A DNA stretch of 64,000 nucleotides from Cyclobacteriaceae bacterium (GTDB lineage: Bacteria > Bacteroidota > Bacteroidia > Cytophagales > Cyclobacteriaceae), in NCBI GenBank assembly GCA_024644875.1, contig JAHEGY010000002.1:1-64000 (forward strand). Direction: 5' to 3'. Each line of letters opens with the position of its first letter. Positions within the stretch are counted from its first letter, which is position 1. Position numbers and translations under genes: made by a program. The notes beneath the pieces were generated by a model that worked only from the letters and a program-made list of their open reading frames with translations, ran no database searches and was not told the DNA's origin. This document shows positions 1 through 64,000 of the stretch, in pieces.

Positions 1-116
1 TTTTATTTATATTTCCTGCTAATTGACGTATTTTTTTGTCACTATAAAGATAAATCTTTCTCCCTTCGGGTTGGCTAAATTTTCACGACAGGTTAGGGTA
101 ATCTTACAATCAAAAT

Positions 117-815
117 CTATTGAAGATGCTGTTCTTCATTTAAAAAATCAAGAATTATTAATAGATCATCCTGATTTTTATGGTTTAGCTTTTGTTCTTT
201 CAAAAAAGAAATCAGATCAGTCCTGTGGGGATACAATTGAATAAAATTTTGCTTTTTTTTAGGTATTTCGATGGCCCGATTCCCCTTAGTCAAATAGAAC
301 TTTTCGATAACGACTAATTCGTCATCCTTTTTACCCATGTCGAGTGCTGGAATATAGGTAGATTCTTTTATATCTGTATCAAACTTCGATATCAGTCCGT
401 AATAATTCGAATCCAATACTTCACATATACCTACCATAGGAACTTTTTGATCATGAAAGTAATTATCACATGGCCTGAAAAACTGATTTTCATGTTCGCT
501 ATCTGCTGTATGGAATTCCTTTAGCATTGACAAGGGGACAATCTTCACTTCTTTATCCAGTTTTACCTCTATCAAATCGTATTCAACATCATAGTTTAAC
601 CATTGATCATTGATGGATGCTCCCGATTTGAGCATAAAATCACCTTTTTGCCAATCATTGAACAAATAATAGCTGCCTTTTATCTCAGGTGAACGCGTAT
701 CAAATTCCATGAGTACTTCTCCGGGGTTGGTGGAATGATCAACAATTGCACTTATTCCTTGTCCCATTACCGGATTTAATACCAGGCAAAATGCCAGAAT
801 TGGGATAGCTTTCAT
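117..815 (-). CDS. secreted protein of unknown function
   Basis: The product is about 232 residues and starts with a signal peptide (MKAIPILAFCLVLNPVMGQ), so it is probably periplasmic or outer-membrane associated. The open frame extends upstream to 872, but that stretch runs through a terminator hairpin (831-861) that belongs to the preceding gene, so I chose the ATG at 813-815 just before the signal peptide. The mature part has the pattern seen in many Bacteroidota exported proteins of unknown role, with a 'FNDWQKGDFML' block followed by 'LNYDVEYD'. No catalytic motif is recognised. It follows the SusCD locus but is separated from it by the terminator, so it is probably its own transcription unit. 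Confidence 0.6.
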   Translation of the reverse strand: MKAIPILAFCLVLNPVMGQGISAIVDHSTNPGEVLMEFDTRSPEIKGSYYLFNDWQKGDFMLKSGASINDQWLNYDVEYDLIEVKLDKEVKIVPLSMLKEFHTADSEHENQFFRPCDNYFHDQKVPMVGICEVLDSNYYGLISKFDTDIKESTYIPALDMGKKDDELVVIEKFYLTKGNRAIEIPKKKQNFIQLYPHRTDLISFLKEQKLNHKNQDDLLIILDFLNEEQHLQ

Positions 816-830
816 AGCAGAATATATAAG

Positions 831-861
831 AAAAAAGCAGTCTCTCCACAGGAGAGACTGC
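831..861 (-). terminator. rho-independent terminator of the SusCD operon
   Basis: An 11-bp perfect stem (837-847 with 851-861, loop ACA at 848-850) is followed on the minus strand by six T residues (831-836). It lies 22 bases after the stop of the last lipoprotein gene and marks the end of the operon. Confidence 0.85.
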
Positions 862-882
862 TTTACATTCATTTAATACGTT

Positions 883-1701
883 TTATTGTGGTGTCATAAC
901 CACAGTCCATTCATCACCATATTCATTCATGGCTGTAAAGGTAATTACCCCATTGGCATCAATTGATCCACTGGAATCAATAATACCATCTCCAAACGGG
1001 CTTTCATAGGAGTCTAGCGTAATACTTCCACATGCATCTTTTAATACACCAGTTACATCGGTTGGATCACCATAGTATACACCCAGATACCAGGCATCAA
1101 AGACCTTTCCAGTTGATTTATCAATGATATATTCACCAGGAGTTTCAGTAGCGGTCAATGTAATCACAGACTCTACATCCACGGCAGGATTAACTGCAGC
1201 ACCACCGTCGGTGGAAGTACCGCCAGAAACAGCATTGTAAGTGCCTGCAAGATCGGATGCACAGACAATTGAAATATCTAAACTCTGAGGAACTGAAGAT
1301 TTTCTAATTTCCTCTCCCTCACGTTCTTGAAGATCAAAGACTGTAAAAGTCAGGTTAACTTCAGCAGCAGTTTTTGCAACTGAATTATAGGTTGCCAGTA
1401 TATCTCCTTTAGTTTTTCCTCTCATTTCATCCAGGTTATCGATGGTAACCGATCCAAGTGGATCACCATTTTCATCTTCGATCAAATAACTGACTGAGTC
1501 AATCCCTGCGGGACAGTCCACAACCACAATAGTAATTTGCGTGCTTTGTCCATCCAGGATAAGCTCATCAGCTGCTGATACGGAAGACACCGCGGGTGCA
1601 TCTAACAATCTTGGAGGATTAGCATCCTGATAATCATCAACGCAGGATGCCAAAAAAAGCAAGATTCCAAATACAATTAGGATATTATTTTTCTTTTTCA
1701 T
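883..1701 (-). CDS. SusCD-associated lipoprotein (last gene of operon)
   Basis: This 272-residue protein has a lipoprotein signal (MKKKNNILIVFGILLFLASC, lipid-modified Cys20) followed by acidic residues, which suggests outer-membrane surface export. No named domain is certain. The N-terminal half looks like an Ig-like beta region; the C-terminal half (from about residue 150, 'LAGTYNAVSGG') resembles the small beta-sandwich or calycin-like tails of SusE/F-type accessory proteins. It lies 23 bases after the previous lipoprotein gene and is the last gene before a strong terminator. A ligand-binding accessory role beside SusC/SusD is inferred from position only. Confidence 0.65.
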   Translation of the reverse strand: MKKKNNILIVFGILLFLASCVDDYQDANPPRLLDAPAVSSVSAADELILDGQSTQITIVVVDCPAGIDSVSYLIEDENGDPLGSVTIDNLDEMRGKTKGDILATYNSVAKTAAEVNLTFTVFDLQEREGEEIRKSSVPQSLDISIVCASDLAGTYNAVSGGTSTDGGAAVNPAVDVESVITLTATETPGEYIIDKSTGKVFDAWYLGVYYGDPTDVTGVLKDACGSITLDSYESPFGDGIIDSSGSIDANGVITFTAMNEYGDEWTVVMTPQ

Positions 1702-1724
1702 TTCTTATTAATTATTGTTAAAAC

Positions 1725-2669
1725 CTATTGGACTTTGGTAAGTGTCAGGGTTATTGGTTCCGCTTGTGGTATACCACAATCGGCATCCATATTTTCTAAA
1801 GCCAAAATAACCAGCTCCGAATCATCATTCGGATCATAGGCTCCGGGAGGAGACTGGTTTGCCCAGCGAAGACCTGTAGAGCATGACAATGCACTCATGA
1901 AATTGATTAATACATTATCACATATTAATAGAAACCGAAATTCTATATCTTCAAATGTGAGATATGTACAGTCGAAGGTCCTTTCAATTGGGCTTAAGGC
2001 CGTAATATTTACAACCATGGGAGCAAATCTTACTGGTTCCCCAAAGAAAGGATCATCCGGACCATCCGTTTGCTCAAGATAATACTCACCGGTGTAAATA
2101 GTCGGATCAATGGGACAAGCCACATAGGATGTCCAACCAACAGAAAAACTTGTCGTCAATGCACTGTTTATTATATTTGGTGTTACATTAACCACGTCCC
2201 CACCTGGTAACCTCACGGTATCAGGGTAAATCATACCATTCGTCAGACTCGTCACATTGAAGAAATCAAAGCGGTCACCACCACCCATATCTCCTACAGT
2301 AATACCGAAAAGTTCTGCGAGTTCATCTGAAGTAAAAGTAACATCGCGGATGGCACCATTTGTTGCATTGAAATCTGCTTGCCTGTATACTCGAATCGGT
2401 CTTCTCGAATAATTTGAGTCTTGCTGAAAGTTATAGTATGTTACACTCAGTTCCATTTCCTCAATATTTGTATTTTCAGAGAACAGAGAAAATACAATTT
2501 TTGCATTGTCAAGGTCATCAGCCTTTAAAGAGGTAAACTCCGGATCCAACTGTATTCTCATATTTGCGGCGTCAACAAACTCCGGCAATCTGATAGCATC
2601 CGGATCTTCACAGGATGTAACAGATAGAAAACCGATTGCCAATAAAAGTGGATATATAAATTTTTTCAT
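1725..2669 (-). CDS. SusCD-associated lipoprotein
   Basis: The protein is 314 residues. The start is placed at the ATG at 2667-2669 because it begins a clear lipoprotein signal (MKKFIYPLLLAIGFLSVTSC, Cys20); the frame is open further upstream but that part overlaps the susD coding end. The remainder is beta-rich, with no motif I can name. The start is 13 bases after the susD stop, so it is very probably cotranscribed with susC and susD. It occupies the place of SusE-like surface binding lipoproteins. The C-terminal half contains several cysteines (for example around 'FLLICDNVLINFMSALSCS'). Substrate is unknown. Confidence 0.65.
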   Translation of the reverse strand: MKKFIYPLLLAIGFLSVTSCEDPDAIRLPEFVDAANMRIQLDPEFTSLKADDLDNAKIVFSLFSENTNIEEMELSVTYYNFQQDSNYSRRPIRVYRQADFNATNGAIRDVTFTSDELAELFGITVGDMGGGDRFDFFNVTSLTNGMIYPDTVRLPGGDVVNVTPNIINSALTTSFSVGWTSYVACPIDPTIYTGEYYLEQTDGPDDPFFGEPVRFAPMVVNITALSPIERTFDCTYLTFEDIEFRFLLICDNVLINFMSALSCSTGLRWANQSPPGAYDPNDDSELVILALENMDADCGIPQAEPITLTLTKVQ

Positions 2670-2682
2670 TTTTCTTATATTT

Positions 2683-4305
2683 TTAATTAACATCCCAAAA
2701 AACCCTGTATGTTGCTGTTTCCTTCTGTGAAGGAGCATTAGGATTAACCTCAAGCATGGTGCTTACCCAAGGAAAAGATAATGCATATTCCCTGGTTCTT
2801 ACGGTAACATTCAGGTTATCCGTATTTCCATCATGCAAAACGGGATATCCGGTCCTACGATAATCATTGTAAATATCAATGGAATATCCGAAACTGGCTA
2901 TCCACTTTTGTGTTAAGATATGTTCTAATTTTCCCTCATTATCTTCAGCATCATAAAGCGTTAATACCGAATTAATATATGTATCAATGTCGGATTGAGG
3001 TATTGTCGGCACACCGGCATCACCAGCAACTTCATTTACCTTATCATAAGATGCCTGCATGGCCTCTTCAAAAGCATCCCTGGCATCACCATTTGACACA
3101 CCTGTAAGCGCCAATTCTGCTTCAATATATTTTCTTTGAAAATACGTTAAAATTCGTTGTGGGGTATCCCCTGCACCATTGAAATTGACAGCTCCACCAG
3201 TTCCAGAATCATATCTTCCCCCACATGGATAAAGACCCACTATCGTCTGAGATGAAGATTGATCAAAACCCTCATTAGGATCTATATTGAATGAGAACAT
3301 ATATATTGATACAAAATCTCCATTTCTATAGGCAGTCGGGTTTTCTGCCGGTTCACCAGGAGCCAATTGATTATAAAAATAGTATGGTATTCTGGGATCA
3401 GATATCCCCTGATAAATATTTTCCGGGAAGAAGGTGTTGATACCTCTCATTATCTCGTAAAAATACGGACTGATATTATTGAATGCTCCTCCAGGTGTAT
3501 ACTCCTGCGTATAAGCCGGATTTCTATTATCCGGTGCAATATTTCCCCCATACTGGAATTCAAAATCCTCACCTTCATTGATGAGAAGGTCATTACCTGA
3601 CAGTAACGCATTCACCTCAGAAGTATTATCCCAAACCAACCTTGTTTGATTATAGAGCTTCAATTTCAGAGTATTGGCTAGTTTTCGCCATTTAGATAAT
3701 GCCGTTGTTCCGCCACCATAGAAAATATCATCATTCAATGGAGAAAGGGCGGAAGATTTCGCAAGGTTTGCTATACCCTCATCAAGTAGATTAAAGACCT
3801 CCTGGTAAACGGCCTCATCGTCATCGTAGGCTGGATAGGGTGTCTCTGAACCTTTATTGGCATCATAAAAAGGCACCTCTCCATATATGTCTACAAGGAC
3901 ACTATAAAGGTATGCTTTTAAAATTTGTCCTATACCTACATAATGCCAGGATTCGCTTTCGATGCCTTTATCAATCATTTTCTTGATGTCAGTTAATGCC
4001 CATGGATAAATTAATCGCCATGGTGTCGTGACACCAAAATCATTTCCGTTAAACGCATAATCATTCTGGCTTGTACCACGTTGAACGAGATGATGAGTAT
4101 ATAATGATGTATAATTTCCAAGTCCTCCTGTAGATAGTCCCACTGATCCAGCTACATTCACCTGTGCGGATACCATCAATTGGTTCAATGGAACATCTGT
4201 TGGATTATTTGGATCTTCGTTTATATCCAGCCATTCCGAACAGCCGGTAAAAACGATTGCTATACCAACGAAAATGGTTGTTAAAAATATTCTTATTCTT
4301 TTCAT
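2683..4305 (-). CDS. SusD/RagB-like outer-membrane lipoprotein
   Basis: The product (540 residues) is the surface lid lipoprotein that delivers ligand to the SusC pore. The start at 4303-4305 gives a lipoprotein signal ending at 'FTGC', then 'SEWLDINEDPNNPT', a hallmark of the SusD-like_2 group (PF12771) rather than classical SusD. Alpha-helical TPR-like segments follow, for example 'YSVLVDIYGEVPFYDA', which corresponds to the conserved 'YGDVP' block of SusD proteins. The frame is open to 4428 but this would overlap the end of susC, so the later start is preferred. It lies 16 bases after susC. This subgroup is not restricted to glycans, so substrate remains open. Confidence 0.88.
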   Translation of the reverse strand: MKRIRIFLTTIFVGIAIVFTGCSEWLDINEDPNNPTDVPLNQLMVSAQVNVAGSVGLSTGGLGNYTSLYTHHLVQRGTSQNDYAFNGNDFGVTTPWRLIYPWALTDIKKMIDKGIESESWHYVGIGQILKAYLYSVLVDIYGEVPFYDANKGSETPYPAYDDDEAVYQEVFNLLDEGIANLAKSSALSPLNDDIFYGGGTTALSKWRKLANTLKLKLYNQTRLVWDNTSEVNALLSGNDLLINEGEDFEFQYGGNIAPDNRNPAYTQEYTPGGAFNNISPYFYEIMRGINTFFPENIYQGISDPRIPYYFYNQLAPGEPAENPTAYRNGDFVSIYMFSFNIDPNEGFDQSSSQTIVGLYPCGGRYDSGTGGAVNFNGAGDTPQRILTYFQRKYIEAELALTGVSNGDARDAFEEAMQASYDKVNEVAGDAGVPTIPQSDIDTYINSVLTLYDAEDNEGKLEHILTQKWIASFGYSIDIYNDYRRTGYPVLHDGNTDNLNVTVRTREYALSFPWVSTMLEVNPNAPSQKETATYRVFWDVN

Positions 4306-4321
4306 CGTTTTCAATTTTAAA

Positions 4322-7300
4322 TTAGAAGGATACTCTAAGATTAAATGCGAATCTGCGCACCGAAGGGGTCGCTCCATATTCAATACCTTGAGTATTTGTG
4401 GAACCAAACTGGTTGATTTCCGGATCAAAATTTGTTGATTTGGGGAAATTGGGTGCAGAAAACCACAGATTTCTTCCTACCACAGACAAACTTAATGACC
4501 CAAAAGGAGTTTTATCCAACAATGAATTTGGGAACTCATATGCTAAACTTAATTCTCTCAGTCTGAAAACTGTTGCATCATATACAACCCATTCATCAGC
4601 ACTATTTATTGCAAAAGTATTCCCAAACCATAAAGTGTTTACTTCTACCATAGTTTGATTTGGGATTTTCACACCGTTTTCATTTCTGATTGGTTCATGT
4701 GTATTTGGATCTCCATAAACGCCTGGAATAATTTTGTTTATTTCACGATCCTCTGTTGCTGCCAGCACTCCTCTTCCCAACATAGATTGTATAGTATTGG
4801 AAAATAAATCGCCTCCCTGCCGCCAGTCAAAAACAGCATTCAATGTAAATCCTTTATAGGAAAAGGTATTTATCAATCCTGCAATGAAATCTGGATTTGG
4901 GTTTCCAACAATCTCCTCCTCAAGGGCCAGTATCATTTGTCCATTAGCGGGATCTATCAGGAGGTTGCCATCCTGATCCCTGTCATTTACAGTTCCTTTC
5001 AACAATCCATATTCTTCACCAGGTCTCAGAACACCAGAAACAGAACCGGCAAAGAATTGCTGTAACAGCGTGATTTCTTCAACACCTTCCGTAAGTTCTT
5101 CAACAACATTCTTGTTATGTGTAAATGTGCCATAAATATCCCAAACAAATCCGCCTCCAGACCTGACAGGTGTCAATCCCAAACCTATTTCAACACCTTC
5201 ATTTGTTATTACACCAAAATTTGTAAAATAGCTGGTAAAACCAGATTCATCCGGAAGGGTCAAATTGGCAATCTGGTCGAAAGACCGCCTTTTATAATAG
5301 GTAACATCAAGTTTTATTCGGCCATTTACCAATTGTGACTCCAATCCTGCCTCAAATTCAGATGTTCGTTCGGGCTTTAACAGTGGATCTCTTTCCGTAT
5401 TTTCCAAAGTCGCCCCTGGTACTGTTTGTCCTCCTGAAGGGGTAAATGGCAATTGAGCCGTCGGGCTTGGATTCGTTACCAACACCGTATTAATAAAGTA
5501 TACAGGCTGAAGTTGATAAGGATCTGTATCATTACCTACCTGTGACCATCCAGCTCTAAGTTTAAGGAAAGGCAAAGCGCTAGAATTCATCCCCAAGGCA
5601 TCAGTCAATACTACTGATCCGGTTATGGCTGGATAAAAGAAGCTGTTAGCCCCCTTCGGTAGTGTGGAACTCCAATCGTTTCTACCTGTTAATGTTAGAA
5701 AAGCCCAGTTCTTAAAGCCAAAATTCAGATCGAAGAACAATCCCATTAATCTTCTCTGCTGATGTCCGACTGGTTCATTAGCCGGAAGTTGGCTGCCATA
5801 AGGAATTACGTTATTTGTGTTATCCAATTGATCTATATCAAATACCACATATTGTGTTCCCTGAACAGCTTGTCTGTCTAAAGTTCTTTGATTAATATTC
5901 TGTCCCAAAATACCACGGAATGAAAAATCTTCGTTGATGTCCTTGGTGAAAGTAGCAATCAAATTGGATTCTAATTCAGTATATAGAATATCATCTGTGG
6001 TTACCCTGCCAATGCCCTGTGCACCAGTTGAACCGGGACGGATAAAATCCTTGTTAAACTGACTGTATGTATTTATTCCCAGTTTATATGATAAATTAAA
6101 CCAGTCTGTGATATCATAACCAAGACTGATCTGGGATACAATTCTGGAAACATTTGTTTCACCTCCGGCATTTTCGTAGGACCAATATGGGTTATCAGCC
6201 TGCCCTCTTGCTACCATAAATTCACTTCCATTATCTACTGGATTTTGAAAGGGTTGTCCTTGAACATCCCAGTTTCTACCAAGAAACAATGCTCGTGCAA
6301 AAGCTGACTGGTTATTAGCACCAAGAGATCCAACTCCACTTTGTATGGCTTTCTGAACACTGTTTGTATAAGAAAGATTCGCACCAATAATAAATCCATT
6401 TTCAAGTTCGGTATTACCCCCTGCACTCAATATAAATCTGTCAAAACTTGTGTTTGGCACATATCCGTTGTTCTTCGTGTATGTTGCCGTAACCGAAAGA
6501 ACCGAACGCTCATTCCCGGCTGTAATATTCAATGAATTATCATACATCTGTCCGGTCCGGAACAAGTCCTTAACATTATCAGGATATGCCTGGTATGGGA
6601 CCATCACCCCATCATAATCCGACATTCCTGGTCTACCGGAATACCAGTGCGTTATTGAATCGACATTGGCATAATTCCTTGTTCCATTAAATGGAGCACC
6701 CCATGAACCATTGACCTGCTGGTAATTAAAATTGGTTCCAGTCCCATAAGTATTCTGAAAATCCGGAAGATTAGATATCTGTTCAAAAGCATACGAAGAG
6801 CTGAAGGTCATCTCGAGTTTCTTTCTGGAGGCCTTTGCGCTACCCGTTTTGGTTGTTATCAATATGACTCCGTTCGCTGCCCGTGTACCATAAAGCGCTG
6901 CAGCGGCTGCTCCTTTTAAAACAGTCATTGAGGATATGTTATTTGGGTCAATATCAGCAATCCGGCTACTATATGCTGTTCCATCCCCCAATTGGTTAAA
7001 GGTTCGGAATTCAGAATTATTATAAGGTATTCCATCAACTACAAATAAAGGTTGATTACTTCCAAGTAATGATGAGTTACCTCTGATGTTAATTCTTGTT
7101 GCACTACCCGGTGCACCTCCGGACCCGCTAATGTTTACCCCAGGTATTTTTCCCTGTAGGGCTCTTAACACATCTGGTTCGGACACCTGTGCAACATCTT
7201 CATTATCAACCTGCTCGATCGAATACCCTAAAGCTCGAGATTCCCGTTCAATTCCAACGGCGGTTACCACAACCTCAGAAAGTTGCGTGGATTCATAATC

Positions 7301-7591
7301 CATTGATACATCAATAACGGACCTGGATCCGATATCTTCCTCTACAGTGGTTAGTCCAATAAAACGGAATACAAGAACACCCCCGTCAGCCGGAACCTCC
7401 AATCGGTAGTTACCGTCAAAATCGGTAACTGTCCCAGTCGTTGTTCCCTTAACGAAGACATTTACTCCGGGAATTGGCGAACCATCTTCCGACGCAGTCA
7501 CCTTTCCGGTAACTGTGGACTCTTGCGCATACGTCACCTGCATGATCAATAACGCAATTAACGTGATGCTGATTCGTAAAAAGTTTCTCAT
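4322..7591 (-). CDS. SusC/RagA-type TonB-dependent outer-membrane transporter
   Basis: This 1089-residue protein is the TonB-dependent pore of the SusCD pair. It has a signal peptide (residues 1-22, ending TYAQ), a carboxypeptidase-D regulatory-like domain (about 25-110, 'VTGKVTASEDGSPIPGVNV'), a TonB-box-like stretch ('LSEVVVTAVG'), a plug domain (about 118-245, 'NVSGS..SATRINIRGNSSL') and a C-terminal 22-strand barrel ending in Phe. There is no N-terminal STN extension, so it is not the kind that talks to an anti-sigma factor. This fits control by the neighbouring two-component pair instead. It is followed directly by susD; 331 bases upstream lies the response regulator. Confidence 0.93.
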   Translation of the reverse strand: MRNFLRISITLIALLIMQVTYAQESTVTGKVTASEDGSPIPGVNVFVKGTTTGTVTDFDGNYRLEVPADGGVLVFRFIGLTTVEEDIGSRSVIDVSMDYESTQLSEVVVTAVGIERESRALGYSIEQVDNEDVAQVSEPDVLRALQGKIPGVNISGSGGAPGSATRINIRGNSSLLGSNQPLFVVDGIPYNNSEFRTFNQLGDGTAYSSRIADIDPNNISSMTVLKGAAAAALYGTRAANGVILITTKTGSAKASRKKLEMTFSSSYAFEQISNLPDFQNTYGTGTNFNYQQVNGSWGAPFNGTRNYANVDSITHWYSGRPGMSDYDGVMVPYQAYPDNVKDLFRTGQMYDNSLNITAGNERSVLSVTATYTKNNGYVPNTSFDRFILSAGGNTELENGFIIGANLSYTNSVQKAIQSGVGSLGANNQSAFARALFLGRNWDVQGQPFQNPVDNGSEFMVARGQADNPYWSYENAGGETNVSRIVSQISLGYDITDWFNLSYKLGINTYSQFNKDFIRPGSTGAQGIGRVTTDDILYTELESNLIATFTKDINEDFSFRGILGQNINQRTLDRQAVQGTQYVVFDIDQLDNTNNVIPYGSQLPANEPVGHQQRRLMGLFFDLNFGFKNWAFLTLTGRNDWSSTLPKGANSFFYPAITGSVVLTDALGMNSSALPFLKLRAGWSQVGNDTDPYQLQPVYFINTVLVTNPSPTAQLPFTPSGGQTVPGATLENTERDPLLKPERTSEFEAGLESQLVNGRIKLDVTYYKRRSFDQIANLTLPDESGFTSYFTNFGVITNEGVEIGLGLTPVRSGGGFVWDIYGTFTHNKNVVEELTEGVEEITLLQQFFAGSVSGVLRPGEEYGLLKGTVNDRDQDGNLLIDPANGQMILALEEEIVGNPNPDFIAGLINTFSYKGFTLNAVFDWRQGGDLFSNTIQSMLGRGVLAATEDREINKIIPGVYGDPNTHEPIRNENGVKIPNQTMVEVNTLWFGNTFAINSADEWVVYDATVFRLRELSLAYEFPNSLLDKTPFGSLSLSVVGRNLWFSAPNFPKSTNFDPEINQFGSTNTQGIEYGATPSVRRFAFNLRVSF

Positions 7592-7922
7592 AAATGAATT
7601 TATTTAGATAAAAAAACATAAAACAGTATAATCCAGCCCACACATAACATGCGAGTACGAAATCCTGCTATATACAAAAGATTGCACCCCGAATTTGTGA
7701 ATTGACAGAATTATCTGCTGCCCATACATCAAAGTTGGGGATATTTGACTTGCGAGGGTATCCCCTAATAAGTGGGATTTTATGATCAGGATAACCTATC
7801 GATATACCATAAATACAGTGATTAAATACGCTATTGAGAGAAAAAAGCCCTTCACGGAAAATCAGTGTATATTTAACGTATCCCCCAATTTACAGTATGC
7901 CTGGCTTTTCAGGGATGTATGC
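7592..7922. promoter_or_regulatory. susC upstream region with G/C-run dyads
   Basis: This 331-base spacer lies between the response regulator stop and the susC start. I found no TTTG/TAnnTTTG promoter pair on the minus strand. It does hold short G/C-run elements: GGGGATA at 7737-7743 facing TATCCCC at 7759-7765 (15-base gap), ATCCC/GGGAT at 7760-7764/7774-7778, and TATCCCCCAA at 7879-7888. Similar runs occur upstream of the sensor kinase. They are candidate binding sites of the response regulator; this is inference. Confidence 0.35.
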
Positions 7923-8552
7923 TTAGATAAGTTTATTCTTTTTGGCAACTTCAATTGCAGCAGCCTTGGAATTTACCTGTAGCTTAAAGTAAATATTTTT
8001 AATGTGAGATTTTACGGTTTCCTTATGGATAAACAATTCGTCTGCTATTACGGAGTAACTTTTACCTTCTGACAGAAGCTCAAGGACTTCAGTTTCCCTG
8101 GGACTTAATGGTGAATTCTGATTTCGCTGGAAAGACTCCACTACCATTCTTGCAATATTGCTGCTCATAGGTGCTCCTCCCTTGCCAACTTCGTTGATGG
8201 CATCCAGGATCCTGTTATGGGGGGCATTTTTAGTAATATAACCCGATGCACCTGCTACGAGGGCCTGAAAAACAAGGTCACTATCATCATGAACAGTAAT
8301 TACAAGTATTTCGATTTCCGGCCGGGCTTTCTTGATCAGTCTTGTCCCTTCTATGCCATTCATTCCGGGTAACTCAATGTCCATGAGAACAAGGTCCGGA
8401 TTATCCTTTTCAAGATTTTTAATTGCTTCCTCACAGGATTCATAGGCAGCTATTACTTCATGCTCACTTATGCTGCTTATTAATAGCGAAAATCCGTCTC
8501 TTACAACATCATTGTCTTCAACAATGACGATTTTACTGGTAGTTGATTCCAT
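7923..8552 (-). CDS. NarL/FixJ-family response regulator
   Basis: The protein is 209 residues, the usual length for the NarL/FixJ family. It has an N-terminal receiver domain with acidic pocket 'VEDND' (11-15), phospho-acceptor Asp58 in 'VLMDIELPGMNG' and the switch lysine in 'ITKNAP'. The C-terminal LuxR-type helix-turn-helix (about 147-205) contains 'LSPRETEVLELLSEGKS' and 'IHKETVKSHIKNIY'. It lies 86 bases after the sensor kinase gene on the same strand, which makes the two a cognate pair, and immediately upstream of susC. Its most likely target is therefore the SusCD operon. Confidence 0.9.
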   Translation of the reverse strand: MESTTSKIVIVEDNDVVRDGFSLLISSISEHEVIAAYESCEEAIKNLEKDNPDLVLMDIELPGMNGIEGTRLIKKARPEIEILVITVHDDSDLVFQALVAGASGYITKNAPHNRILDAINEVGKGGAPMSSNIARMVVESFQRNQNSPLSPRETEVLELLSEGKSYSVIADELFIHKETVKSHIKNIYFKLQVNSKAAAIEVAKKNKLI

Positions 8553-8638
8553 AGTATCATTGAGTTTTTGGCCTAAACAATATAAAAAATAATTCGCCTT
8601 ATATAAAATAGTTTTTTGATAACCATAAAAAATCTTCT

Positions 8639-11605
8639 TTAAATGGCTGTTTTCTTATTCATATCAGCTTTCAGGATGACCTCAGTTCCCTTTTCCGGCC
8701 CGGAATTAAAAATGAGATCCCCTTTAATTTTCTCCCCCCGTATTTTCATCTTTTTCAGGCCATTATAGTATTCAATCTCTTCTGTATTGAAACCAACTCC
8801 ATCGTCCGATAATTTAATAATAAACATTTCAGGGTATATTGAAACAGAAAACGAAACGATTCTACATCCTGCATGTTTTATAGTATTATTTATAGCCTCC
8901 TTAAAGATGAGCACAATTTGCCTTGTAAATCCAGGTGGGAGTTTTACATTCGCATCACTTGTAATCCCGTTTTTCACCTGAAATTTTATATCTGTTGTAT
9001 CAAATACTTCCTCGCCATAATCCCTGATCTTATAAAACACCTCTCTTAGATTGTTGTTCTTCGGATCTATAGACCAAATAAAATCTTTTGTACCCATGAA
9101 CAGATTCTTGGATTCCGTATCAATTTTCTTCAGATAATCCTTTAACTCTTCCGGGATCTCCCAATCTTTATTCCCTATAAGTTGTACCAGCATTGATATG
9201 CTTGTAAGGTGATTCCCAATTTCATCATGAAAATCCATGGCTACCTTTTTCTGGATTCTTTCAAACTCTTCCTTATTTAACTTTTCTAAAAGCAAGAGTT
9301 GATTTATTCTTATCTTAATCCTATAGTTGTTTACAATTACGAATCCGATTAGAATTGTAGCAAAGATCAACACATAAAACCACCAGGTCCTCCAGAATGG
9401 AGGCGTTATAATAAAACTGATAGATGAATAGGAATTGCTCCAGTTCAATCCATCGTAGGAGGCGACCACATTAAACTTGTATTTTCCCGGATTGAGATTA
9501 GCATAAAGGACAGATTCATTAGTCATGGGAACAGACCAGTCCTGATCATAATCCTCTAATTTGTAGCGATACCAGAGGAGATCTTTACTACTTAAGGATA
9601 CACCTTTAAAATCTATCTGAAGATCATTTTGATCATATTTCAAAATTGGATTTAGAGGAATACCTAACCAGGTATCCATATTTACTTTTTTCTCCCTCCA
9701 ATCAGTATCCTTAAACGCTATCTTTAATGATGATATATTTACCGGAATAACATTGGTATTAATCAATTTATCCGGATTAAATATGACCACGCCTATCGAA
9801 GTACCAAAATATATCCGTTTATTATCAAGCAGTATTGCATTTTGAATTGTTTCAAAATCCGGATATCCCCGCTCTATTCCTGCTGATGTAATGGTATGAA
9901 TATTCCCTGAACCGTCAATCCCAATCATATATATCCCGCGTTCTGTACCTATGCATAGATGATTATTATTATAAAATGTCAGCGATCTTGCCCTGTTAAA
10001 CGGGAGTTCAGTATACTCACTGATATATTTCAGGCTACCTGAGCCCTGTTCATAAAAAATCAATCCGTTAATATCGCTTCCTATCCATAAATTGCCTGAA
10101 GGATCAGGTAGAACAGTATTCAGGATCTCTTTATTTTTAAGTCCCTGATTTATCAAAGAAATTATTTTCCCATCAATAAACTTATCAATGCCATTGTCGG
10201 ATAATAAAAGCATCCCTCCATCATCAAGCTGTTTTATATATTTGATCCTATTACTTTGCAGCCCATCCTTTTGTGATAGCGACCAAATTGAGCCGTTTTC
10301 AAAAACAGCTACCCCGTCTTCAGTTCCAACCCAGGTCCTCCCTTGATTGTCAATATATGTATGGAAGCAATAATTATGAGGTAATCCGTTGTTTACCGTG
10401 TAGGCTCTGTATATACCATCTTTCAGGACAGTAACACCACGTGCTCCGGCAAACCAATATGAATCATCATGAACAGATATCGATCTGATATAGTTGCTCG
10501 CCAGCCCATTTTTAACATCAAGTTTATCTACCTTACTGCCATTAAAAATATCAATTCCTTTACCAAAGTAACTGATATATATTTGATCTTTATTATCAAT
10601 AAAAAAGGAGGTGGGTGTAAATCTCTGATTTTTTGAAAATTCCAGATATCGCAACGCATCGCCATGATAACTATATAATCCTTTGTCTCTAGTAATTATC
10701 CAAATGCTTCCTTCCTGATCCTGAAAAAGCTGCATAACTGCCCCTCCGTCAAATCCAATTGACATGTTAAAAAATGTAGAATTACTATCACTTATCATTT
10801 TTATTCCTTCATCATAAGAAATCCACTTACAGCCTTTATTATCGATCAGAATATCAGAGATATTCCCATGTTCAAAGCTGCAAATTTCGGTGAATGTCAT
10901 ATCACTGGTTCCACCTTTTAATTGTGTTAGAATCCCTGATTTTTCGAGAAACACATCTCCATTTGATGCTAATATTTTATCGAATTCTGCAAGATCCCGT
11001 GAGATCAATTCAAATCCTTCTTCAGATCTGATCCATAGTTGACCAAAAGAATTTAGTACCTTTAACTCAATTGAATTTCTGCCAGATACACCAACAATAG
11101 AGCCAATTACAGGTTGGAGTAAATCGCTAAGGTTGACAATTTTGTCATTTTGGATATTGTAAAGGGATTTTCCCCCGTGAAAGAAAAAAACACCTCCTGT
11201 ATTATTTTCATGCAAACCGTAACAGTTATAAGGACCATCAATATTAGAAATACTATGATATTTGAAATTCAATCCGTCAAACGAGCTGACACCATTTTTA
11301 CCTGCAAGCCATAGTAATCCATTTTTATCGATCATCAAATCAAAAACCTCATCATCAAGTGGATCATGAGAATAATCAATCTCCTCGAACACATCCCCAT
11401 TGAATCTTATGAGGCCTTCTTTAGTTCCCAGCCACATATATCCATATTTATCCTGACTTATACAATTTATGTCCAGACTCGTCAATCCATCATCAAGGTT
11501 GTAATGATTAAAAAAATGTGATTGCGGAATCCCAAAAATCGGATAAAGGGATAGTATAAGAAATACAAAAATTATCTTTACAGACATTTCACCCCTTTTG
11601 ATCAA
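8639..11605 (-). CDS. Reg_prop (YYY-type) sensor histidine kinase
   Basis: This 988-residue membrane kinase has an N-terminal signal segment (a second start at 11587, MSVKII, is equally possible). A long periplasmic part is built of two-component-regulator propeller repeats ('YGYMWLGTKEGLIRF', 'GRTWVGTEDGVAVF', 'GNLWIGSDINGLIFY'), followed by a Y_Y_Y domain (about 660-730, 'LLWYRYKLEDYDQDW') and one transmembrane helix near 735-757. The cytoplasmic part has HisKA_3 with phospho-acceptor His793 ('MDFHDEIGNHL') and a HATPase domain (N-box 'FKEAINNTIKHA', G-box 'DDGVGF' at 934-939). It lacks the response regulator and AraC domains of hybrid HTCS proteins; that role is on the next gene. Ligand is unknown. 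Confidence 0.92.
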   Translation of the reverse strand: MIKRGEMSVKIIFVFLILSLYPIFGIPQSHFFNHYNLDDGLTSLDINCISQDKYGYMWLGTKEGLIRFNGDVFEEIDYSHDPLDDEVFDLMIDKNGLLWLAGKNGVSSFDGLNFKYHSISNIDGPYNCYGLHENNTGGVFFFHGGKSLYNIQNDKIVNLSDLLQPVIGSIVGVSGRNSIELKVLNSFGQLWIRSEEGFELISRDLAEFDKILASNGDVFLEKSGILTQLKGGTSDMTFTEICSFEHGNISDILIDNKGCKWISYDEGIKMISDSNSTFFNMSIGFDGGAVMQLFQDQEGSIWIITRDKGLYSYHGDALRYLEFSKNQRFTPTSFFIDNKDQIYISYFGKGIDIFNGSKVDKLDVKNGLASNYIRSISVHDDSYWFAGARGVTVLKDGIYRAYTVNNGLPHNYCFHTYIDNQGRTWVGTEDGVAVFENGSIWSLSQKDGLQSNRIKYIKQLDDGGMLLLSDNGIDKFIDGKIISLINQGLKNKEILNTVLPDPSGNLWIGSDINGLIFYEQGSGSLKYISEYTELPFNRARSLTFYNNNHLCIGTERGIYMIGIDGSGNIHTITSAGIERGYPDFETIQNAILLDNKRIYFGTSIGVVIFNPDKLINTNVIPVNISSLKIAFKDTDWREKKVNMDTWLGIPLNPILKYDQNDLQIDFKGVSLSSKDLLWYRYKLEDYDQDWSVPMTNESVLYANLNPGKYKFNVVASYDGLNWSNSYSSISFIITPPFWRTWWFYVLIFATILIGFVIVNNYRIKIRINQLLLLEKLNKEEFERIQKKVAMDFHDEIGNHLTSISMLVQLIGNKDWEIPEELKDYLKKIDTESKNLFMGTKDFIWSIDPKNNNLREVFYKIRDYGEEVFDTTDIKFQVKNGITSDANVKLPPGFTRQIVLIFKEAINNTIKHAGCRIVSFSVSIYPEMFIIKLSDDGVGFNTEEIEYYNGLKKMKIRGEKIKGDLIFNSGPEKGTEVILKADMNKKTAI

Positions 11606-11919
11606 AAATTAGATTAATCATACTCAGAACTCAGATAGAAAATATTGTTTACAAGAATAATAATATTACTTCAATAGCAAAATCCCCCAAATTGGGTATT
11701 TCTCATACCCGAAATTTTTGCCATCTTTCATGCGAATTCGTAATCAATCTTTTAGAACCTTCCTGGACTTCGATTCAGAACTCTCTTCATACACCCTCGA
11801 ATTTGTCTGGGAAGGTTTTTTTCTTTTACTTTAAATCCTGTGATATTTTTACAAAACGTTAATATTTGGCCTCCCCTATTTTGGGGTAGTCCATTTGATC
11901 ATTACAAACTATTAATATA
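11606..11919. promoter_or_regulatory. divergent spacer between sensor kinase and lgt
   Basis: In these 314 bases I see three kinds of dyad: CCCAA-A-TTGGG (11686-11696), GGGTAT-N5-ATACCC (11694-11710) and CCCC-N6-GGGG (11873-11886). There is also a long T-tailed hairpin on the plus strand (listed separately). The first two lie about 80-105 bases upstream of the kinase start and could be its operator. No consensus promoter pair could be assigned with confidence. Confidence 0.4.
11756..11823 (+). terminator. long T-tailed hairpin upstream of lgt
   Basis: AACCTTCC (11756-11763) pairs with GGAAGGTT (11810-11817), and within it GAC-TTCGA can pair with TCGAA...GTC. The right arm is followed by a run of T residues on the plus strand only. 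It resembles a rho-independent terminator, yet no gene on the plus strand ends here. It may end a small RNA or act as a leader attenuator for lgt, which starts about 97 bases downstream. Confidence 0.45.
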
Positions 11920-12735
11920 ATGCATCCTGTACTCTTCGAATTTGACACACCTGGATTTTTAAGGTTTCTTTTTTCTGATACCATTACAGTTTATACCTAT
12001 GGTGCAATGATCGCGCTGGGCGCATTATTGGGATTTGCATACACAGCCTGGCAAGCCAGGAAACAGTTAAATGTACCTTATGAAACTACAAATGAATTAA
12101 TATTATTTATACTCTTATTTTCAATTATTGGCGGAAAATTTTTTGTAATATTCGAAGACTTTAAAGGTTTTCTCTCCGATCCTGGCCAATTATTCAGGAA
12201 CTTCAGCAGCGGGTTTGTGTTTTTTGGTTCATTACTTTTTGCAATTCCAACAATGTTAATTTTTTTCAAGGCAAGAAAGATCCAGACCCTCCCTATGCTG
12301 GATATTATGGCCATTACTACATGCATAGTTCATGGTACCGGTAGAATCGGTTGTTTTATGGCAGGATGTTGTCATGGTATTCCATATGATGGTTTTCTAT
12401 CTGTAGTATTTACCGATCCCATGTGCCAGGCTGATCCTTTAAATACCCCTTTGCATCCAACTCAGCTTTATAGTGTAAGCTTAATATATGGAATAATGGC
12501 TATCTTATTAATAGTATCACGCAGAAAGCAATTTAATGGTCAGATCTTTCTGCTCTATTTGATTTTATATTCAGCAGGCCGAATGATCCTCGAAATGTTC
12601 AGGGGTGATTTATCACGGGGATATGTGATCCAGGATATCTTAACCAATTCACAGTTTATTTCGATCATGGTAATTATAGTGGCCATTTATTTTTACTATA
12701 AACTCTACAGAAAACAGGCGGTGAAAGACAAATGA
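11920..12735 (+). CDS. lgt: prolipoprotein diacylglyceryl transferase
   Basis: Lgt transfers a diacylglyceryl group from phosphatidylglycerol to the lipobox cysteine of prolipoproteins in the inner membrane, the first step of lipoprotein maturation. The 271-residue protein has about seven hydrophobic membrane segments and the Lgt signature 'HGTGRIGCFMAGCCHG', with further conserved parts 'LHPTQLY' and 'GRMILEMFRGD'. Length fits the family. It stands alone between divergent and convergent neighbours. Its many clients here include the SusD-like protein and at least seven other lipoproteins in this window. Confidence 0.9.
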   Translation: MHPVLFEFDTPGFLRFLFSDTITVYTYGAMIALGALLGFAYTAWQARKQLNVPYETTNELILFILLFSIIGGKFFVIFEDFKGFLSDPGQLFRNFSSGFVFFGSLLFAIPTMLIFFKARKIQTLPMLDIMAITTCIVHGTGRIGCFMAGCCHGIPYDGFLSVVFTDPMCQADPLNTPLHPTQLYSVSLIYGIMAILLIVSRRKQFNGQIFLLYLILYSAGRMILEMFRGDLSRGYVIQDILTNSQFISIMVIIVAIYFYYKLYRKQAVKDK

Positions 12736-12759
12736 AAGCACCCTGAACTATCCGGGAAT

Positions 12760-13641
12760 TTATATTCGGAAACTGATAGCTGTCGGAAGAATTTGTATAT
12801 GAAACGGAGGGCTCCCAATACTTTCACCATCCATATGGGCTACAAGAGCGGGGTTTTCTTCAATGGTTACTTTACTGGATTTATAAAAAGATACGGCGTT
12901 CATTTTTTTATGTCCTCCATCTTTCATTTTTAACACATAGTTGAGCCTGGTCCAGTTAGGTACTCGCCCAATAATACATATATCAAGAAGTGCATCATCA
13001 TTAACGGCATACGGATTTATCTTAAATCCTCCTCCAAATGTGGTCCCTTTTGCTATGGTCATTAAAAGTATTTCCTCATTTATTGTATGATTATTAAAGG
13101 TAGCCGAGATTTCTCTCTCGCGGTATGTAAGTAGAATTCGCAATACTTCAGCAAGGTAAGAAAAATATCCCTGGAATTTTTTCCCCTTGGCAGCCATTCT
13201 CTGCACTACTTTCCCATCAAAGCCAATTCCTACTCCATTTAGAAAAAGCCGACCATTACATTCACCAGCATCTATTTTTTTAATATTTCCATCAAATGCC
13301 GTTTCAATTTGTGATTTAAAATCAAATTTGCTCTGAATGTGTTTTATAGTATCATTACCAGTCCCAAAAGATATAACACTAACCGTAAGCTGTTTATTTC
13401 TAACACCGTTTATGGCCTCATTTAGGGTCCCATCCCCACCGGCGACCATCAAGTCCGTATAATCTTTATCTTTTATTATCGAATTGGCCATTAAATCCGC
13501 ATTCCTGTCTTCTGTGGTAAAATACAGATCATAGGAAACTGATCTCTGGATAAATTCAGACTTGATCTGTTCTAATCTATCAAGATATTTACCTTTCCCA
13601 GCTGCTGGATTTACTATGACTAAAAACTTCCTGGCAAACAC
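12760..13641 (-). CDS. diacylglycerol/lipid kinase family protein
   Basis: This 293-residue protein belongs to the DAGK catalytic-domain family (YegS/DgkB-like), soluble enzymes that phosphorylate lipid substrates with ATP. Visible motifs are 'VIVNPAAGKGK' near the N-terminus, the nucleotide-binding 'GGDGTLNEAINGV' (about 68-80) and 'SFGTGNDTIKH', which replaces the usual 'GTGNDFAR'. The C-terminal beta domain carries 'GVGIGFDGKVV' and 'AHMDGE', the latter matching the conserved 'DGE' end motif. It converges on lgt with 24 bases between stops. Exact lipid substrate cannot be told from sequence. Confidence 0.85.
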   Translation of the reverse strand: MFARKFLVIVNPAAGKGKYLDRLEQIKSEFIQRSVSYDLYFTTEDRNADLMANSIIKDKDYTDLMVAGGDGTLNEAINGVRNKQLTVSVISFGTGNDTIKHIQSKFDFKSQIETAFDGNIKKIDAGECNGRLFLNGVGIGFDGKVVQRMAAKGKKFQGYFSYLAEVLRILLTYREREISATFNNHTINEEILLMTIAKGTTFGGGFKINPYAVNDDALLDICIIGRVPNWTRLNYVLKMKDGGHKKMNAVSFYKSSKVTIEENPALVAHMDGESIGSPPFHIQILPTAISFRI

Positions 13642-13725
13642 AAGCTAATTTTGCCGGAATTTAATCATATTTTTGAAAAGGTTGTATATGGTAAAGAATT
13701 GATGTGTCTATTTTTTGCTTACTGG

Positions 13726-14367
13726 TTAGTTTGCATCCCAGAACTTTCCTTCTCCATACAATTGAACGTTGATTTCAGGATCCCCTTTATACCACACTTC
13801 TGCGGCGCCAGTTATTGAACCTATGATCTCTTCGTTTACAAAAAACCGGCACTTGGCACTTCCGGATATATCCAATTCGCATACATCTACCTCCAGGTCC
13901 CAGGCCGCAAATTCTGCGAACCCACTTACTAAGATATAAATTGACTCCTGCTTCTCACCAACTATAGTAATGTTCCCAAGGCCACTAACAATGATGCCTT
14001 CAATTGCATTTGGCATTCTGATGGTCAGCAATATTGTATCTGCTTCAACAATATCCACTTCTTCCCTGAACCCCCAGGCAAATTTATCATCACCGAAAGC
14101 GAAGGCCATTTCATCAATTAAATTCTGCTGGGCTCTCATGAATATTTCAAGAGAGTCACCGGTTTCGATCAAAACACTTCCTACCCCAATATGCTGTAAT
14201 ATTTTAAAGGTATCTGCATCTATATAGTGCGTTACAAGGGGGCCCTCTCCATATAGTTTTTTACCGGACTCAGGTGTTTCTAATGAACAATTTGAGAAGT
14301 TCAATATTAGAAGCATTGAAATAAAATAAAGTAAAATCCTGCTCTTTCCCATATTAATATCTTTCAT
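13726..14367 (-). CDS. DUF2807-like (GIN domain) lipoprotein
   Basis: The 213-residue lipoprotein has signal residues 'ISMLLILNFSNC' and then a right-handed beta-helix-like domain typical of DUF2807 (putative auto-transporter adhesin head GIN). The repeated short strands are visible in 'GIIVSGLGNITIVG', 'LDISGSAKCRFFV' and 'GSITGAAEVWYKG'. This family is very common in Bacteroidota and its molecular role is unknown. Two starts are possible: ATG at 14365-14367 or ATG at 14350-14352 (MGKSRILL); the second gives a tidier signal peptide. It is monocistronic. Confidence 0.7.
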   Translation of the reverse strand: MKDINMGKSRILLYFISMLLILNFSNCSLETPESGKKLYGEGPLVTHYIDADTFKILQHIGVGSVLIETGDSLEIFMRAQQNLIDEMAFAFGDDKFAWGFREEVDIVEADTILLTIRMPNAIEGIIVSGLGNITIVGEKQESIYILVSGFAEFAAWDLEVDVCELDISGSAKCRFFVNEEIIGSITGAAEVWYKGDPEINVQLYGEGKFWDAN

Positions 14368-14396
14368 TTCTTAGCACTTTGCTTTACATAGAGACA

Positions 14397-14423
14397 CAAA
14401 AATACACGGAATAGTTTAAACAA
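14397..14423 (-). promoter_or_regulatory. putative promoter of the DUF2807-like gene
   Basis: A perfect TAnnTTTG box (TATTTTTG, minus strand, 14397-14404) lies about 30 bases upstream of the start. The nearest TTG (14421-14423) is 16 bases further up, slightly shorter than the usual 17-23, so the assignment is tentative. Confidence 0.4.
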
Positions 14424-14482
14424 TATCATTATTATTTATATTATAATGGTATGCATATTTACAAATAATTCAATTAAATATT

Positions 14483-15334
14483 ATGAGGTCTATTGAGAAG
14501 ATTGTTACTTCAGAAGATGTTATGTTGGGACAATTCCGCATTTCACAACCATTACCTGTTAAAGAATTAAGACAGGTCGATCCTTTTTTATTGCTTCATC
14601 ACGCTGGTCCGAAACACCATAATCCAGGTCAAAAGGGATTGAATGTTGAAGCACACCCTCATACTGGATTTGAACCCGTAACATTTGTATTCAGCGGGGA
14701 AGTTGAGCATCGCGATTCATTAGGCAATGAAAGCATAATAAAATCAGGAGGCGTACAATGGATAACTGCAGGAAGGGGCATAGTCCATTCTGAAAAAGCT
14801 TCTGCTGAATTTCAAAATAAAGGTGGTGAGTTTGAGATCATTCAATTATGGATTAACCTCCCAAAAGCATTTAAGAAGACTGATCCCAGGTATTATGGTT
14901 ATGATGCTGAAGATATACCTTTTTACTTATCAGATGATAAGAAAACCAGATTGAACATTGTTGCTGGAATTTATAAAAACATAACAGGACCGGTAGATTC
15001 ATTAACCAACACTACGGCATACACAGCATACATGGATGAATTCTCAAATCTTGACCTGGAATTTAAAGATAGTGAAAATGTTATATTCTATGTTCTTAAC
15101 GGTCATGTCAGGGTTGACAATAAAGATATTAAAGACAAACAACTAGCGGTTTTCAACCGGGATGACACTCAGATAAATATACATTCAATGCTTAAATCAA
15201 AATTGTTGATTTTGGCCGGAAACCCATTGAAAGAGCCGGTATTTCATTACGGGCCTTTTGTCCTTAATACAAAAGATGAAGTTATAGATGCACTTAATGA
15301 CTACGAGTCAGGAAAGATGGGTTATCTTCAATAA
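14483..15334 (+). CDS. pirin family protein
   Basis: This 283-residue protein is a bicupin of the pirin family. The N-terminal cupin carries the metal-binding residues in 'VEAHPHTGFEPVTFVFSGEVEHRDS' (split here: 'EAHPHTGFEPVT' and 'GEVEHRDS') and 'TAGRGIVHSE', as in pirins with quercetinase-like activity. The C-terminal domain is weakly conserved. Bacterial pirins have been linked to oxidative stress and to quercetin 2,3-dioxygenase activity, but which applies cannot be judged. It is a single gene on the plus strand, 148 bases after the divergent lipoprotein start region. Confidence 0.88.
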   Translation: MRSIEKIVTSEDVMLGQFRISQPLPVKELRQVDPFLLLHHAGPKHHNPGQKGLNVEAHPHTGFEPVTFVFSGEVEHRDSLGNESIIKSGGVQWITAGRGIVHSEKASAEFQNKGGEFEIIQLWINLPKAFKKTDPRYYGYDAEDIPFYLSDDKKTRLNIVAGIYKNITGPVDSLTNTTAYTAYMDEFSNLDLEFKDSENVIFYVLNGHVRVDNKDIKDKQLAVFNRDDTQINIHSMLKSKLLILAGNPLKEPVFHYGPFVLNTKDEVIDALNDYESGKMGYLQ

Positions 15335-15397
15335 GGTTTAGAGATTTGTTTATTGGATTTGCGAAACTTTTCTCTAATTTTTCTTTAATGTCTATTC

Positions 15398-15431
15398 TTT
15401 GTTTTATTGTCCCCTATAATTTTTATTTTTG
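15398..15431 (+). promoter_or_regulatory. promoter of the NagB/PIG-L fusion gene
   Basis: TTTG at 15398-15401 and TATTTTTG (TAnnTTTG) at 15424-15431 are 22 bases apart, matching the Bacteroidota housekeeping promoter. Transcription would start near 15438, giving a short leader before the ATG at 15453. Confidence 0.6.
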
Positions 15432-15452
15432 CGTTTTAAACAATATAATCCC

Positions 15453-17390
15453 ATGGTTAAAAAATCTCTTAAAAAGCAATACAAATCGTTAGACAAACAT
15501 CTAGTAAGATACGAAAAAATACCCACCCTGATTTTCGAGGATGCAATTTCGGCTTCTAAAGAAGTGGCTAAGGCCATAGCCAAGATTATAAATTCAAAAA
15601 AAGGGAGCTGTGTATTAGGCCTGCCAACTGGTTCTACTCCTGTATTTATTTATGAAGAGCTTATTAGACTCCATGAAGAAGAAGGTTTGAGTTTTAAGAA
15701 TGTAATTACCTTCAACCTTGATGAGTATTATCCAATGCCGAAAACCAAACTTCAAAGCTATGTGAGGTTCATGAATGAAAATTTTTTCGATCATATAGAT
15801 ATACCAAAAGAAAATATTAACATTCCCGATGGTTCCATCCCGGTTGATGAGATCCACGAATACTGTGATAGGTATGAGCAGAAGATTGCTGATGCAGGAG
15901 GTATTGATGTACAGTTGCTGGGTATCGGGAAGACAGGTCATATCGGTTTTAATGAACCAGGATCACCCATTGATTCACGCACCAGGTTGATCACCCTTGA
16001 CCATGTAACCAGGGTTGATGCGGCGAGTGACTTTTTTGGAGAAGACAATGTCCCTAAAAGGGCAATAACCATGGGAATTGGGACTATTTTCAGTGCTAAA
16101 ACTATATTTTTACTGGCCTGGGGTGAAGGAAAGTCAGCCATAATCCAGAAAGCCGTTGAAGGTGAAATCACTGATCATGTTCCTGCCAGTTATCTGCAAA
16201 AGCATGGAAATACGAAAATAATTGCTGATGAAGGTGCTGCTGCAGATCTTATTCGAATAAAAACCCCATGGTTGGTAGGCCCATGTGAATGGGATGATCA
16301 GTTGATCAGGAAAGGCGTGGTATGGCTTTGCCAGAAAGTAAACAAACCCATTCTTAAGTTAACCGACAGGGATTATAATGATAATGGCATGAGTGACCTC
16401 ATTGCAGAAAAAGGTCCGGATGCCTATTCAATCAATATAAAGGTTTTCAATGATCTGCAGCGTACCATTACCGGCTGGCCAGGTGGGAAGCCAAATGCTG
16501 ATGATTCCAACCGACCTGAGAGAGCCGAACCCTTCCCTAAGCGTATAATTTTGTTTTCTCCTCATCCTGATGATGACGTAATATCTATGGGAGGTACATT
16601 TATAAGGCTAGTCGATCAGGGACATGAGGTACATGTGGCTTATCAGACATCAGGAAATATCGCTGTTTTTGATGACGATACATTACGGTTTGCATACTTC
16701 GTAAATGAATATGCACAAGCTTTTGGCGGGAACAAGGAACTGGCTTCGAATTTATTTGGTAAAGTTTCTGATTTCCTGGCAAATAAAGAGCCCGGACAGG
16801 TGGATTCTGATGAGGTAAAAGATATTAAAGGACTAATCCGTCAGGCAGAGGCATGGGCAGGATGTAAATTTGTGGGTATTCCGGATGAACAGATCCATTT
16901 TCTAAATTTACCTTTTTATGAAACAGGTAAAGTTAAAAAGAATCCTGTAGGAAGAGAGGATATTGAGATCACAAAAGAACTCATCAAAAAAGTAAAACCC
17001 CATCAAATATATGCAGCCGGTGATCTGTCAGATCCACACGGAACGCACAGGGTTTGTTTGGAATCTGTATTCCTGGCACTGGAAGAGTTAAAGGATACTG
17101 AACCTTGGATGAAAGATTGCTGGTTATGGTTGTACCGGGGCGCATGGCAGGAATGGGAGATCGATAAAGTTGAAATGTGTGTTCCATTAAGCCCTGATGA
17201 GTTGCAAAAGAAAACAAAAGCGATTTTTAAGCATCAATCTCAAAAGGACAGTGCCTTATTCCCGGGAATGGATGCCAGAGAATTCTGGGAAAGAGCGCAA
17301 GACCGGAACCGGGAAACGGCCAGGATCTATAATTTACTGGGCATGGCAGAATATGAAGCCATGGAAGCATTTGTCAGGTGGCATTACTAG
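15453..17390 (+). CDS. nagB: glucosamine-6-phosphate deaminase (NagB-like) fused to PIG-L/LmbE deacetylase domain
   Basis: The 645-residue protein joins two enzymes. Residues about 20-275 are a NagB fold with 'LGLPTGSTP', 'FNLDEYYPM' (Asp90 equals the E. coli general base Asp72) and 'GIGKTGHIGFNEPG' (157-170, with His163 and Glu168). The position of E. coli Asp141 is Thr161 here. Residues about 365-560 are a PIG-L zinc deacetylase domain with 'SPHPDDDVISMGG' (PHPDDD at 370-375) and the later 'DPHGTHR'. NagB turns glucosamine-6-P into fructose-6-P and ammonia; a coupled deacetylase would suit amino-sugar use. A TTG-initiated frame begins at 15429, but the ATG at 15453 fits the promoter better. 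Such fusions are known in Bacteroidota. Confidence 0.85.
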   Translation: MVKKSLKKQYKSLDKHLVRYEKIPTLIFEDAISASKEVAKAIAKIINSKKGSCVLGLPTGSTPVFIYEELIRLHEEEGLSFKNVITFNLDEYYPMPKTKLQSYVRFMNENFFDHIDIPKENINIPDGSIPVDEIHEYCDRYEQKIADAGGIDVQLLGIGKTGHIGFNEPGSPIDSRTRLITLDHVTRVDAASDFFGEDNVPKRAITMGIGTIFSAKTIFLLAWGEGKSAIIQKAVEGEITDHVPASYLQKHGNTKIIADEGAAADLIRIKTPWLVGPCEWDDQLIRKGVVWLCQKVNKPILKLTDRDYNDNGMSDLIAEKGPDAYSINIKVFNDLQRTITGWPGGKPNADDSNRPERAEPFPKRIILFSPHPDDDVISMGGTFIRLVDQGHEVHVAYQTSGNIAVFDDDTLRFAYFVNEYAQAFGGNKELASNLFGKVSDFLANKEPGQVDSDEVKDIKGLIRQAEAWAGCKFVGIPDEQIHFLNLPFYETGKVKKNPVGREDIEITKELIKKVKPHQIYAAGDLSDPHGTHRVCLESVFLALEELKDTEPWMKDCWLWLYRGAWQEWEIDKVEMCVPLSPDELQKKTKAIFKHQSQKDSALFPGMDAREFWERAQDRNRETARIYNLLGMAEYEAMEAFVRWHY

Positions 17391-17480
17391 ATAGGCCAAA
17401 GATCACATAAATATTTTCTGCCTGGATACCCTGGTAAGAAAACAGGATAACTTTTTTGACGACATAAATATTGATGAAAG

Positions 17481-18641
17481 CTATCCACGTTGTAATTCCA
17501 CTTTTTTCCCGGCTAGGGATAAATTTTCCTTTACGTAATTATCATCCCATAAATTTGAAATGACCGCAGATATTCTTGGATTCTGCAAAGCCCATAAATA
17601 GGCTTTCAAAGGAGCCTTCAGATCACCCGGGACTATTTTATTCAGTTTCTCTTCCCGCCAGGCTGGCAGCGGTTTTAATTGTTCATGCTGTGTTGCAACG
17701 CTCATGGCTACTTTCATCCCAATTACACCTACTTTAGCATCGTATGCCTTACGGATGGCACCGTCAAGAAATCCATCATTCAGGAAATTATATGCTACCA
17801 TTGCCACATCATATTTTCCGGAATCGACCGCTGCATTTAAAACTCCTGCCGGATCATTATGACTTGATACGCCTAAATATCTTACTTTTCCTTGTCTCTT
17901 AAGTTCATCGAAAGCTTCGTAAACTTCCGGTATTTTTACTTCTTCGGGACAATTGGCTCCATGGGGACACATAGCCAGATCAAAGTAGTCTGTTTTCGTT
18001 CTTTGTAAACTCCCCTCAATGGAGTTATAAATGAACTCCTTAAACTCCTTGCTCCCATCCACTTTATGTCCATAATCATTCATCATCGCGTTGCTTAGAT
18101 AAGATGGATCCATCGATCTTTCCTGCCCCGGCCAATAAATATAAAAGTATCCTGGTTTATCAACTCCCCTTTCGTTGCGCATCTGCCATGCTTTTTTGAT
18201 GATACTTTCCTGTTTGCCGGATGGCAGGCCATCATAGATCTCCCTGTACATCCTGTTTCTTATGGAAGTAAATCCACTGATCTTCGTATTCACAAATACT
18301 TTTTCTCGTTTCGAGGAAGATTTTAGGATCTCTCCGTATCCTTTTTCTGAATTTCCTCTGCCATATGCCGGTGCTGTATCAAGATAATTCAATCCCATCT
18401 CTATGGCCAGTTCGACTTGTTTATATGTTTCAGGGGAAACAGGATCTCCGCCACAAACCACTTCTGATATCATATACCCAGTTCTGCCTAACATACGATA
18501 GGCCATATCTGACTGTTTATTTCTCCATTGGGGCACAAAAGAATTTTCCGATTCACCGGAAACAGCCCTTTTACCCAGCATAAATGAAGGCAGAACTATT
18601 GAACTTAAAGATGTCTTCCAGATAAATTGTCGCCTGTTCAT
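17481..18641 (-). CDS. aldo/keto reductase with twin-arginine-type signal
   Basis: The start is placed at 18639-18641 because it opens a Tat-like leader (MNRRQFIWKTS...), giving 386 residues. The body is an aldo/keto reductase TIM barrel: 'YRMLGRTGYMISEVVCGG', 'GLNYLDTAPAYGRG' (Asp and Tyr of the catalytic tetrad), 'VFVNTKI' (Lys) and 'DLAMCPHG' (His-containing strand). Later 'GKVRYLGVSSHNDP' matches the conserved GVSNH region. Most such reductases are cytoplasmic NADPH enzymes; export through Tat would carry a folded cofactor-loaded protein. It is divergent from a Gfo/Idh/MocA gene, a pairing common in sugar-modifying loci. Substrate is unknown. Confidence 0.8.
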   Translation of the reverse strand: MNRRQFIWKTSLSSIVLPSFMLGKRAVSGESENSFVPQWRNKQSDMAYRMLGRTGYMISEVVCGGDPVSPETYKQVELAIEMGLNYLDTAPAYGRGNSEKGYGEILKSSSKREKVFVNTKISGFTSIRNRMYREIYDGLPSGKQESIIKKAWQMRNERGVDKPGYFYIYWPGQERSMDPSYLSNAMMNDYGHKVDGSKEFKEFIYNSIEGSLQRTKTDYFDLAMCPHGANCPEEVKIPEVYEAFDELKRQGKVRYLGVSSHNDPAGVLNAAVDSGKYDVAMVAYNFLNDGFLDGAIRKAYDAKVGVIGMKVAMSVATQHEQLKPLPAWREEKLNKIVPGDLKAPLKAYLWALQNPRISAVISNLWDDNYVKENLSLAGKKVELQRG

Positions 18642-18965
18642 AGTATTTGAATCTTTTATTTTCTCGATCAAAAAAGAGATGTTTTTATCTTTTTACCTGA
18701 GATTATTGGAACATAAAATCTAAATTAATCAATTAATGGTAATATTATTATACAATTTTATACTCATGAAATTCAGAATATCACAAAATTGTGAAAGTGT
18801 GAAATATCAAATGCAAGGGTATATGAATCCAGATGTCATAACAATATTACTTAGTTGCAAAATTTAATGAATATTCTTGATCAATATTTTGACCGAATTT
18901 CCTATTTTTAATAAAATTGATATTTTACCGAAATAACAGATTTTTTACACTAAATCAATGCTCAT
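18642..18965. promoter_or_regulatory. AT-rich divergent spacer with TCACA/TGTGA dyad
   Basis: This 324-base spacer between divergent genes contains a 14-base dyad TCACA-AAAT-TGTGA at 18781-18794 and a further TGTGA at 18799-18803. It could be an operator for one or both genes. A weak plus-strand promoter candidate is TTG at 18877-18879 with TATTTTTA at 18903-18910. Nothing else is visible. Confidence 0.3.
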
Positions 18966-20162
18966 ATGAAGACCAAAAAAATAGCAATGCTTGGAGGAGG
19001 TTTCATAGGTGATTTTTATACCCATACCCTTCATGGACAGAGGAGGCAAGATCGTGTACAGGTTATTTATTCAAGAAGTGAAGATTCTGCTAAAAAAATT
19101 GCTGAACGCTGGAATATCCCGAAATGGACAACCAATATGGAGGAGGCCATCAACGATCCTGATATAGATACCGTAGTGATAGCCCTTCCAAATCATCTCC
19201 ATCTCGAAGCTGTAAAGCGATCAGCTGAGGCTGGCAAAGCTGTTTTGGTTACCAAACCCCTTGGGAGAAACGCCCAGGAATCAAAGGAAATGCTAGAGCT
19301 GGTAGAAAAGCATAATGTATTTCACGGTTACCTTGAAGATCTATGCTATACGCCAAAAACCCTGAAGTCCCTCGAGTCAATAAAAAACGGAGCACTTGGG
19401 GATATCCTATGGGTTCGTTCACGAGAAACCCACCCTGGGCCTCATAGTGATTGGTTCTGGAATCCGGAATTTTCAGGTGGGGGAGCCATCATTGACCTGG
19501 GATGTCATTGTATAGAAATAGCCCGGAATTTCATAGGCAAGGAGGTCAAGCCCCTTGAAGTCATGTGCTGGGCCGATACCCAGGTAAAACCGATTCAGGC
19601 TGAAGATCATGCTATAGCCCTCGTGAAATATGCCTCCGGAGCAATCGGACAATTTGAAGTGAGTTGGTGTTTCAGAGGAGGAATGGACCTCAGGGATGAA
19701 GTGATGGGTGTAGAAGGCACCATGTTCCTCAATCATTTTCTGAGAACGGGCCTGGAAGTATTTACAGCAGTTGGTGAAGGAGATTATGTAGCTGAAAAGG
19801 CTGAATCTGCTACAGGGTGGCTGTTTCCGGTAGGTGATGAAGTTAATGCCCTGGGATATGATTTCATGTTCACTGATATGTTTGATGCGATTGATGAAGG
19901 TCGCAGTCCAATGGAAGATTTCTATGACGGATATATTGTCAATGCCATTATCGATGCATGTTATAAATCTTCAAAATCAAAAAAATGGGAGCCTGTTGAA
20001 TTGGACATATGGAGAGGTAGTGACGAAATCAGGAAGGGTCCAAAGATGGTTGAATTTGATGAAAAATATTATTTAATCAAGGAGGAGATCCTGCCCAACG
20101 GTTCAAAGAAACTCATCTTAAAAGATAAGGCTAATGGAGAAATAATTCAGAGGGAAATTTAA
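18966..20162 (+). CDS. Gfo/Idh/MocA family oxidoreductase
   Basis: The 398-residue protein has an N-terminal Rossmann domain with '[12 protein letters not shown]' for NAD(P) binding, '[15 protein letters not shown]' and 'VTKPLGRN', where the Lys of the family's EKP motif is kept while the Glu is Thr. The C-terminal alpha/beta domain includes '[19 protein letters not shown]', the substrate-binding 'DxGxH' block (Asp and His). These enzymes oxidise or reduce sugar or inositol hydroxyls. No signal peptide is present. It is divergently arranged with an aldo/keto reductase, so the two may share a regulator. Substrate cannot be predicted. Confidence 0.88.
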
Positions 20163-20264
20163 ATCAAATTAAACCACCGCCAGATCTATGATAAAAAGTA
20201 AGGATTAGACTATACTATCCAAAGAATAGAAATTGTAATAAATTGTTTTAGCACCCTTGGTTAG

Positions 20265-20460
20265 CAGCTAATAAAAACTATTATTTTACATTTGATTCTC
20301 CGATAACTGCTGTCTGTAATTATTCTTGTGCTTTTAATCCTTACTTAGCCGCTATCAATATTATCCTTGGGCCTTTGATCCTTGGTTAACCGCAGTCTGA
20401 AATTACTTCCTGTTTTTTGTTCCGCCGAAAACGCTATCTGAAATTATTCTTATGTTTTCT
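20265..20460. repeat. five degenerate 41-43 bp direct repeats
   Basis: Units begin near 20265, 20308, 20350, 20391 and 20432 (spacings 43, 42, 41, 41). Each carries a core like CGCTATCTGAAATTATTC (plus strand) followed by an unconserved part and a TTTGATCCTTGGTTA-like segment. The last unit runs into the 3' end of the transporter gene and encodes its final residues. No such repeat is seen elsewhere in the window. Confidence 0.65.
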
Positions 20461-21630
20461 CGCTTTGAATAGAAAGATAAACAGGGCAAGTACAATTGCA
20501 GCAATAAATGCCGGAACAATCCAGATCTGGGGCCAGTTCTTAATCCCATCTATTGTATAAAAATCAACTGTCTGACCTGCAAACCAGGTGCCGATGAACA
20601 TACCTAAACCATATGTTGCAAAGGTGATCATCCCCTGTGCAGAACTTTTTAAATATGACGGGGCCTCATTATCAACATAGATCTGGCCAGCTACAAAGAA
20701 GAAATCATAACATAATCCATGTAGCAGTATACCTGCATAGATCATCCACACCAGGGAGTCATTGTCCCCATACGAAAAGAATAAATACCTGATAAGCCAG
20801 GCCGACATTCCAATGATAAACACTTTTTTAACGCCATATTTTTTCAGGAAAAAAGGTAAAATTAACAGAAAAAGTATTTCAGCCACCTGGCCCATGCTTA
20901 TCTTATTGGCAATATAGTTCATGCCAATGTCAGAAAGAAACGAGGCAGTAAACCCGTAATAAAATGATAGTGGTATACAAGTGAGAACAGAGGCCAAAAT
21001 TATGATCAGGAAAGCGGGTTTCTTCAATAGACCAAGTGCATCAAGTCCCAGAATCTCTTTAAAACTGGCATGAACCTCTTTTTTAGGAGGTACGTGAGGA
21101 AGACTAAAACAGTACAACCCAAGTAACAAGGAGGCAATTGCTCCTACATAAAGCTGATTGACTGATGAACCATAATCAAGATATCCAATGATATTATTGG
21201 CTACTATCCAGCCAATGGTTCCCAATACGCGAATACTCGGAAATTCCTGGGAAGGATTCTCCATTTTATGAAAAGAAATCGAGTTCGACAAAGCCATCGT
21301 TGGAGTATAGGTAAGCGTATACAATAGTAAGCTTGGGTAAAACAAAGCAAAGGTCTTTGCCTGAGCAGTTACTACTAAAAGTACAGCCCCGAGGATATGT
21401 AAAGTACCTAACACTTTCTCGGTTGAAAAAAACTTATCTGCTACCAATCCTACAAAGAAAGGAGATATCATTGCAGCAATAGCAAAAGTACCATAAGATA
21501 AACCTATCTGTGTGCCTGTAAAACCGAGCGATTCCCCAAGATATGTATTCAGTGTAACATACCATGTTCCCCAGATAAAATACTGTAGAAACATTAAAGA
21601 AGATAATTGTAGTCTTGTTTTTATTATCAT
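20434..21630 (-). CDS. MFS transporter, nucleoside:H+ symporter-like (NupG/YegT type)
   Basis: This 398-residue protein has twelve hydrophobic segments. The N-terminal 'SLMFLQYFIWGTWYVTLNTYLG' region (short blocks 'QYFIWGTWYVTL' and 'GLSYGTFAIAAMISPFFVG') is typical of the nucleoside:H+ symporter family, as is 'LHGLCYDFFFVAGQIYVD' in the second half. Bacteroidota have many such paralogues beside oxidoreductase and sugar loci, and their real substrates are often not nucleosides. It lies convergent to the Gfo/Idh/MocA gene. The last eight residues come from a degenerate tandem repeat, so the C-terminus may have been extended or altered by repeat growth. Confidence 0.82.
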   Translation of the reverse strand: MIIKTRLQLSSLMFLQYFIWGTWYVTLNTYLGESLGFTGTQIGLSYGTFAIAAMISPFFVGLVADKFFSTEKVLGTLHILGAVLLVVTAQAKTFALFYPSLLLYTLTYTPTMALSNSISFHKMENPSQEFPSIRVLGTIGWIVANNIIGYLDYGSSVNQLYVGAIASLLLGLYCFSLPHVPPKKEVHASFKEILGLDALGLLKKPAFLIIILASVLTCIPLSFYYGFTASFLSDIGMNYIANKISMGQVAEILFLLILPFFLKKYGVKKVFIIGMSAWLIRYLFFSYGDNDSLVWMIYAGILLHGLCYDFFFVAGQIYVDNEAPSYLKSSAQGMITFATYGLGMFIGTWFAGQTVDFYTIDGIKNWPQIWIVPAFIAAIVLALFIFLFKARKHKNNFR

Positions 21631-21730
21631 AGCGAGAGGAAAATCACTTATTACAATTTATAATCTTCCCAATTTATAAAAAATGTTGCGTTTACAAGCT
21701 ATACGTATAATAAAAAATTTAAGATTGGGA

Positions 21731-22243
21731 TCAATTGTTGGTTCCAGTTTTCAGGTAAGGTATCCATTCATCATGGGCATATCCCGAAAAATCTCTTAAA
21801 AATAATACGTAATTAGGCCTGTAGGGCGAATTCCTTAAGGATAATCCTATTTCATCAGGGGTATAATCTCCTTTCCTGGTATTGCATTTTTTGCATGCCG
21901 TGATCAGGTTAATCCAGGTACTCTTCCCTCCTTTTGCTTTAGGAATCACATGATCGAGTGTTAGGTCTTTGTTTGTACCACAATATTGACATTCAAAACC
22001 ATCCCTTTTGAAGACATTTTGTCGGGTGAGGACCACTCCCTTATAGGGAATATTCACATAATTACGAAGTTTAATGACCGACGGCATGGGAAATGAACGA
22101 TTGACCGTTCTCAATAAAGAGCCATTGCTTTTAGTGATCAATTCAGCTTTTTCAAAATACACCAATAAAAATGCACGTTGTATCGTGCATATTGATATCG
22201 GGTTATAATCCTGATTTAATACCAATACACGCCTGTTCATCAT
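21731..22243 (-). CDS. HNH endonuclease domain protein
   Basis: The 170-residue protein has an HNH domain with two CxxC zinc pairs ('CQYCG' and 'CKKCN') around 'LTLDHVIPKAKGG' (catalytic DH) and 'WINLITACKKCNTRKG'. This small single-domain form is conserved in Bacteroidota and others, and is not linked to an intron or a restriction system here. The N-terminus 'RVLVLNQDYNPISICTIQRAFLL' is characteristic of this family. Its start overlaps the stop of the NlpC/P60 gene by four bases, so the two are translationally coupled. Cellular role is unknown. Confidence 0.85.
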   Translation of the reverse strand: MMNRRVLVLNQDYNPISICTIQRAFLLVYFEKAELITKSNGSLLRTVNRSFPMPSVIKLRNYVNIPYKGVVLTRQNVFKRDGFECQYCGTNKDLTLDHVIPKAKGGKSTWINLITACKKCNTRKGDYTPDEIGLSLRNSPYRPNYVLFLRDFSGYAHDEWIPYLKTGTNN

Positions 22244-23031
22244 CTCAGAATTCTTTTTATAAACTCTAACTTATGAGTTTGGATATTGTTTTTTACATTA
22301 AATATGCCCTCTTCATTAAGTTCATCTATACGAACCTGCCCATGTGCATGAATTATCTTTTTGTCTTCAAATATTATTCCAACATGATCGATTTTTCCTT
22401 TTGGATCCGAGAAAAAAGCAAGATCCCCAGGCAATGCATTATTGAATTCTTCAATAATCTTTCCTTGTCTTGCCTGTTCAGAAGTATCTCTTTTGAGTTT
22501 ATATCCGGCAATTTTAAAAACCATTTGAACAAACCCTGAACAATCAATCCCAAAAGGCGTTTTCCCACCCCACAAATACGGTGTATTCAAATATTTCAAT
22601 GCCGTAGACTTGATAAAATCAAAATCTCTTTTCTGTCCCAGGTTCTTTGCTTCCCCGTTAAAGGCAAATTGTTCATCAAAATCAAACAATTCAGTATGTG
22701 CTATTGGCAGAATACTCCCCATCACAATCTGCAAAGGTTTTTTCTTATATAAAATTGAGGTAGTTAATTCGGTGGAGATCTTAAACTCATTGTTGATCAT
22801 ATCGTGAAAATACTCTTCACTGATTTGTTTACCTTGCTTAATATCAATCCAGCCTTCATATTCATCAAAGTATATTTTTATATGGATCCAATTTTTATCA
22901 GGGGTATAAGACAGTACTGTATATTGGTCGCCAAATAATAATTGTGTAACCAATTCACTCCCATGAGCTGGTTCCTTTCTTACGGGCACAATACTTAACC
23001 GGCAAATTCCTCTCTGTAATTTGTCCATCAT
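22240..23031 (-). CDS. NlpC/P60 cysteine peptidase with SH3-like domain
   Basis: The 263-residue protein has an N-terminal SH3-like fold (about 5-65, 'VPVRKEPAHGSELVTQLLFG' and 'WIHIKIYFDEYEGWID'), a linker, and a C-terminal NlpC/P60 domain. The catalytic Cys is in 'GIDCSGFVQMVF', the catalytic His in 'KIDHVGII' and the third polar residue in 'IHAHGQVR'. This is the layout of gamma-D-glutamyl-diamino acid endopeptidases that cut or recycle murein peptides. No signal peptide is seen, which points to a cytoplasmic role such as murein peptide recycling. It overlaps both smpB (four bases) and the HNH gene (four bases). Confidence 0.88.
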   Translation of the reverse strand: MMDKLQRGICRLSIVPVRKEPAHGSELVTQLLFGDQYTVLSYTPDKNWIHIKIYFDEYEGWIDIKQGKQISEEYFHDMINNEFKISTELTTSILYKKKPLQIVMGSILPIAHTELFDFDEQFAFNGEAKNLGQKRDFDFIKSTALKYLNTPYLWGGKTPFGIDCSGFVQMVFKIAGYKLKRDTSEQARQGKIIEEFNNALPGDLAFFSDPKGKIDHVGIIFEDKKIIHAHGQVRIDELNEEGIFNVKNNIQTHKLEFIKRILR

Positions 23032-23501
23032 GATTTTATATTTAATCTTGCCAAATCCCGCTTCAGATCTTTAGCTTTTATATCCTCCCTTTTGTCGTAT
23101 ATCTTTTTTCCTTTAGCCAGTGCAATCTCAAGTTTAGCCAAGCCTTTATCATTAATAAAAATCCTTACAGGAATTATTGTCAATCCCTTTTCCTTGTTTT
23201 TTGTAAGTAGTTTTTTTAGTTCTCTTTTATTTAATAATAGTTTACGATCCCTTTTAGCTTCATGATTATAATTTCTCGCCAGTTCATAAGGAGCTATATG
23301 GAGCTCCTTCACAAACAACTCATTATTAAGAAATGTGCAATAACTATCCTGTAGGTTTACCTTTCCAAGCCTTATGGATTTTATCTCACTTCCCTGCAGA
23401 ACGATCCCTGCCAGATATTTATCAATAAACTGATATTCATAAGATGCCTTTTTATTTCTTATGTTCACTTTCTGCTGGAAATTCATTTTCCCCGAGGCCA
23501 T
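23028..23501 (-). CDS. smpB: SsrA-binding protein
   Basis: SmpB binds tmRNA and brings it to stalled ribosomes for trans-translation. The 157-residue protein has the oligonucleotide-binding barrel with 'GIVLQGSEIKSIRLGKVNLQDSY' (short blocks 'LQGSEIKSIR' and 'VNLQDSY') and 'RDRKLLLNKRELKKL', and the basic C-terminal tail 'LAKGKKIYDKREDIKAKDLKRD', which mimics an anticodon arm. All family hallmarks are present. It follows tsaD by 84 bases, across a 22-bp palindrome, and overlaps the NlpC/P60 gene. The tmRNA gene ssrA is not in the window. Confidence 0.95.
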   Translation of the reverse strand: MASGKMNFQQKVNIRNKKASYEYQFIDKYLAGIVLQGSEIKSIRLGKVNLQDSYCTFLNNELFVKELHIAPYELARNYNHEAKRDRKLLLNKRELKKLLTKNKEKGLTIIPVRIFINDKGLAKLEIALAKGKKIYDKREDIKAKDLKRDLARLNIKS

Positions 23502-23516
23502 ATATTTCGATTTCTA

Positions 23517-23538
23517 ATTGATCATAGCTATGATCAAT
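23517..23538. promoter_or_regulatory. perfect 22-bp palindrome between tsaD and smpB
   Basis: The two 11-bp arms (23517-23527 and 23528-23538, core TCATAG/CTATGA) are exact reverse complements with no loop. No T-run follows on either strand, so it does not look like a terminator. It lies 16 bases upstream of the smpB start and could be an operator or a processing site. Confidence 0.5.
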
Positions 23539-23585
23539 GGATATTTAAAAAAAATAAAGATATTACAAATAAATGAATCATTCTC

Positions 23586-24590
23586 CTAAAATTTTAATCT
23601 GGCATCCGGGATAACTGTTAGATCGCACAACGCTCCTTCTAATAATTTATAATATCCGGCAATACCTATCATAGCAGCATTATCTGTACAATACTCTAAT
23701 TTAGGAATATAGGTTTTCCAATCATAGTACTTTGAAAGACCAATCAGATGATCCCTTATTCCAGAATTAGCCGCCACGCCCCCAGCTATTGCTATTTCCC
23801 CGATATCGTTATCTTTTGCACATAGTATAAGTTTCTCCATAAGCATCTCAATTAAGGTATGTTGTATGCTTGCACTGAGATCATCAAGGTTTTTTTCAAT
23901 AAACTGGCCATCGGCTTTCAGCTGATTCCTTAAAAAATAAAGAACCGCGGTTTTTATGCCACTAAAAGAAAAATTATATCCCGGGACAGAAGTCGATGGG
24001 AATTTAAACCTTCCCGGATCACCTGCTTTAGCATGCTCATCAATTAAATATCCACCTGGATAGGGAAATCCCAACATCTTCCCGATCTTATCAAATGCTT
24101 CTCCGACTGCATCATCACGGGTTTCTCCTAATATTTTCATATCCAGATAATTACTCACCAACACAAGCTGGGTATGTCCTCCACTTATTGTGAGGCACAA
24201 AAATGGGAAATTGGGTTTGGGATCTTCAATAAAATGAGCCAGGATATGTGCTTGCATATGATTTACAGATATCAGAGGAATATTTTTGGCTATTGAAAGG
24301 CCCTTGGCAAATGATATTCCAACAAGCAAGGATCCGAGCAAGCCAGGACCCTGTGTGAATGCAATTGCATTGAGTTCATCTATTGAGACCCCTGCCTCCT
24401 TAAGTGCTTGATTCACAACGGATATTATATGTTGCTGATGGGCCCTAGAGGCTAGCTCCGGAACTACACCACCATATATTTCATGCACAGATTGACTCAA
24501 AATGGTATTACTAAGCACTTTCCCATCCTGTATTATTGAGGCGGATGTTTCGTCACATGAGCTTTCGATAGCGATTATATTTAGAGCCAT
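23586..24590 (-). CDS. tsaD: tRNA N6-threonylcarbamoyladenosine transferase subunit
   Basis: TsaD, with TsaB and TsaE, adds threonylcarbamoyl to A37 of ANN-decoding tRNAs in the cytoplasm. The 334-residue protein opens 'IIAIESSCDETSASI', carries the metal-binding 'HMQAHILAH' (His-x3-His), 'FPFLCLTISGGHTQL' and 'GEAFDKIGKMLGFPYPGG', and near the end 'AIAGGVAANSGIR' and 'CTDNAAMIG'. Length and motifs are fully standard. It is divergent from tamB, a gene order often seen in Bacteroidota. Confidence 0.96.
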   Translation of the reverse strand: MALNIIAIESSCDETSASIIQDGKVLSNTILSQSVHEIYGGVVPELASRAHQQHIISVVNQALKEAGVSIDELNAIAFTQGPGLLGSLLVGISFAKGLSIAKNIPLISVNHMQAHILAHFIEDPKPNFPFLCLTISGGHTQLVLVSNYLDMKILGETRDDAVGEAFDKIGKMLGFPYPGGYLIDEHAKAGDPGRFKFPSTSVPGYNFSFSGIKTAVLYFLRNQLKADGQFIEKNLDDLSASIQHTLIEMLMEKLILCAKDNDIGEIAIAGGVAANSGIRDHLIGLSKYYDWKTYIPKLEYCTDNAAMIGIAGYYKLLEGALCDLTVIPDARLKF

Positions 24591-24699
24591 TTATATTGGT
24601 CTTGGTAATTACTATTTGAGTTTTTTTATCAAGTATTCTGGGCAAAATTAAATAAAACGAATTTCTTTCGTATATTAATAATAAAGGAAGATTAATTAG

Positions 24700-27600
24700 G
24701 TGGCGAAAAAGGTTGCGAAAAAGAGTCTGTTCAGATTAATGCTATGGGGTTCCTACAGAAGGCCCATCATTAAAATCTTGGCAATAATCATAATGTTTAT
24801 TTCCACTATAATGGTTAGCATAACTGCAGCTCTTCAATTTCCGGAAATTCAAACAAGGGTAACACAACAGCTGGCTCAATACTTATCTAAAAGAATTGGC
24901 CTGCCAGTAAAGGTTGGATTTGTCAATATATACTGGTTGAGTCAGATACATCTGGAGGATTTACTGGTTCTCGACACAGAGGCAGACACATTAATATTTG
25001 TAAGGAGTGCAAGGCTGAATTACGGTACCACAAGTTTAATTATGGGCCGGGATATCACCTTCAATAAAGCGATTGTAGAAGGTGCAGATGTCCGAGTAGT
25101 AAGAAATGCTCCTGATGGCCGGTTCAATATTAACTTATTTGATGATGGCTTAAAGGATATTTTTGGATCAGACAAGCCGGATTCCCTGAAAGGAAGGTTT
25201 CTCATCAAAGAAATTGAATTATTCGACTCGGAATTTACTTTATCAGATCCTTACAAAGATACCATAAGAAATAAGTTCAATTACAACCAGTTTAAAATAC
25301 AGAATTTAAATGCCAGGGGCAAGAACTTATCATCGAAAGGTAAGAATTTTGAAATTCAACTGGAATCAGTAACTGGAATTGACTCAGCTACTCAGCTCAA
25401 TATAAAAAGTTTGTCAGGTTTATACCAGATCACCAGAAGTTCAATGGTTTTCAGAACTTTCAATATGGATTTAGGCCGTAGCACAATTGAAGCTTCATTT
25501 GTATTTCAATTCGATAGTATACAACAAATGAAAGAGTTCAATGAACTGGTTACGATAATTGTTGATGTAAAAAAATCACGTATTTATTCCAGGGACCTGG
25601 GATATTTTGCTACTGTATTTAAAAGATATTATCAGTATTACGATCTTTCTGGCTTCTTTTCGGGATCAGTAAACAGATTCAAGTTAGACGATTTTAACTT
25701 AGCGCTGGGATCCTTCAGCAGATTCCGTGGTTCAGCGAGTATTTCAGGATTACCTGATGTAAATAATACTTTCATTGATATGAAAATTGAGAATTCAATT
25801 CTTAACCCTGAAGATTTAGGGCAATATTTCGGTGAGGAAACTGTGAAAGGTTTTGCAAAATTTGGCCGATCAAGTTTTTCAGGCAGGTTTACCGGATTCC
25901 CCGTTGATTTTGTAGCTGACGCTGAATTCTATACCCAGATTGGATTCTTTGATAGTGATATAAACCTGAAATTAGATGAAGAAGATAACCTGCCGCATTA
26001 TTCAGGAAGTATTATTGCTCAGGGTCTCGATCTGGGAATAGTAATGGATAATGAAGAAAGGTTTCAGGACATTGATCTGAATGGTAAAATTGAAGGGAAG
26101 GGATTTTCAAAATCTGATGCGGACTTCCTATTGGATGCCACCATTGAGAACTTCGGGTTTCTTGGATATAATTATAGGAACATACTTATAGATGGAAGAC
26201 TATCCAGTGAAATATTCAATGGCTTACTAGCCATAAATGATCCAAACCTTGATTTTGAAATGAATGGAGAGATTGACTTGCGTGAAGGAAATGAAAAAGT
26301 CAATATTATTGCGGCTATTGATACCGCTATTCTGAACAAAATAAATATATCTGAAAAACCAGCGAGTATATCCACTCAAATTAAAGTTGATTTAAAAGGG
26401 CTTGATATAAATTCAATTACCGGAATAATAACAGCCCCTGAAACGGATATAATGTATGATAATCAGTATGCAAGCATACAAAATTTGAAATTAATTTCTG
26501 AGAACTCGGATACACTAAGCTTTCTAGAAGTTTCTTCCAACGATATTGATGGTCATATTTCAGGTAATTTCAAGCTGAACAATTTATTTGAAGATATCCC
26601 CCAGATAGTCAGAGAATATTTCATGATTCTTAGAAACGACAGTAGTGAAATCAAACCTTACTATGCTAACAAAGAACCTGCAGATTCAATGAACTATATG
26701 ATTGACTTTAATCTATCATTGTTTAATATCAATCCTCTGATGCAGCTTTTTCTTCCTGATTTTTACATTGCTGAGAATTCATATATATCCGGTGATGTGA
26801 CAGTTGGTACTGAATCCCTGATATCCATTAAAACCCAGATTGATACAATAGGTTATAAAACCATCAAATTCTACAATAATAATTTCGAACTGTTTACTAA
26901 AAAACAATCAGACACGACGTTGATTAACGCAAAACTAAAAATAAGCTCTGAGACCCAGGAAAACGCAAAAAAAACACAAACAAATAATTTGATGGTAGAT
27001 GTAGATTGGAAGATTGATCATATTGATCTGGATTTTAACATTGATCAAATTGAAAAAGGAAATGAAATTAAAATAATTAATACTATCGATCTTTTGCCTG
27101 GATCTACAATTATAAAATTCCAACCCTCAAAGATTATTATACTGAATGATCAATGGAATTTTTCACCAGACAATAATATTGAAATAAAAGGCAAAGAGAT
27201 ACAGTTTTCAAATATTCATTTATCAAATGAAAGTCAATATGTAGAACTTACAGGGCAGATTTCAAATGATTCCAGCAAAGCTCTTTATTTAAATATCAAT
27301 GATTTTGTCATTACTAATTTAAATCCTGTATTACCAAGGGAATTTCATGGGGTTCTGAATGGTTATACCTCTTTGAAAAGATATTACCAGAACCCAATTA
27401 TAATTAGTGACCTGGTTATTAAAGATTTGATTTTCGAGCGATTCCCATCCGGTGACGTACATGCCTCAAGTCAATGGAATGGAAATGAGCAAAGAATGGG
27501 GATTAATTTCGAAGTTTTTAAAGAAGAAAATGTTAAAATAATTGATGTTCAGGGAAGTTATTACCCCGATAAGGATCAGAACAAGCTGGATCTTACCGCA

Positions 27601-29316
27601 TCTTTTAACAATGCCAATATTAATTTTATAGAACCATTTTATGAAAATCTGATATCAGATTTGGATGGCATAACAAAGGGTACATTTACAATAGGTGGAA
27701 ATATAAAGAAACCTGTTATTAATGGCCAGGCTTTTGTTAATGAAGGAAAAATCACTCTTGATTATTTATACACATCCTATGATTTTGAAGGAAATATATT
27801 GATCACGGAGAATAAGATAAGTGTAAGAGAAATGAAATTGAGGGACAAGTTCGATAATGAAGGAATATTAAATGGTGGAATAATTCATGATTACTTTCGA
27901 AATATAAGATTTGATTTATCCGGCACTTTTAATCAGCTTCTGGTCCTAAACACATCGTCCTCTGATAATGATTTATACTACGGAACAGCTTTTGGAACCG
28001 GCAACCTGCATATTACAGGTCAGGAGAAAAACATTAATATAAAGGTGGATGCTGTCACAAATTCCGGAACCAGGTTTTTTATCCCGCTCACTAGCAGCAA
28101 TAGTGAAGTTATTCAGGAAAATTATATTCAATTTGCCAAGATTGGCGACATGAATATATCAGAAGAAAAGTCAGTAAAAGATGTAATAAAATTAAAGGGA
28201 ATTAAACTCGATTTTGACCTGGAAGTAACACCAGATGCATATTGTGAAATCATATTTGATTTGAAGGCCGGAGATATTATCCGGGGTAGAGGAAATGGAA
28301 AACTTAGTTTAAGTGTTGACACGAAAGGGGAATTCAACATGTTTGGGGACTATGAGATCCAGGAAGGGTGGTACAATTTCACTTTATATAACGTAATCAA
28401 CAAAGAATTCTCCATAGAGCCGAATAGCCGGATATCCTGGTCAGGCGATCCTTATGAGGCAAGACTTGATCTTGTTGCAACCTACAGGCAGTTGGCTGCC
28501 CTTGCACCTTTATTTGCCCGTGAAGACAGTTCTTTCAATAATAATCCTGAAGCCAGGAGAAAATATCCGGCCAATGTTGTACTGCAACTAACAGGACCTC
28601 TAATGTCTCCTGAAATTGATTTTGATATAGATATTACAGACTATCCCAGGCATCTGGTTATTGATGGTGTTAGTTTTGAGACAGTGGTTTCTGCCTTTAA
28701 ATCTGAGATCTATTCAAATGAGCAGGAGCTAAAAAGACAAGTCTTCAGTTTGATCATTTTGAGAAAATTTGCTGAGCAGGGATCTTTCAGCGTGGGTAAT
28801 TCTTTTGGGAATAGCGTAAGTGAATTTATCAGCAATCAGTTAAGTTATTGGATAACGCAGATAGATGAAAACCTTGAAATTGATCTCGATCTGGGCACTC
28901 TTGATCAAAACGCTTTTAATACTTTTCAATACAGATTATCTTATTCCTTTAAGGAGGGTAGGTTCAGGGTAACCAGATCAGGGAATATTTCCAATGAGGA
29001 TGACCCGAATGATCTTTCCAATATAATCGGTGATTGGACCCTTGAATATCTACTCTCACCCGATGGAAAATACAGAGCTAAAATGTATAACCGGTTCAAT
29101 TACAACAGTCTTTACGGAGATAGCCGGAGCCAAACCACCGCAACAGCGGGATTTAGTTTCATGCATACACAGAGTTTTAACAACTTCAGAGATCTATTCA
29201 AATCCAATAAAAAGAAGCGTAAGAATGATAAACAATATATTGAGATCGATGAAGGTGTACTGCCCAGTAAAAAAAATGAAAGCGAAGAAGAGGAAGAATC
29301 TTCTTCTTTTAAATAA
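24700..29316 (+). CDS. tamB: TamB/DUF490 family translocation and assembly protein
   Basis: This 1538-residue protein has an N-terminal membrane anchor (about 25-47, 'IIKILAIIIMFISTIMVSI') and a very long beta-rich body forming the elongated hydrophobic groove of TamB/AsmA-like proteins, thought to bridge the periplasm and move lipid or help outer-membrane protein assembly. The conserved C-terminal DUF490 region is seen in 'GEFNMFGDYEIQEGWYNF', 'RISWSGDPYEARLDL' and 'VLQLTGPLMSPEIDFDI'. The C-terminus is a charged Ser/Glu tail. I keep the GTG at 24700-24702 because AAGGAAG lies about nine bases upstream; an ATG at 24739 is the alternative. It is followed 40 bases later by the photolyase. Confidence 0.88.
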   Translation: MAKKVAKKSLFRLMLWGSYRRPIIKILAIIIMFISTIMVSITAALQFPEIQTRVTQQLAQYLSKRIGLPVKVGFVNIYWLSQIHLEDLLVLDTEADTLIFVRSARLNYGTTSLIMGRDITFNKAIVEGADVRVVRNAPDGRFNINLFDDGLKDIFGSDKPDSLKGRFLIKEIELFDSEFTLSDPYKDTIRNKFNYNQFKIQNLNARGKNLSSKGKNFEIQLESVTGIDSATQLNIKSLSGLYQITRSSMVFRTFNMDLGRSTIEASFVFQFDSIQQMKEFNELVTIIVDVKKSRIYSRDLGYFATVFKRYYQYYDLSGFFSGSVNRFKLDDFNLALGSFSRFRGSASISGLPDVNNTFIDMKIENSILNPEDLGQYFGEETVKGFAKFGRSSFSGRFTGFPVDFVADAEFYTQIGFFDSDINLKLDEEDNLPHYSGSIIAQGLDLGIVMDNEERFQDIDLNGKIEGKGFSKSDADFLLDATIENFGFLGYNYRNILIDGRLSSEIFNGLLAINDPNLDFEMNGEIDLREGNEKVNIIAAIDTAILNKINISEKPASISTQIKVDLKGLDINSITGIITAPETDIMYDNQYASIQNLKLISENSDTLSFLEVSSNDIDGHISGNFKLNNLFEDIPQIVREYFMILRNDSSEIKPYYANKEPADSMNYMIDFNLSLFNINPLMQLFLPDFYIAENSYISGDVTVGTESLISIKTQIDTIGYKTIKFYNNNFELFTKKQSDTTLINAKLKISSETQENAKKTQTNNLMVDVDWKIDHIDLDFNIDQIEKGNEIKIINTIDLLPGSTIIKFQPSKIIILNDQWNFSPDNNIEIKGKEIQFSNIHLSNESQYVELTGQISNDSSKALYLNINDFVITNLNPVLPREFHGVLNGYTSLKRYYQNPIIISDLVIKDLIFERFPSGDVHASSQWNGNEQRMGINFEVFKEENVKIIDVQGSYYPDKDQNKLDLTASFNNANINFIEPFYENLISDLDGITKGTFTIGGNIKKPVINGQAFVNEGKITLDYLYTSYDFEGNILITENKISVREMKLRDKFDNEGILNGGIIHDYFRNIRFDLSGTFNQLLVLNTSSSDNDLYYGTAFGTGNLHITGQEKNINIKVDAVTNSGTRFFIPLTSSNSEVIQENYIQFAKIGDMNISEEKSVKDVIKLKGIKLDFDLEVTPDAYCEIIFDLKAGDIIRGRGNGKLSLSVDTKGEFNMFGDYEIQEGWYNFTLYNVINKEFSIEPNSRISWSGDPYEARLDLVATYRQLAALAPLFAREDSSFNNNPEARRKYPANVVLQLTGPLMSPEIDFDIDITDYPRHLVIDGVSFETVVSAFKSEIYSNEQELKRQVFSLIILRKFAEQGSFSVGNSFGNSVSEFISNQLSYWITQIDENLEIDLDLGTLDQNAFNTFQYRLSYSFKEGRFRVTRSGNISNEDDPNDLSNIIGDWTLEYLLSPDGKYRAKMYNRFNYNSLYGDSRSQTTATAGFSFMHTQSFNNFRDLFKSNKKKRKNDKQYIEIDEGVLPSKKNESEEEEESSSFK

Positions 29317-29356
29317 TTCTAACAATTTATTATCAAATCAGTTTTAATATTAAAAA

Positions 29357-30664
29357 TTGTCTGCCGCTTCTTTAATAAATATTTTCTGGTTTCGTCGGGA
29401 CCTTAGACTTGAAGATAATACAGGCTTGTATAATGCCCTGAAATCAGGCCATAAAGTCCTTCCTATCTTTATATTTGATAAAAGCATTTTGAATGATTTA
29501 GAAGATAAATCTGATGCCAGGATCACATATATTTATAATCAGCTCACAGAGCTTAACAAAAAGCTGTCTAAACATCATTCCAGGGTTTCTTTATTATACG
29601 GTGAGCCTTTGTCTGTATTCAAATCTTTGCTCAATACATATAATGTAAAAGCTGTCTACTCAAATGAAGATTATGAGCCCTATGCCATATCAAGGGATGC
29701 AAGGGTGAAAGAATTTGTTAATTCCAATGGAATCGAGTTTCACCAATACAAGGATCATGTGATATTCCATAAAACGGATGTTCTGAATAAAAGCGATGAA
29801 CCATACAAAGTTTTTTCGGCGTATAAAAAAAGATGGCTTCAGGAGTTTGAAGCTTCTGAATTATCCTATTTCTCTTCTGAGGATTCATTAAATAATCTTA
29901 TTGAAGTGCACTCCGGCGTGGGCGTTAAACTCAGAGAGATGGGTTTCACTGAAAATAAAGATAAATTTCCTGAAAACAGACTGGATCCATCCCTGATCAG
30001 GGGTTATGCGAATAACAGGGATTATCCACATATTAATGGTACGTCGAGGCTCGGGGTACATCTCAGGCATGGTGCCCTCAGTATCCGAAGTGCTGTTAAG
30101 TTTGGTTTGAAATACAGTTCTGTCTGGCTAAACGAGTTAATTTGGCGGGAATTTTTTTCCATGATCCTCTATCATTTTCCTGCGGTGGTTACTAACTCCT
30201 TTAAAACCAAGTATGATGAAATTCCATGGATAAATAACCCGGAAGATTTTGACAGATGGTGTCAGGGCCAAACCGGGTATCCCATCGTGGATGCAGGAAT
30301 GAGGCAGTTAAATAATACAGGGTTTATGCATAACCGTGCAAGAATGATAACGGCATCTTTTCTTACCAAGCATCTATTGATCGACTGGCGCTGGGGCGAG
30401 GCGTATTTTGCAAAAAAGCTGCTTGATTATGAACTTGCATCCAACAATGGGGGTTGGCAATGGTCTGCAGGTTCAGGTACAGATGCACAACCTTATTTTC
30501 GCATATTTAATCCCTATGCTCAAGCCAGGAAATTCGATCCTGAGCAATTGTATATTAAAAGATGGATCCCTGAATATAATTCTAAAAATTACCCAAACCC
30601 GATTATTGATCATACTTTTGCCAGACAAAGAGCCATTGAAACTTATAAAAAAGCACTCAGATAA
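29357..30664 (+). CDS. phrB: deoxyribodipyrimidine photolyase
   Basis: This light-driven enzyme splits UV-made cyclobutane pyrimidine dimers. The 435-residue protein has the N-terminal antenna domain ('IFWFRRDLRLEDNTGLYNAL') and the C-terminal FAD domain ('WGEAYFAKKLLDYELASNNGGWQW', short blocks 'WREFFSMILYHFP', 'GYPIVDAGMRQLNNTGFMHNRARM'-type and 'DYELASNNGGWQWSAGSGTD'). The tryptophan-rich electron-transfer path and the ASNNG.WQW signature are kept. An in-frame stop lies just upstream and no ATG or GTG is available near the conserved 'FWFRRDL', so the TTG at 29357-29359 is the likely start. It is followed eight bases later by a DUF2027/Smr gene. Confidence 0.93.
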   Translation: MSAASLINIFWFRRDLRLEDNTGLYNALKSGHKVLPIFIFDKSILNDLEDKSDARITYIYNQLTELNKKLSKHHSRVSLLYGEPLSVFKSLLNTYNVKAVYSNEDYEPYAISRDARVKEFVNSNGIEFHQYKDHVIFHKTDVLNKSDEPYKVFSAYKKRWLQEFEASELSYFSSEDSLNNLIEVHSGVGVKLREMGFTENKDKFPENRLDPSLIRGYANNRDYPHINGTSRLGVHLRHGALSIRSAVKFGLKYSSVWLNELIWREFFSMILYHFPAVVTNSFKTKYDEIPWINNPEDFDRWCQGQTGYPIVDAGMRQLNNTGFMHNRARMITASFLTKHLLIDWRWGEAYFAKKLLDYELASNNGGWQWSAGSGTDAQPYFRIFNPYAQARKFDPEQLYIKRWIPEYNSKNYPNPIIDHTFARQRAIETYKKALR

Positions 30665-30672
30665 AGCAAAAA

Positions 30673-31629
30673 ATGAATATTGGTGATAAAGTAAGATTGC
30701 TGCACGGAACTGAAGAAGGCATAATCCGGAAAATAATTGATAAAAGAACTGTTGAGATTGAGATTGAAGATGGGTTTCTTATTCCTGTACTAAGACAGGA
30801 AATTGTAATAATATCCCCTGATGAAGATCCGGCAAATACTTCAATAAACCTGATGACATCAGGATCATTTAAAAAATCGAGCACGGAAGAAGATTTGCAG
30901 CAGAAAGGGATTTTTGTTGGAATTACAATTGAACAAAATACGAGTTCCGGGTGGATAATCAACAATTCAGGAGATATAGTATTATTTGCCATTTATGAAA
31001 GAAAGTCAGATGGATTAGAAGGGGTGTCCCACGGTGTCCTTAATAATAAGACATATGCTAAAATTGCAGATTGGGGAGCAGGTGCACCTCTAAGACTTCC
31101 TGTAGTATTTGTGGATATTATAAAGTTTGAAAGCAGGATAAAGGACCATATGGAACCTTTATCAAAAAAAATAGATTTGCAATCTATTACAAAAGATCGT
31201 GAACACAGTCCCCTGCCTTTGCTCGGCAACTCCGGAATTCTGATTCCGATGGAGGAAGAAATGATGCTGCCTGATGCTCAGGTTATCAAAGAAGCTTTAT
31301 TTTCCGGGACAGCAGAGGTTCAGCGTAAGGATAAAGTTAAAAAGCAGAAAATTAAGGAAGTCGATTTACATATTGAAGCCCTTTCGGAAGATTACCGATC
31401 GCTTAACAGTGATGAGATCCTGAACATTCAACTATCGGAATTTAATTCTTCTCTGGAAAATGCTGTTATCAGCGGAGTTGAAGAGATCACCTTTATACAT
31501 GGTATTGGCAATGGTATTCTCCGCAATAAAATACATAAAATATTGAGTCAATATCCTCACATAAAGTATTTTGAGGATGCCAGGAAGGAAAAATTCGGCT
31601 TTGGTGCTACAAAAGTCCATTTGAAATAA
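30673..31629 (+). CDS. DUF2027/Smr domain protein
   Basis: The 318-residue protein starts with a KOW/SH3-like segment ('IGDKVRLLHGTEEGIIRKII') and a DUF2027 beta domain. It ends in a small MutS-related (Smr) domain with 'EVDLHIEAL' (the LDLHG-like motif, here DLHIE), 'FIHGIGNGILRNKI' (HGxGxG) and 'FGFGATKVHLK'. Smr domains nick or bind branched or collided nucleic acids; this Bacteroidota-type architecture is common but its role is not defined. The usual Gly of LDLHG is replaced by Ile. It sits eight bases after phrB and probably shares its mRNA. Confidence 0.85.
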   Translation: MNIGDKVRLLHGTEEGIIRKIIDKRTVEIEIEDGFLIPVLRQEIVIISPDEDPANTSINLMTSGSFKKSSTEEDLQQKGIFVGITIEQNTSSGWIINNSGDIVLFAIYERKSDGLEGVSHGVLNNKTYAKIADWGAGAPLRLPVVFVDIIKFESRIKDHMEPLSKKIDLQSITKDREHSPLPLLGNSGILIPMEEEMMLPDAQVIKEALFSGTAEVQRKDKVKKQKIKEVDLHIEALSEDYRSLNSDEILNIQLSEFNSSLENAVISGVEEITFIHGIGNGILRNKIHKILSQYPHIKYFEDARKEKFGFGATKVHLK

Positions 31630-31705
31630 GAAATCTTGTTTTGTTTCGTTAACTTTAGCAAGGAATAATACAATAAAATATTTTAATAATTAACTAACCG
31701 GACCT

Positions 31706-32110
31706 ATGGACTTTAATTTTAGTGAATTAATGGAAAAAATCGCCGAAGATATTGGCGGTCAATTTTCAGAATACGATAAATTCAAATCAGTGATTATCGT
31801 ACCCCTACAAGAAAATCGATACCAAGCTGTTGTAGGTGTTCTTAAACACAACGAAAAATTGAATAAAACCAGGCTAGAATTCTCCTCTAAAGTATGTCAG
31901 CTATCCGAAAGTGTAGATCTGAAAGAACTATTAATGGAAAATGCCAAGACCTGTTATGCAAGATTTGTGATTGTGGATGATTATGTCCGTGTAGAGGGTT
32001 CAGCGTTCCTAGAAAGTGTAACAGAGAGCGGTATTAAGGAAATAATTGATGAGGTGGCTAATATGGCTGATGCCTGGGAATTGAAATTAACAGGCTTGGA
32101 TGTTCACTAA
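31706..32110 (+). CDS. small conserved protein of unknown function
   Basis: This 134-residue, acidic, soluble protein has no signal or membrane segment. The pattern of alternating strands and end helices ('MDFNFSELMEKIAEDIG' then 'SVIIVPLQENRYQAVVGVL' and final 'IIDEVANMADAWELKLTG') resembles the YbjN/type III chaperone-like fold, but similarity is only by eye. It lies between the Smr gene and rnpB with about 75 bases upstream. A partial promoter-like TAACTTTA is present at 31650-31657. Function is unknown. Confidence 0.6.
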   Translation: MDFNFSELMEKIAEDIGGQFSEYDKFKSVIIVPLQENRYQAVVGVLKHNEKLNKTRLEFSSKVCQLSESVDLKELLMENAKTCYARFVIVDDYVRVEGSAFLESVTESGIKEIIDEVANMADAWELKLTGLDVH

Positions 32111-32157
32111 AAATCCAAGAATATAAACCCATTTTTATTATCTTCGTATTCTTGAAT

Positions 32158-32546
32158 TAAATGCAGGTTTTCTTATCGCCCCGATAATATCGGGGAGGAA
32201 AGTCCGGGCAACATAGAGCACCGTACTTCCTAACAGGAAGGTCCCGGTATATATCGGGAACAGATAGTGCCACAGAAAATATACCGTCCCACCACAGGCG
32301 GGATAAGGGTGAAAAGGTGGGGTAAGAGCCCACCGCTTCAATGGTGACATTGGAGGCATGGTAAACCTTACGGGTTGAAAGACCAAATAGGTTCTGTCTT
32401 CTGCTTTTGCGGAATCGGGTTGCTCGCTCGATCAATTTGAGTCAGAATGGGTAGGTCGATCGATCCTGTTAGTGATAACAGGGCTAGATAAATGATAAGA
32501 CCCCGATTTATCGGGGACAGAACCCGGCTTATAAACCTGCATTTTT
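32158..32546 (+). ncRNA. rnpB: RNase P RNA, class A
   Basis: The catalytic RNA of RNase P trims the 5' leader of pre-tRNAs. The conserved P4-related blocks are visible: 'GAGGAAAGTCCGGGC' (about 32195-32210), 'CACAGAAA' (about 32270-32278), 'GGGTGAAAAGGTGGGGTAAGAGCCCACCGC'-type region (32307-32337), 'GGTAAACC' (32359-32367) and 'AGATAAATGATAAGACC' with the closing 'ACAGAACCCGGCTTAT' (about 32516-32532). The ends pair as P1: AAATGCAGGTTT at the 5' side and AAACCTGCATTT at the 3' side, followed by T residues. Ends are given to within a few bases. A weak upstream box, TATTCTTG, is at 32147-32154. Confidence 0.95.
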
Positions 32547-32561
32547 AAATTTTATTAAAAT

Positions 32562-33719
32562 ATGCCCAAAATACTGATAATTGACGATGAAGCGAGTATT
32601 AGAAACACGCTCAGGGAAATTTTAGAATATGAAAAGTATCAGGTTGATGAAGCTTCTGACGGGGAGTTAGGTCTTGAGATGTTAGAAAACAACAAATATG
32701 ATGTTGTTTTATGTGATATTAAAATGCCCAAACTGGATGGCATTGAGGTTTTGGAACGTTCAATTTCCTCTGGCATTGATACACCCTTTATCATGATATC
32801 AGCACATGGGACCATAGAAACCGCCGTTGAAGCTACAAAAAAGGGGGCTTTTGATTTTATCCAAAAACCGCCTGACCTAAACAGGCTGCTTCTGACTTTG
32901 AGGAATGCACAGGATAAATCTCTCCTGGTAAATGAAACCAAAACCCTGAAAAGAAAGATATCTAAAGCCTATGATATTGTAGGTGATTCGGCAGCGATCA
33001 ATCAGGTAAAAGAAACCATTGAGAAAGTGGCTCCAACCGATGCCAGGGTATTGATAACTGGCGAAAATGGTACAGGAAAGGAATTGGTTGCCAGATGGAT
33101 ACATGAAAAAAGCAATCGACATAAACTTCCACTCATTGAAGTAAACTGTGCCGCAATACCATCAGAATTAATAGAAAGTGAACTCTTCGGTCATGAAAAA
33201 GGCTCCTTTACATCAGCCGTTAAGCAAAGAATTGGGAAATTTGAACAGGCTAATGGAGGCACTTTATTTCTCGATGAAATTGGAGATATGAGTCTTTCCG
33301 CCCAGGCCAAGGTTCTCAGGGCTCTACAGGAAAACAGAATTACCAGGGTGGGTGGTGATAAGGACATTAAGGTGGATACCAGAGTAATAGCTGCCACCAA
33401 CAAAGACCTTAAAAAGGAGATCAGCGAGAATAAATTCCGGGAGGACCTATATCACAGAATCGGGGTAATCATTATAAACGTACCTCCTCTAAGAGAAAGA
33501 AAGGATGATGTCCCTTTACTGGTTGAAAGGTTTTTATCTGATATAGCCCTCGAGTATGGTAATAAACCAAAATCAATCACTCCTGATGCTATTAAAATGC
33601 TTCAGAATATGCCATGGACTGGTAACATTCGTGAAATCAGGAATGTAATAGAACGGCTGGTTATTATGTGTAATACCGAGATTACAAAAGACGATATATC
33701 CAAATATGCAATGCTGTAA
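32562..33719 (+). CDS. NtrC-like sigma-54 response regulator lacking a DNA-binding domain
   Basis: The 385-residue protein has a receiver domain (1-120; Asp52 phospho-acceptor in 'VVLCDIKMPKLDG') and a sigma-54 AAA+ domain (about 137-370) with Walker A 'GENGTGKE' (167-174), Walker B 'TLFLDE' (234-239) and the arginine-finger region 'HRIGVIIINVPPLRERKDD'. The sigma-54 contact loop reads GSFTSA (214-219) instead of GAFTGA. The chain ends about 15 residues after the AAA+ domain ('DDISKYAML'), so the usual Fis-type helix-turn-helix is absent. It lies just after rnpB, with no histidine kinase next to it. It would act on sigma-54 holoenzyme from solution, or through a partner. Confidence 0.9.
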   Translation: MPKILIIDDEASIRNTLREILEYEKYQVDEASDGELGLEMLENNKYDVVLCDIKMPKLDGIEVLERSISSGIDTPFIMISAHGTIETAVEATKKGAFDFIQKPPDLNRLLLTLRNAQDKSLLVNETKTLKRKISKAYDIVGDSAAINQVKETIEKVAPTDARVLITGENGTGKELVARWIHEKSNRHKLPLIEVNCAAIPSELIESELFGHEKGSFTSAVKQRIGKFEQANGGTLFLDEIGDMSLSAQAKVLRALQENRITRVGGDKDIKVDTRVIAATNKDLKKEISENKFREDLYHRIGVIIINVPPLRERKDDVPLLVERFLSDIALEYGNKPKSITPDAIKMLQNMPWTGNIREIRNVIERLVIMCNTEITKDDISKYAML

Positions 33720-33731
33720 GGATATTTCTAT

Positions 33732-33866
33732 CTAAACATCCTTTTCGTTCAACTCCTGCTTTTGAATACTGTCTTCTGTATAAGTAGGACAGGTTTTTTG
33801 AGCACATGCTGATATCCCAAATACACCAAATGCAAGAAGTAATGCTATGATTCTTAATTTATACAT
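33732..33866 (-). CDS. very small lipoprotein (44 residues)
   Basis: A short frame encodes a complete lipoprotein-type leader (MYKLRIIALLLAFGVFGISAC, Cys21) and a 23-residue mature tail with a second cysteine in 'KTCPTYTED'. It lies alone in the gap between the NtrC-like gene and an oxidoreductase, and has a tidy start and stop. Small exported peptides of this kind with 'CPTY' are, in my recollection, seen in other Cytophagales. Function is unknown; the mature part is too short for a domain. The rest of the gap (33867-34025) is AT-rich with nothing recognised. Confidence 0.6.
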   Translation of the reverse strand: MYKLRIIALLLAFGVFGISACAQKTCPTYTEDSIQKQELNEKDV

Positions 33867-34025
33867 AGTTTAACATTTTAATCGTGAACAAATATAAATA
33901 ATCGCTGAGCTATTCAAAACGGATAAACTGAATAATTCAACAATTAATATCCCTATTCTAATAAAGGTAAACGCTATTCGTCGTCTTTTAGTATTTTAAA
34001 TATATCTAAATAGGTAAAAATCCAA

Positions 34026-35045
34026 TTAAATGCGCTTGCAGAGCTTTTCCATTACCTTATTTGTTCTTGCTCCGGAAACCCCTGTGCTTGGGCATTTATC
34101 CTCACCCCTTAATTCCCCGACAATTGTTGTAATTAAGGGTAATTGAATATGTCTGGGAAGCATAAATGGAATTATTTCTTCACCCTTTTCCTCTGTTTCA
34201 AGTGTAACTGATCCATCTCCAAAATAACTGAAACTAATCTGTCCTTTACTTCCTATTATTGTTGTTTTTTCAATGCTGGATACCCTTGAAGTAGTAAAGC
34301 ACCAGGTTCCCTGTCCTATTACCCCGTTCTCAAAATAAAATGACCCTGATACAATATCCTCCGCAGGATATAAGCCTGCCTGGTTATGCGCGAAACCTTC
34401 TGCATCCAATACAGGACCAAGAAGATAGTCAAGGAAATCCAACTGATGGGATGCAAGATCATAAAAGTATCCACCACCAGCAATTTCTGGAAAAATACGC
34501 CAGTTGTCTTTGCTTTCACTTGCACCAACAATATCCGGATGAAGGGTTTTATATAATTTAATATCTACATTGCGAATATCCCCTATTGCTCCTTCCTGAA
34601 CCAATTCTTTAATTTTCAGAAAGTTCGGCAGCCTTCTCCTGTAGTAAGCTACAAATAAGGGTACATTGGCATTTTCGCAGGTCTCAACCATTTTTACACA
34701 CTCCTGGTATGTTCTCGCCATTGGTTTTTCAACATACACTGGTTTGCCGGCAGCTGCTGACATTTGTGTGTATCTCATATGAGAATCCGGCGGTGTCGCT
34801 ATATATATTGCATTGATCTCCGTATCATGAATTAATTTTTCAGCATCATCATACCATTTTGGCACATTGTGCCTTTTGGCATAATCTGCTGCTTTTTGTC
34901 CATTGCGACGCATAACCGCAACCAGTCTGGAATTTTTGATCATGTTAAAGGCCGGGCCGCTTTTCACTTCGCACACATCGCCCGAGCCAATGATCCCCCA
35001 ATTTACCTCGGATAATCTTTTCGTGGACATATTGGTATTTTTCAT
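34026..35045 (-). CDS. Gfo/Idh/MocA family oxidoreductase
   Basis: The 339-residue protein has an N-terminal NAD(P)-binding Rossmann fold ('VNWGIIGSGDVCEVKSGPAF'), 'AIYIATPPDSHMRYT', the catalytic 'EKPMAR' (EKP motif intact) and the C-terminal 'GGGYFYDLASHQLDFLDYLLG', containing the substrate-site Asp and His. Two starts are possible, ATG at 35043-35045 or ATG at 35028-35030 (MSTKRL). No signal peptide is present. It differs from the oxidoreductase at 18966 in length and sequence. It lies next to relics of cyclase genes and near a GH5 and a mannonate dehydratase gene, so a sugar or sugar-acid substrate is a reasonable guess. Confidence 0.88.
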   Translation of the reverse strand: MKNTNMSTKRLSEVNWGIIGSGDVCEVKSGPAFNMIKNSRLVAVMRRNGQKAADYAKRHNVPKWYDDAEKLIHDTEINAIYIATPPDSHMRYTQMSAAAGKPVYVEKPMARTYQECVKMVETCENANVPLFVAYYRRRLPNFLKIKELVQEGAIGDIRNVDIKLYKTLHPDIVGASESKDNWRIFPEIAGGGYFYDLASHQLDFLDYLLGPVLDAEGFAHNQAGLYPAEDIVSGSFYFENGVIGQGTWCFTTSRVSSIEKTTIIGSKGQISFSYFGDGSVTLETEEKGEEIIPFMLPRHIQLPLITTIVGELRGEDKCPSTGVSGARTNKVMEKLCKRI

Positions 35046-35169
35046 CTATATTAATAAAAAATGCATGGATTTTAAATAATTATCCACATATATTAATCAA
35101 TGAAACGTCCATAAATATTTGATTCAAACATTTCATATGTGGAAATGAATAATATTTTAATGGTAAGTT

Positions 35170-35198
35170 CCCCCGCTGATTGGTGGGGCAGGCCTGCC
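35170..35198. repeat. GC-rich REP-like palindromic element
   Basis: CCCCC (35170-35174) can pair with GGGG (35185-35188), overlapping a perfect 12-bp palindrome GGCAGGCCTGCC (35187-35198). It is far more GC-rich than its surroundings and abuts the broken 5' end of a TPR gene fragment. Only one copy was found in the window. Confidence 0.35.
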
Positions 35199-35210
35199 TG
35201 AATCCATCTT

Positions 35211-35702
35211 TTGACAAGAGTCGGGCACGAGGCACTCATTGAAGATCCGGAATTTGTCCTTCCCTATACAGGATTAAGTGATTCTTATTTAGCCCTGGGC
35301 TTTTATCATGTTATGAATTTTAAAGAAGCTGGACTCAAATCAAAACATTATGCATTAAGAGGTCTTGAACTGGATAGAAATATTGGAGAAACGCATGCCG
35401 CCTATGCGACCAATATATTATGTTTTGACTGGCGATGGTCTGAGGCTGAGAAAGAATACCTGGAGGCTATAAGGCTTAATCCCGAAGATGTTGAAGCACA
35501 CCATATGTATGCCCACTTATTGGAATCTACAAGCCGTTTTGACGAAGCCATCAAAGAGATGGGACAAGCATTGGAATATCTGGAAAAATGTTTTGAAGAT
35601 GGAGATGTTTATCTGTTCTATATTCCCATTGATGCAGTATTTAAAGAATTACATTCGGATCCTAGATTCAAGTTGATATTAAAGAAAATGGGACTGGGAT
35701 AA
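35211..35702 (+). pseudogene. TPR C-terminal fragment of a cyclase/TPR-type gene
   Basis: The frame starts with a TTG right after an in-frame TGA and encodes 163 residues resembling the C-terminal TPR part of Bacteroidota adenylate cyclase/TPR proteins: 'LIEDPEFVLPYTGLSDSYLALG', 'AEKEYLEAIRLNPEDVEAHHMYAHLL', and the characteristic end 'LHSDPRFKLILKKMGLG' (each quoted in part). The N-terminal cyclase and membrane parts are missing, and upstream is a GC-rich palindromic element and no ribosome site. I read it as a remnant rather than an intact gene, though it could still be translated as a short TPR protein. Confidence 0.6.
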
Positions 35703-35869
35703 ACTTCACTGATCTATTCCGTCTATTAACCAAGAAAAATAAAATTCAGCAGACCAATCAACTAAATTGTATTACTCGTTTATATCTCATTTCGCTTTCC
35801 AACTCCAATTACATTGAAAATAAGATCGAATATGCTTATATTACTTTTACATTACCAGGCCGGATAAAA

Positions 35870-36225
35870 ATGTAACAACGAAGATTAGCGGCCATTATGT
35901 TGCCCGATATCGTCGGATATATTTCCCTGATGGGAACCAATGAAGATCAGGCGTTCGATGTTCTGCGGTGGAATCGGGAAATCCAGAATAGACTGATAAA
36001 AAGATTTAATGGTACGCTCATAAAAGAAATTGGAGATAGGATACTGGCAAGTTTTTCTCTGGATTCAGAAGCTGTTTATAGTGCGATCGAAATCCAGAAA
36101 GAATGCCAGGAACAGCGTAATCCGCTCAAGATTGGGATCCATGAAGGGGAAATATTCGTGGTGAGGAAAGGTTCATTGAGCTCATGAAAGAAGTCAAAAA
36201 CAAATTGGAAAATATTGAGTTGTGA
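35870..36225 (+). pseudogene. decayed class III adenylate cyclase gene with internal deletion
   Basis: The start of a cyclase domain is recognisable: QRRLAAIM then 'DIVGYISLMGTNEDQAFDVL' with metal-binding Asp, and 'EIGDRILASFS'. The presumed start codon (35870-35872) is followed at once by TAA (35873-35875). After 'GIHEGEI' the frame ceases to match; in another frame the DNA continues as 'EERFIELMKEVKNKLENIEL' and a TGA at 36223-36225, which is the typical far C-terminus of cyclase/TPR proteins. So a nonsense codon and a large internal deletion with a frameshift have destroyed this gene. A 96-residue open frame (35897-36187) survives by chance. Confidence 0.7.
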
Positions 36226-36309
36226 TTAAAACTATTTGAAAACTCAAACGAATATTCATTATTCGATTCGAATTTTTGAACCGTTAATAAATATTAGGAA
36301 TTAATAAAA

Positions 36310-37599
36310 TTGAACAGCACAAATCAAATCAATCCGAAAAATCAAAATCTTTTAACCCGGATAGGGCTGATTCTGTTATCGGTCGGGCCGGGTATTTTTT
36401 GTATTGGATATACGATAGGGACGGGCAGTGTCACATCTATGGCCAAAGCAGGAAGTCAGTATGGTATGCAACTTTTATGGGTATTGTTTTTGAGTGTTTT
36501 TTTTTCGTGGTTACTGATGGAAGCTTATGGGCGCTATGCGGTGGTCACGGGAGAAACGGCAATATTTGCTTTTAAGCATCGATTGAAATTTGGGAAATTA
36601 TGGGCATTGCTGACAATTTTCGGTGTTGTGATGGGTCAATGGAGCGCCTTATCAGGCATATTGGGATTGACGTCAAATGCCATCTATGAGGTTACCCGTT
36701 TATTTATACCGGGGTTAAGTGAAACAAATTACTGGGCCGTCCTGGGAATCGCCTTGTTTGTAATATTGATCTTATACGGTCTCTTACTGGTTGGCAAGTA
36801 TTCTTTTTTTGAAAAAGTGCTCATCTTTTTTGTAACCATTATGGGCCTTTCATTTTTGATTTCAATGTTTATTGTACTGCCCCCGGCCAAAGAAATTGTG
36901 AAAGGATTTATTCCATCGATTCCGCCGGGTGGCAGCCTGATGGTTGCGGCCTTTGTCGGAACTACCATGGCAGCGCCTACCTTTGTGGTAAGACCACTTA
37001 TCTTAAAAGAAAAAGGCTGGGGAAAATCCAATGTTAGAGAACAGTCAAATGACGCACTTACTTCCGCAATACTGATGTTTGTCATCAGTGGATCTATCCT
37101 GGTTGCCGCCACGGGCGCTTTATTTCAGGAAGGAAAAATTATCACCAAGATCCTGGATATGGCCTATGCGCTGGAACCTGCAGCCGGGAAATTTGCGGTA
37201 GCTATCTTTATGCTTGGAGCTTTAAGTGCGGGAATATCTTCCATATTTCCCATTCTGATGGTGGCACCTCTCCTGATTGGGGATTACCGTAATGGAAGTA
37301 TGGATACAAAATCGAAATTGTTTAAAAGACTCACTGCAGTTGCCTGTATAGCAGGTTTGATGGTACCTGTTTTTGGGACAAATCCCATAATGGCCCAGAT
37401 AGCCACCCAGGTTGTCAGCGTATTCGTACTGCCACTGGTTATATTCGGAATTATAGTTCTTGTTAACAAACGAAATTTAATGGGTAAGCAGAGCGCAGGT
37501 TATTTAATAAATATTGGATTGGTTGCGGCATTCATCTTTTCCATAATTATTTCTTATAATGGTATTTTAGGCATAAAAAATTATTTGTTTTCACCATGA
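36310..37599 (+). CDS. Nramp-related divalent metal transporter family protein
   Basis: The 429-residue protein has about eleven membrane segments and the Nramp-family opening 'LLSVGPGIFCIGYTIGTGS'. In true Nramp metal carriers this helix holds DPGN and helix 6 holds MPH; here the first reads TIGTGS and the region of helix 6 reads 'TMAAPTFVVRPLI'. Both metal ligands are therefore missing, so transport of Mn/Fe is doubtful. An in-frame TAG lies 13 bases upstream and there is no nearby ATG, so the TTG at 36310-36312 is the likely start. Its stop overlaps the start of a tiny lipoprotein frame by four bases. The substrate is unknown. Confidence 0.72.
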   Translation: MNSTNQINPKNQNLLTRIGLILLSVGPGIFCIGYTIGTGSVTSMAKAGSQYGMQLLWVLFLSVFFSWLLMEAYGRYAVVTGETAIFAFKHRLKFGKLWALLTIFGVVMGQWSALSGILGLTSNAIYEVTRLFIPGLSETNYWAVLGIALFVILILYGLLLVGKYSFFEKVLIFFVTIMGLSFLISMFIVLPPAKEIVKGFIPSIPPGGSLMVAAFVGTTMAAPTFVVRPLILKEKGWGKSNVREQSNDALTSAILMFVISGSILVAATGALFQEGKIITKILDMAYALEPAAGKFAVAIFMLGALSAGISSIFPILMVAPLLIGDYRNGSMDTKSKLFKRLTAVACIAGLMVPVFGTNPIMAQIATQVVSVFVLPLVIFGIIVLVNKRNLMGKQSAGYLINIGLVAAFIFSIIISYNGILGIKNYLFSP

Positions 37600-37682
37600 A
37601 CGATTTTCATATTTCTTTAGTTGTCATTTTAATATGTGTTTCGGGTTGTCAATCCGGCCACCAGAATACGTCAAATGCATGA
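37596..37682 (+). pseudogene. 28-residue lipoprotein leader, probably a truncated gene
   Basis: The frame overlaps the end of the Nramp-related gene (ATGA, four bases) and encodes a clear lipoprotein signal 'HISLVVILICVSGC' followed by only ten residues before TGA. The coupling and the good lipobox suggest a lipoprotein gene once followed in the operon and lost its body, or was interrupted by the event that brought the convergent GH5 gene. An intact micro-lipoprotein is the alternative. Confidence 0.5.
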
Positions 37683-37703
37683 TTCTACAGATTCCAATCC
37701 TCA

Positions 37704-38918
37704 CTAAAATTCCTTCAGAATTTCCAGCATTTCGCGGTCCAGCCTATGGCCTTTGAAATCCTCGTATTTCACATCCTCCCTTCCACTGTCTAGAATGCCA
37801 AAGCCACCCCTGAAGTTCCACATGGCCCAACCCCAGCCAGCTTCTTTCCACTGCGACATAAGCTCCCTTAACCAAGCCAGAACCACCTTATGAGGGGTTT
37901 TATTATACGCACCAAATTCCCCCACATGCACACTAACACCCATTTCTTCCAACCGCTTCCAGGGATCGATCATCTGTAGCTTGATCCTTTCCGCATCCCA
38001 GGGCTGTTGCCAGGAAACCCCCCATTTCTTCAAGTTATCGAGATAGTGCTGGTTCATCACATCCGTTGCCCATCTGAGCTCCGTTTTTTGCAGGGGCTGC
38101 AATGGCCAGGTAGGCTCCGGCCAATCCATCGCTCCATCCACCCATGAAGCCAAGTAATGGGTGATCTGAGAGGGTTCATATCCCCTCGTGCTCTGCACCA
38201 CACCAAGGTCGGCCAAAGAAGGAATAGGTTCCCTGGACCACCATAAACCATCCGCAATGATCAAGCGATCAGGATCCACATCCCGTATCGCCTTCACTAC
38301 CCTTCGCATTACTTTATCATGCAAGTCGACCGGTACTGGTTCCAAACGTTTAATGGTAAGGGTTGCCGGTTCATTCACCAGGTTGAAGCTCAGCTGCCGG
38401 TTGGGTATGCCTTTATACCGCTCCGCAAAATGGGACCAGTGGTAATCAAAAGCTTCCTGGGCTTCCTCATCGGTCCATAGATTGAAAGGTTCCTCAGCTG
38501 ACCGGTCGACAGAATATCCCGGTGCCCGGTGGAAATTCAGACTGACATGGATACCGTATTGCTTACCGAATTCTACTGCCTCGTCAATTTCCTTCAAAGG
38601 TTTTTCCTGCAACTCCTTCCAATTATTTGGATCTGACCAGCACCAGTATGACATTGGAAGTCTGACAAAGTCAAAGCCCAGTTCAGCCATCATCTCAAAA
38701 TCCGATTCTCTGAAAGGATCATTCATGCTGGTAACAATGAATTTTTCTAAAAGATTAAATCCTCGCCAGCGTGGGATATTTGCTGCGGAAATATCGTCTG
38801 ATTCTTCTTCATTATGTTGTTTGTCTTTCCTTTCACAGCCAATGCCAACAGTACCGATTACAGATGCTGCTACAGAGGTCTTTAAAAATTCACGGCGGTT
38901 AATGTATGTCCTTTTCAT
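37704..38918 (-). CDS. glycoside hydrolase family 5 lipoprotein
   Basis: The 404-residue protein is a GH5 (cellulase superfamily) TIM barrel: 'FDFVRLPMSYWCW', 'HVSLNFHRAPGY', acid/base Glu183 in 'NLVNEPATL' and nucleophile Glu334 in 'VGEFGAYNKT'. The N-terminus combines a twin-arginine start (NRREFLKTSVAAS) with a lipobox (GIGC, Cys28), so it is probably exported folded and lipid-anchored. Start at 38916-38918 is chosen for that leader. GH5 members cut beta-glucans, beta-mannans and others; the subfamily cannot be named by eye. It lies 135 bases after mannonate dehydratase on the same strand. Confidence 0.85.
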   Translation of the reverse strand: MKRTYINRREFLKTSVAASVIGTVGIGCERKDKQHNEEESDDISAANIPRWRGFNLLEKFIVTSMNDPFRESDFEMMAELGFDFVRLPMSYWCWSDPNNWKELQEKPLKEIDEAVEFGKQYGIHVSLNFHRAPGYSVDRSAEEPFNLWTDEEAQEAFDYHWSHFAERYKGIPNRQLSFNLVNEPATLTIKRLEPVPVDLHDKVMRRVVKAIRDVDPDRLIIADGLWWSREPIPSLADLGVVQSTRGYEPSQITHYLASWVDGAMDWPEPTWPLQPLQKTELRWATDVMNQHYLDNLKKWGVSWQQPWDAERIKLQMIDPWKRLEEMGVSVHVGEFGAYNKTPHKVVLAWLRELMSQWKEAGWGWAMWNFRGGFGILDSGREDVKYEDFKGHRLDREMLEILKEF

Positions 38919-39030
38919 ATTAATAAAGCATTTCAATGTTCCTTTATGATATTTTAAAAGATATTATGATCAACAGGGAGGTAATATCAGATTTAGTTTC
39001 AGGATTGGATCCCAAAACATTCATGAGTTT

Positions 39031-39045
39031 TACCTCACCGAGGTA
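39031..39045. other. short hairpin between mannonate dehydratase and GH5 genes
   Basis: TACCTC (39031-39036) pairs with GAGGTA (39040-39045) across a three-base loop. No T-run follows on the minus strand, so it is a weak terminator or processing element at best. Confidence 0.3.
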
Positions 39046-39053
39046 TAACAGAT

Positions 39054-40133
39054 TTATTCGTATGCAATATTACGCGCATCCATAAGCCCCTTCATATATC
39101 CAAAAGCAAACACTTTGCCTGTCATACCATATCCTTTGCTTTCCTTGCTTTCTCCTGCCATTGTCGGGGCATGGTCAGGTCTTACCGGGCCGACAAAACC
39201 AGAACGGGAATAGATCTCCAGCATTTTAGCCATATCCGTAGGTCCATTGTCGTGAAAAGTTTCATGGAATCGCCTGGCCTTTCCTTCTATATCCCGGAAA
39301 TGAACAAAGAAGACTTTACCCGATTCGCAGAACTCCCTGGCCAAGTCGTAAATATTCTCTCCCATAGCCCGGAAATTTGCCTGGCAGAAAGTGATCCCAT
39401 TCATAGGGCTGGGTGCTATATTCATAATACGACGGTAGTTTTCCGCACTTGTACATATTCTGGCAATGCCCCGTAAGGGTGATATGGGGGGATCATCAGG
39501 ATGGAGGGCCATTTTCATATTATATTTCTCAGCAACGGGCATCACCCTTTCCAGGAAATATGTAATATTATCCCACATCTTATCCTCATTAACTTCTCCC
39601 CATTCTGTCAATCCTTGCTTATTTGAATCTTCATAACTGAATTCACTGGTTTCCGCCCCTCCTCTCTCAGGCATGCCGAATGTCGTTCGATACCATCCCA
39701 AACCAGCCATAAAATTGTAGCATATCATATTAATGCCTGCATTACTCAGGGCTTTGATGGCTGCATTAGTATTTCTAATTTCCTCATCCCGGCCTTCGAG
39801 ACCAAGCTTTATCTTCTCAAAACTCACCGGATGTCCTTCAATACCTGCTATTTTAAACCCGGCTTCCTCAAAGTCATCCTTCATCTTTTTAGCAGCTGCC
39901 GTGTACTGATCCCTGCCAATGCTTCTAAATGGTGCCCCTGCAATGGCATGTCTGACTCCCATTTGCTGACAAATTTTTAGTCTGTCATTATCTTTGAGGT
40001 TTAAATGCATGGCAAGTTGAAGGTTTCCCCTTCTGGATGCTAATGATTTATTAGGGAGTATAGAAAAGACTGATCCCGAGGAAGCAATTAGGATATTTTT
40101 TTTAATCCATGACCTGCGTGAATATCGAGACAT
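39054..40133 (-). CDS. uxuA: mannonate dehydratase family protein with export leader
   Basis: UxuA removes water from D-mannonate to give 2-keto-3-deoxygluconate. The 359-residue protein carries the family's metal-site blocks 'MALHPDDPP', 'GITFCQANFRAMG', 'VFFVHFRDIEG' and 'RPDHAPTMAGE'. Unlike the usual cytoplasmic enzyme, it opens with 'SRYSRRSWIKKNILIASSGS', which looks like a Tat signal peptide ending near 'NKSLASRR'. It lies upstream of a GH5 gene on the same strand and in the neighbourhood of a Gfo/Idh/MocA enzyme. Related sugar isomerase-like proteins (TIM barrel) also carry such leaders, so the exact reaction is likely but not proved. Confidence 0.82.
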   Translation of the reverse strand: MSRYSRRSWIKKNILIASSGSVFSILPNKSLASRRGNLQLAMHLNLKDNDRLKICQQMGVRHAIAGAPFRSIGRDQYTAAAKKMKDDFEEAGFKIAGIEGHPVSFEKIKLGLEGRDEEIRNTNAAIKALSNAGINMICYNFMAGLGWYRTTFGMPERGGAETSEFSYEDSNKQGLTEWGEVNEDKMWDNITYFLERVMPVAEKYNMKMALHPDDPPISPLRGIARICTSAENYRRIMNIAPSPMNGITFCQANFRAMGENIYDLAREFCESGKVFFVHFRDIEGKARRFHETFHDNGPTDMAKMLEIYSRSGFVGPVRPDHAPTMAGESKESKGYGMTGKVFAFGYMKGLMDARNIAYE

Positions 40134-40212
40134 AATAGGAAGATTTAAACTAAAAAATATTATACTCCAATTTGTACAACTTTATGGAATAATTCAAATC
40201 TTCTCATCAATA

Positions 40213-41208
40213 TTACTGGCTTAAAAGAAGATTGCACCCCCTCATATCCGAATTGTCCAATCTCCCTAAAACTTCAAAGGCCCCATCGGTATATACCCTC
40301 CCCAGGTCCTCGGTGGCAATGAAGGCACAGCTTTGAATATTGGCTAAATCGATGATATTTAAGACTCCCTGTTGTCCAGCAGGAACCAGACAGAAAGGAT
40401 CATTGATCTCTCTGGCCATAACTTTCATCCAGGGAGGGCATTGAAACTTACCACTATCGACAGCATAGGCCTGGGATAAAAGTTCGGTCATTCCATATTC
40501 TGAGTGGATGGAGCTTACCTGCAATTTCTCAAATAGCTGTTTATGCAGATCTGATCTAACAATTTCCTCGCCCCTTCCCTTCATGCCACCTGTTTCCATA
40601 ATAATCATATTCTCCATATTAAGAGCATGATTACAGGCAAATTCCAAAAGTGCAAAGGTGACACCCCAAAGCATTATCTTTTTAATCCCGGATGTCCGCA
40701 GAAAATTGATTTTATTGTATAATTCATTAAGGTTTGATAAATAGAAGCCAGAATGCTCAGATCCGGTTAATTCAATTAAATAATTTACCATGTAAACCAA
40801 AGATGAATTATTTCTTTCTAAATATGATGGAAGGAGGGCCAGGATAATATAATCTTTGGGATTGCCATAAAACCGGGTAAATATTGAGGATGAAATATCT
40901 TTGTAAAAATTACTATCCTCAATAAAATGTTGGCTGGGTAACATGCGGGAAGTACCTGAACTCTCGAATACAAGATCGGGAGGCCATTCTAGTGTTTTTA
41001 TTTTATGATATTTGAAGAAAGAGATTGGCATAAAAGGTATTTCATTAAGACCTTGAACAGACTCAGGATTTATATCCAATGACCGGACATACTTTTTGTA
41101 TACCAAATTATTTTCAAATTGAAAATGAAAAAGATCGATACTAAAGTCGCTGAAGCTATTTTCATCAACGAATTTTAGCCGATCTTTAAAACTTTTCAAT
41201 CCATTCAT
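40213..41208 (-). CDS. LuxE/PaaK-like acyl-protein synthetase family protein
   Basis: The 331-residue protein looks like a single-domain, shortened adenylate-forming enzyme of the LuxE type: 'FMPISFFKYHKIKT', 'VFESSGTSRMLPSQHF' (the SGTSG-like ATP-loop), 'METGGMKGRGEE' and 'IHSEYGMTELLSQAY' (the YGMTE motif) and 'TEDLGRVYTDGAFEVLGRLDNSD'. LuxE activates fatty acids for the luciferase fatty-acid reductase; here no luxC or luxD is present. Such stand-alone proteins are common in Bacteroidota. A role in activating an acyl or aryl acid is plausible, but the acid and acceptor are unknown. It is divergent from a lipoprotein gene. Confidence 0.8.
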   Translation of the reverse strand: MNGLKSFKDRLKFVDENSFSDFSIDLFHFQFENNLVYKKYVRSLDINPESVQGLNEIPFMPISFFKYHKIKTLEWPPDLVFESSGTSRMLPSQHFIEDSNFYKDISSSIFTRFYGNPKDYIILALLPSYLERNNSSLVYMVNYLIELTGSEHSGFYLSNLNELYNKINFLRTSGIKKIMLWGVTFALLEFACNHALNMENMIIMETGGMKGRGEEIVRSDLHKQLFEKLQVSSIHSEYGMTELLSQAYAVDSGKFQCPPWMKVMAREINDPFCLVPAGQQGVLNIIDLANIQSCAFIATEDLGRVYTDGAFEVLGRLDNSDMRGCNLLLSQ

Positions 41209-41290
41209 CGTTAATATTTAAACATTTTCCTCATAAAATAACTCAATTTTCAAATAAAGTTTGAAATTTGTAAGAAAGAACGGATACTGG

Positions 41291-41968
41291 ATGAAGCGGA
41301 TATTAGTATATATAGGCATAATTTCTTTCTTTGCACTCTCTTTTTGCACCCGGCCACCTGAACTTCCCGTTGTACCCAGCATCGACTTTGAAGATATCCA
41401 GTTTAAAGAAGTTGAGGGCCCCGACTCATTGATCATAAGCATCTTTTTTCAGGACGGGGATGGTGACTTGGGATTAACCTCCTTCGATATATATGAACCT
41501 TATCAGGCCTATGATGTAATTCTTGATCAAAATGGAGACACAATTTTTTATGGCGACAATCCCGATATGCCTCTTTATAACCCATTAGACTATATTGTCA
41601 CGCGGGATAACGATGGGAATCCTAAGGATACGGTCTGGGTGGAACTAAACCCTGACCATTATAATATATTTGTCCGTTTTTTTGAAAAGAGAAACGGGCA
41701 ATATGAAGAGTTTGACTGGCGTCAACCACCCTATTATCAAACCTTTGATGGCAGGTTTCCCCTTTTAAATACCAAAATTGAAGATCAAAGATTAGTAATC
41801 AGACCTCTTGAAGGATCTCTCAGATACGGCATGACCTCTTCTGGCTGGTTATTTCTGTTCAGGGATACCTTAAAAATTGAAATAATGATACAGGACCGGG
41901 CACTTAACAAGTCCAATGTCGTAAGCACACCTGACTTTACTCTGGACATGATCAGGGATGAACCATAA
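41291..41968 (+). CDS. lipoprotein of unknown function
   Basis: The frame opens at a TTG (41261), but the ATG at 41291 starts a lipoprotein signal (MKRILVYIGIISFFALSFC), giving 225 residues. The mature part is acidic and beta-rich with 'IISIFFQDGDGDLG' near the N-terminus, a pattern common in Bacteroidota lipoproteins of unknown role. No enzyme motif is visible. It ends 26 bases before the convergent E1 gene and is divergent from the LuxE-like gene, with 82 bases between. Confidence 0.65.
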   Translation: MKRILVYIGIISFFALSFCTRPPELPVVPSIDFEDIQFKEVEGPDSLIISIFFQDGDGDLGLTSFDIYEPYQAYDVILDQNGDTIFYGDNPDMPLYNPLDYIVTRDNDGNPKDTVWVELNPDHYNIFVRFFEKRNGQYEEFDWRQPPYYQTFDGRFPLLNTKIEDQRLVIRPLEGSLRYGMTSSGWLFLFRDTLKIEIMIQDRALNKSNVVSTPDFTLDMIRDEP

Positions 41969-41994
41969 AGCATGGCTTAATTTAATACAGTTTC

Positions 41995-44448
41995 TTAATT
42001 ATCTATAACTTCCGGATTCCACTGAGGGATATGGTAGTTTTTGTTATAGATTTCAGGGAATCGATCAGGATCAGCTTCATTCATCATAGCATAAATGTAA
42101 TCAAATACATCCTCTGCATTTGCCTTTGAGAAGTAATCACCATCTGAACCATAGGCAGGACGATGCTCTTTTGAAGTCAAGGTGATCGGTTTTGAATCCA
42201 GATAATGATATCCGTTTTGTTCTTCAAGTACCTTTTGCATCATATAGGCAGAGGCCCCTCCAGGCACATCTTCATCTGCAAAAACGATTCGGTTTGTTTT
42301 CTTTAATGATTCCACGATTTTATGTTGGATATCAAAGGGGATCAGTGTCTGCACATCAATTACTTCCAGGGATATGCCTATTTTATCCAGTTCTTCGGCA
42401 GCTTCCATAACAATCCTGCACATGGCACCGTATGTTACTATGGTAATATCTGAACCTCTTCGCAGTATTTCAGGTACCCCAACAGGTACCGTATAGTCCA
42501 TTAGATTATCGGGAATTCTCTCCTTTAGCCGGTAACCATTTAAAACCTCAACAATCAAGGCCGGATCATCTGATTGCAACATAGTATTATAAAATCCTGC
42601 TGCTCTGGTCATATCCCGTGGCACAAGTATATTGATGCCCCTTAAGCTATTCAGGATCATTCCCATAGGGGAACCTGAATGCCATACACCCTCCAATCTA
42701 TGTCCTCGCGTTCTTATGATCAACGGAGCTTTCTGCCCTCCTTTGGTTCTGTAATGTAAAGTCGCCAGGTCATCAGATAAGGTTTGAATGGCGAATATCA
42801 CATAATCCAAATATTGAATTTCTGCTATTGGCCTTAGGCCTCGCATGGCCAATCCAATTCCTTCACCGATAATGGTTGTTTCCCTTATACCTGTATCCAT
42901 AACACGCATTTCACCATGTTTTTTCTGTAATCCGGCAAAGGCCTGGTTCACATCCCCTATCTTACCAACATCCTCTCCAAATGCCAGCACTGTCTTATCC
43001 CTTTCCAGTGCCTTGTCGAAAAATGCCTGCAATACCTCTCTTCCATCTACAATTTTGGACTCTTCGGAATAAATCGGTTTCACAACCTTTATATTCAGCG
43101 ATGAACTCTTAGACTCACTATACAAATGGGATGAATAGAATTTCTGATTGTCATCGTTGATTTTTGATAACCAATTGATCAGTCTTTGTCTTTGTGGTAT
43201 ATTTTCTTTCCTAGTAAGTATCAAGGTCTGTTTTACAGCCTTGAAAAAATCAAGTTTTAGTGGGTTATGAATTTTAGTCAGATCTGCTTTTATACTAAGG
43301 ATCTCACGTCGGTATTTAGATTTTTGAGCTACAGTAGTTATAATTTTGGCTGCTTCAATCTGATCATGTTTTATACTTTCAAGATACTCTGCCCAGGCTC
43401 TTTCTTTTTCTTCTTTTGCCTGCAGTTTTGATTCCTTTTCAATTCTTTCCAGATCTTCTTCACTACCTATTCGGTTTTCCAGTATCCATTCTCTGAATTT
43501 TAAATTGCAGTCAAATTTACTCTCCCACTCAAGGCGTTCCTTTGATTTATAGCGTTCATGGGATCCGGAAGTAGAGTGACCCAAAGGTTGTGTTAATTCC
43601 GTAAAATGTATTAATGAAGGTATATGTTGCTCCCTGGCTAACCTCGTAGCTTTTTCAAATGCTTCAAAACAAGCTAAATAATCCCATCCCTTAACCTGAA
43701 AAATTTCGAGGCCATCCCCATCTCGATTCCTCTGAAATCCTTTCATTGCTTTACCAATATCTTCTTTTATGGTATGAAATTTATTAGGAACAGAAATTCC
43801 ATATCCGTCATCCCATACCGATAAAACCATAGGTACCTGTAATACTCCAGCTGCATTAACCGCTTCAAAAAAATATCCTTCGGATGTAGCTGCATTTCCT
43901 ATAGTACCAAAAGCAACTTCATTCCCATTGATGGAGAAATCCTTAAGATCTCTTAGATCAGGATTGTTGCGGTATAATTTAGAAGCATAAGCAAGACCAA
44001 TGAGACGTGACATCTGTGCACCAGTAGGTGATATGTCAGAAGATGAGTTCTTAAACGAAGTTTGTTTCAACCAGTTACCTGCCTGGTCCAGCATCCGTGT
44101 TGCAAAATGGCTGTTCATTAATCTCCCGGCCGAAGATGGGTCAGCTTCAATATCAGTATGGGCAAAAAGCTGTGCAAAATATTGCTGAACTGTTAATTCA
44201 CCTATGGCAAACATAAAGGTCTGATCACGATAATATCCTGAGCGGTGGTCTCCCTTACGGAAAACACGGGCCATCGCCAACTGAGGAACCTCCTTACCAT
44301 CACCAAATATCCCAAACTTGGCCTTACCCATAAACACTTCCTTCCTCCCAATCAAACTGGTCTCCCTGCTTAATACACAGATCCTGTAATCTTCCAGGAT
44401 CTCTTTTGCCGGAATTTTTATATGATTAAGAACTTTTGCTACAGTCAA
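41995..44448 (-). CDS. fused E1 alpha-beta subunit of a 2-oxoacid dehydrogenase
   Basis: The 817-residue protein joins the E1 alpha (about 1-370) and E1 beta (about 470-800) subunits of a branched-chain 2-oxoacid or pyruvate-type dehydrogenase, which decarboxylates its substrate with thiamine diphosphate and passes the acyl group to an E2 lipoyl domain. The alpha part has 'GYYRDQTFMFAIG', 'SPTGAQMSRLIGLAYASK' and 'GTIGNAATSEGYFFEAVNAAG'; the beta part has 'VLAFGEDVGKIGDVNQAF' and 'AEIQYLDYVIFAIQ'. The classic thiamine motif GDG...NN reads GNA (184-186) ... DD (213-214). The E2 and E3 genes are not in the window. Confidence 0.88.
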   Translation of the reverse strand: MTVAKVLNHIKIPAKEILEDYRICVLSRETSLIGRKEVFMGKAKFGIFGDGKEVPQLAMARVFRKGDHRSGYYRDQTFMFAIGELTVQQYFAQLFAHTDIEADPSSAGRLMNSHFATRMLDQAGNWLKQTSFKNSSSDISPTGAQMSRLIGLAYASKLYRNNPDLRDLKDFSINGNEVAFGTIGNAATSEGYFFEAVNAAGVLQVPMVLSVWDDGYGISVPNKFHTIKEDIGKAMKGFQRNRDGDGLEIFQVKGWDYLACFEAFEKATRLAREQHIPSLIHFTELTQPLGHSTSGSHERYKSKERLEWESKFDCNLKFREWILENRIGSEEDLERIEKESKLQAKEEKERAWAEYLESIKHDQIEAAKIITTVAQKSKYRREILSIKADLTKIHNPLKLDFFKAVKQTLILTRKENIPQRQRLINWLSKINDDNQKFYSSHLYSESKSSSLNIKVVKPIYSEESKIVDGREVLQAFFDKALERDKTVLAFGEDVGKIGDVNQAFAGLQKKHGEMRVMDTGIRETTIIGEGIGLAMRGLRPIAEIQYLDYVIFAIQTLSDDLATLHYRTKGGQKAPLIIRTRGHRLEGVWHSGSPMGMILNSLRGINILVPRDMTRAAGFYNTMLQSDDPALIVEVLNGYRLKERIPDNLMDYTVPVGVPEILRRGSDITIVTYGAMCRIVMEAAEELDKIGISLEVIDVQTLIPFDIQHKIVESLKKTNRIVFADEDVPGGASAYMMQKVLEEQNGYHYLDSKPITLTSKEHRPAYGSDGDYFSKANAEDVFDYIYAMMNEADPDRFPEIYNKNYHIPQWNPEVIDN

Positions 44449-44802
44449 ATCAGGTTCTTTTTAATGTTCAGATCGAATTAAAATGCCACTTTTTCAAAGA
44501 TGCAAGCTGAACAAACATAAAGAAAAAAAAATTTCTCTCAAAGATTGTTCCATCGAAAAAATCAATATTTTAACGAATTAATTTAAGATTATGGCAGTAA
44601 TAATTTAATAATTTGATTAAAATGAAACAAGTAATCAGAATAATATTTTGATAAAACCGAATATATAAAATTAAATTCTATTCTTAATTAATTCCAATTT
44701 TATTACATTTACATATATTTTTTAAAACCTTGATATAATAAATTATTCGCTAAAGATTTTTATTCGATCACCAGGTATTTATTAATCTAACAGCATAAAG
44801 AA
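44449..44802. promoter_or_regulatory. AT-rich divergent spacer between E1 and ald
   Basis: The 354-base spacer is strongly AT-rich. On the minus strand it contains a full promoter for the E1 gene (listed separately). On the plus strand no full TTTG/TAnnTTTG pair was found for ald; TACATTTA near 44705 is the closest. No further structure is seen. Confidence 0.5.
44512..44542 (-). promoter_or_regulatory. promoter of the E1 dehydrogenase gene
   Basis: Read on the minus strand, TTTG (44539-44542) and TATGTTTG (44512-44519) are 19 bases apart, an exact match to the Bacteroidota TTTG-N19-TAnnTTTG pattern. Transcription would start near 44505, leaving a leader of about 57 bases. Confidence 0.65.
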
Positions 44803-45918
44803 ATGATAATCGGAGTACCAAAAGAGATAAAAGACAATGAAAACCGTGTAGCTCTTACCCCAGCAGGTGCCAAAGAATTAAAAAAGAGAGGTCATCAGGT
44901 TTTTGTCCAGTCAACAGCTGGCGAGGGCAGCGGATTCAGTGACCAGATATACCAGGATGCCGGAGCTGATATTTTGAAAACCATCGAGGAAGTATATCGA
45001 TCTGCTGAGATGATCATGAAGGTTAAAGAGCCAATTGAACCGGAATACCCCCTGATCAAGGCAAACCAACTGGTATTCACCTATTTCCATTTCGCATCGA
45101 GTGAAACGCTCACCCATGCCATGATCGATAGTAAATCAATATGTCTGGCATATGAAACCGTTGAATCCAGCGATGGGACTCTCCCTCTATTGGTTCCAAT
45201 GTCAGAAGTAGCCGGAAGAATGGCGATTCAGCAAGGCGCCAAATATTTAGAAAAACCACTTAAAGGAAGAGGGGTATTACTGGGTGGCGTACCGGGTGTG
45301 AATCCTGCTAAAGTGCTGATACTTGGTGGTGGAATTGTAGGAACCCAATCAGCGAAAATGGCAGCAGGCCTGGGTGCTGATGTAATTATTCTGGACTTAA
45401 GTCTTCCAAGACTCAGATATCTTGCCGACATCATGCCGGCAAATGTTAGTACGCTCGTATCCAATGAATATAATATTCGTGAACATATCCCGACGGCTGA
45501 TTTAATCGTTGGAGCAGTACTTATACACGGAGCCAAGGCTCCCCACCTTATCACCCGCGATATGCTGAAAGATATGAGACCAGGTACGGTTTTGGTAGAC
45601 GTGGCCGTAGACCAGGGGGGATGTATTGAAACCTGTCAACCCACAACTCATAAAAATCCAACTTATATCATTGATGATGTTATTCATTATTGCGTTGCAA
45701 ATATGCCAGGAGCCGTTCCATATACATCTACCCTGGCCTTAACAAACGCAACTTTGCCATATGCCTTACAACTTGCCAACAAGGGATGGAAATCTGCATG
45801 TGGCTCAAATCGGGAATTGGCTCTGGGACTAAATATTATTAATGGTAAAGTAGTTTATAAGGCAGTAGCCGATGCCTTTAACCTGGATTATACGGATTTA
45901 AATGATTTCCTGAGATAG
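44803..45918 (+). CDS. ald: alanine dehydrogenase
   Basis: Ald reversibly deaminates L-alanine to pyruvate and ammonia with NAD. The 371-residue protein matches the family from its first residues ('MIIGVPKEIKDNENRVALTP'), with substrate-site Lys in 'MIMKVKEPI' and His in 'YFHFASSETL', the nucleotide fold 'VLILGGGIVGTQSAKMAAGLGA' (quoted in part) and 'VDVAVDQGGCIET', a hallmark. Length is standard. It follows a long AT-rich spacer, and stands alone. Confidence 0.95.
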   Translation: MIIGVPKEIKDNENRVALTPAGAKELKKRGHQVFVQSTAGEGSGFSDQIYQDAGADILKTIEEVYRSAEMIMKVKEPIEPEYPLIKANQLVFTYFHFASSETLTHAMIDSKSICLAYETVESSDGTLPLLVPMSEVAGRMAIQQGAKYLEKPLKGRGVLLGGVPGVNPAKVLILGGGIVGTQSAKMAAGLGADVIILDLSLPRLRYLADIMPANVSTLVSNEYNIREHIPTADLIVGAVLIHGAKAPHLITRDMLKDMRPGTVLVDVAVDQGGCIETCQPTTHKNPTYIIDDVIHYCVANMPGAVPYTSTLALTNATLPYALQLANKGWKSACGSNRELALGLNIINGKVVYKAVADAFNLDYTDLNDFLR

Positions 45919-46164
45919 GGTTTACGGAATTGTTTTAAAGCCTATATACGAATACCTGGACGATCAGATATCAGTAGCAATTTCGGGATTAATACGAAGA
46001 GTATTTCTGCTATCATTTCTTAATTTCCATCTTTTCTTTTCTTAAAAAAGTTATATAATTTATACTTTTTCTATAAATTATGCTTTTTTAATATATTATA
46101 TAATGCTATTTTTCGTTCATTAAGCATGTTATAATATTAGATTGGGGTAGGTTTTTTCAATAAA

Positions 46165-49100
46165 ATGCAGAAAAAGAAGTTTTTAAAAGTTAAGATTGTT
46201 TACGGTTTCATAATTGGTATACTTTTTAAGTTAGCGATATCCTTACCACTATTTTCGAGTAATTTACCACCAATAATAGCTTTCCGAATAAACGAGGGTA
46301 ATCGATACACTAACCAAACTGAAATATCTCTTGAGATAAAATCTATGAAACTGGGAGACAGCTTGATTGCAGAAATGAAAATCGGCCTGGATCCTTCTTT
46401 AAATGATGTTCCCTGGGTAAAATACTCCGCTGATAAGAAAAATTTAACGCTTTCCGAAGGTGATGGGGAAAAGACAATTTACGCACAATTGCGTGATATT
46501 GCAGGTAACATATCTCCGGTTGAATCTTCAAAAATAATACTTGATACTACCCCACCACAAGATATTCAGATATCGATAAATAATGATGAGAAATATTCCG
46601 GGGATGAAAAGCGAAGAGTTCTGATCTATGTCCGTTCTACTGAAGAGGATCTCGATGAAATGATTTTCAGCAATAAAAGTGATTTCAGTGATTCAAAGTG
46701 GGAAACAATGGGAGGTACAAAGAAATGGTTGCTGGATGGTGCTGGTGGGGATGGCAATAAAACAGTTTATGCTAAATTTAAAGATCGCGCAGGGAATATA
46801 AGCCAGGTTATCAGTGATGATATTATACTAGATACAAACCCGCCTGAGCAAGGATCTATTGTGATTAACAATGATTCAAAATTCACGAAAGACAACAAGA
46901 TTGTATTAAAAATTCATGCTAAAGATGCGGCCATGGTCCGTATTGTAAGTTCTGGAAAGTCAGAGACGATTCCTTATGAAGTAAATGAGGGTCAGGAACA
47001 TATGGAAATTGAATGGTCGCTCGATTCCACCGAAGGGACCAAGGTTGTCAGGGTATATTTTATGGATGAAGCAAAGAACAGAACAACCACGGTTATTCAA
47101 GATGAAATTATATTTGACAAGTCAGGCCCCCCTCCTCCGAATATCATAATAAATGGAGATAAAAGATTTACAAATCATAAAGATGGGAAAGTAAATATCC
47201 GCTTAACGACCAGGGTTAATCCGCTGACTGTAAAGCTGATGATAAGTAACCAAATAGGTTTTGCAGATGCAAATCCGCAGAATTTCAGAGATGTTATAAA
47301 TAATTGGCAATTACCTGCTGATGAGGATGGTATGAAGACAATTTATGCAAAGCTTATAGACGAAGCTGGAAATCACTCAGAAATAGCCCAGGCAAAGGTC
47401 ATTCTTGACAGGATCCCCCCAAAGGTGATCGATGTTAATATTAATGATGGAAGTGCCTGGTCAACATCCGTAAAAGTGAATATAAATATGGATGTGGAGG
47501 ATGTTTCCCACATGCAGATTAACAATACCAATGCCATTTCAAACATGGAAATATGGGAGAAATTTGAACCTACAAAAGTTGATTGGTCACTTATTCCCGG
47601 GGATGGTCCAAAAACAGTATATATGAGATTTAAGGATGAATCCAACAATATATCAGAAGTTGTTAATACGATGATCACCCTGGATACCAAGCCGCCAAAT
47701 GGAGAAATCACAATAAATGATGGTTCCAAGTTTGTCAATAATCCAGATAAACTGGTAAATATTAAAATAATTACAGAAGACGGAAAAGGTTATCAACTCA
47801 CAAACAAACCGGATTTTACCGATATCAAACTTGAGCCCTTTGTTCCGGAAATCAGTAACTGGGTACTTGATGGTGAAGATGGCGTTAAAACAGTATTCCT
47901 CAGATTAAGGGATGAAGCCGGCAATTTTTCAAATGTCATTACATCCTCCATTATACTTGATCGACAACCACCCAGTGAGTTGAACATGGTTATTAACGAA
48001 GGTAATGAATGGCTGACAAACTCAGCTCGTAAAGCAGCTGTTCAGCTATCTGCCCGTGGAGCTTCTCATTTTATGATCAGTGAAGATCCTGAGTTTACTG
48101 GTTTAGAATGGGAGACTTTCAGGAATGTAACAACCTGGGTGTTTTCTGAGGAAGAAGAGGAAAAAGAACTTTATGCAAAATTCAAAGATCCCGCCGGGAA
48201 TATTTCGGAATTGATCACAGATAAAATAAAACTGGATTATTCCCCTCCGATATGTGAGGAATTTGTTATTGAAGATGGATCAGATTTCTGTAATAACCCA
48301 CAGAAGAAAGTAATTTTGAAGATCAAAGCCCCGGATGCTATAAAAATGGCTATTTCCAATAACCCTATTTCGGATCCTACCAGCCCTTCAATAGACTGGG
48401 AAGAATATGTGGAAGAAAAAGAATGGACCCTGGAAGGTGAAGATGGTTTAAAGACCATATACCTCGTGCTTCAGGATGAAGCGGGCAATTATTCTGGCAG
48501 ATATAGTGATCGAATAATATTAGACAGGGTTGGCCCAACCAATCCAACTGTTATATTTAATGCGAACCAAAAATTTGTACAGCCAGGAGCCAGGAAGGTT
48601 CCCCTTGAACTTTCTGCAGAGGGGGCTGATAAGGTATTTGTCACAGAAGATGCTAATTTCGAAGATGGCAGATGGGAACTTTTCGTTCCTAAAAAAGTGT
48701 TTGAAGTTTCCAGTGGTGAAGGGCTAAAGAATATTTATATTAAATTCAGGGATAAGGCCATGAATGAAACTGATGTTATCACAGGATCAGTAACACTTGA
48801 TACAAAACCTCCTGAGGCATTGTCCTTCACAATAAATGAAGGGGAAAAATTCACTAACAGCAGAGACAAAAAAGTTACTTTGAAGATCGAAGCGACTGAA
48901 GCAACAGAAATGAAAATAGTGCAGCAAGGTCAGGCACCAGGGAATTGGGAGCCTTATTCTTCTCAGAAAGAATATGTTCTTCTGGGAGATGATGGCAAAA
49001 AACAGATTGGGATTGCCTTCAGGGATGAAGCCGGTAATATAACCAAGCCCCTTAATTCTACAATTACACTTGACAGAATCCCTCCAAAACCTGAAAATTT

Positions 49101-49365
49101 TGTTATTGGAAACGGACAAGGTTGGACAAATGATCCGGACAAAAAAGTAGATATTCAAATTAAGGCTGAAGGTGCTTATGAAATGGCCATTGGAACAGAT
49201 CCTACTTTGAAAAGTGTTTCATGGGAGCCCTATAAGTCTGAAAAATCCAACTATGTTTTACCAGGAGATGATGGTGAAAAAATAATATTTATCAGATTTA
49301 GAGATGAAGCCGGGAACGAATCTGCTGTTATTTCATCTAAAGTAAACCTTAAAAGGTCTTTTTAA
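46165..49365 (+). CDS. large secreted protein of eleven Ig-like repeats
   Basis: The 1066-residue protein has an N-terminal hydrophobic leader (about 8-30, 'IVYGFIIGILFKLAISLPLF') and then eleven tandem repeats of about 92 residues running to the last residue. Each repeat has a start like 'INDGSKFVNN', a middle 'KMAISN', a 'WEPY/WE.F' block, then 'GEDGVKTVFLRLRDEAGN' and 'ITLDTKPP', as in Ig-like surface or cell-wall repeats. Repeats differ at many positions, so they are old duplications. I see no LPXTG, type IX C-terminal domain or lipobox. It is probably an extracellular or surface filament; partner and role are unknown. Confidence 0.75.
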   Translation: MQKKKFLKVKIVYGFIIGILFKLAISLPLFSSNLPPIIAFRINEGNRYTNQTEISLEIKSMKLGDSLIAEMKIGLDPSLNDVPWVKYSADKKNLTLSEGDGEKTIYAQLRDIAGNISPVESSKIILDTTPPQDIQISINNDEKYSGDEKRRVLIYVRSTEEDLDEMIFSNKSDFSDSKWETMGGTKKWLLDGAGGDGNKTVYAKFKDRAGNISQVISDDIILDTNPPEQGSIVINNDSKFTKDNKIVLKIHAKDAAMVRIVSSGKSETIPYEVNEGQEHMEIEWSLDSTEGTKVVRVYFMDEAKNRTTTVIQDEIIFDKSGPPPPNIIINGDKRFTNHKDGKVNIRLTTRVNPLTVKLMISNQIGFADANPQNFRDVINNWQLPADEDGMKTIYAKLIDEAGNHSEIAQAKVILDRIPPKVIDVNINDGSAWSTSVKVNINMDVEDVSHMQINNTNAISNMEIWEKFEPTKVDWSLIPGDGPKTVYMRFKDESNNISEVVNTMITLDTKPPNGEITINDGSKFVNNPDKLVNIKIITEDGKGYQLTNKPDFTDIKLEPFVPEISNWVLDGEDGVKTVFLRLRDEAGNFSNVITSSIILDRQPPSELNMVINEGNEWLTNSARKAAVQLSARGASHFMISEDPEFTGLEWETFRNVTTWVFSEEEEEKELYAKFKDPAGNISELITDKIKLDYSPPICEEFVIEDGSDFCNNPQKKVILKIKAPDAIKMAISNNPISDPTSPSIDWEEYVEEKEWTLEGEDGLKTIYLVLQDEAGNYSGRYSDRIILDRVGPTNPTVIFNANQKFVQPGARKVPLELSAEGADKVFVTEDANFEDGRWELFVPKKVFEVSSGEGLKNIYIKFRDKAMNETDVITGSVTLDTKPPEALSFTINEGEKFTNSRDKKVTLKIEATEATEMKIVQQGQAPGNWEPYSSQKEYVLLGDDGKKQIGIAFRDEAGNITKPLNSTITLDRIPPKPENFVIGNGQGWTNDPDKKVDIQIKAEGAYEMAIGTDPTLKSVSWEPYKSEKSNYVLPGDDGEKIIFIRFRDEAGNESAVISSKVNLKRSF

Positions 49366-49402
49366 CTTCTGAAGGTATAAAAAATTACTGCCCAGTGAGC
49401 AC

Positions 49403-50347
49403 TTATAAATTAACGTTTGACAGGGTATAGTCTACCCTGGATTTAATTTTTTTATACACGTTTAAAAAGGAATAATATTGAATTAAAACAACCTTGCCAG
49501 CCCTTTCCATTCCTACAGTAATCCCTTTGTTAGAAGTACCAGTACTTGGATCTATAACCTCATACTCATACTTTATGCCTGCAGGAACATATTTTACAAC
49601 CAGGTTGGACATTTTGAATTGCTGATTATTATGCTCCACAAATTTGTATGTATAATAATATATTTTAGCTTTCAGATCATCTGTCATTACCTGAATTGCT
49701 GCATCACGGCCAGATTTTCCTTCATAATAATATATTGTTTGTCCATTTATGTGATCAGATTTATCAAACTCTTTGGGAACAGGGATCGAAATCCCAATAT
49801 CAGATATTTTTTCTTCCCTAAACAGATTTGTGTCAACATTCATACGTGAATTTGTATTTGATAACAAACCAATTATTCCGTGTATTTTCCATGTCGAATT
49901 TCTTTTTTTCCTGATGGAGAGCAGGCATTCTTCAATTTTTCCATCCTTTTCAAAATTGAATACTACCAACACTGAGTGATTATCAAACACATCGTAACAT
50001 CGGCCAATCAATATATTATTGGTATGATTATCCAGGAACTCATCAAAAGTATAGGCAAATGAATCTGATGTAGAGAAATCTACTGAATTGGATAATTTCT
50101 TTAATTCGGGATATACATCTTCATGATTAATCCATTCTCCATTACCTGTATATACTATACCTTCAAAAATTAATTTTCTCAGATCCTCAATATTAGCCGA
50201 ATGAACATATTCTTTGAACTTATCGGCAATTTCGATGGCGTATTCTTTATCATCAGCTGTCATATCATTCCAGAACATTTTTTGAGCCATACCATTTTGT
50301 ACAATAAAAGATATGAGAAAGAATACAGTTAAGCAGGTCGATTTCAC
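49403..50347 (-). CDS. secreted protein of unknown function
   Basis: The 314-residue protein has a signal peptide (MKSTCLTVFFLISFIVQNGMAQ) and a mature part that begins with an alpha-helical segment resembling an NTF2-like (SnoaL) start ('KEYAIEIADKFKEYVHSANIEDLRKL') and a beta-rich second half. No catalytic motif is clear. It converges on the 11-repeat gene with 37 bases between stops and is divergent from murB. Function is unknown. Confidence 0.6.
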   Translation of the reverse strand: MKSTCLTVFFLISFIVQNGMAQKMFWNDMTADDKEYAIEIADKFKEYVHSANIEDLRKLIFEGIVYTGNGEWINHEDVYPELKKLSNSVDFSTSDSFAYTFDEFLDNHTNNILIGRCYDVFDNHSVLVVFNFEKDGKIEECLLSIRKKRNSTWKIHGIIGLLSNTNSRMNVDTNLFREEKISDIGISIPVPKEFDKSDHINGQTIYYYEGKSGRDAAIQVMTDDLKAKIYYYTYKFVEHNNQQFKMSNLVVKYVPAGIKYEYEVIDPSTGTSNKGITVGMERAGKVVLIQYYSFLNVYKKIKSRVDYTLSNVNL

Positions 50348-50562
50348 TTCTATTTCCTTTAATTTCTAAAACACTATTCAGCAAATCTCATAAAAATGAC
50401 TGTCACTTTTTACATTTGCCCGATAAATTAAATAAAATCCATATAAATAATATATCTTATCTTTAAATCAGGATCTTAATACAGAATAAAACAAATTCAG
50501 AAATTTTCAAGAAAATAGTTAATTGCGGCTATGATATGGTTTGGGCTTGTAAAATAATCTAA

Positions 50563-51579
50563 ATGAAAATACTACATAATCATCCTCTCATTTCGTACAA
50601 TTATTTTAAAGTTCATGCCCTTGCACATGAGCTTATTCTTATTGAGCGCGAAGAAGATTATGCTGAATTAATTAATAGAACCGGTTTTAACAAAATACCA
50701 TTTTTAATACTGGGTGATGGATCAAATATTCTTTTCACCCGTGATTTTGAAGGTACCTGTATCAAAACAGGTTTATCAGATATTTCCACGATCAAGGAAA
50801 ATGAAGAATATGCGTGGTTACGAATTGAAGCTGGCATGAATTGGCATAGCCTTGTAATCAAAACGATTGAAATGGGCCTGCAGGGACTTGAGAATTTATC
50901 ACTAATACCCGGAACCGTAGGTGCTGCTCCTGTACAGAACATTGGTGCTTACGGAGTTGAAATAAAGCAATTTATCGATCAGGTAGAAGCGTTGGATTTA
51001 AAAGGAGGGGAAGTTTTTCTCTTCAACGCCAGAGATTGTGAATTTGAATACCGGTCAAGTATATTCAAAAACCGATACAAAAACAGGTTCTTTATAAAAT
51101 CAATAACACTCCAATTAAATAAGAAACCATCATTTAATATATCTTACGATAAGATCCAGGATACCCTGGGATTGCTTAACCTGAAAGAGATAAACGCTAA
51201 AAACATCAGTGATGCTGTTATCTATATCCGGGAAAGTAAACTTCCTGATCCGGCTAAAATCGGAAACGCTGGAAGCTTTTTTAAAAATCCGATCATAGAT
51301 AAAACTGATTTTGAAGGATTAAAAGCCGAATTCCCCAGAATTCCATCTTATCAGGTTGACAAATTTAATTATAAAATACCTGCAGCCTGGCTAATTGAGG
51401 AATGTGGCTGGAAAGGAAAACGTATTGGGGATGCAGGAGTAAATCCTAGCCAGCCACTTGTGCTTGTGAATATGGGCAGCGCTTCAGGTAAGGATATATT
51501 GCGTTTATCGGAAAGAATCAAAAAAGATGTTGCTCAGAAATTTGGCATTGAACTACAGCCTGAAGTAAACATCATTTAA
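50563..51579 (+). CDS. murB: UDP-N-acetylmuramate dehydrogenase
   Basis: MurB reduces UDP-GlcNAc-enolpyruvate to UDP-MurNAc with FAD and NADPH, an early step of peptidoglycan synthesis. The 338-residue protein is type I in length: FAD-binding 'LGDGSNILFTRDFEG', 'GLENLSLIPGTVGAAPVQNIGAYGVEI' (quoted in part as 'LSLIPGTVGAAPVQNIGAYG'), 'YRSSIFK' and the proton-donor serine in 'GNAGSFFKNPI', with C-terminal 'GDAGVNPSQPLVLVN'. It is followed 71 bases later by an ABC-F gene on the same strand. Confidence 0.95.
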   Translation: MKILHNHPLISYNYFKVHALAHELILIEREEDYAELINRTGFNKIPFLILGDGSNILFTRDFEGTCIKTGLSDISTIKENEEYAWLRIEAGMNWHSLVIKTIEMGLQGLENLSLIPGTVGAAPVQNIGAYGVEIKQFIDQVEALDLKGGEVFLFNARDCEFEYRSSIFKNRYKNRFFIKSITLQLNKKPSFNISYDKIQDTLGLLNLKEINAKNISDAVIYIRESKLPDPAKIGNAGSFFKNPIIDKTDFEGLKAEFPRIPSYQVDKFNYKIPAAWLIEECGWKGKRIGDAGVNPSQPLVLVNMGSASGKDILRLSERIKKDVAQKFGIELQPEVNII

Positions 51580-51621
51580 ATCCCTGAATATTTCTTTTAT
51601 AAATATTCGAGCATAAATCCT

Positions 51622-51629
51622 TATTTTTG
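51622..51629 (+). promoter_or_regulatory. TAnnTTTG box upstream of the ABC-F gene
   Basis: TATTTTTG lies 21 bases upstream of the ABC-F ATG. I see no TTG at 19-22 bases above it, so only the -7 element is supported. Confidence 0.35.
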
Positions 51630-51650
51630 CTGAATTAAAGAATTACTGAA

Positions 51651-53576
51651 ATGTTATCCATTAACGATCTATCATACTATATAGGAGGCCGTCCGATCTA
51701 CGAAGATGCTTCATTGCATATTAATGAGAAAGACAAAGTCGGTTTGGTTGGGCCCAATGGTAGCGGTAAAACAACGTTATTGAGGATTATATTGGGTGAT
51801 CTACAAGTAGATAGCGGTTCCATTTCAAAGCAGAAAGATTGCAATATAGGGATATTATATCAGGAGATAAGCATTATAAATGAATCCCTGCCTATACTTT
51901 CAATTGCCCTGCAGGCATTCGATTCGTTATTAAAAATAAAGGAGAAAATCGATAGCCTGATAATCGAGGTTGAAAACGATCATGATACAAAGAAAATAGA
52001 GCTATTGGCTCAATTACAGGAAGAATTTGAGATTAAAGGTGGCTATTCCTTACAATCCAAAGCTGAGGAAATATTGGAGGGGATAGGCTTTAAAACGAGC
52101 GATTTAACCAGGCCGATAAGCGAGTTTTCCGGTGGATGGAAAATGCGGGTTATGCTAGCCAAACTCCTGCTGGAAAAGCCTTCAATCCTGATGTTAGATG
52201 AACCGACAAACCATCTTGATCTACCATCTATTAAGTGGTTTGAAAATTACGTAAAATCCTATGACGGATCCGTAATAATAGTTTCACATGATAAGCGGTT
52301 TCTTGACAATACCACCAACAAAATAATTGAAATAGAGGACCTGAAACTTGTTCAATACACCGGGAATTATTCAAACTATGTTGAAGATAAAATGATGCGG
52401 CAGGAGATTCAGGATAATGCCCATTTGAACCAGCAAAAAAAAATTAAGGAAGCCGAAAAGTTTATTAATCGTTTCAGGGCAAAAGCTACAAAAGCAAGAC
52501 AAGTTCAGTCAAAGATCAAGTTGATGGATAAAATTGAACTTGTGGAGAAATCCAGGGATAATAACAAGGATATAAGGTTTGAATTCAGACTGGGACAGCC
52601 CTCCGGTAAACATGTGCTTGACCTAAAGCAGATTTCGAAATCCTATGGTAAAACAAGGATTTTCGATCAGACATCAGCGAGTATAATGAGGAATGATAAA
52701 ATTGCCCTGATAGGTGCCAATGGATTGGGGAAGAGTACTCTGCTTAAGATCATTTCACATACTATCCCTTTTGAGGGATCTTGTACCCCAGGTCATAATG
52801 TAAATATTTCCTATTATGCACAGCATCAAATTGATGCCTTGAATTACAAGAACAATACTCTTGAGGAGCTTACACAAACCGCTTCAGAATATAGTGAACT
52901 CGAGCTGAGGTCTATCCTTGGTTCTTTTTTGTTTTCCGGAGATGATGTATTCAAAAAGATCAAAAATCTTTCCGGGGGAGAAAAAGCCAGGGTTGCCCTT
53001 GCCAAGGCCCTCATATCCAATGCTAATTTTCTGGTAATGGATGAGCCTACAAACCACCTTGACATTGCCTCTGTGGACATTTTAACAGAAGCTTTGCGAA
53101 GATTCCGGGGATCATTGATAATGGTATCACATGATCGCCAGTTTATTGAAGCCATTGCTAACAAGATCTGGTATATAGAAAATAGGAAAATAAGAGAATA
53201 TCCCGGCACTTATTCTGATTATGAATATCGGGAAGGTAATTTAAACCAGGTGAAGAAAACAGAACCACAAAAACATGAAGAAAGATCTAAAAAGATTTCC
53301 AAATCCAGATCATTTGAAGACCAGAAAAAGTTGAAGAATAAATTAAATTCATTGCATAATAAATTACAGAGGCTGGAGGAGGAAATATCCATACTGGAAG
53401 TAAAGAAGGAGCAAGTTGAAAATCAGATGTTGAAACCAGAAGTATATTCCGATTATGAAAAGCTATCAGGGATGACCACGGAGTTCGAAAATCTTGAAAT
53501 GAAAATCAATAAGAAGCACAGAGCCTGGGAAAAGATGTTCAATGAAATCGAAGAATTGGAGCTTACAATTGGTTAA
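51651..53576 (+). CDS. ABC-F family ATPase (Uup/EttA-like)
   Basis: The 641-residue protein has two ABC domains in one chain and no membrane segment, as in ABC-F proteins that act on ribosomes. Domain 1: Walker A 'GLVGPNGSGKTTLLR', signature 'EFSGGWKMRVMLAK', Walker B 'ILMLDEPTNHLDLPS'. Domain 2: 'LIGANGLGKSTLLK', 'LSGGEKARVALAKAL', 'FLVMDEPTNHLDIAS'. An alpha-helical linker of the P-site tRNA-interaction kind (about residues 245-310) lies between them. The C-terminus is a coiled coil (about 545-640, 'LHNKLQRLEEEISILE'), which points toward the Uup-like group. The stop codon overlaps that of the convergent gene. Confidence 0.92.
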   Translation: MLSINDLSYYIGGRPIYEDASLHINEKDKVGLVGPNGSGKTTLLRIILGDLQVDSGSISKQKDCNIGILYQEISIINESLPILSIALQAFDSLLKIKEKIDSLIIEVENDHDTKKIELLAQLQEEFEIKGGYSLQSKAEEILEGIGFKTSDLTRPISEFSGGWKMRVMLAKLLLEKPSILMLDEPTNHLDLPSIKWFENYVKSYDGSVIIVSHDKRFLDNTTNKIIEIEDLKLVQYTGNYSNYVEDKMMRQEIQDNAHLNQQKKIKEAEKFINRFRAKATKARQVQSKIKLMDKIELVEKSRDNNKDIRFEFRLGQPSGKHVLDLKQISKSYGKTRIFDQTSASIMRNDKIALIGANGLGKSTLLKIISHTIPFEGSCTPGHNVNISYYAQHQIDALNYKNNTLEELTQTASEYSELELRSILGSFLFSGDDVFKKIKNLSGGEKARVALAKALISNANFLVMDEPTNHLDIASVDILTEALRRFRGSLIMVSHDRQFIEAIANKIWYIENRKIREYPGTYSDYEYREGNLNQVKKTEPQKHEERSKKISKSRSFEDQKKLKNKLNSLHNKLQRLEEEISILEVKKEQVENQMLKPEVYSDYEKLSGMTTEFENLEMKINKKHRAWEKMFNEIEELELTIG

Positions 53577-54346
53577 AAGCCAATCCCAATCCTAAAGCTC
53601 AGCCTTTTATATGAGCGGTCCGTTACTCTTTCTCCGCCTCCGCCCCAATCCTGGTGATAAACTGTTTTCTGCATTTTATATCCCAGGGCGATCATTACAT
53701 TTACCCTGTCACCACTATACATCTTAAGTCCAATGCCAGAATGAAACATCATGCCTCCCTCTACATCAATGAATTCCCATCCATTGTTTTCCTGGTTGGT
53801 ATCCCAGGCGCTTCCGTATCCAAGGTCGACAAAATAAAATGGTGTAAAAATGTGATCAATAATATCCCCTCTAAATGAAACGAAAAATGGCAAGGCGGCC
53901 GTGGAATTGTATTGATCATAGGCTATACCCAGTCCAACGGATAAATACCGGTAGATACGAATTCCATTTATTGTCTCCACTGTAAGACTCGCTACAGGTT
54001 GGGTATCATCATTACTTTTACCAGAGAGAATCCCAACCAGTGTATTGTTAAAATACTGGATTTTTAACTTTTGGGAATATTTGTTTTTACCATCAGCCGG
54101 GATATCAGAATTATTATACCTCCGGAAGCTGGCCGTTCTCAGGAGTTGAGTATTCAGTACCATACTGTCTAAAGAATTATAATATACTGTCAGGTAGGGA
54201 GGTAGAGATCTTACTTTTATATAACCATTGACCCGGTCACCATTAGTAGTGGTCGTTGACACTTTTAATCTAGTATCTGTTTGGCCGTATACTGATCCAA
54301 TCGCCAGAATTACTGGCATCAGCATAATGAATATGTACTTAGTCAT
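53573..54346 (-). CDS. probable outer-membrane beta-barrel protein
   Basis: The 257-residue protein has a signal peptide ending near 'GSVYGQ', a soluble-looking N-terminal part ('VSTTTTNGDRVNGYIKVRSLPPYL') and a C-terminal half with alternating, aromatic-rich strands that ends in 'RIGIGF', a terminal Phe typical of outer-membrane barrels. It starts two bases after the LVIVD gene stop, so it is the last gene of the ECF operon. Its stop overlaps the stop of the convergent ABC-F gene. Function is unknown. Confidence 0.6.
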   Translation of the reverse strand: MTKYIFIMLMPVILAIGSVYGQTDTRLKVSTTTTNGDRVNGYIKVRSLPPYLTVYYNSLDSMVLNTQLLRTASFRRYNNSDIPADGKNKYSQKLKIQYFNNTLVGILSGKSNDDTQPVASLTVETINGIRIYRYLSVGLGIAYDQYNSTAALPFFVSFRGDIIDHIFTPFYFVDLGYGSAWDTNQENNGWEFIDVEGGMMFHSGIGLKMYSGDRVNVMIALGYKMQKTVYHQDWGGGGERVTDRSYKRLSFRIGIGF

Positions 54347-54348
54347 GT

Positions 54349-55644
54349 TTACTGGATCTCGTTAGAAATCGGCAGATGGCTCAATAATTGAATATTTTCA
54401 AGAGAAGAATAGTCGTACTGATACAATCCATCTCTTCCAATCATGATTAAATTATCATTGAAAGGAATTACATCGTAGGAATGCATTTCAGTATAGTGTT
54501 TTATTTGGTTACTCGTAATGGTATTTACATCAGATGCGTTGAATATTTTCAGTCCCCATTCACCTTCGCAGATAAACAGAGCATCTCCATCCAATCCCAG
54601 CCCATGTGGATTCTTCATAGGATAGGTTTTTATAAGGAATGGGTTATAGAGGTTACTAATATCAATTACATCCAATTGGTTGGTAAATCCATCACACTCT
54701 GTTCCGGACCGAAGTGTTACAAAGGCATAATCCTCATTAACCACAACAGGATCGCAACTATTGACATGGGCAAACGTCGACATAAATTCCGGTGCAGATG
54801 GCTCCGAAATATCATAAATATACATGCCATTCTGAGCTCCGATAAAAAGGTTATTCTCATAGGGAAAAATTGTTTCTATATTCCATCCAATTTCCACATT
54901 ATTCCCGAATACTGGATCTGAAGTGCTTGTTATGTCAAATACCCCAAGGTTATAACTGCCTATGGTATATAAAATATCGTTAACAATGGCAAACCTCGCC
55001 ATCGATCCTCCGATACCCGTTGGAGATGCAGATGAGGGTGGAGCAGAATTGGGAACAGCGGAATCGTTCATTGCTCCTGCGAATACAAATCCACCTTCAG
55101 CTCTTAAAAATGGAGGCATTACACCGCCACAATCCGGATTATCATACCAGACCGTATCGGTTTCTTCATAGGCGACAACTACAGCCTCCTGATTTTGATC
55201 CAGGAACTCATAGTGATAATGATCGTTGAATACCCCCTCAAGCCTTTTAACAAGCTTAACATCATTTGTATTGGAAATATCCAGTGCAAGAAGATCAACA
55301 TAATTATCAGCAAAAAGGATATTACCCTTTACAGCCATATCATAGTTGCCAGGTATATTGACGAATCCAATATTTACAGGATTCCTTTTATCAGTGTTAT
55401 TTATGATATGAATTCCTTTTCCAACTTCATTAACAAATAAGTAATCTCCATACAGGTAGATCTTGCCCGGAAAGGATAGCTCAACAGGCTCCCGAAATTC
55501 GAAGGCTTCCCGAATCTCCTGGGTGGTCATATAAACCGGTTCCAGATAGGTATAATAGAGTCTTGAATCGCAATCATCAGTACAACCACTTAAAAAAATG
55601 CCTAACAGATAGATTAAGGCTGCAAAATTTCCAATCCTTTTCAT
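54349..55644 (-). CDS. LVIVD-repeat lipoprotein
   Basis: The 431-residue lipoprotein (signal 'YLLGIFLSGC', Cys21) consists of LVIVD-type repeats that form a beta-propeller-like surface domain: 'YGDYLFVNEVGKGIHIINNTDKRNPVNIGF'-type blocks with the pattern 'G..LYVAD...GL.V.DIS.P..P' recurring through residues 60-420, for example 'LDVIDISNLYNPFLIKTY' and 'IYDISEPSAPEF'. Ligand unknown. It is the fourth gene of the sigma-factor operon, 68 bases after the previous gene. LVIVD proteins are frequent in Cytophagales and are usually thought to be surface proteins. Confidence 0.82.
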   Translation of the reverse strand: MKRIGNFAALIYLLGIFLSGCTDDCDSRLYYTYLEPVYMTTQEIREAFEFREPVELSFPGKIYLYGDYLFVNEVGKGIHIINNTDKRNPVNIGFVNIPGNYDMAVKGNILFADNYVDLLALDISNTNDVKLVKRLEGVFNDHYHYEFLDQNQEAVVVAYEETDTVWYDNPDCGGVMPPFLRAEGGFVFAGAMNDSAVPNSAPPSSASPTGIGGSMARFAIVNDILYTIGSYNLGVFDITSTSDPVFGNNVEIGWNIETIFPYENNLFIGAQNGMYIYDISEPSAPEFMSTFAHVNSCDPVVVNEDYAFVTLRSGTECDGFTNQLDVIDISNLYNPFLIKTYPMKNPHGLGLDGDALFICEGEWGLKIFNASDVNTITSNQIKHYTEMHSYDVIPFNDNLIMIGRDGLYQYDYSSLENIQLLSHLPISNEIQ

Positions 55645-55712
55645 GATTTCTGATTATTTGGGTTTTGATATAATGACACGCCTTGAAATCCTATGGTTGT
55701 AATCCCACCGTA

Positions 55713-56462
55713 TTAAAGGGTGTCCTCAAATTGAAATGTAGCATTGATGTAAGTATAGGAAACCTCCTGATATACAGGTATGTTGGTATCAATCCCAACG
55801 GCAATCCAGAGTTTTCCTTCTACATCGGTGGCAACATAAATCGGAAAATCAGAATTTGAACCATTCAGCATGACCGGTTTTTCACCAAGTCCGGTGTATT
55901 CCAGTCTTCCTATCATAGTCATGTCCTGACCGCCCTGATCATCTTCCCCTTTATCAAAATCGGTTTTAACAAGAGAGACATCCGGGTTATCCTCATCCTG
56001 TTCTATGATTGTTTTCGGTTCCGTCTTGAATGCCCCAACTTTCAGGAAGGATCCATATTCAAAATTATCCAAATCACCTGCATACTCTTCTTTAAGTTGA
56101 GAATTAAGTTCTACTTCAATTTTTATGGTATATCTTGAATTTGGTTGCAGACCTGATATCTGCTGTTTCACGAACATGAATAAATCAGAATTCGTGGCAT
56201 GGCCACTTTGTTTAAAAGCGGAAACATTTCCAATAGATTCTGAGATGAACAATGGACTGGGTATATATTCCAATTTCATTGAATCCTCAAATCCTTCCGG
56301 ATAGTCAGCAAATTCTGCGATCCAACCCTCATCTCCTTCATCGAAAAAACTACGTTCAATCAATAATCCATCCGGATTTGCAGGGGCTCCACTATCCAGA
56401 CCACATCCGGATAAAAACAATGAAATCAACACCAAAACACTCCCAAATCTAAGCATATTCAT
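55713..56462 (-). CDS. lipoprotein of unknown function in ECF operon
   Basis: The frame is open from 56513, but the ATG at 56460-56462 (MNMLRF) or 56454-56456 opens the lipoprotein signal ending 'LFLSGC'. The mature part (about 225 residues) is beta-rich, acidic, with 'FKQSGHATNSDLFMFVKQQISGLQPNSRYTIKIEVEL'-type jelly-roll-like segments ('LQPNSRYTIKIEVEL'), suggesting a carbohydrate-binding-module-like fold. No catalytic residues could be assigned. It is 71 bases after the anti-sigma/barrel gene. A TAnnTTTG box (TAATTTTG, minus strand) is at 56481-56488, a possible internal promoter. Confidence 0.6.
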   Translation of the reverse strand: MNMLRFGSVLVLISLFLSGCGLDSGAPANPDGLLIERSFFDEGDEGWIAEFADYPEGFEDSMKLEYIPSPLFISESIGNVSAFKQSGHATNSDLFMFVKQQISGLQPNSRYTIKIEVELNSQLKEEYAGDLDNFEYGSFLKVGAFKTEPKTIIEQDEDNPDVSLVKTDFDKGEDDQGGQDMTMIGRLEYTGLGEKPVMLNGSNSDFPIYVATDVEGKLWIAVGIDTNIPVYQEVSYTYINATFQFEDTL

Positions 56463-56533
56463 AGTTTTAACATTAATTGACAAAATTACTCTTGTTAAAT
56501 ATCTAATTATCATAAACGGTTCTGCTCATAATT

Positions 56534-57991
56534 CTATTTAAAGACATAAGCTATCCCGGCAGAAATCATAAACGCGGAAGGTCGACTGCTGAACCTTGCA
56601 TTACTACTAGTCAATTCATTCAATCCAATCCTGTAGGATGGTTCAAGACTCAGCTGATAATTTTTTAAAAAAGTGTAGTTCACCATAGTTCCAAACCTGC
56701 CGTTAAAGTATATAGAATTGTATGGTGAATCATCGCCCAACTTATATTGAACCGGATCAAATAAGTTCTGCGAATCTTCAATGCTATTTTTAATAAAGAT
56801 ATCAGTACTTACCCCTGCAGTCATTAACCATTTGAATTTTCTATCTACCAGGAAGTATCCAAAATTCACAGGAATTGTTAAGAATTCAAAAGTACTGTTC
56901 AATTGGACCTCTGAATTCAATTCATTATAAGAATTTAGTCCTGATTCAGGGCTGGCCCGCTCAATTACAATGGCATGGTTTGCATATTTCGCGTGACTTT
57001 CTGTCGGTTCGATATAGGTATTTACGGACGTAGAACCAAAATTATGCTGGTATCCTACCCCACTAAACAGAACGAATTTCTTGCTGAATTTATATCCAAA
57101 ATCCAGACCATAAGATACGGACATTTCTGAATTATAACCTGATTCCTCAGGTTTATAGGAAGCAAGGAAGTTCGATTGACTTTGAAGGTCCGCACTTGCA
57201 GCATCAATACGCTCTACAGAACCAAGTGTATTGGGAGTAGCATCAGCCATAATATCCGGAGATCCATTATAATTTATGTTTGGATCAAAGACACCGGAAG
57301 ACACCATTATACCAGCCCACAATTTACCGGGATCCTCTTCCTCTTCTTCAATTTCCAAAGGTATTAGGTATGGTTCATCAAATGGATTTACTTTCTTCTG
57401 AAGATAAAGTTTTCTCCCTGGTTTTTCATAAGGCACGTTAAATGATGATTCAGGATGATAAGATAAAACCGCATAATTCTTCAAATAATTTCCACCAGAG
57501 TCCAACTGTTTATTATCTTTTAGGTGGTTGGAAGTCTGAAATGCAATTACACTTTCTGAATTATCATCAATTTTTTGCTTATTAAGGGTAGCCCTGTTTT
57601 GGATTGTTTTATTTGGATTGGCCTTATTCAAATTAGCTTCAGAAACAGCATTGTCAATATCTTGCAGGTTCGGTATACGTTCTGCTTGAGTATCCTTGGG
57701 ATCTACCTTGTTACCATTACTTTCTATAACAGGAGAAGGTAGGCTTACGAGTTGCTCAGATCCTGAATTCGAAACAAGATTATATAAAATATAGGATCCA
57801 AATAATAAAGCCAGTAAGACTGATGCTGCAGCAGTTATCTGATAATAGAACAATTTCTTTTTATATCGTTTTAGTTCATTCCCTGCCATTGAAGCATCGA
57901 TTCTATCCCACACGGATGCTGCAGGTGTTGCCTCAGTATCCTCAAACTTTTCCTTCCATCTATTTTCGAAATTATCGTTCAGCTTCTTCAT
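56534..57991 (-). CDS. dual-membrane-spanning anti-sigma factor with outer-membrane barrel
   Basis: The start at 57989-57991 (MKKLNDNF) gives 485 residues. Residues about 1-60 are a short cytoplasmic domain ('FENRWKEKFEDTEATPAASVWDRI', quoted in part: 'ATPAASVWDRIDASM') of the sort that binds ECF sigma factors. A transmembrane helix follows at about 51-72, then a low-complexity, Asn/Gln-rich periplasmic linker (about 75-200), and a C-terminal PorT-like beta-barrel (about 215-485, ending 'MISAGIAYVFK'). It thus crosses both membranes, as in the Dma family described in Bacteroides thetaiotaomicron. It overlaps the ECF sigma gene by 20 bases. Confidence 0.82.
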   Translation of the reverse strand: MKKLNDNFENRWKEKFEDTEATPAASVWDRIDASMAGNELKRYKKKLFYYQITAAASVLLALLFGSYILYNLVSNSGSEQLVSLPSPVIESNGNKVDPKDTQAERIPNLQDIDNAVSEANLNKANPNKTIQNRATLNKQKIDDNSESVIAFQTSNHLKDNKQLDSGGNYLKNYAVLSYHPESSFNVPYEKPGRKLYLQKKVNPFDEPYLIPLEIEEEEEDPGKLWAGIMVSSGVFDPNINYNGSPDIMADATPNTLGSVERIDAASADLQSQSNFLASYKPEESGYNSEMSVSYGLDFGYKFSKKFVLFSGVGYQHNFGSTSVNTYIEPTESHAKYANHAIVIERASPESGLNSYNELNSEVQLNSTFEFLTIPVNFGYFLVDRKFKWLMTAGVSTDIFIKNSIEDSQNLFDPVQYKLGDDSPYNSIYFNGRFGTMVNYTFLKNYQLSLEPSYRIGLNELTSSNARFSSRPSAFMISAGIAYVFK

Positions 57992-58526
57992 AATTTCCTC
58001 TATCACTCTCAATTAATTTCAGTTGCAACAAAGATTTAGCTCTGGAATACTGTGATTTTGATGTCCCCTCACTAATTTTAAGTTGCTCAGCTATTTCCTT
58101 ATGCGTGTATCCCTCAATGGCATAAAGGTTAAAAATAACCTGGCACCCAAGAGGAAGATCCTGGATCATATTCAGCAATTCCTCATGATGAAAATTAGAA
58201 AGCGCTACATTTTCATCATAAGATATTTTCAAATGTTCTACATTGACCATGGGGTATAGATACAACTTACTTCGTTGATAATTCAAAGCAGTATTTATGA
58301 CTATCTTTTTAATCCAGGCTGCTACATTTGTATATTCTCTCAGATTTTTCAGGTTCTTAAATATTTTAATGAACGATTCCTGCAATATATCTTCTGCTTC
58401 CAAATCTGATTTTGAATATCTAAAACAGATCATCATCATCTTCGATGCAAAAAGATCGTAAAGCTTTTTCTGAGCTTTCCGATCTTCAGCTATGCAGTCA
58501 TTAATTAATTGTTTGAAATCTTCCAT
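57972..58526 (-). CDS. ECF-type RNA polymerase sigma factor
   Basis: The 184-residue protein has region 2 (about 10-75, 'DLEAEDILQESFIKIFKNL', the -10 recognition and core-binding helix) and region 4 (about 120-170, 'EGYTHKEIAEQLKISEGTSKSQYSRAK', a helix-turn-helix for the -35 element; quoted in part as 'HKEIAEQLKISEGTSKS'). The typical 'LP..CQVIFNLYAIEGY' precedes region 4. It is the first gene of a minus-strand operon and overlaps its anti-sigma partner by 20 bases. It likely auto-regulates the operon, but no clear ECF -35/-10 pair could be defined in the 106-base divergent spacer. Confidence 0.92.
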   Translation of the reverse strand: MEDFKQLINDCIAEDRKAQKKLYDLFASKMMMICFRYSKSDLEAEDILQESFIKIFKNLKNLREYTNVAAWIKKIVINTALNYQRSKLYLYPMVNVEHLKISYDENVALSNFHHEELLNMIQDLPLGCQVIFNLYAIEGYTHKEIAEQLKISEGTSKSQYSRAKSLLQLKLIESDRGNYEEAER

Positions 58527-58632
58527 TCAATGCCTGACATCTTATTGGCATCGATTTTATCTAATGACACCAATATGATATATTTGGTTGGAAATTAAAT
58601 TAATTTCTATTTTTATCGTTTAAATATAACAA

Positions 58633-59931
58633 ATGAAAAAAGCAACCTTCGTTATTTTCGCTCTTATTATCTTTTTTAACGACTATTCAATTAAAAAAGT
58701 CTATTCAAAATCCAATAACCATTTAAAGAATAATACCGATCTGGAATACAGGGATTTTATTTATAATCCCGATATAAAGACTGTAAACCTGTATCCCGAC
58801 AAGAATATCAGATCAAAAATCGAGCCACCGGCGATTAACATAGCTTCACCGAACCAATTAATACTCGAATTTGATGAGTTATATCAGGATGCCGGATATT
58901 TTCAGGCAAAAATTATTCACTGTACCTGGGATTGGCAACCATCAGACATAAGATCTATTGAATACTTATCGGCCTACAATGAATTTGATATACATGAATA
59001 TGAATATAGCGTTTATTCCAGGATCCCATACACTCATTACACTTTTGTGTTACCACGGGTCGTTCTTCCCGGTAATTATCTGCTTGTTGTCTATGATAGA
59101 GACAATCCGGATGAATTGGCTTTTTCTAAAAGATTCATGATATATGATCAGATAATAAATATTGCATTTTCGTATGGTGAATCTATGGGGGTCCGGGAGC
59201 AGAGGACACATCAGCAAATTGATTTTATCCTTAACTACAGTAAAATTGATTTGTTCAATCCACAAAGAGATATAAAAGTAGTTGTGCGTCAGAACCAGTC
59301 ATGGGTTACAGCAATATATAATTTGAAACCAACCCAGATTGATGAATTTAAGAAAGAATTGGAATACAGGCCCTTCAATTTAGAAAATAATTTTTTCGGA
59401 GGTAATGAATTCAGGTTTTTCGATCTGAATTCTGTGATCGCTCCCGGCAGAAATGTAGACCGTGTATTCATCAAGGAAGACAGGGTAGATGCATTTTTGC
59501 TTCAGGATAAGATTAGGAAAAAGGAATTCTACAGCATCTGGGATGATCTTAATGGGGGCTTTATTATATCTAATATTGATGGGCAGGATCCCAGACTTGA
59601 ATCCGATTACGTTAACGTTCATTTCTTCCTTCAATCCCCTCAAAAGCTTAACTCGGACATATACATATTCGGAAAACTAAGCAATTACGACCTGCTTCCA
59701 GAATATAAAATGAAATACGATGATGAGTTGAAAGGTTATATAGCAGATGCTCTACTAAAACAGGGATGGTATGATTATATCTATTACACTCCAGATGATT
59801 TATATGCAGTTGAAGGGAGTCATTTTGAAACAGAGAATGATTATGAAATCCTGGTTTATATTAAACCACAAGGCAGAACATATGATGTTCTCGCAGGATA
59901 TGTATCGTTCAATACTGGCCGAAGGAACTAA
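58633..59931 (+). CDS. DUF5103 / type IX secretion system plug-family protein
   Basis: The 432-residue protein has an N-terminal leader (MKKATFVIFALIIFFNDYSI) and matches the DUF5103 family, in which Plug occludes the periplasmic side of the SprA translocon in type IX secretion. Recognisable features are 'YRDFIYNPDIKTVNLYP', 'IIHCTWDWQPSDI', 'YSVYSRIPYTHYTFVLP' and 'FMIYDQIINIAFSYGES'. Length is typical. A TAnnTTTG box (TATATTTG) is at 58579-58586, without a clear partner. It ends overlapping by four bases the convergent Cas6-family gene. Confidence 0.82.
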   Translation: MKKATFVIFALIIFFNDYSIKKVYSKSNNHLKNNTDLEYRDFIYNPDIKTVNLYPDKNIRSKIEPPAINIASPNQLILEFDELYQDAGYFQAKIIHCTWDWQPSDIRSIEYLSAYNEFDIHEYEYSVYSRIPYTHYTFVLPRVVLPGNYLLVVYDRDNPDELAFSKRFMIYDQIINIAFSYGESMGVREQRTHQQIDFILNYSKIDLFNPQRDIKVVVRQNQSWVTAIYNLKPTQIDEFKKELEYRPFNLENNFFGGNEFRFFDLNSVIAPGRNVDRVFIKEDRVDAFLLQDKIRKKEFYSIWDDLNGGFIISNIDGQDPRLESDYVNVHFFLQSPQKLNSDIYIFGKLSNYDLLPEYKMKYDDELKGYIADALLKQGWYDYIYYTPDDLYAVEGSHFETENDYEILVYIKPQGRTYDVLAGYVSFNTGRRN

Positions 59932-60731
59932 ATATAGTTTTCCACCTTGTATTCTTTTGTCCTTTTGGTAGGATCGATATTAGCCAGATCCAGCATTCCA
60001 AATCCCTTATGAGTAAATGCACCTAAGCCCAGGATAAAGACAAATTTCTGTACTTCAGGAGCTGCATATAGTGTAAACGGGAAAGTATAACCGCGGACCT
60101 CATATTTAACATCCTGATCGAAAACAGGATAAATCCTGGCAAATTTTTTCTGGCTTTGCTCAATCTTCACAAGATAAGAATGATCAGGTACCAGCTGAAA
60201 CTTAAAAAAGGTTTTAAGTTGTTCAGGCGTAAACAGTTTCGACTGGTTCATTCTGAGAATGGTGGATTCGTATAATAGATCTGAAAACTCATCTGTCTCC
60301 GGATGAATGAATTTTTTACCTTCGGAATCGTTGAATTTTGGTGAAGTCAACACGATGGGAGAAATGCAGATGTATTTATTGACATTTTCAAAATCAATCA
60401 TTTGTTCTTCTTCGACCATTTCAGGGATTAAAGTAAGATTCCCTACCTCGAGCTGCGGAAAATCAAACACATTCTTTACAAAATAGTCAATAAAGTCCTT
60501 ATTCATGCAGGAAATGACCAGAGTTACCCTGCTCGAAAAGAAATGTAATCCATTACGGCTGATCTTGGTCTGTCCTTTTAATCCCGAAAAGTTATATCCG
60601 ATATAGTTGAAGTATTCCTCTTTCCCACCTTTAAGCAAGATACCTTTGATTAGCTGGGTAAGGAGATACTGATGATGAAATGGAACATATCCACCTTTAT
60701 TCTTTAAAATAAAAATTAATCTGATCCTCAA
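59928..60731 (-). CDS. cas6: Cas6-family protein, isolated
   Basis: The 267-residue protein looks like Cas6, the RAMP endoribonuclease that cuts pre-crRNA: N-terminal strand 'MRIRLIFILKNKGG' then 'VPFHHQYLLTQLIKGIL', where His19/His20 are candidates for the active-site histidine, and the C-terminal glycine-rich loop 'GLGAFTHKGFGML' (235-247). No CRISPR array and no other cas gene lie in the window, and its neighbours are a type IX protein and ychF. A role outside CRISPR, for example RNA processing or binding, cannot be excluded. Similar isolated copies are, to my memory, seen in other Cytophagales. Confidence 0.75.
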   Translation of the reverse strand: MRIRLIFILKNKGGYVPFHHQYLLTQLIKGILLKGGKEEYFNYIGYNFSGLKGQTKISRNGLHFFSSRVTLVISCMNKDFIDYFVKNVFDFPQLEVGNLTLIPEMVEEEQMIDFENVNKYICISPIVLTSPKFNDSEGKKFIHPETDEFSDLLYESTILRMNQSKLFTPEQLKTFFKFQLVPDHSYLVKIEQSQKKFARIYPVFDQDVKYEVRGYTFPFTLYAAPEVQKFVFILGLGAFTHKGFGMLDLANIDPTKRTKEYKVENYI

Positions 60732-60956
60732 TGCTCTAAAAATTTATAAGTGTTAAAAAGTACTAGTAAAAATTTGCAATAGAAATGGGTTTATTTTTCA
60801 AAAGTAAACTAATTAAGATAAAAAATTGTTTACATTTTCAATAAAAAGTCTATCAAAATAGAGTTTTTCCAATATAACGCTAAGTTTGAAAATAAAATAT
60901 ATTCTTTCAGAGTATAAATTAATACTTTTTTTCAATAAATAAAATTCAGGTGCAAT

Positions 60957-62051
60957 TTATACATTAAACCTGAAATACATTACATCACCATCCTTAACAA
61001 CATAATCTTTACCCTCTACAAATAATTTACCAGCTTCCTTACAGGCATTTTCATTCTTGTAGAATATATAATCATCATATTTTATAACTTCCGCTCGGAT
61101 AAATCCACGCTCAAAATCGGTATGTATAACCCCTGCGGCCTGGGGAGCTTTTGATCCTTTACGCACCGTCCAGGCCCGTACTTCCTTCTCCCCTGCTGTA
61201 AAAAATGTTATCAGATCGAGGATATTATAGCTTGCATGAATTAAACGAATCAATCCGGACTCCTTTAAACTATATTCCTGAAGGAACAAATTCTTATCCT
61301 CCTCATCCAATTCAACAATTTGGGCCTCCAGAGAAGCACATATGGTAATGACCTCACGATTGGGGTCAGGTATAGAATCTTTCAATTGCCGGGTATATTT
61401 ATTATCATGTATAGATTCCTCATCAACATTAGCTACATAAATCTCCGGTTTGGAAGTTAACAACTGAAGTTCTTTTTTCAACAATTGGTTCTCTGGCACA
61501 GCCATTTCCATATTCCTGATACTATTACCTTCTTCGAGATGTTTTTTAGCTTTCCCCAGAATGATCATTTCTTTTTTTGATTTAACATCTCCAGATTTGG
61601 CTGTTTTCTCAGTTTTCAGGATCCTTTTCTCAATGGTTTCAAGATCTTTTAACTGCAGTTCAGTTTCAATTATTTCCTTATCAGAAACCGGGTCAATATT
61701 GCCATCCACATGAGATATGTTCTCGTCTTCGAAACATCGAATTACGTGAACTATAGCATCCACCTCCCTAATATTCGCCAAAAACTGATTTCCCAGTCCT
61801 TCACCTTTACTGGCTCCCTTTACGAGACCAGCTATATCAACAAACTCAATTACCGTTGGTGTTATTTTCTTGGGATTTACAAGTTCGGCGAGTTTATTGA
61901 TTCGCTCATCAGGAACTGTAATAATCCCCACATTTGGCTCGATCGTACAAAAGGGGTAGTTCGCAGCCTCGGCTTTTGCATTTGACAAGCAATTGAATAA
62001 GGTAGATTTACCAACATTTGGTAATCCAACTATCCCACAACGTAATCCCAT
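60957..62051 (-). CDS. ychF: redox-regulated ATPase/GTPase YchF (OLA1 family)
   Basis: YchF is a universally conserved P-loop NTPase that binds ATP better than GTP and associates with ribosomes. The 364-residue protein has P-loop 'GLPNVGKSTLFNCL', switch region 'YPFCTIEPNVGI', 'EFVDIAGLVKGASKGEGLGN', the altered G4 'IYVANVDEESI' and the C-terminal TGS domain ('LDLITFFTAGEKEVRAWTV', 'GVIHTDFERGFIRAEVI'). It starts seven bases after the AI-2E family gene stop, so the two are cotranscribed. Confidence 0.96.
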   Translation of the reverse strand: MGLRCGIVGLPNVGKSTLFNCLSNAKAEAANYPFCTIEPNVGIITVPDERINKLAELVNPKKITPTVIEFVDIAGLVKGASKGEGLGNQFLANIREVDAIVHVIRCFEDENISHVDGNIDPVSDKEIIETELQLKDLETIEKRILKTEKTAKSGDVKSKKEMIILGKAKKHLEEGNSIRNMEMAVPENQLLKKELQLLTSKPEIYVANVDEESIHDNKYTRQLKDSIPDPNREVITICASLEAQIVELDEEDKNLFLQEYSLKESGLIRLIHASYNILDLITFFTAGEKEVRAWTVRKGSKAPQAAGVIHTDFERGFIRAEVIKYDDYIFYKNENACKEAGKLFVEGKDYVVKDGDVMYFRFNV

Positions 62052-62058
62052 ACCTTAC

Positions 62059-63150
62059 TTAATTTTTAAAGATCTGATATTGTTTAAAACCACTGGAAAA
62101 TTCGATAAAACTTACCCGAACGATGGTATAAACAGGAATGGCTGCTATCATTCCAATGATCCCTCCCAGTGTTGCCCCCACAAAAATAATGATAAAAATT
62201 TCCAAAGGATGTGCTTTTACACTTTTCGAAAAAATAAGAGGCTGAAATACCAGGTTATCATTTATCTGAACGATTCCAAAAACGGTAATAATTTTCAGGA
62301 TCATAAACAATATTTCATTCACCGAATTAAAATCTAAAACCGATAGTGATATCACAATCCCAAATGCTGCACCTAATATCGGACCAAGATAGGGAATTAA
62401 ATTAGCAACGGCCGCGAATAGAGCAATCGATGCTGCATACTTTACTCCTACTATAGATAAGCCAATAGTAGCCAGTGTAAATATGGCGGTCATCTGAACA
62501 AGTAATCCGATAAGATAATTGGAAAGGAGTTTTTCAATTTTGGCAAAAGCAGTAATAACCATTTCAAAATAATTATTAGGAACCATTTTTAATGCCACCT
62601 TTCTGAATATGCCCTTTTCATATAATAGGAAGAAAGTAATAAATATCACTGCCATGATACCAATTGTGACACTGCCAGCCACTGAAAAAAGATTATTGAT
62701 GATCAGCCCGATATTGATTGCTCCGCCTTCATTGATGAACGCTGCGATACTGTCCTGAATGTTGGTCATCAATGTTCCTTCCGGTTGATTGTATAAATTA
62801 TTCTGAATTAGAAAATTCTCCAGATTATTAATTGGCACACTTACTTGTGATATAATATTCTCATAATTCAATGATGACAGAATTCCAATCTGTTCATTTA
62901 TTAGAGGAATGAAAACTGAGATAAAAAGAAATACAATTAAAATAAATACTGCAAAAGAAGCCAGCACTGACAGTACTCTTGGAATATGTACCCTGTATAC
63001 CTGGGCCTTATGGATATAATCGACTAATGGTCGCAGAATTGTAGCCAAAATTCCGGAAATTACCAGATAGAAAAAAATGTTAGAAAAATACCATGCCAGG
63101 AAAATAAATAAACTAATTCCCAGGATAATATAAATAATCGGTTTCCTCAT
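62059..63150 (-). CDS. AI-2E family transporter
   Basis: The 363-residue protein has about eight membrane segments and the conserved AI-2E/PerM blocks 'LVISGILATILRPLVDYI', 'YLIGLLVQMTAIFTLATIGL', 'ANLIPYLGPILGAAFGIVISL' (quoted in part: 'LIPYLGPILGAAFG') and 'PLIFSKSVKAHPLEIFIIIF'. This family includes transporters for autoinducer-2 but also sodium/proton exchangers, so the substrate is open. The frame is open from a TTG at 63154-63156; the ATG at 63148-63150 is preferred. It is upstream of ychF in one unit and downstream of a terminator. Confidence 0.88.
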   Translation of the reverse strand: MRKPIIYIILGISLFIFLAWYFSNIFFYLVISGILATILRPLVDYIHKAQVYRVHIPRVLSVLASFAVFILIVFLFISVFIPLINEQIGILSSLNYENIISQVSVPINNLENFLIQNNLYNQPEGTLMTNIQDSIAAFINEGGAINIGLIINNLFSVAGSVTIGIMAVIFITFFLLYEKGIFRKVALKMVPNNYFEMVITAFAKIEKLLSNYLIGLLVQMTAIFTLATIGLSIVGVKYAASIALFAAVANLIPYLGPILGAAFGIVISLSVLDFNSVNEILFMILKIITVFGIVQINDNLVFQPLIFSKSVKAHPLEIFIIIFVGATLGGIIGMIAAIPVYTIVRVSFIEFSSGFKQYQIFKN

Positions 63151-63171
63151 ACTCAAATAGTCAAGCTAAAT

Positions 63172-63198
63172 AAAAAAGCCCTTGACAATATCAAGGGC
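63172..63198 (-). terminator. rho-independent terminator after the DUF3276 gene
   Basis: GCCCTTGA (63178-63185) pairs perfectly with TCAAGGGC (63191-63198) across a five-base loop; on the minus strand six T residues follow (63172-63177). It ends the DUF3276 transcript before the AI-2E family gene. Confidence 0.85.
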
Positions 63199-63219
63199 CA
63201 TCAATTCCATTCAATTTTT

Positions 63220-63558
63220 CTATTCCCACTTTAACTCACTTTCAGTCGAATCTGCTTTTTTTTCAGTTTTAGCCGATGCCAACTGAGAAAAATCATATTC
63301 AGGCAATAATTCTGTCTTCACATGATCGATAGTCCCTTTCAGCGCATCAACAAATTTGTCAAAATCCTCCTTATATAAAAAGATTTTGTGCTTCTCGTAG
63401 TAATATCCTTCCTCCTTATAGCGCCTTTTACTTTCCGTAATCGTAAGGTAATAGTCATTAGACCTGGTGGATTTAACATCAAAAAAATACGTTCTTTTAC
63501 CAGCTCTCACCCTCTGAGAGTAAATTTCATTTTTTCCATTTTCCTTGTTCTCTTCCAC
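63220..63558 (-). CDS. DUF3276 (PUR-type nucleic-acid-binding) protein
   Basis: The 112-residue protein belongs to the Bacteroidota/spirochaete DUF3276 group, which has a PUR-alpha-like fold that binds single-stranded RNA or DNA. The core 'IYSQRVRAGKRTYFFDVKSTRSNDYYLTITESKR' (blocks 'RVRAGKRTYFFDVKST' and 'DYYLTITESKRR') and 'HKIFLYKEDFDKFVDAL' are typical. The C-terminal 20 residues are charged and likely unstructured. It is monocistronic, with its own promoter and terminator. Cellular role is not established. Confidence 0.85.
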   Translation of the reverse strand: MEENKENGKNEIYSQRVRAGKRTYFFDVKSTRSNDYYLTITESKRRYKEEGYYYEKHKIFLYKEDFDKFVDALKGTIDHVKTELLPEYDFSQLASAKTEKKADSTESELKWE

Positions 63559-63636
63559 AATCCTATTATTTTTGGTTGATTAAGAAACAAAATCCGTAAA
63601 ATCGAATTAAATATAGTATATTATTTAGGTAAGATG

Positions 63637-63668
63637 CAAATCTAAGGTAAATTAATGCGAAGAATCAA
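63637..63668 (-). promoter_or_regulatory. promoter of the DUF3276 gene
   Basis: On the minus strand TTG (63666-63668) and TAGATTTG (63637-63644) are separated by 21 bases, a fit to the Bacteroidota promoter pattern. The leader to the ATG at 63558 would be about 72 bases. Confidence 0.55.
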
Positions 63669-63755
63669 GTATTTTGGAGCATTCTACATTTACGCATTAA
63701 AACAAATTATGACATTATTAAAATTTCGCCTTTTTATTAGAAAATTAATAACTCA

Positions 63756-64000
63756 ATGAAGCTTGATTTAAGAAAAATAAGGGAAATAAGCACAATTGAC
63801 CTTCTGGCTAAACAAATGGTAGAAGGATTTATAACCGGCTTGCATAAATCACCTTATCATGGATTTTCTGTTGAGTTTGCAGAACACAGGTTATACAACG
63901 CCGGAGAAAGTACCCGGGATATTGATTGGAAGGTATATGCAAGAACTGATAAGCTGTTTACCAAAAGATACGAAGAGGAAACTAACCTGAGATGTCAATT
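63756..64000 (+). CDS. DUF58 family protein, 5' part
   Basis: The first 81 codons of a plus-strand gene that runs off the window. The translation begins MKLDLRKIREISTIDLLAKQ and includes 'GLHKSPYHGFSVEFAEHRLY' and 'GESTRDIDWKVYARTDKLF', which are the signature blocks of DUF58 proteins ('R.Y..GD..R.IDW...AR...LF'). These have a von Willebrand-like domain and usually sit beside a MoxR-type ATPase. No MoxR gene lies upstream here; the gene in this window's order follows the DUF3276 spacer. Confidence 0.85.
   Translation, partial: MKLDLRKIREISTIDLLAKQMVEGFITGLHKSPYHGFSVEFAEHRLYNAGESTRDIDWKVYARTDKLFTKRYEEETNLRCQ

Follow-up and report, generated by a model that had tools for sequence, protein, structure and literature searches.

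A predicted membrane-bridging anti-sigma factor and a promoter motif shared by its ECF sigma operon and lipoprotein genes in Cytophagales

Introduction

What does an ECF sigma factor command when its gene is followed by that of a membrane-bridging anti-sigma factor and by the genes of three further envelope proteins, and do these proteins inform the switch or are they made by it? The question is raised by a minus-strand locus of a Cyclobacteriaceae bacterium (order Cytophagales), lying within the 64,000 nucleotides that we analysed as a whole and refer to as the window. In Proteobacteria the autoregulated ECF sigma factor RpoE is freed by its inner-membrane anti-sigma factor RseA upon outer-membrane trouble; RseA ends in the periplasm, whereas the anti-sigma factor considered here is predicted to carry an outer-membrane barrel.

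The experimental work that we found on membrane-bridging anti-sigma factors comes from gut Bacteroidales. As described in excerpts of PMC13088901, Dma2 has a four-part layout (N-terminal sigma-binding part, membrane helix, disordered tether and C-terminal barrel), and loss of a Dma anti-sigma factor raises neighbouring genes; an ECF21 assignment, a higher vesicle output upon that loss and effects on polysaccharide loci are further traits of the Dma system. According to excerpts of PMC9308784 and PMC13114119, the toxins BcpT and Bd-A strongly induce EcfO-Reo, in Phocaeicola vulgatus EcfO drives the NigD surface lipoproteins, and the EcfO/Reo pair is proposed to sense outer-membrane stress.

The sigma and anti-sigma genes

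All five genes of a preliminary description are present at the stated place among the open reading frames of the window, on the minus strand. SIG (57972..58526) encodes a sigma factor of 184 residues with Sigma70_r2 and Sigma70_r4_2 domains above the Pfam cut-offs; it passes the general sigma70-ECF model of NCBIfam, matches the NCBIfam subfamily models TIGR02985 and NF058625 below their cut-offs only, and is 46–73% identical to 23 aligned orthologues. By the 20 bases given beforehand (57972–57991) it overlaps ASB (56534..57991), the gene of a dual-membrane anti-sigma factor of 485 residues as predicted from hydropathy and AlphaFold2. We took the ATG as the ASB start, the open reading frame lister beginning at an upstream TTG (58012). 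There follow, on the same strand, LIP (55713..56513), a lipoprotein gene with the lipobox LSGC whose likely true start, judged by eye, is the ATG at 56462; LVI (54349..55644), the gene of an LVIVD-repeat (beta-propeller) lipoprotein with the mature start CTDDC; and BAR (53573..54346), the gene of a predicted outer-membrane barrel. Divergent from SIG on the plus strand is a gene for a type 9 secretion plug protein (PLUG, 58633..59931; PF17116 first domain), which we regard as outside the system.

Neither ASB nor BAR has a Pfam match at an E-value of 1. In the AlphaFold2 model of ASB, helices span residues 4–19 and 25–76 (the hydrophobic stretch at about 51–73 being a membrane helix by hydropathy), a linker of low confidence begins at 78 and ends at about 215, and the stretch 224–484 contains eight long strands, most at high confidence. 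The linker measures 100–269 residues across 45 aligned proteins, and all 50 of the best Foldseek matches listed are barrels, either outer-membrane or designed membrane ones, OmpA/OmpW-like. The topology described beforehand (a short cytoplasmic domain, a single membrane helix, a disordered periplasmic linker and a C-terminal barrel) is thus borne out by structure prediction. The likeness to a Dma-type bridge, a single chain whose gene adjoins that of an ECF sigma factor, is supported too: the genes, the model, the order of the two genes in relatives and the published layout agree on it.

A search with the sigma factor alone gave 74 non-redundant loci, in 70 of which ASB lies directly behind SIG, and so the pairing is more than chance; of the other four, two end there and two fall below threshold. 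In a first source the loci had been chosen via ASB, which makes the linkage there one by construction, and the SIG-found loci were therefore counted apart; together with 30 loci found through ASB and the window itself they make up the 105 loci used below. Relatives were the best 80 of 583.

The three downstream genes had been called a stable addition to the pair, a claim that held for two of them and then only in part. LVI lies no more than seven genes from SIG, on its strand, in 31 of the 105 loci, with BAR directly after it in 30 of these 31, and the LVI-BAR pair is therefore recurrent. It is not obligatory, however, since in 60 of the 105, all with no contig end nearby, LVI is absent close to SIG, and LIP, the least conserved neighbour, is rarely linked: in one set of loci compared, the window and G010 are the only two where it adjoins ASB. 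Elsewhere the LVI-BAR pair lies far from SIG, or belongs to genomes in which no ASB was detected (G002, G018, G021, G026, G031 and G034).

A promoter motif before SIG and LVI

Motif discovery in the 103 regions upstream of SIG returned one ECF-type promoter, CCAAC-N17-TGTC. The dyad occurs in 32 of the 103, compared to an average of 0.0 in five Markov resamplings. Using a matrix trained on these upstream regions and a threshold of 14 bits or more, the motif precedes 89 of the 103 SIG genes, a count that is partly by construction because of this training. The best site of the window, at 25.7 bits, is ATTTCCAACCAAATATATCATATTGGTGTCATTAGA before SIG (58560..58595, minus strand), the predicted promoter of SIG-ASB-LIP; ten Markov-resampled windows gave a best score of at most 18.2 bits. 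The second-best site, at 22.4 bits, is GATTACAACCATAGGATTTCAAGGCGTGTCATTATA before LVI (55669..55704, minus strand), a second predicted promoter, of LVI-BAR; the 5.06-Mb genome has four sites with the exact pattern, of which this is one.

With the 14-bit threshold, the motif stands before LVI in 27 of 31 linked, 6 of 16 unlinked and 4 of 11 split cases. In six control families it precedes a single gene out of 254 (ABC-F 0/25, ASB 0/89, BAR 0/43, PLUG 0/37, YchF 0/32, Cas6-like 1/28). At the same threshold, 2.0% of random 420-bp windows contain it (n = 3000). Among the relatives with a fetched LVI locus, the motif is found before LVI in 18 of 21 with ASB compared to 1 of 8 without (Fisher p = 0.0005), and in ten of those 18 genomes the assembly does not place LVI next to ASB. 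The genomes with ASB that lack a 14-bit motif right before LVI are G003, G030 (11.1 bits) and G040, where the motif precedes a lipoprotein gene just upstream of LVI; G047 has the motif before LVI though no ASB was detected. Behind ASB itself, no motif of 10 bits was found in 50 of 70 ASB loci without LVI next.

The predicted regulon

In all, 113 sites were listed (4, 72 and 37), of which 14 had no further locus retrieved and were left unclassed (9 at SIG, 3 at LVI and 2 just behind ASB). Of the 99 distinct classed sites, in 21 genomes, 62 have a gene behind them, including 6 SIG, and 38 of the 62 are lipoproteins by our lipobox rule, compared to a baseline of 201 of 1550 (13%; p = 9e-18, with relatives that are not independent samples). 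The rule is ad hoc and was the same for sites and baseline; its final version is looser than the first, which missed obvious lipoproteins. It misses L299, L264, L274 and L208, which are lipoproteins by eye and stand outside the 38, and admits L224, apparently a plain signal peptide, among them. Four LVI and one split LVI belong to the 38, and LIP homologues and serpins are among the genes behind sites. Two or more D/E residues occur in the six positions after the Cys in 32 of the 38, compared to 45% of baseline lipoproteins (p = 6e-6), and the acidic starts of most site-linked lipoproteins suggest an export-like signal.

A backward version of the pattern gave 28 sites, of which 26 are inside open reading frames and none is before a lipoprotein. 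The enrichment is weaker in ten further genomes (six of the same family and four of other families of the order), where 30 of 54 sites were classed and 7 of the 19 genes behind sites are lipoproteins by rule. In the genome of the window itself there are four exact sites compared to one for the backward control, and its regulon may therefore be very small.

Sensor, output or bystander

We favour, at a probability of about 0.7, the view that SIG-ASB is an outer-membrane-stress switch which drives SIG-ASB-LIP, LVI-BAR and other surface lipoproteins, and in which LVI-BAR is an output and not a sensor. LVI-BAR and LIP look like outputs because the motif precedes LVI and lipoproteins, LIP homologues included. 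The preliminary description had instead suggested that LVI and BAR are a surface sensor module working with the anti-sigma barrel; on such a reading they would touch the ASB barrel and pass a signal to it. Linkage to SIG-ASB in 31 loci and the predicted envelope location of both proteins are consistent with such a role, and a regulated protein can feed back on its own regulator. However, LVI carries its own copy of the SIG-gene promoter motif, also where it is unlinked, which makes a sensor less likely than an output; LVI is missing near SIG in the 60 loci noted above and LVI-BAR persists in the six genomes without a detected ASB. We thus regard the sensor role as unlikely.

The motif could also be real but be read by another sigma factor, or by several paralogous ECF sigma factors, SIG being merely one of the targets. 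The motif test is a correlation, L062, L063 and L064 have additional SIG-like genes close to the locus, and G047 combines a motif-bearing LVI with no detected ASB; against this, the motif precedes most SIG genes of this one clade, and at LVI it follows the presence of ASB, as expected of an autoregulated ECF factor, which leaves such a reading quite improbable. Least probable is control of the type 9 secretion system via the divergent plug gene. In 37 of 103 loci PLUG lies within two genes of SIG in divergent orientation, and excerpts of PMC4800418 place the ECF sigma factor SigP in a cascade regulating this system in Porphyromonas gingivalis, but the motif precedes none of the 37 plug genes (the only genes of the system covered), the window motif is directed at SIG, and other genes of the block (Cas6-like, YchF) look merely syntenic. 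Regulation of the plug gene was dropped as a candidate on the 0/37 count.

A model of the switch

In the stress switch that we favour, the N-terminal part of ASB would bind SIG and hold it at the inner membrane, the C-terminal barrel residing in the outer membrane. A disturbed outer membrane, or a disturbed assembly of barrels into it, would be the trigger, upon which ASB would let go of SIG through proteolysis or loss of the folded barrel. Freed SIG, the likely reader of the CCAAC-N17-TGTC motif, would then start transcription at promoters of this type: at its own SIG-ASB-LIP operon, giving positive feedback, at LVI-BAR, and at scattered, species-variable genes of surface-directed lipoproteins (LIP family, serpins and others). 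Made in response, LVI would be a lipoprotein with BAR as its outer-membrane barrel partner. The architecture, the gene order, the motif and its place before LVI and lipoproteins come directly from the computations; we infer the inducing signal, the surface exposure of the lipoproteins and the mutual binding of LVI and BAR.

A bolder version, which we hold only tentatively and think rather doubtful, makes this trans-envelope anti-sigma factor of Cytophagales a sentinel for outer-membrane assembly or attack: its barrel would be a client of the barrel-assembly machine, it would command a dedicated surface-lipoprotein regulon (LVI-BAR, surface serpins and species-specific lipoproteins), and the LVI leader peptide, which stands alone under the promoter in some of the genomes that do not have LVI behind ASB, may act back on the system.

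The SIG-ASB layout is already known from Bacteroidales; what is new here is the predicted regulatory logic. Judged by the published description, in excerpts, the Dma system has the same four-part anti-sigma factor adjoining an ECF sigma gene, but belongs to Bacteroidales rather than Cytophagales, and its neighbours there are DUF4943, DUF4858 and an enoyl-reductase-like gene in place of LIP, LVI and BAR. EcfO/Reo of Bacteroides fragilis and P. vulgatus, likewise as excerpted, has a barrel anti-sigma factor across both membranes, as predicted for ASB; its lipoproteins are NigD, whereas here we recognise LVIVD, serpin and LIP lipoproteins and others of unnamed families. Judged by the motif, SIG may be autoregulated and drive lipoproteins in the manner of EcfO. 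This would give the phylum a second order in which membrane-bridging anti-sigma factors are tied to surface lipoproteins, and both the promoter sequence and the predicted regulon can now be put to the test in free-living Cytophagales. If the model is true, what the bridge senses and what it guards against becomes a directly testable question.

The LIP, LVI and BAR families

The sole Pfam match of LIP is far below cut-off. The protein, which in the window has one acidic residue among the six after the Cys, has homologues (E 1e-24 to 1e-25) among lipoproteins of G011, G012 and G015 whose genes follow this promoter motif; when LIP genes were tested as such, the motif preceded 0 of 2. From gene order LIP had been suspected of being an accidental neighbour, an idea dropped since its homologues elsewhere sit behind the motif.

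BAR consists of a signal peptide, a small beta domain of low confidence and an outer-membrane barrel whose eight strands fall within residues 97–256 and for the most part exceed a pLDDT of 90 (AlphaFold2); the 50 best Foldseek matches listed are again outer-membrane or designed membrane barrels, here OmpW/NspA-like. LVI matches PF08309 (LVIVD) at 39.2 bits compared to a gathering score of 20.2, and differs from LVIVD-repeat proteins as such in being a lipoprotein paired with the gene of an 8-stranded barrel and preceded by an ECF-type motif. The terms 'LVIVD' and 'anti-sigma' were not found together in the open-access papers searched. The lipobox Cys C21 and the residues C297 and C317 are invariant in an alignment of 24 sequences.

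LVI matches are split into two pieces in many genomes. A programmed frameshift was considered for these and dropped because each piece, read by eye, starts with a signal peptide and lipobox; they are two separate genes. The gene behind the split pair was compared to BAR, with a best hmmsearch E-value of 0.00025 (one of 11 sequences) and an hhalign probability of 42% over 61 columns only. In L094, LVI is broken in frame by one stop, a pseudogene or an error.

Predicted promoter motif shared by SIG and LVI

The five-gene set of the preliminary description, including the 20-base overlap of its first two genes, was borne out on the reverse strand of the window (own genome, 5.06 Mb in 254 contigs): the ECF sigma factor SIG (57972–58526, −), the putative dual-membrane anti-sigma protein ASB (56534–57991, −), the lipoprotein LIP (55713–56513, −), the LVIVD-repeat lipoprotein LVI (54349–55644, −) and the predicted barrel BAR (53573–54346, −). 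Pfam identified SIG as an ECF-type sigma factor and LVI by its LVIVD repeats, and matched none of ASB, LIP and BAR above cut-off. SIG also exceeded the cut-off of the general NCBIfam sigma70-ECF model; narrower NCBIfam models matched it only below theirs.

The upstream regions of 103 SIG genes were searched for spaced word pairs by enumeration, and a predicted ECF-type promoter, CCAAC-N17-TGTC, emerged in 32 of them, against an average of 0.0 in five Markov resamplings. A weight matrix was refined on SIG upstreams only and then applied to other genes at a threshold of at least 14 bits. Sites were found before SIG in 89/103 cases, partly by construction since the matrix was trained there, and before 27/31 LVI genes linked to SIG, 6/16 unlinked ones and 4/11 split ones (scored before the N-half gene). 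No site preceded LIP (0/2) nor, among six control families, ASB (0/89), BAR (0/43), the type 9 secretion plug gene (0/37; in the window at 58633–59931, +, divergent from SIG), ABC-F (0/25) or YchF (0/32); in the sixth, one preceded a Cas6-like gene (1/28), and random windows scored in 2.0% of cases. The top two sites of the window lie before SIG (25.7 bits) and LVI (22.4 bits), the maximum in ten Markov-resampled windows being 18.2 bits. Across the own genome the strict pattern occurs four times, against once for the pattern written backwards: before SIG, before LVI, before a DUF4136 lipoprotein gene followed by a barrel-like gene (just below the Pfam cut-off), and before a serpin lipoprotein gene truncated by a contig end.

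We compared 29 relatives whose best LVI locus was recovered, counting ASB as absent when a single query gave no match at E 1e-5. At 14 bits the motif preceded LVI in 18 of the 21 genomes with an ASB match versus one of the eight without (p 0.0005, a guide only, as relatives share history). The ASB-positive exceptions are G030 (11.1 bits), G003 and G040, where the site precedes a small lipoprotein gene (L343) just upstream of LVI; G047 has the motif before LVI though no ASB was detected. In ten of the 18 (G001, G004, G005, G009, G012, G016, G025, G032, G036, G046) LVI does not adjoin ASB in the assembly; in G001 the separation may reflect a contig break only. This co-occurrence is the strongest single argument for LVI as a putative SIG target.

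Gene order across relatives

Among 59 genomes, the own genome included, ASB was matched in 32 and LVI, split forms counted, in 46. Loci came from two sources, one picked via ASB or LVI in relatives and the other via SIG in named genomes. The latter comprised the best 80 of 583 loci with a related sigma factor, by record labels mostly Cyclobacteriaceae, Flammeovirgaceae, Hymenobacter, Pontibacter, Spirosoma and other Cytophagales, with a few labelled Flavobacteriales, Bacteroidales or Chitinophagaceae. ASB lies directly behind 70 of the 74 non-redundant SIG genes of this source (five of these below 50 bits); two of the others are at a contig end and two have ASB below threshold. With both sources and the window pooled (105 SIG loci), ASB directly follows SIG in 100 and overlaps it in 81 of these. 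LVI is found on the same strand at most seven genes away in 31 loci (nine and 21 from the two sources, plus the window), with BAR directly behind it in 30; 60 loci have neither LVI close by nor a nearby contig end, and 14 are cut off.

Among the loci compared, LIP lies next to ASB in the window and in G010 alone; G001 has it next to LVI, at the end of a contig. Loci of Arundinibacter, Dyadobacter, Persicitalea, Telluribacter and Larkinella carry a lipoprotein of 403–416 residues between ASB and LVI, and the three tested (L149, L151, L162) are serpins (Pfam 340–365 bits); Dyadobacter belongs to the Spirosomataceae, as presumably do the other four genera. In five loci of genomes without detected ASB (L097, L098, L116, L117, L118) a gene of 137–141 residues precedes LVI-BAR; the lipoprotein gene L343 of G040, with the motif in front, has 139 residues and holds the corresponding place. 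A Cas6-family gene (PF01881; 59928–60731, −) lies between the plug and YchF genes of the window, and homologues occupy the same position in many related loci.

A predicted wider lipoprotein regulon

The 20 relatives searched, taken as two batches, yielded 72 and 37 sites with the strict pattern; the backward control yielded 27 and 12. Including the own genome 113 sites were listed, and the 99 distinct ones were classed: 23 lie inside ORFs, 14 have no gene and 62 precede a gene. By a fixed rule 38 of these 62 genes encode lipoproteins (baseline, 201 of 1550 genes), among them four LVI and one split LVI; SIG accounts for another six. At least two acidic residues in the six after the cysteine, which according to PMC12578637 mark lipoproteins likely to be surface-exported, were present in 32 of the 38 versus 45% of baseline lipoproteins. 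All 28 backward-control sites of 11 genomes (nine with sites) were classed: 26 lie inside ORFs, one precedes a non-lipoprotein gene and one has no gene. The lipoprotein signal was weaker in a further ten genomes (54 sites versus 16 for the backward control), of which six belong to the same family and four to others in the order. Here the 30 classed sites comprised seven rule-based lipoproteins, 12 other genes, including three SIG and one LVI that the rule missed, six inside ORFs and five without a gene.

Families recurring behind sites in several genomes include LVI, LIP, the serpin, an FKBP-like group (named by eye) and several small unnamed lipoprotein groups. In G011, G012 and G015, lipoproteins encoded behind the motif are homologues of the window's LIP (E 1e-24 to 1e-25). 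Since LVI is tied directly, BAR via its place behind LVI, and LIP via these homologues and its place behind ASB, the three downstream genes can be tied to a predicted SIG-type promoter.

Five sites (L217, L243, L288, L290, L354) lie 80 to 284 bases before the starts of genes whose products form one sequence group lacking a lipobox by the rule, several of them with an N-terminal carboxypeptidase-regulatory-like stretch, so named by eye. They are a possible second target class, or chance.

Predicted structures and mechanism

The barrels proposed for ASB and BAR hold as predictions because AlphaFold2 models and Foldseek matches agree on them. The ASB model (45 sequences; whole-chain mean pLDDT 70.1, pTM 0.52) has helices at 4–19 and 25–76, then a region of low confidence that extends from 78 to about 215, and finally, within 224–484, eight long strands, most of high confidence; that of BAR has an eight-stranded barrel at 97–256. 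The best 50 matches listed for each are outer-membrane or designed membrane barrels, headed by OmpA for ASB and OmpW for BAR. The most hydrophobic 19-residue windows of ASB begin at 47–56, placing the membrane helix inside the second helix. The linker, 100 to 269 residues in the 45 aligned proteins, would be long enough to cross the periplasm.

In what follows we take the toxin Bd-A to be bacteroidetocin A. The order of sigma-binding part, membrane helix, disordered tether and barrel is that of Dma2, as described in PMC13088901. EcfO-Reo of P. vulgatus likewise reaches from cytoplasm to surface; according to PMC9308784 and PMC13114119 it is the pair raised most by the toxins BcpT or Bd-A, and it drives expression of surface lipoproteins (NigD). 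Bacteroidetocin A is described as inhibiting BamA (PMC9308784). By layout the window pair is of the Dma or EcfO-Reo kind, with sigma binding and ECF21 membership putative. From the Dma2 layout, together with the toxin response and NigD output of EcfO-Reo, we read it as most likely an outer-membrane stress switch with surface lipoproteins as its output. The ASB barrel would make a simple sentinel, as it would have to be assembled by the very machine on whose state it reports. LVI and BAR would represent a lipoprotein–barrel pair produced on demand, and the serpin of the same operons would suit defence against proteases.

A search of the open literature found no paper joining 'LVIVD' and 'anti-sigma'. 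In mostly non-subscription literature, at the level of titles and abstract starts, we found neither the promoter sequence, nor LVI-BAR or serpin outputs, nor such a lipoprotein regulon in Cytophagales. The Bacteroidales studies cited above were the only directly relevant ones among the matches listed for ECF21, for surface lipoproteins with sigma factors, for anti-sigma barrels, for lipoproteins with serpins and for promoter motifs of ECF factors.

Split LVI and short reading frames

In 11 loci (L101–L104, L106–L111, L113) an LVI paralogue occupies two adjacent lipoprotein-like genes, as at L104:4307–4834 and 4908–5654 (+). Each starts with a signal peptide and lipobox (read by eye), and the two encode the N- and C-terminal propeller halves, apparently giving a propeller made of two lipidated chains.

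Of the 70 ASB loci in which LVI does not come next, 20 have a motif of at least 10 bits behind ASB. In 11 (L069, L072, L074, L076, L121, L160, L166, L168, L169, L191, L192) it precedes an ORF of 31–51 residues with a single membrane helix, which may be either a relic or a working microprotein. In L076 this ORF clearly corresponds to the LVI leader (METLENRLQKR...LYALLFL), the propeller being absent; Pontibacter loci retain a GWYxLL core.
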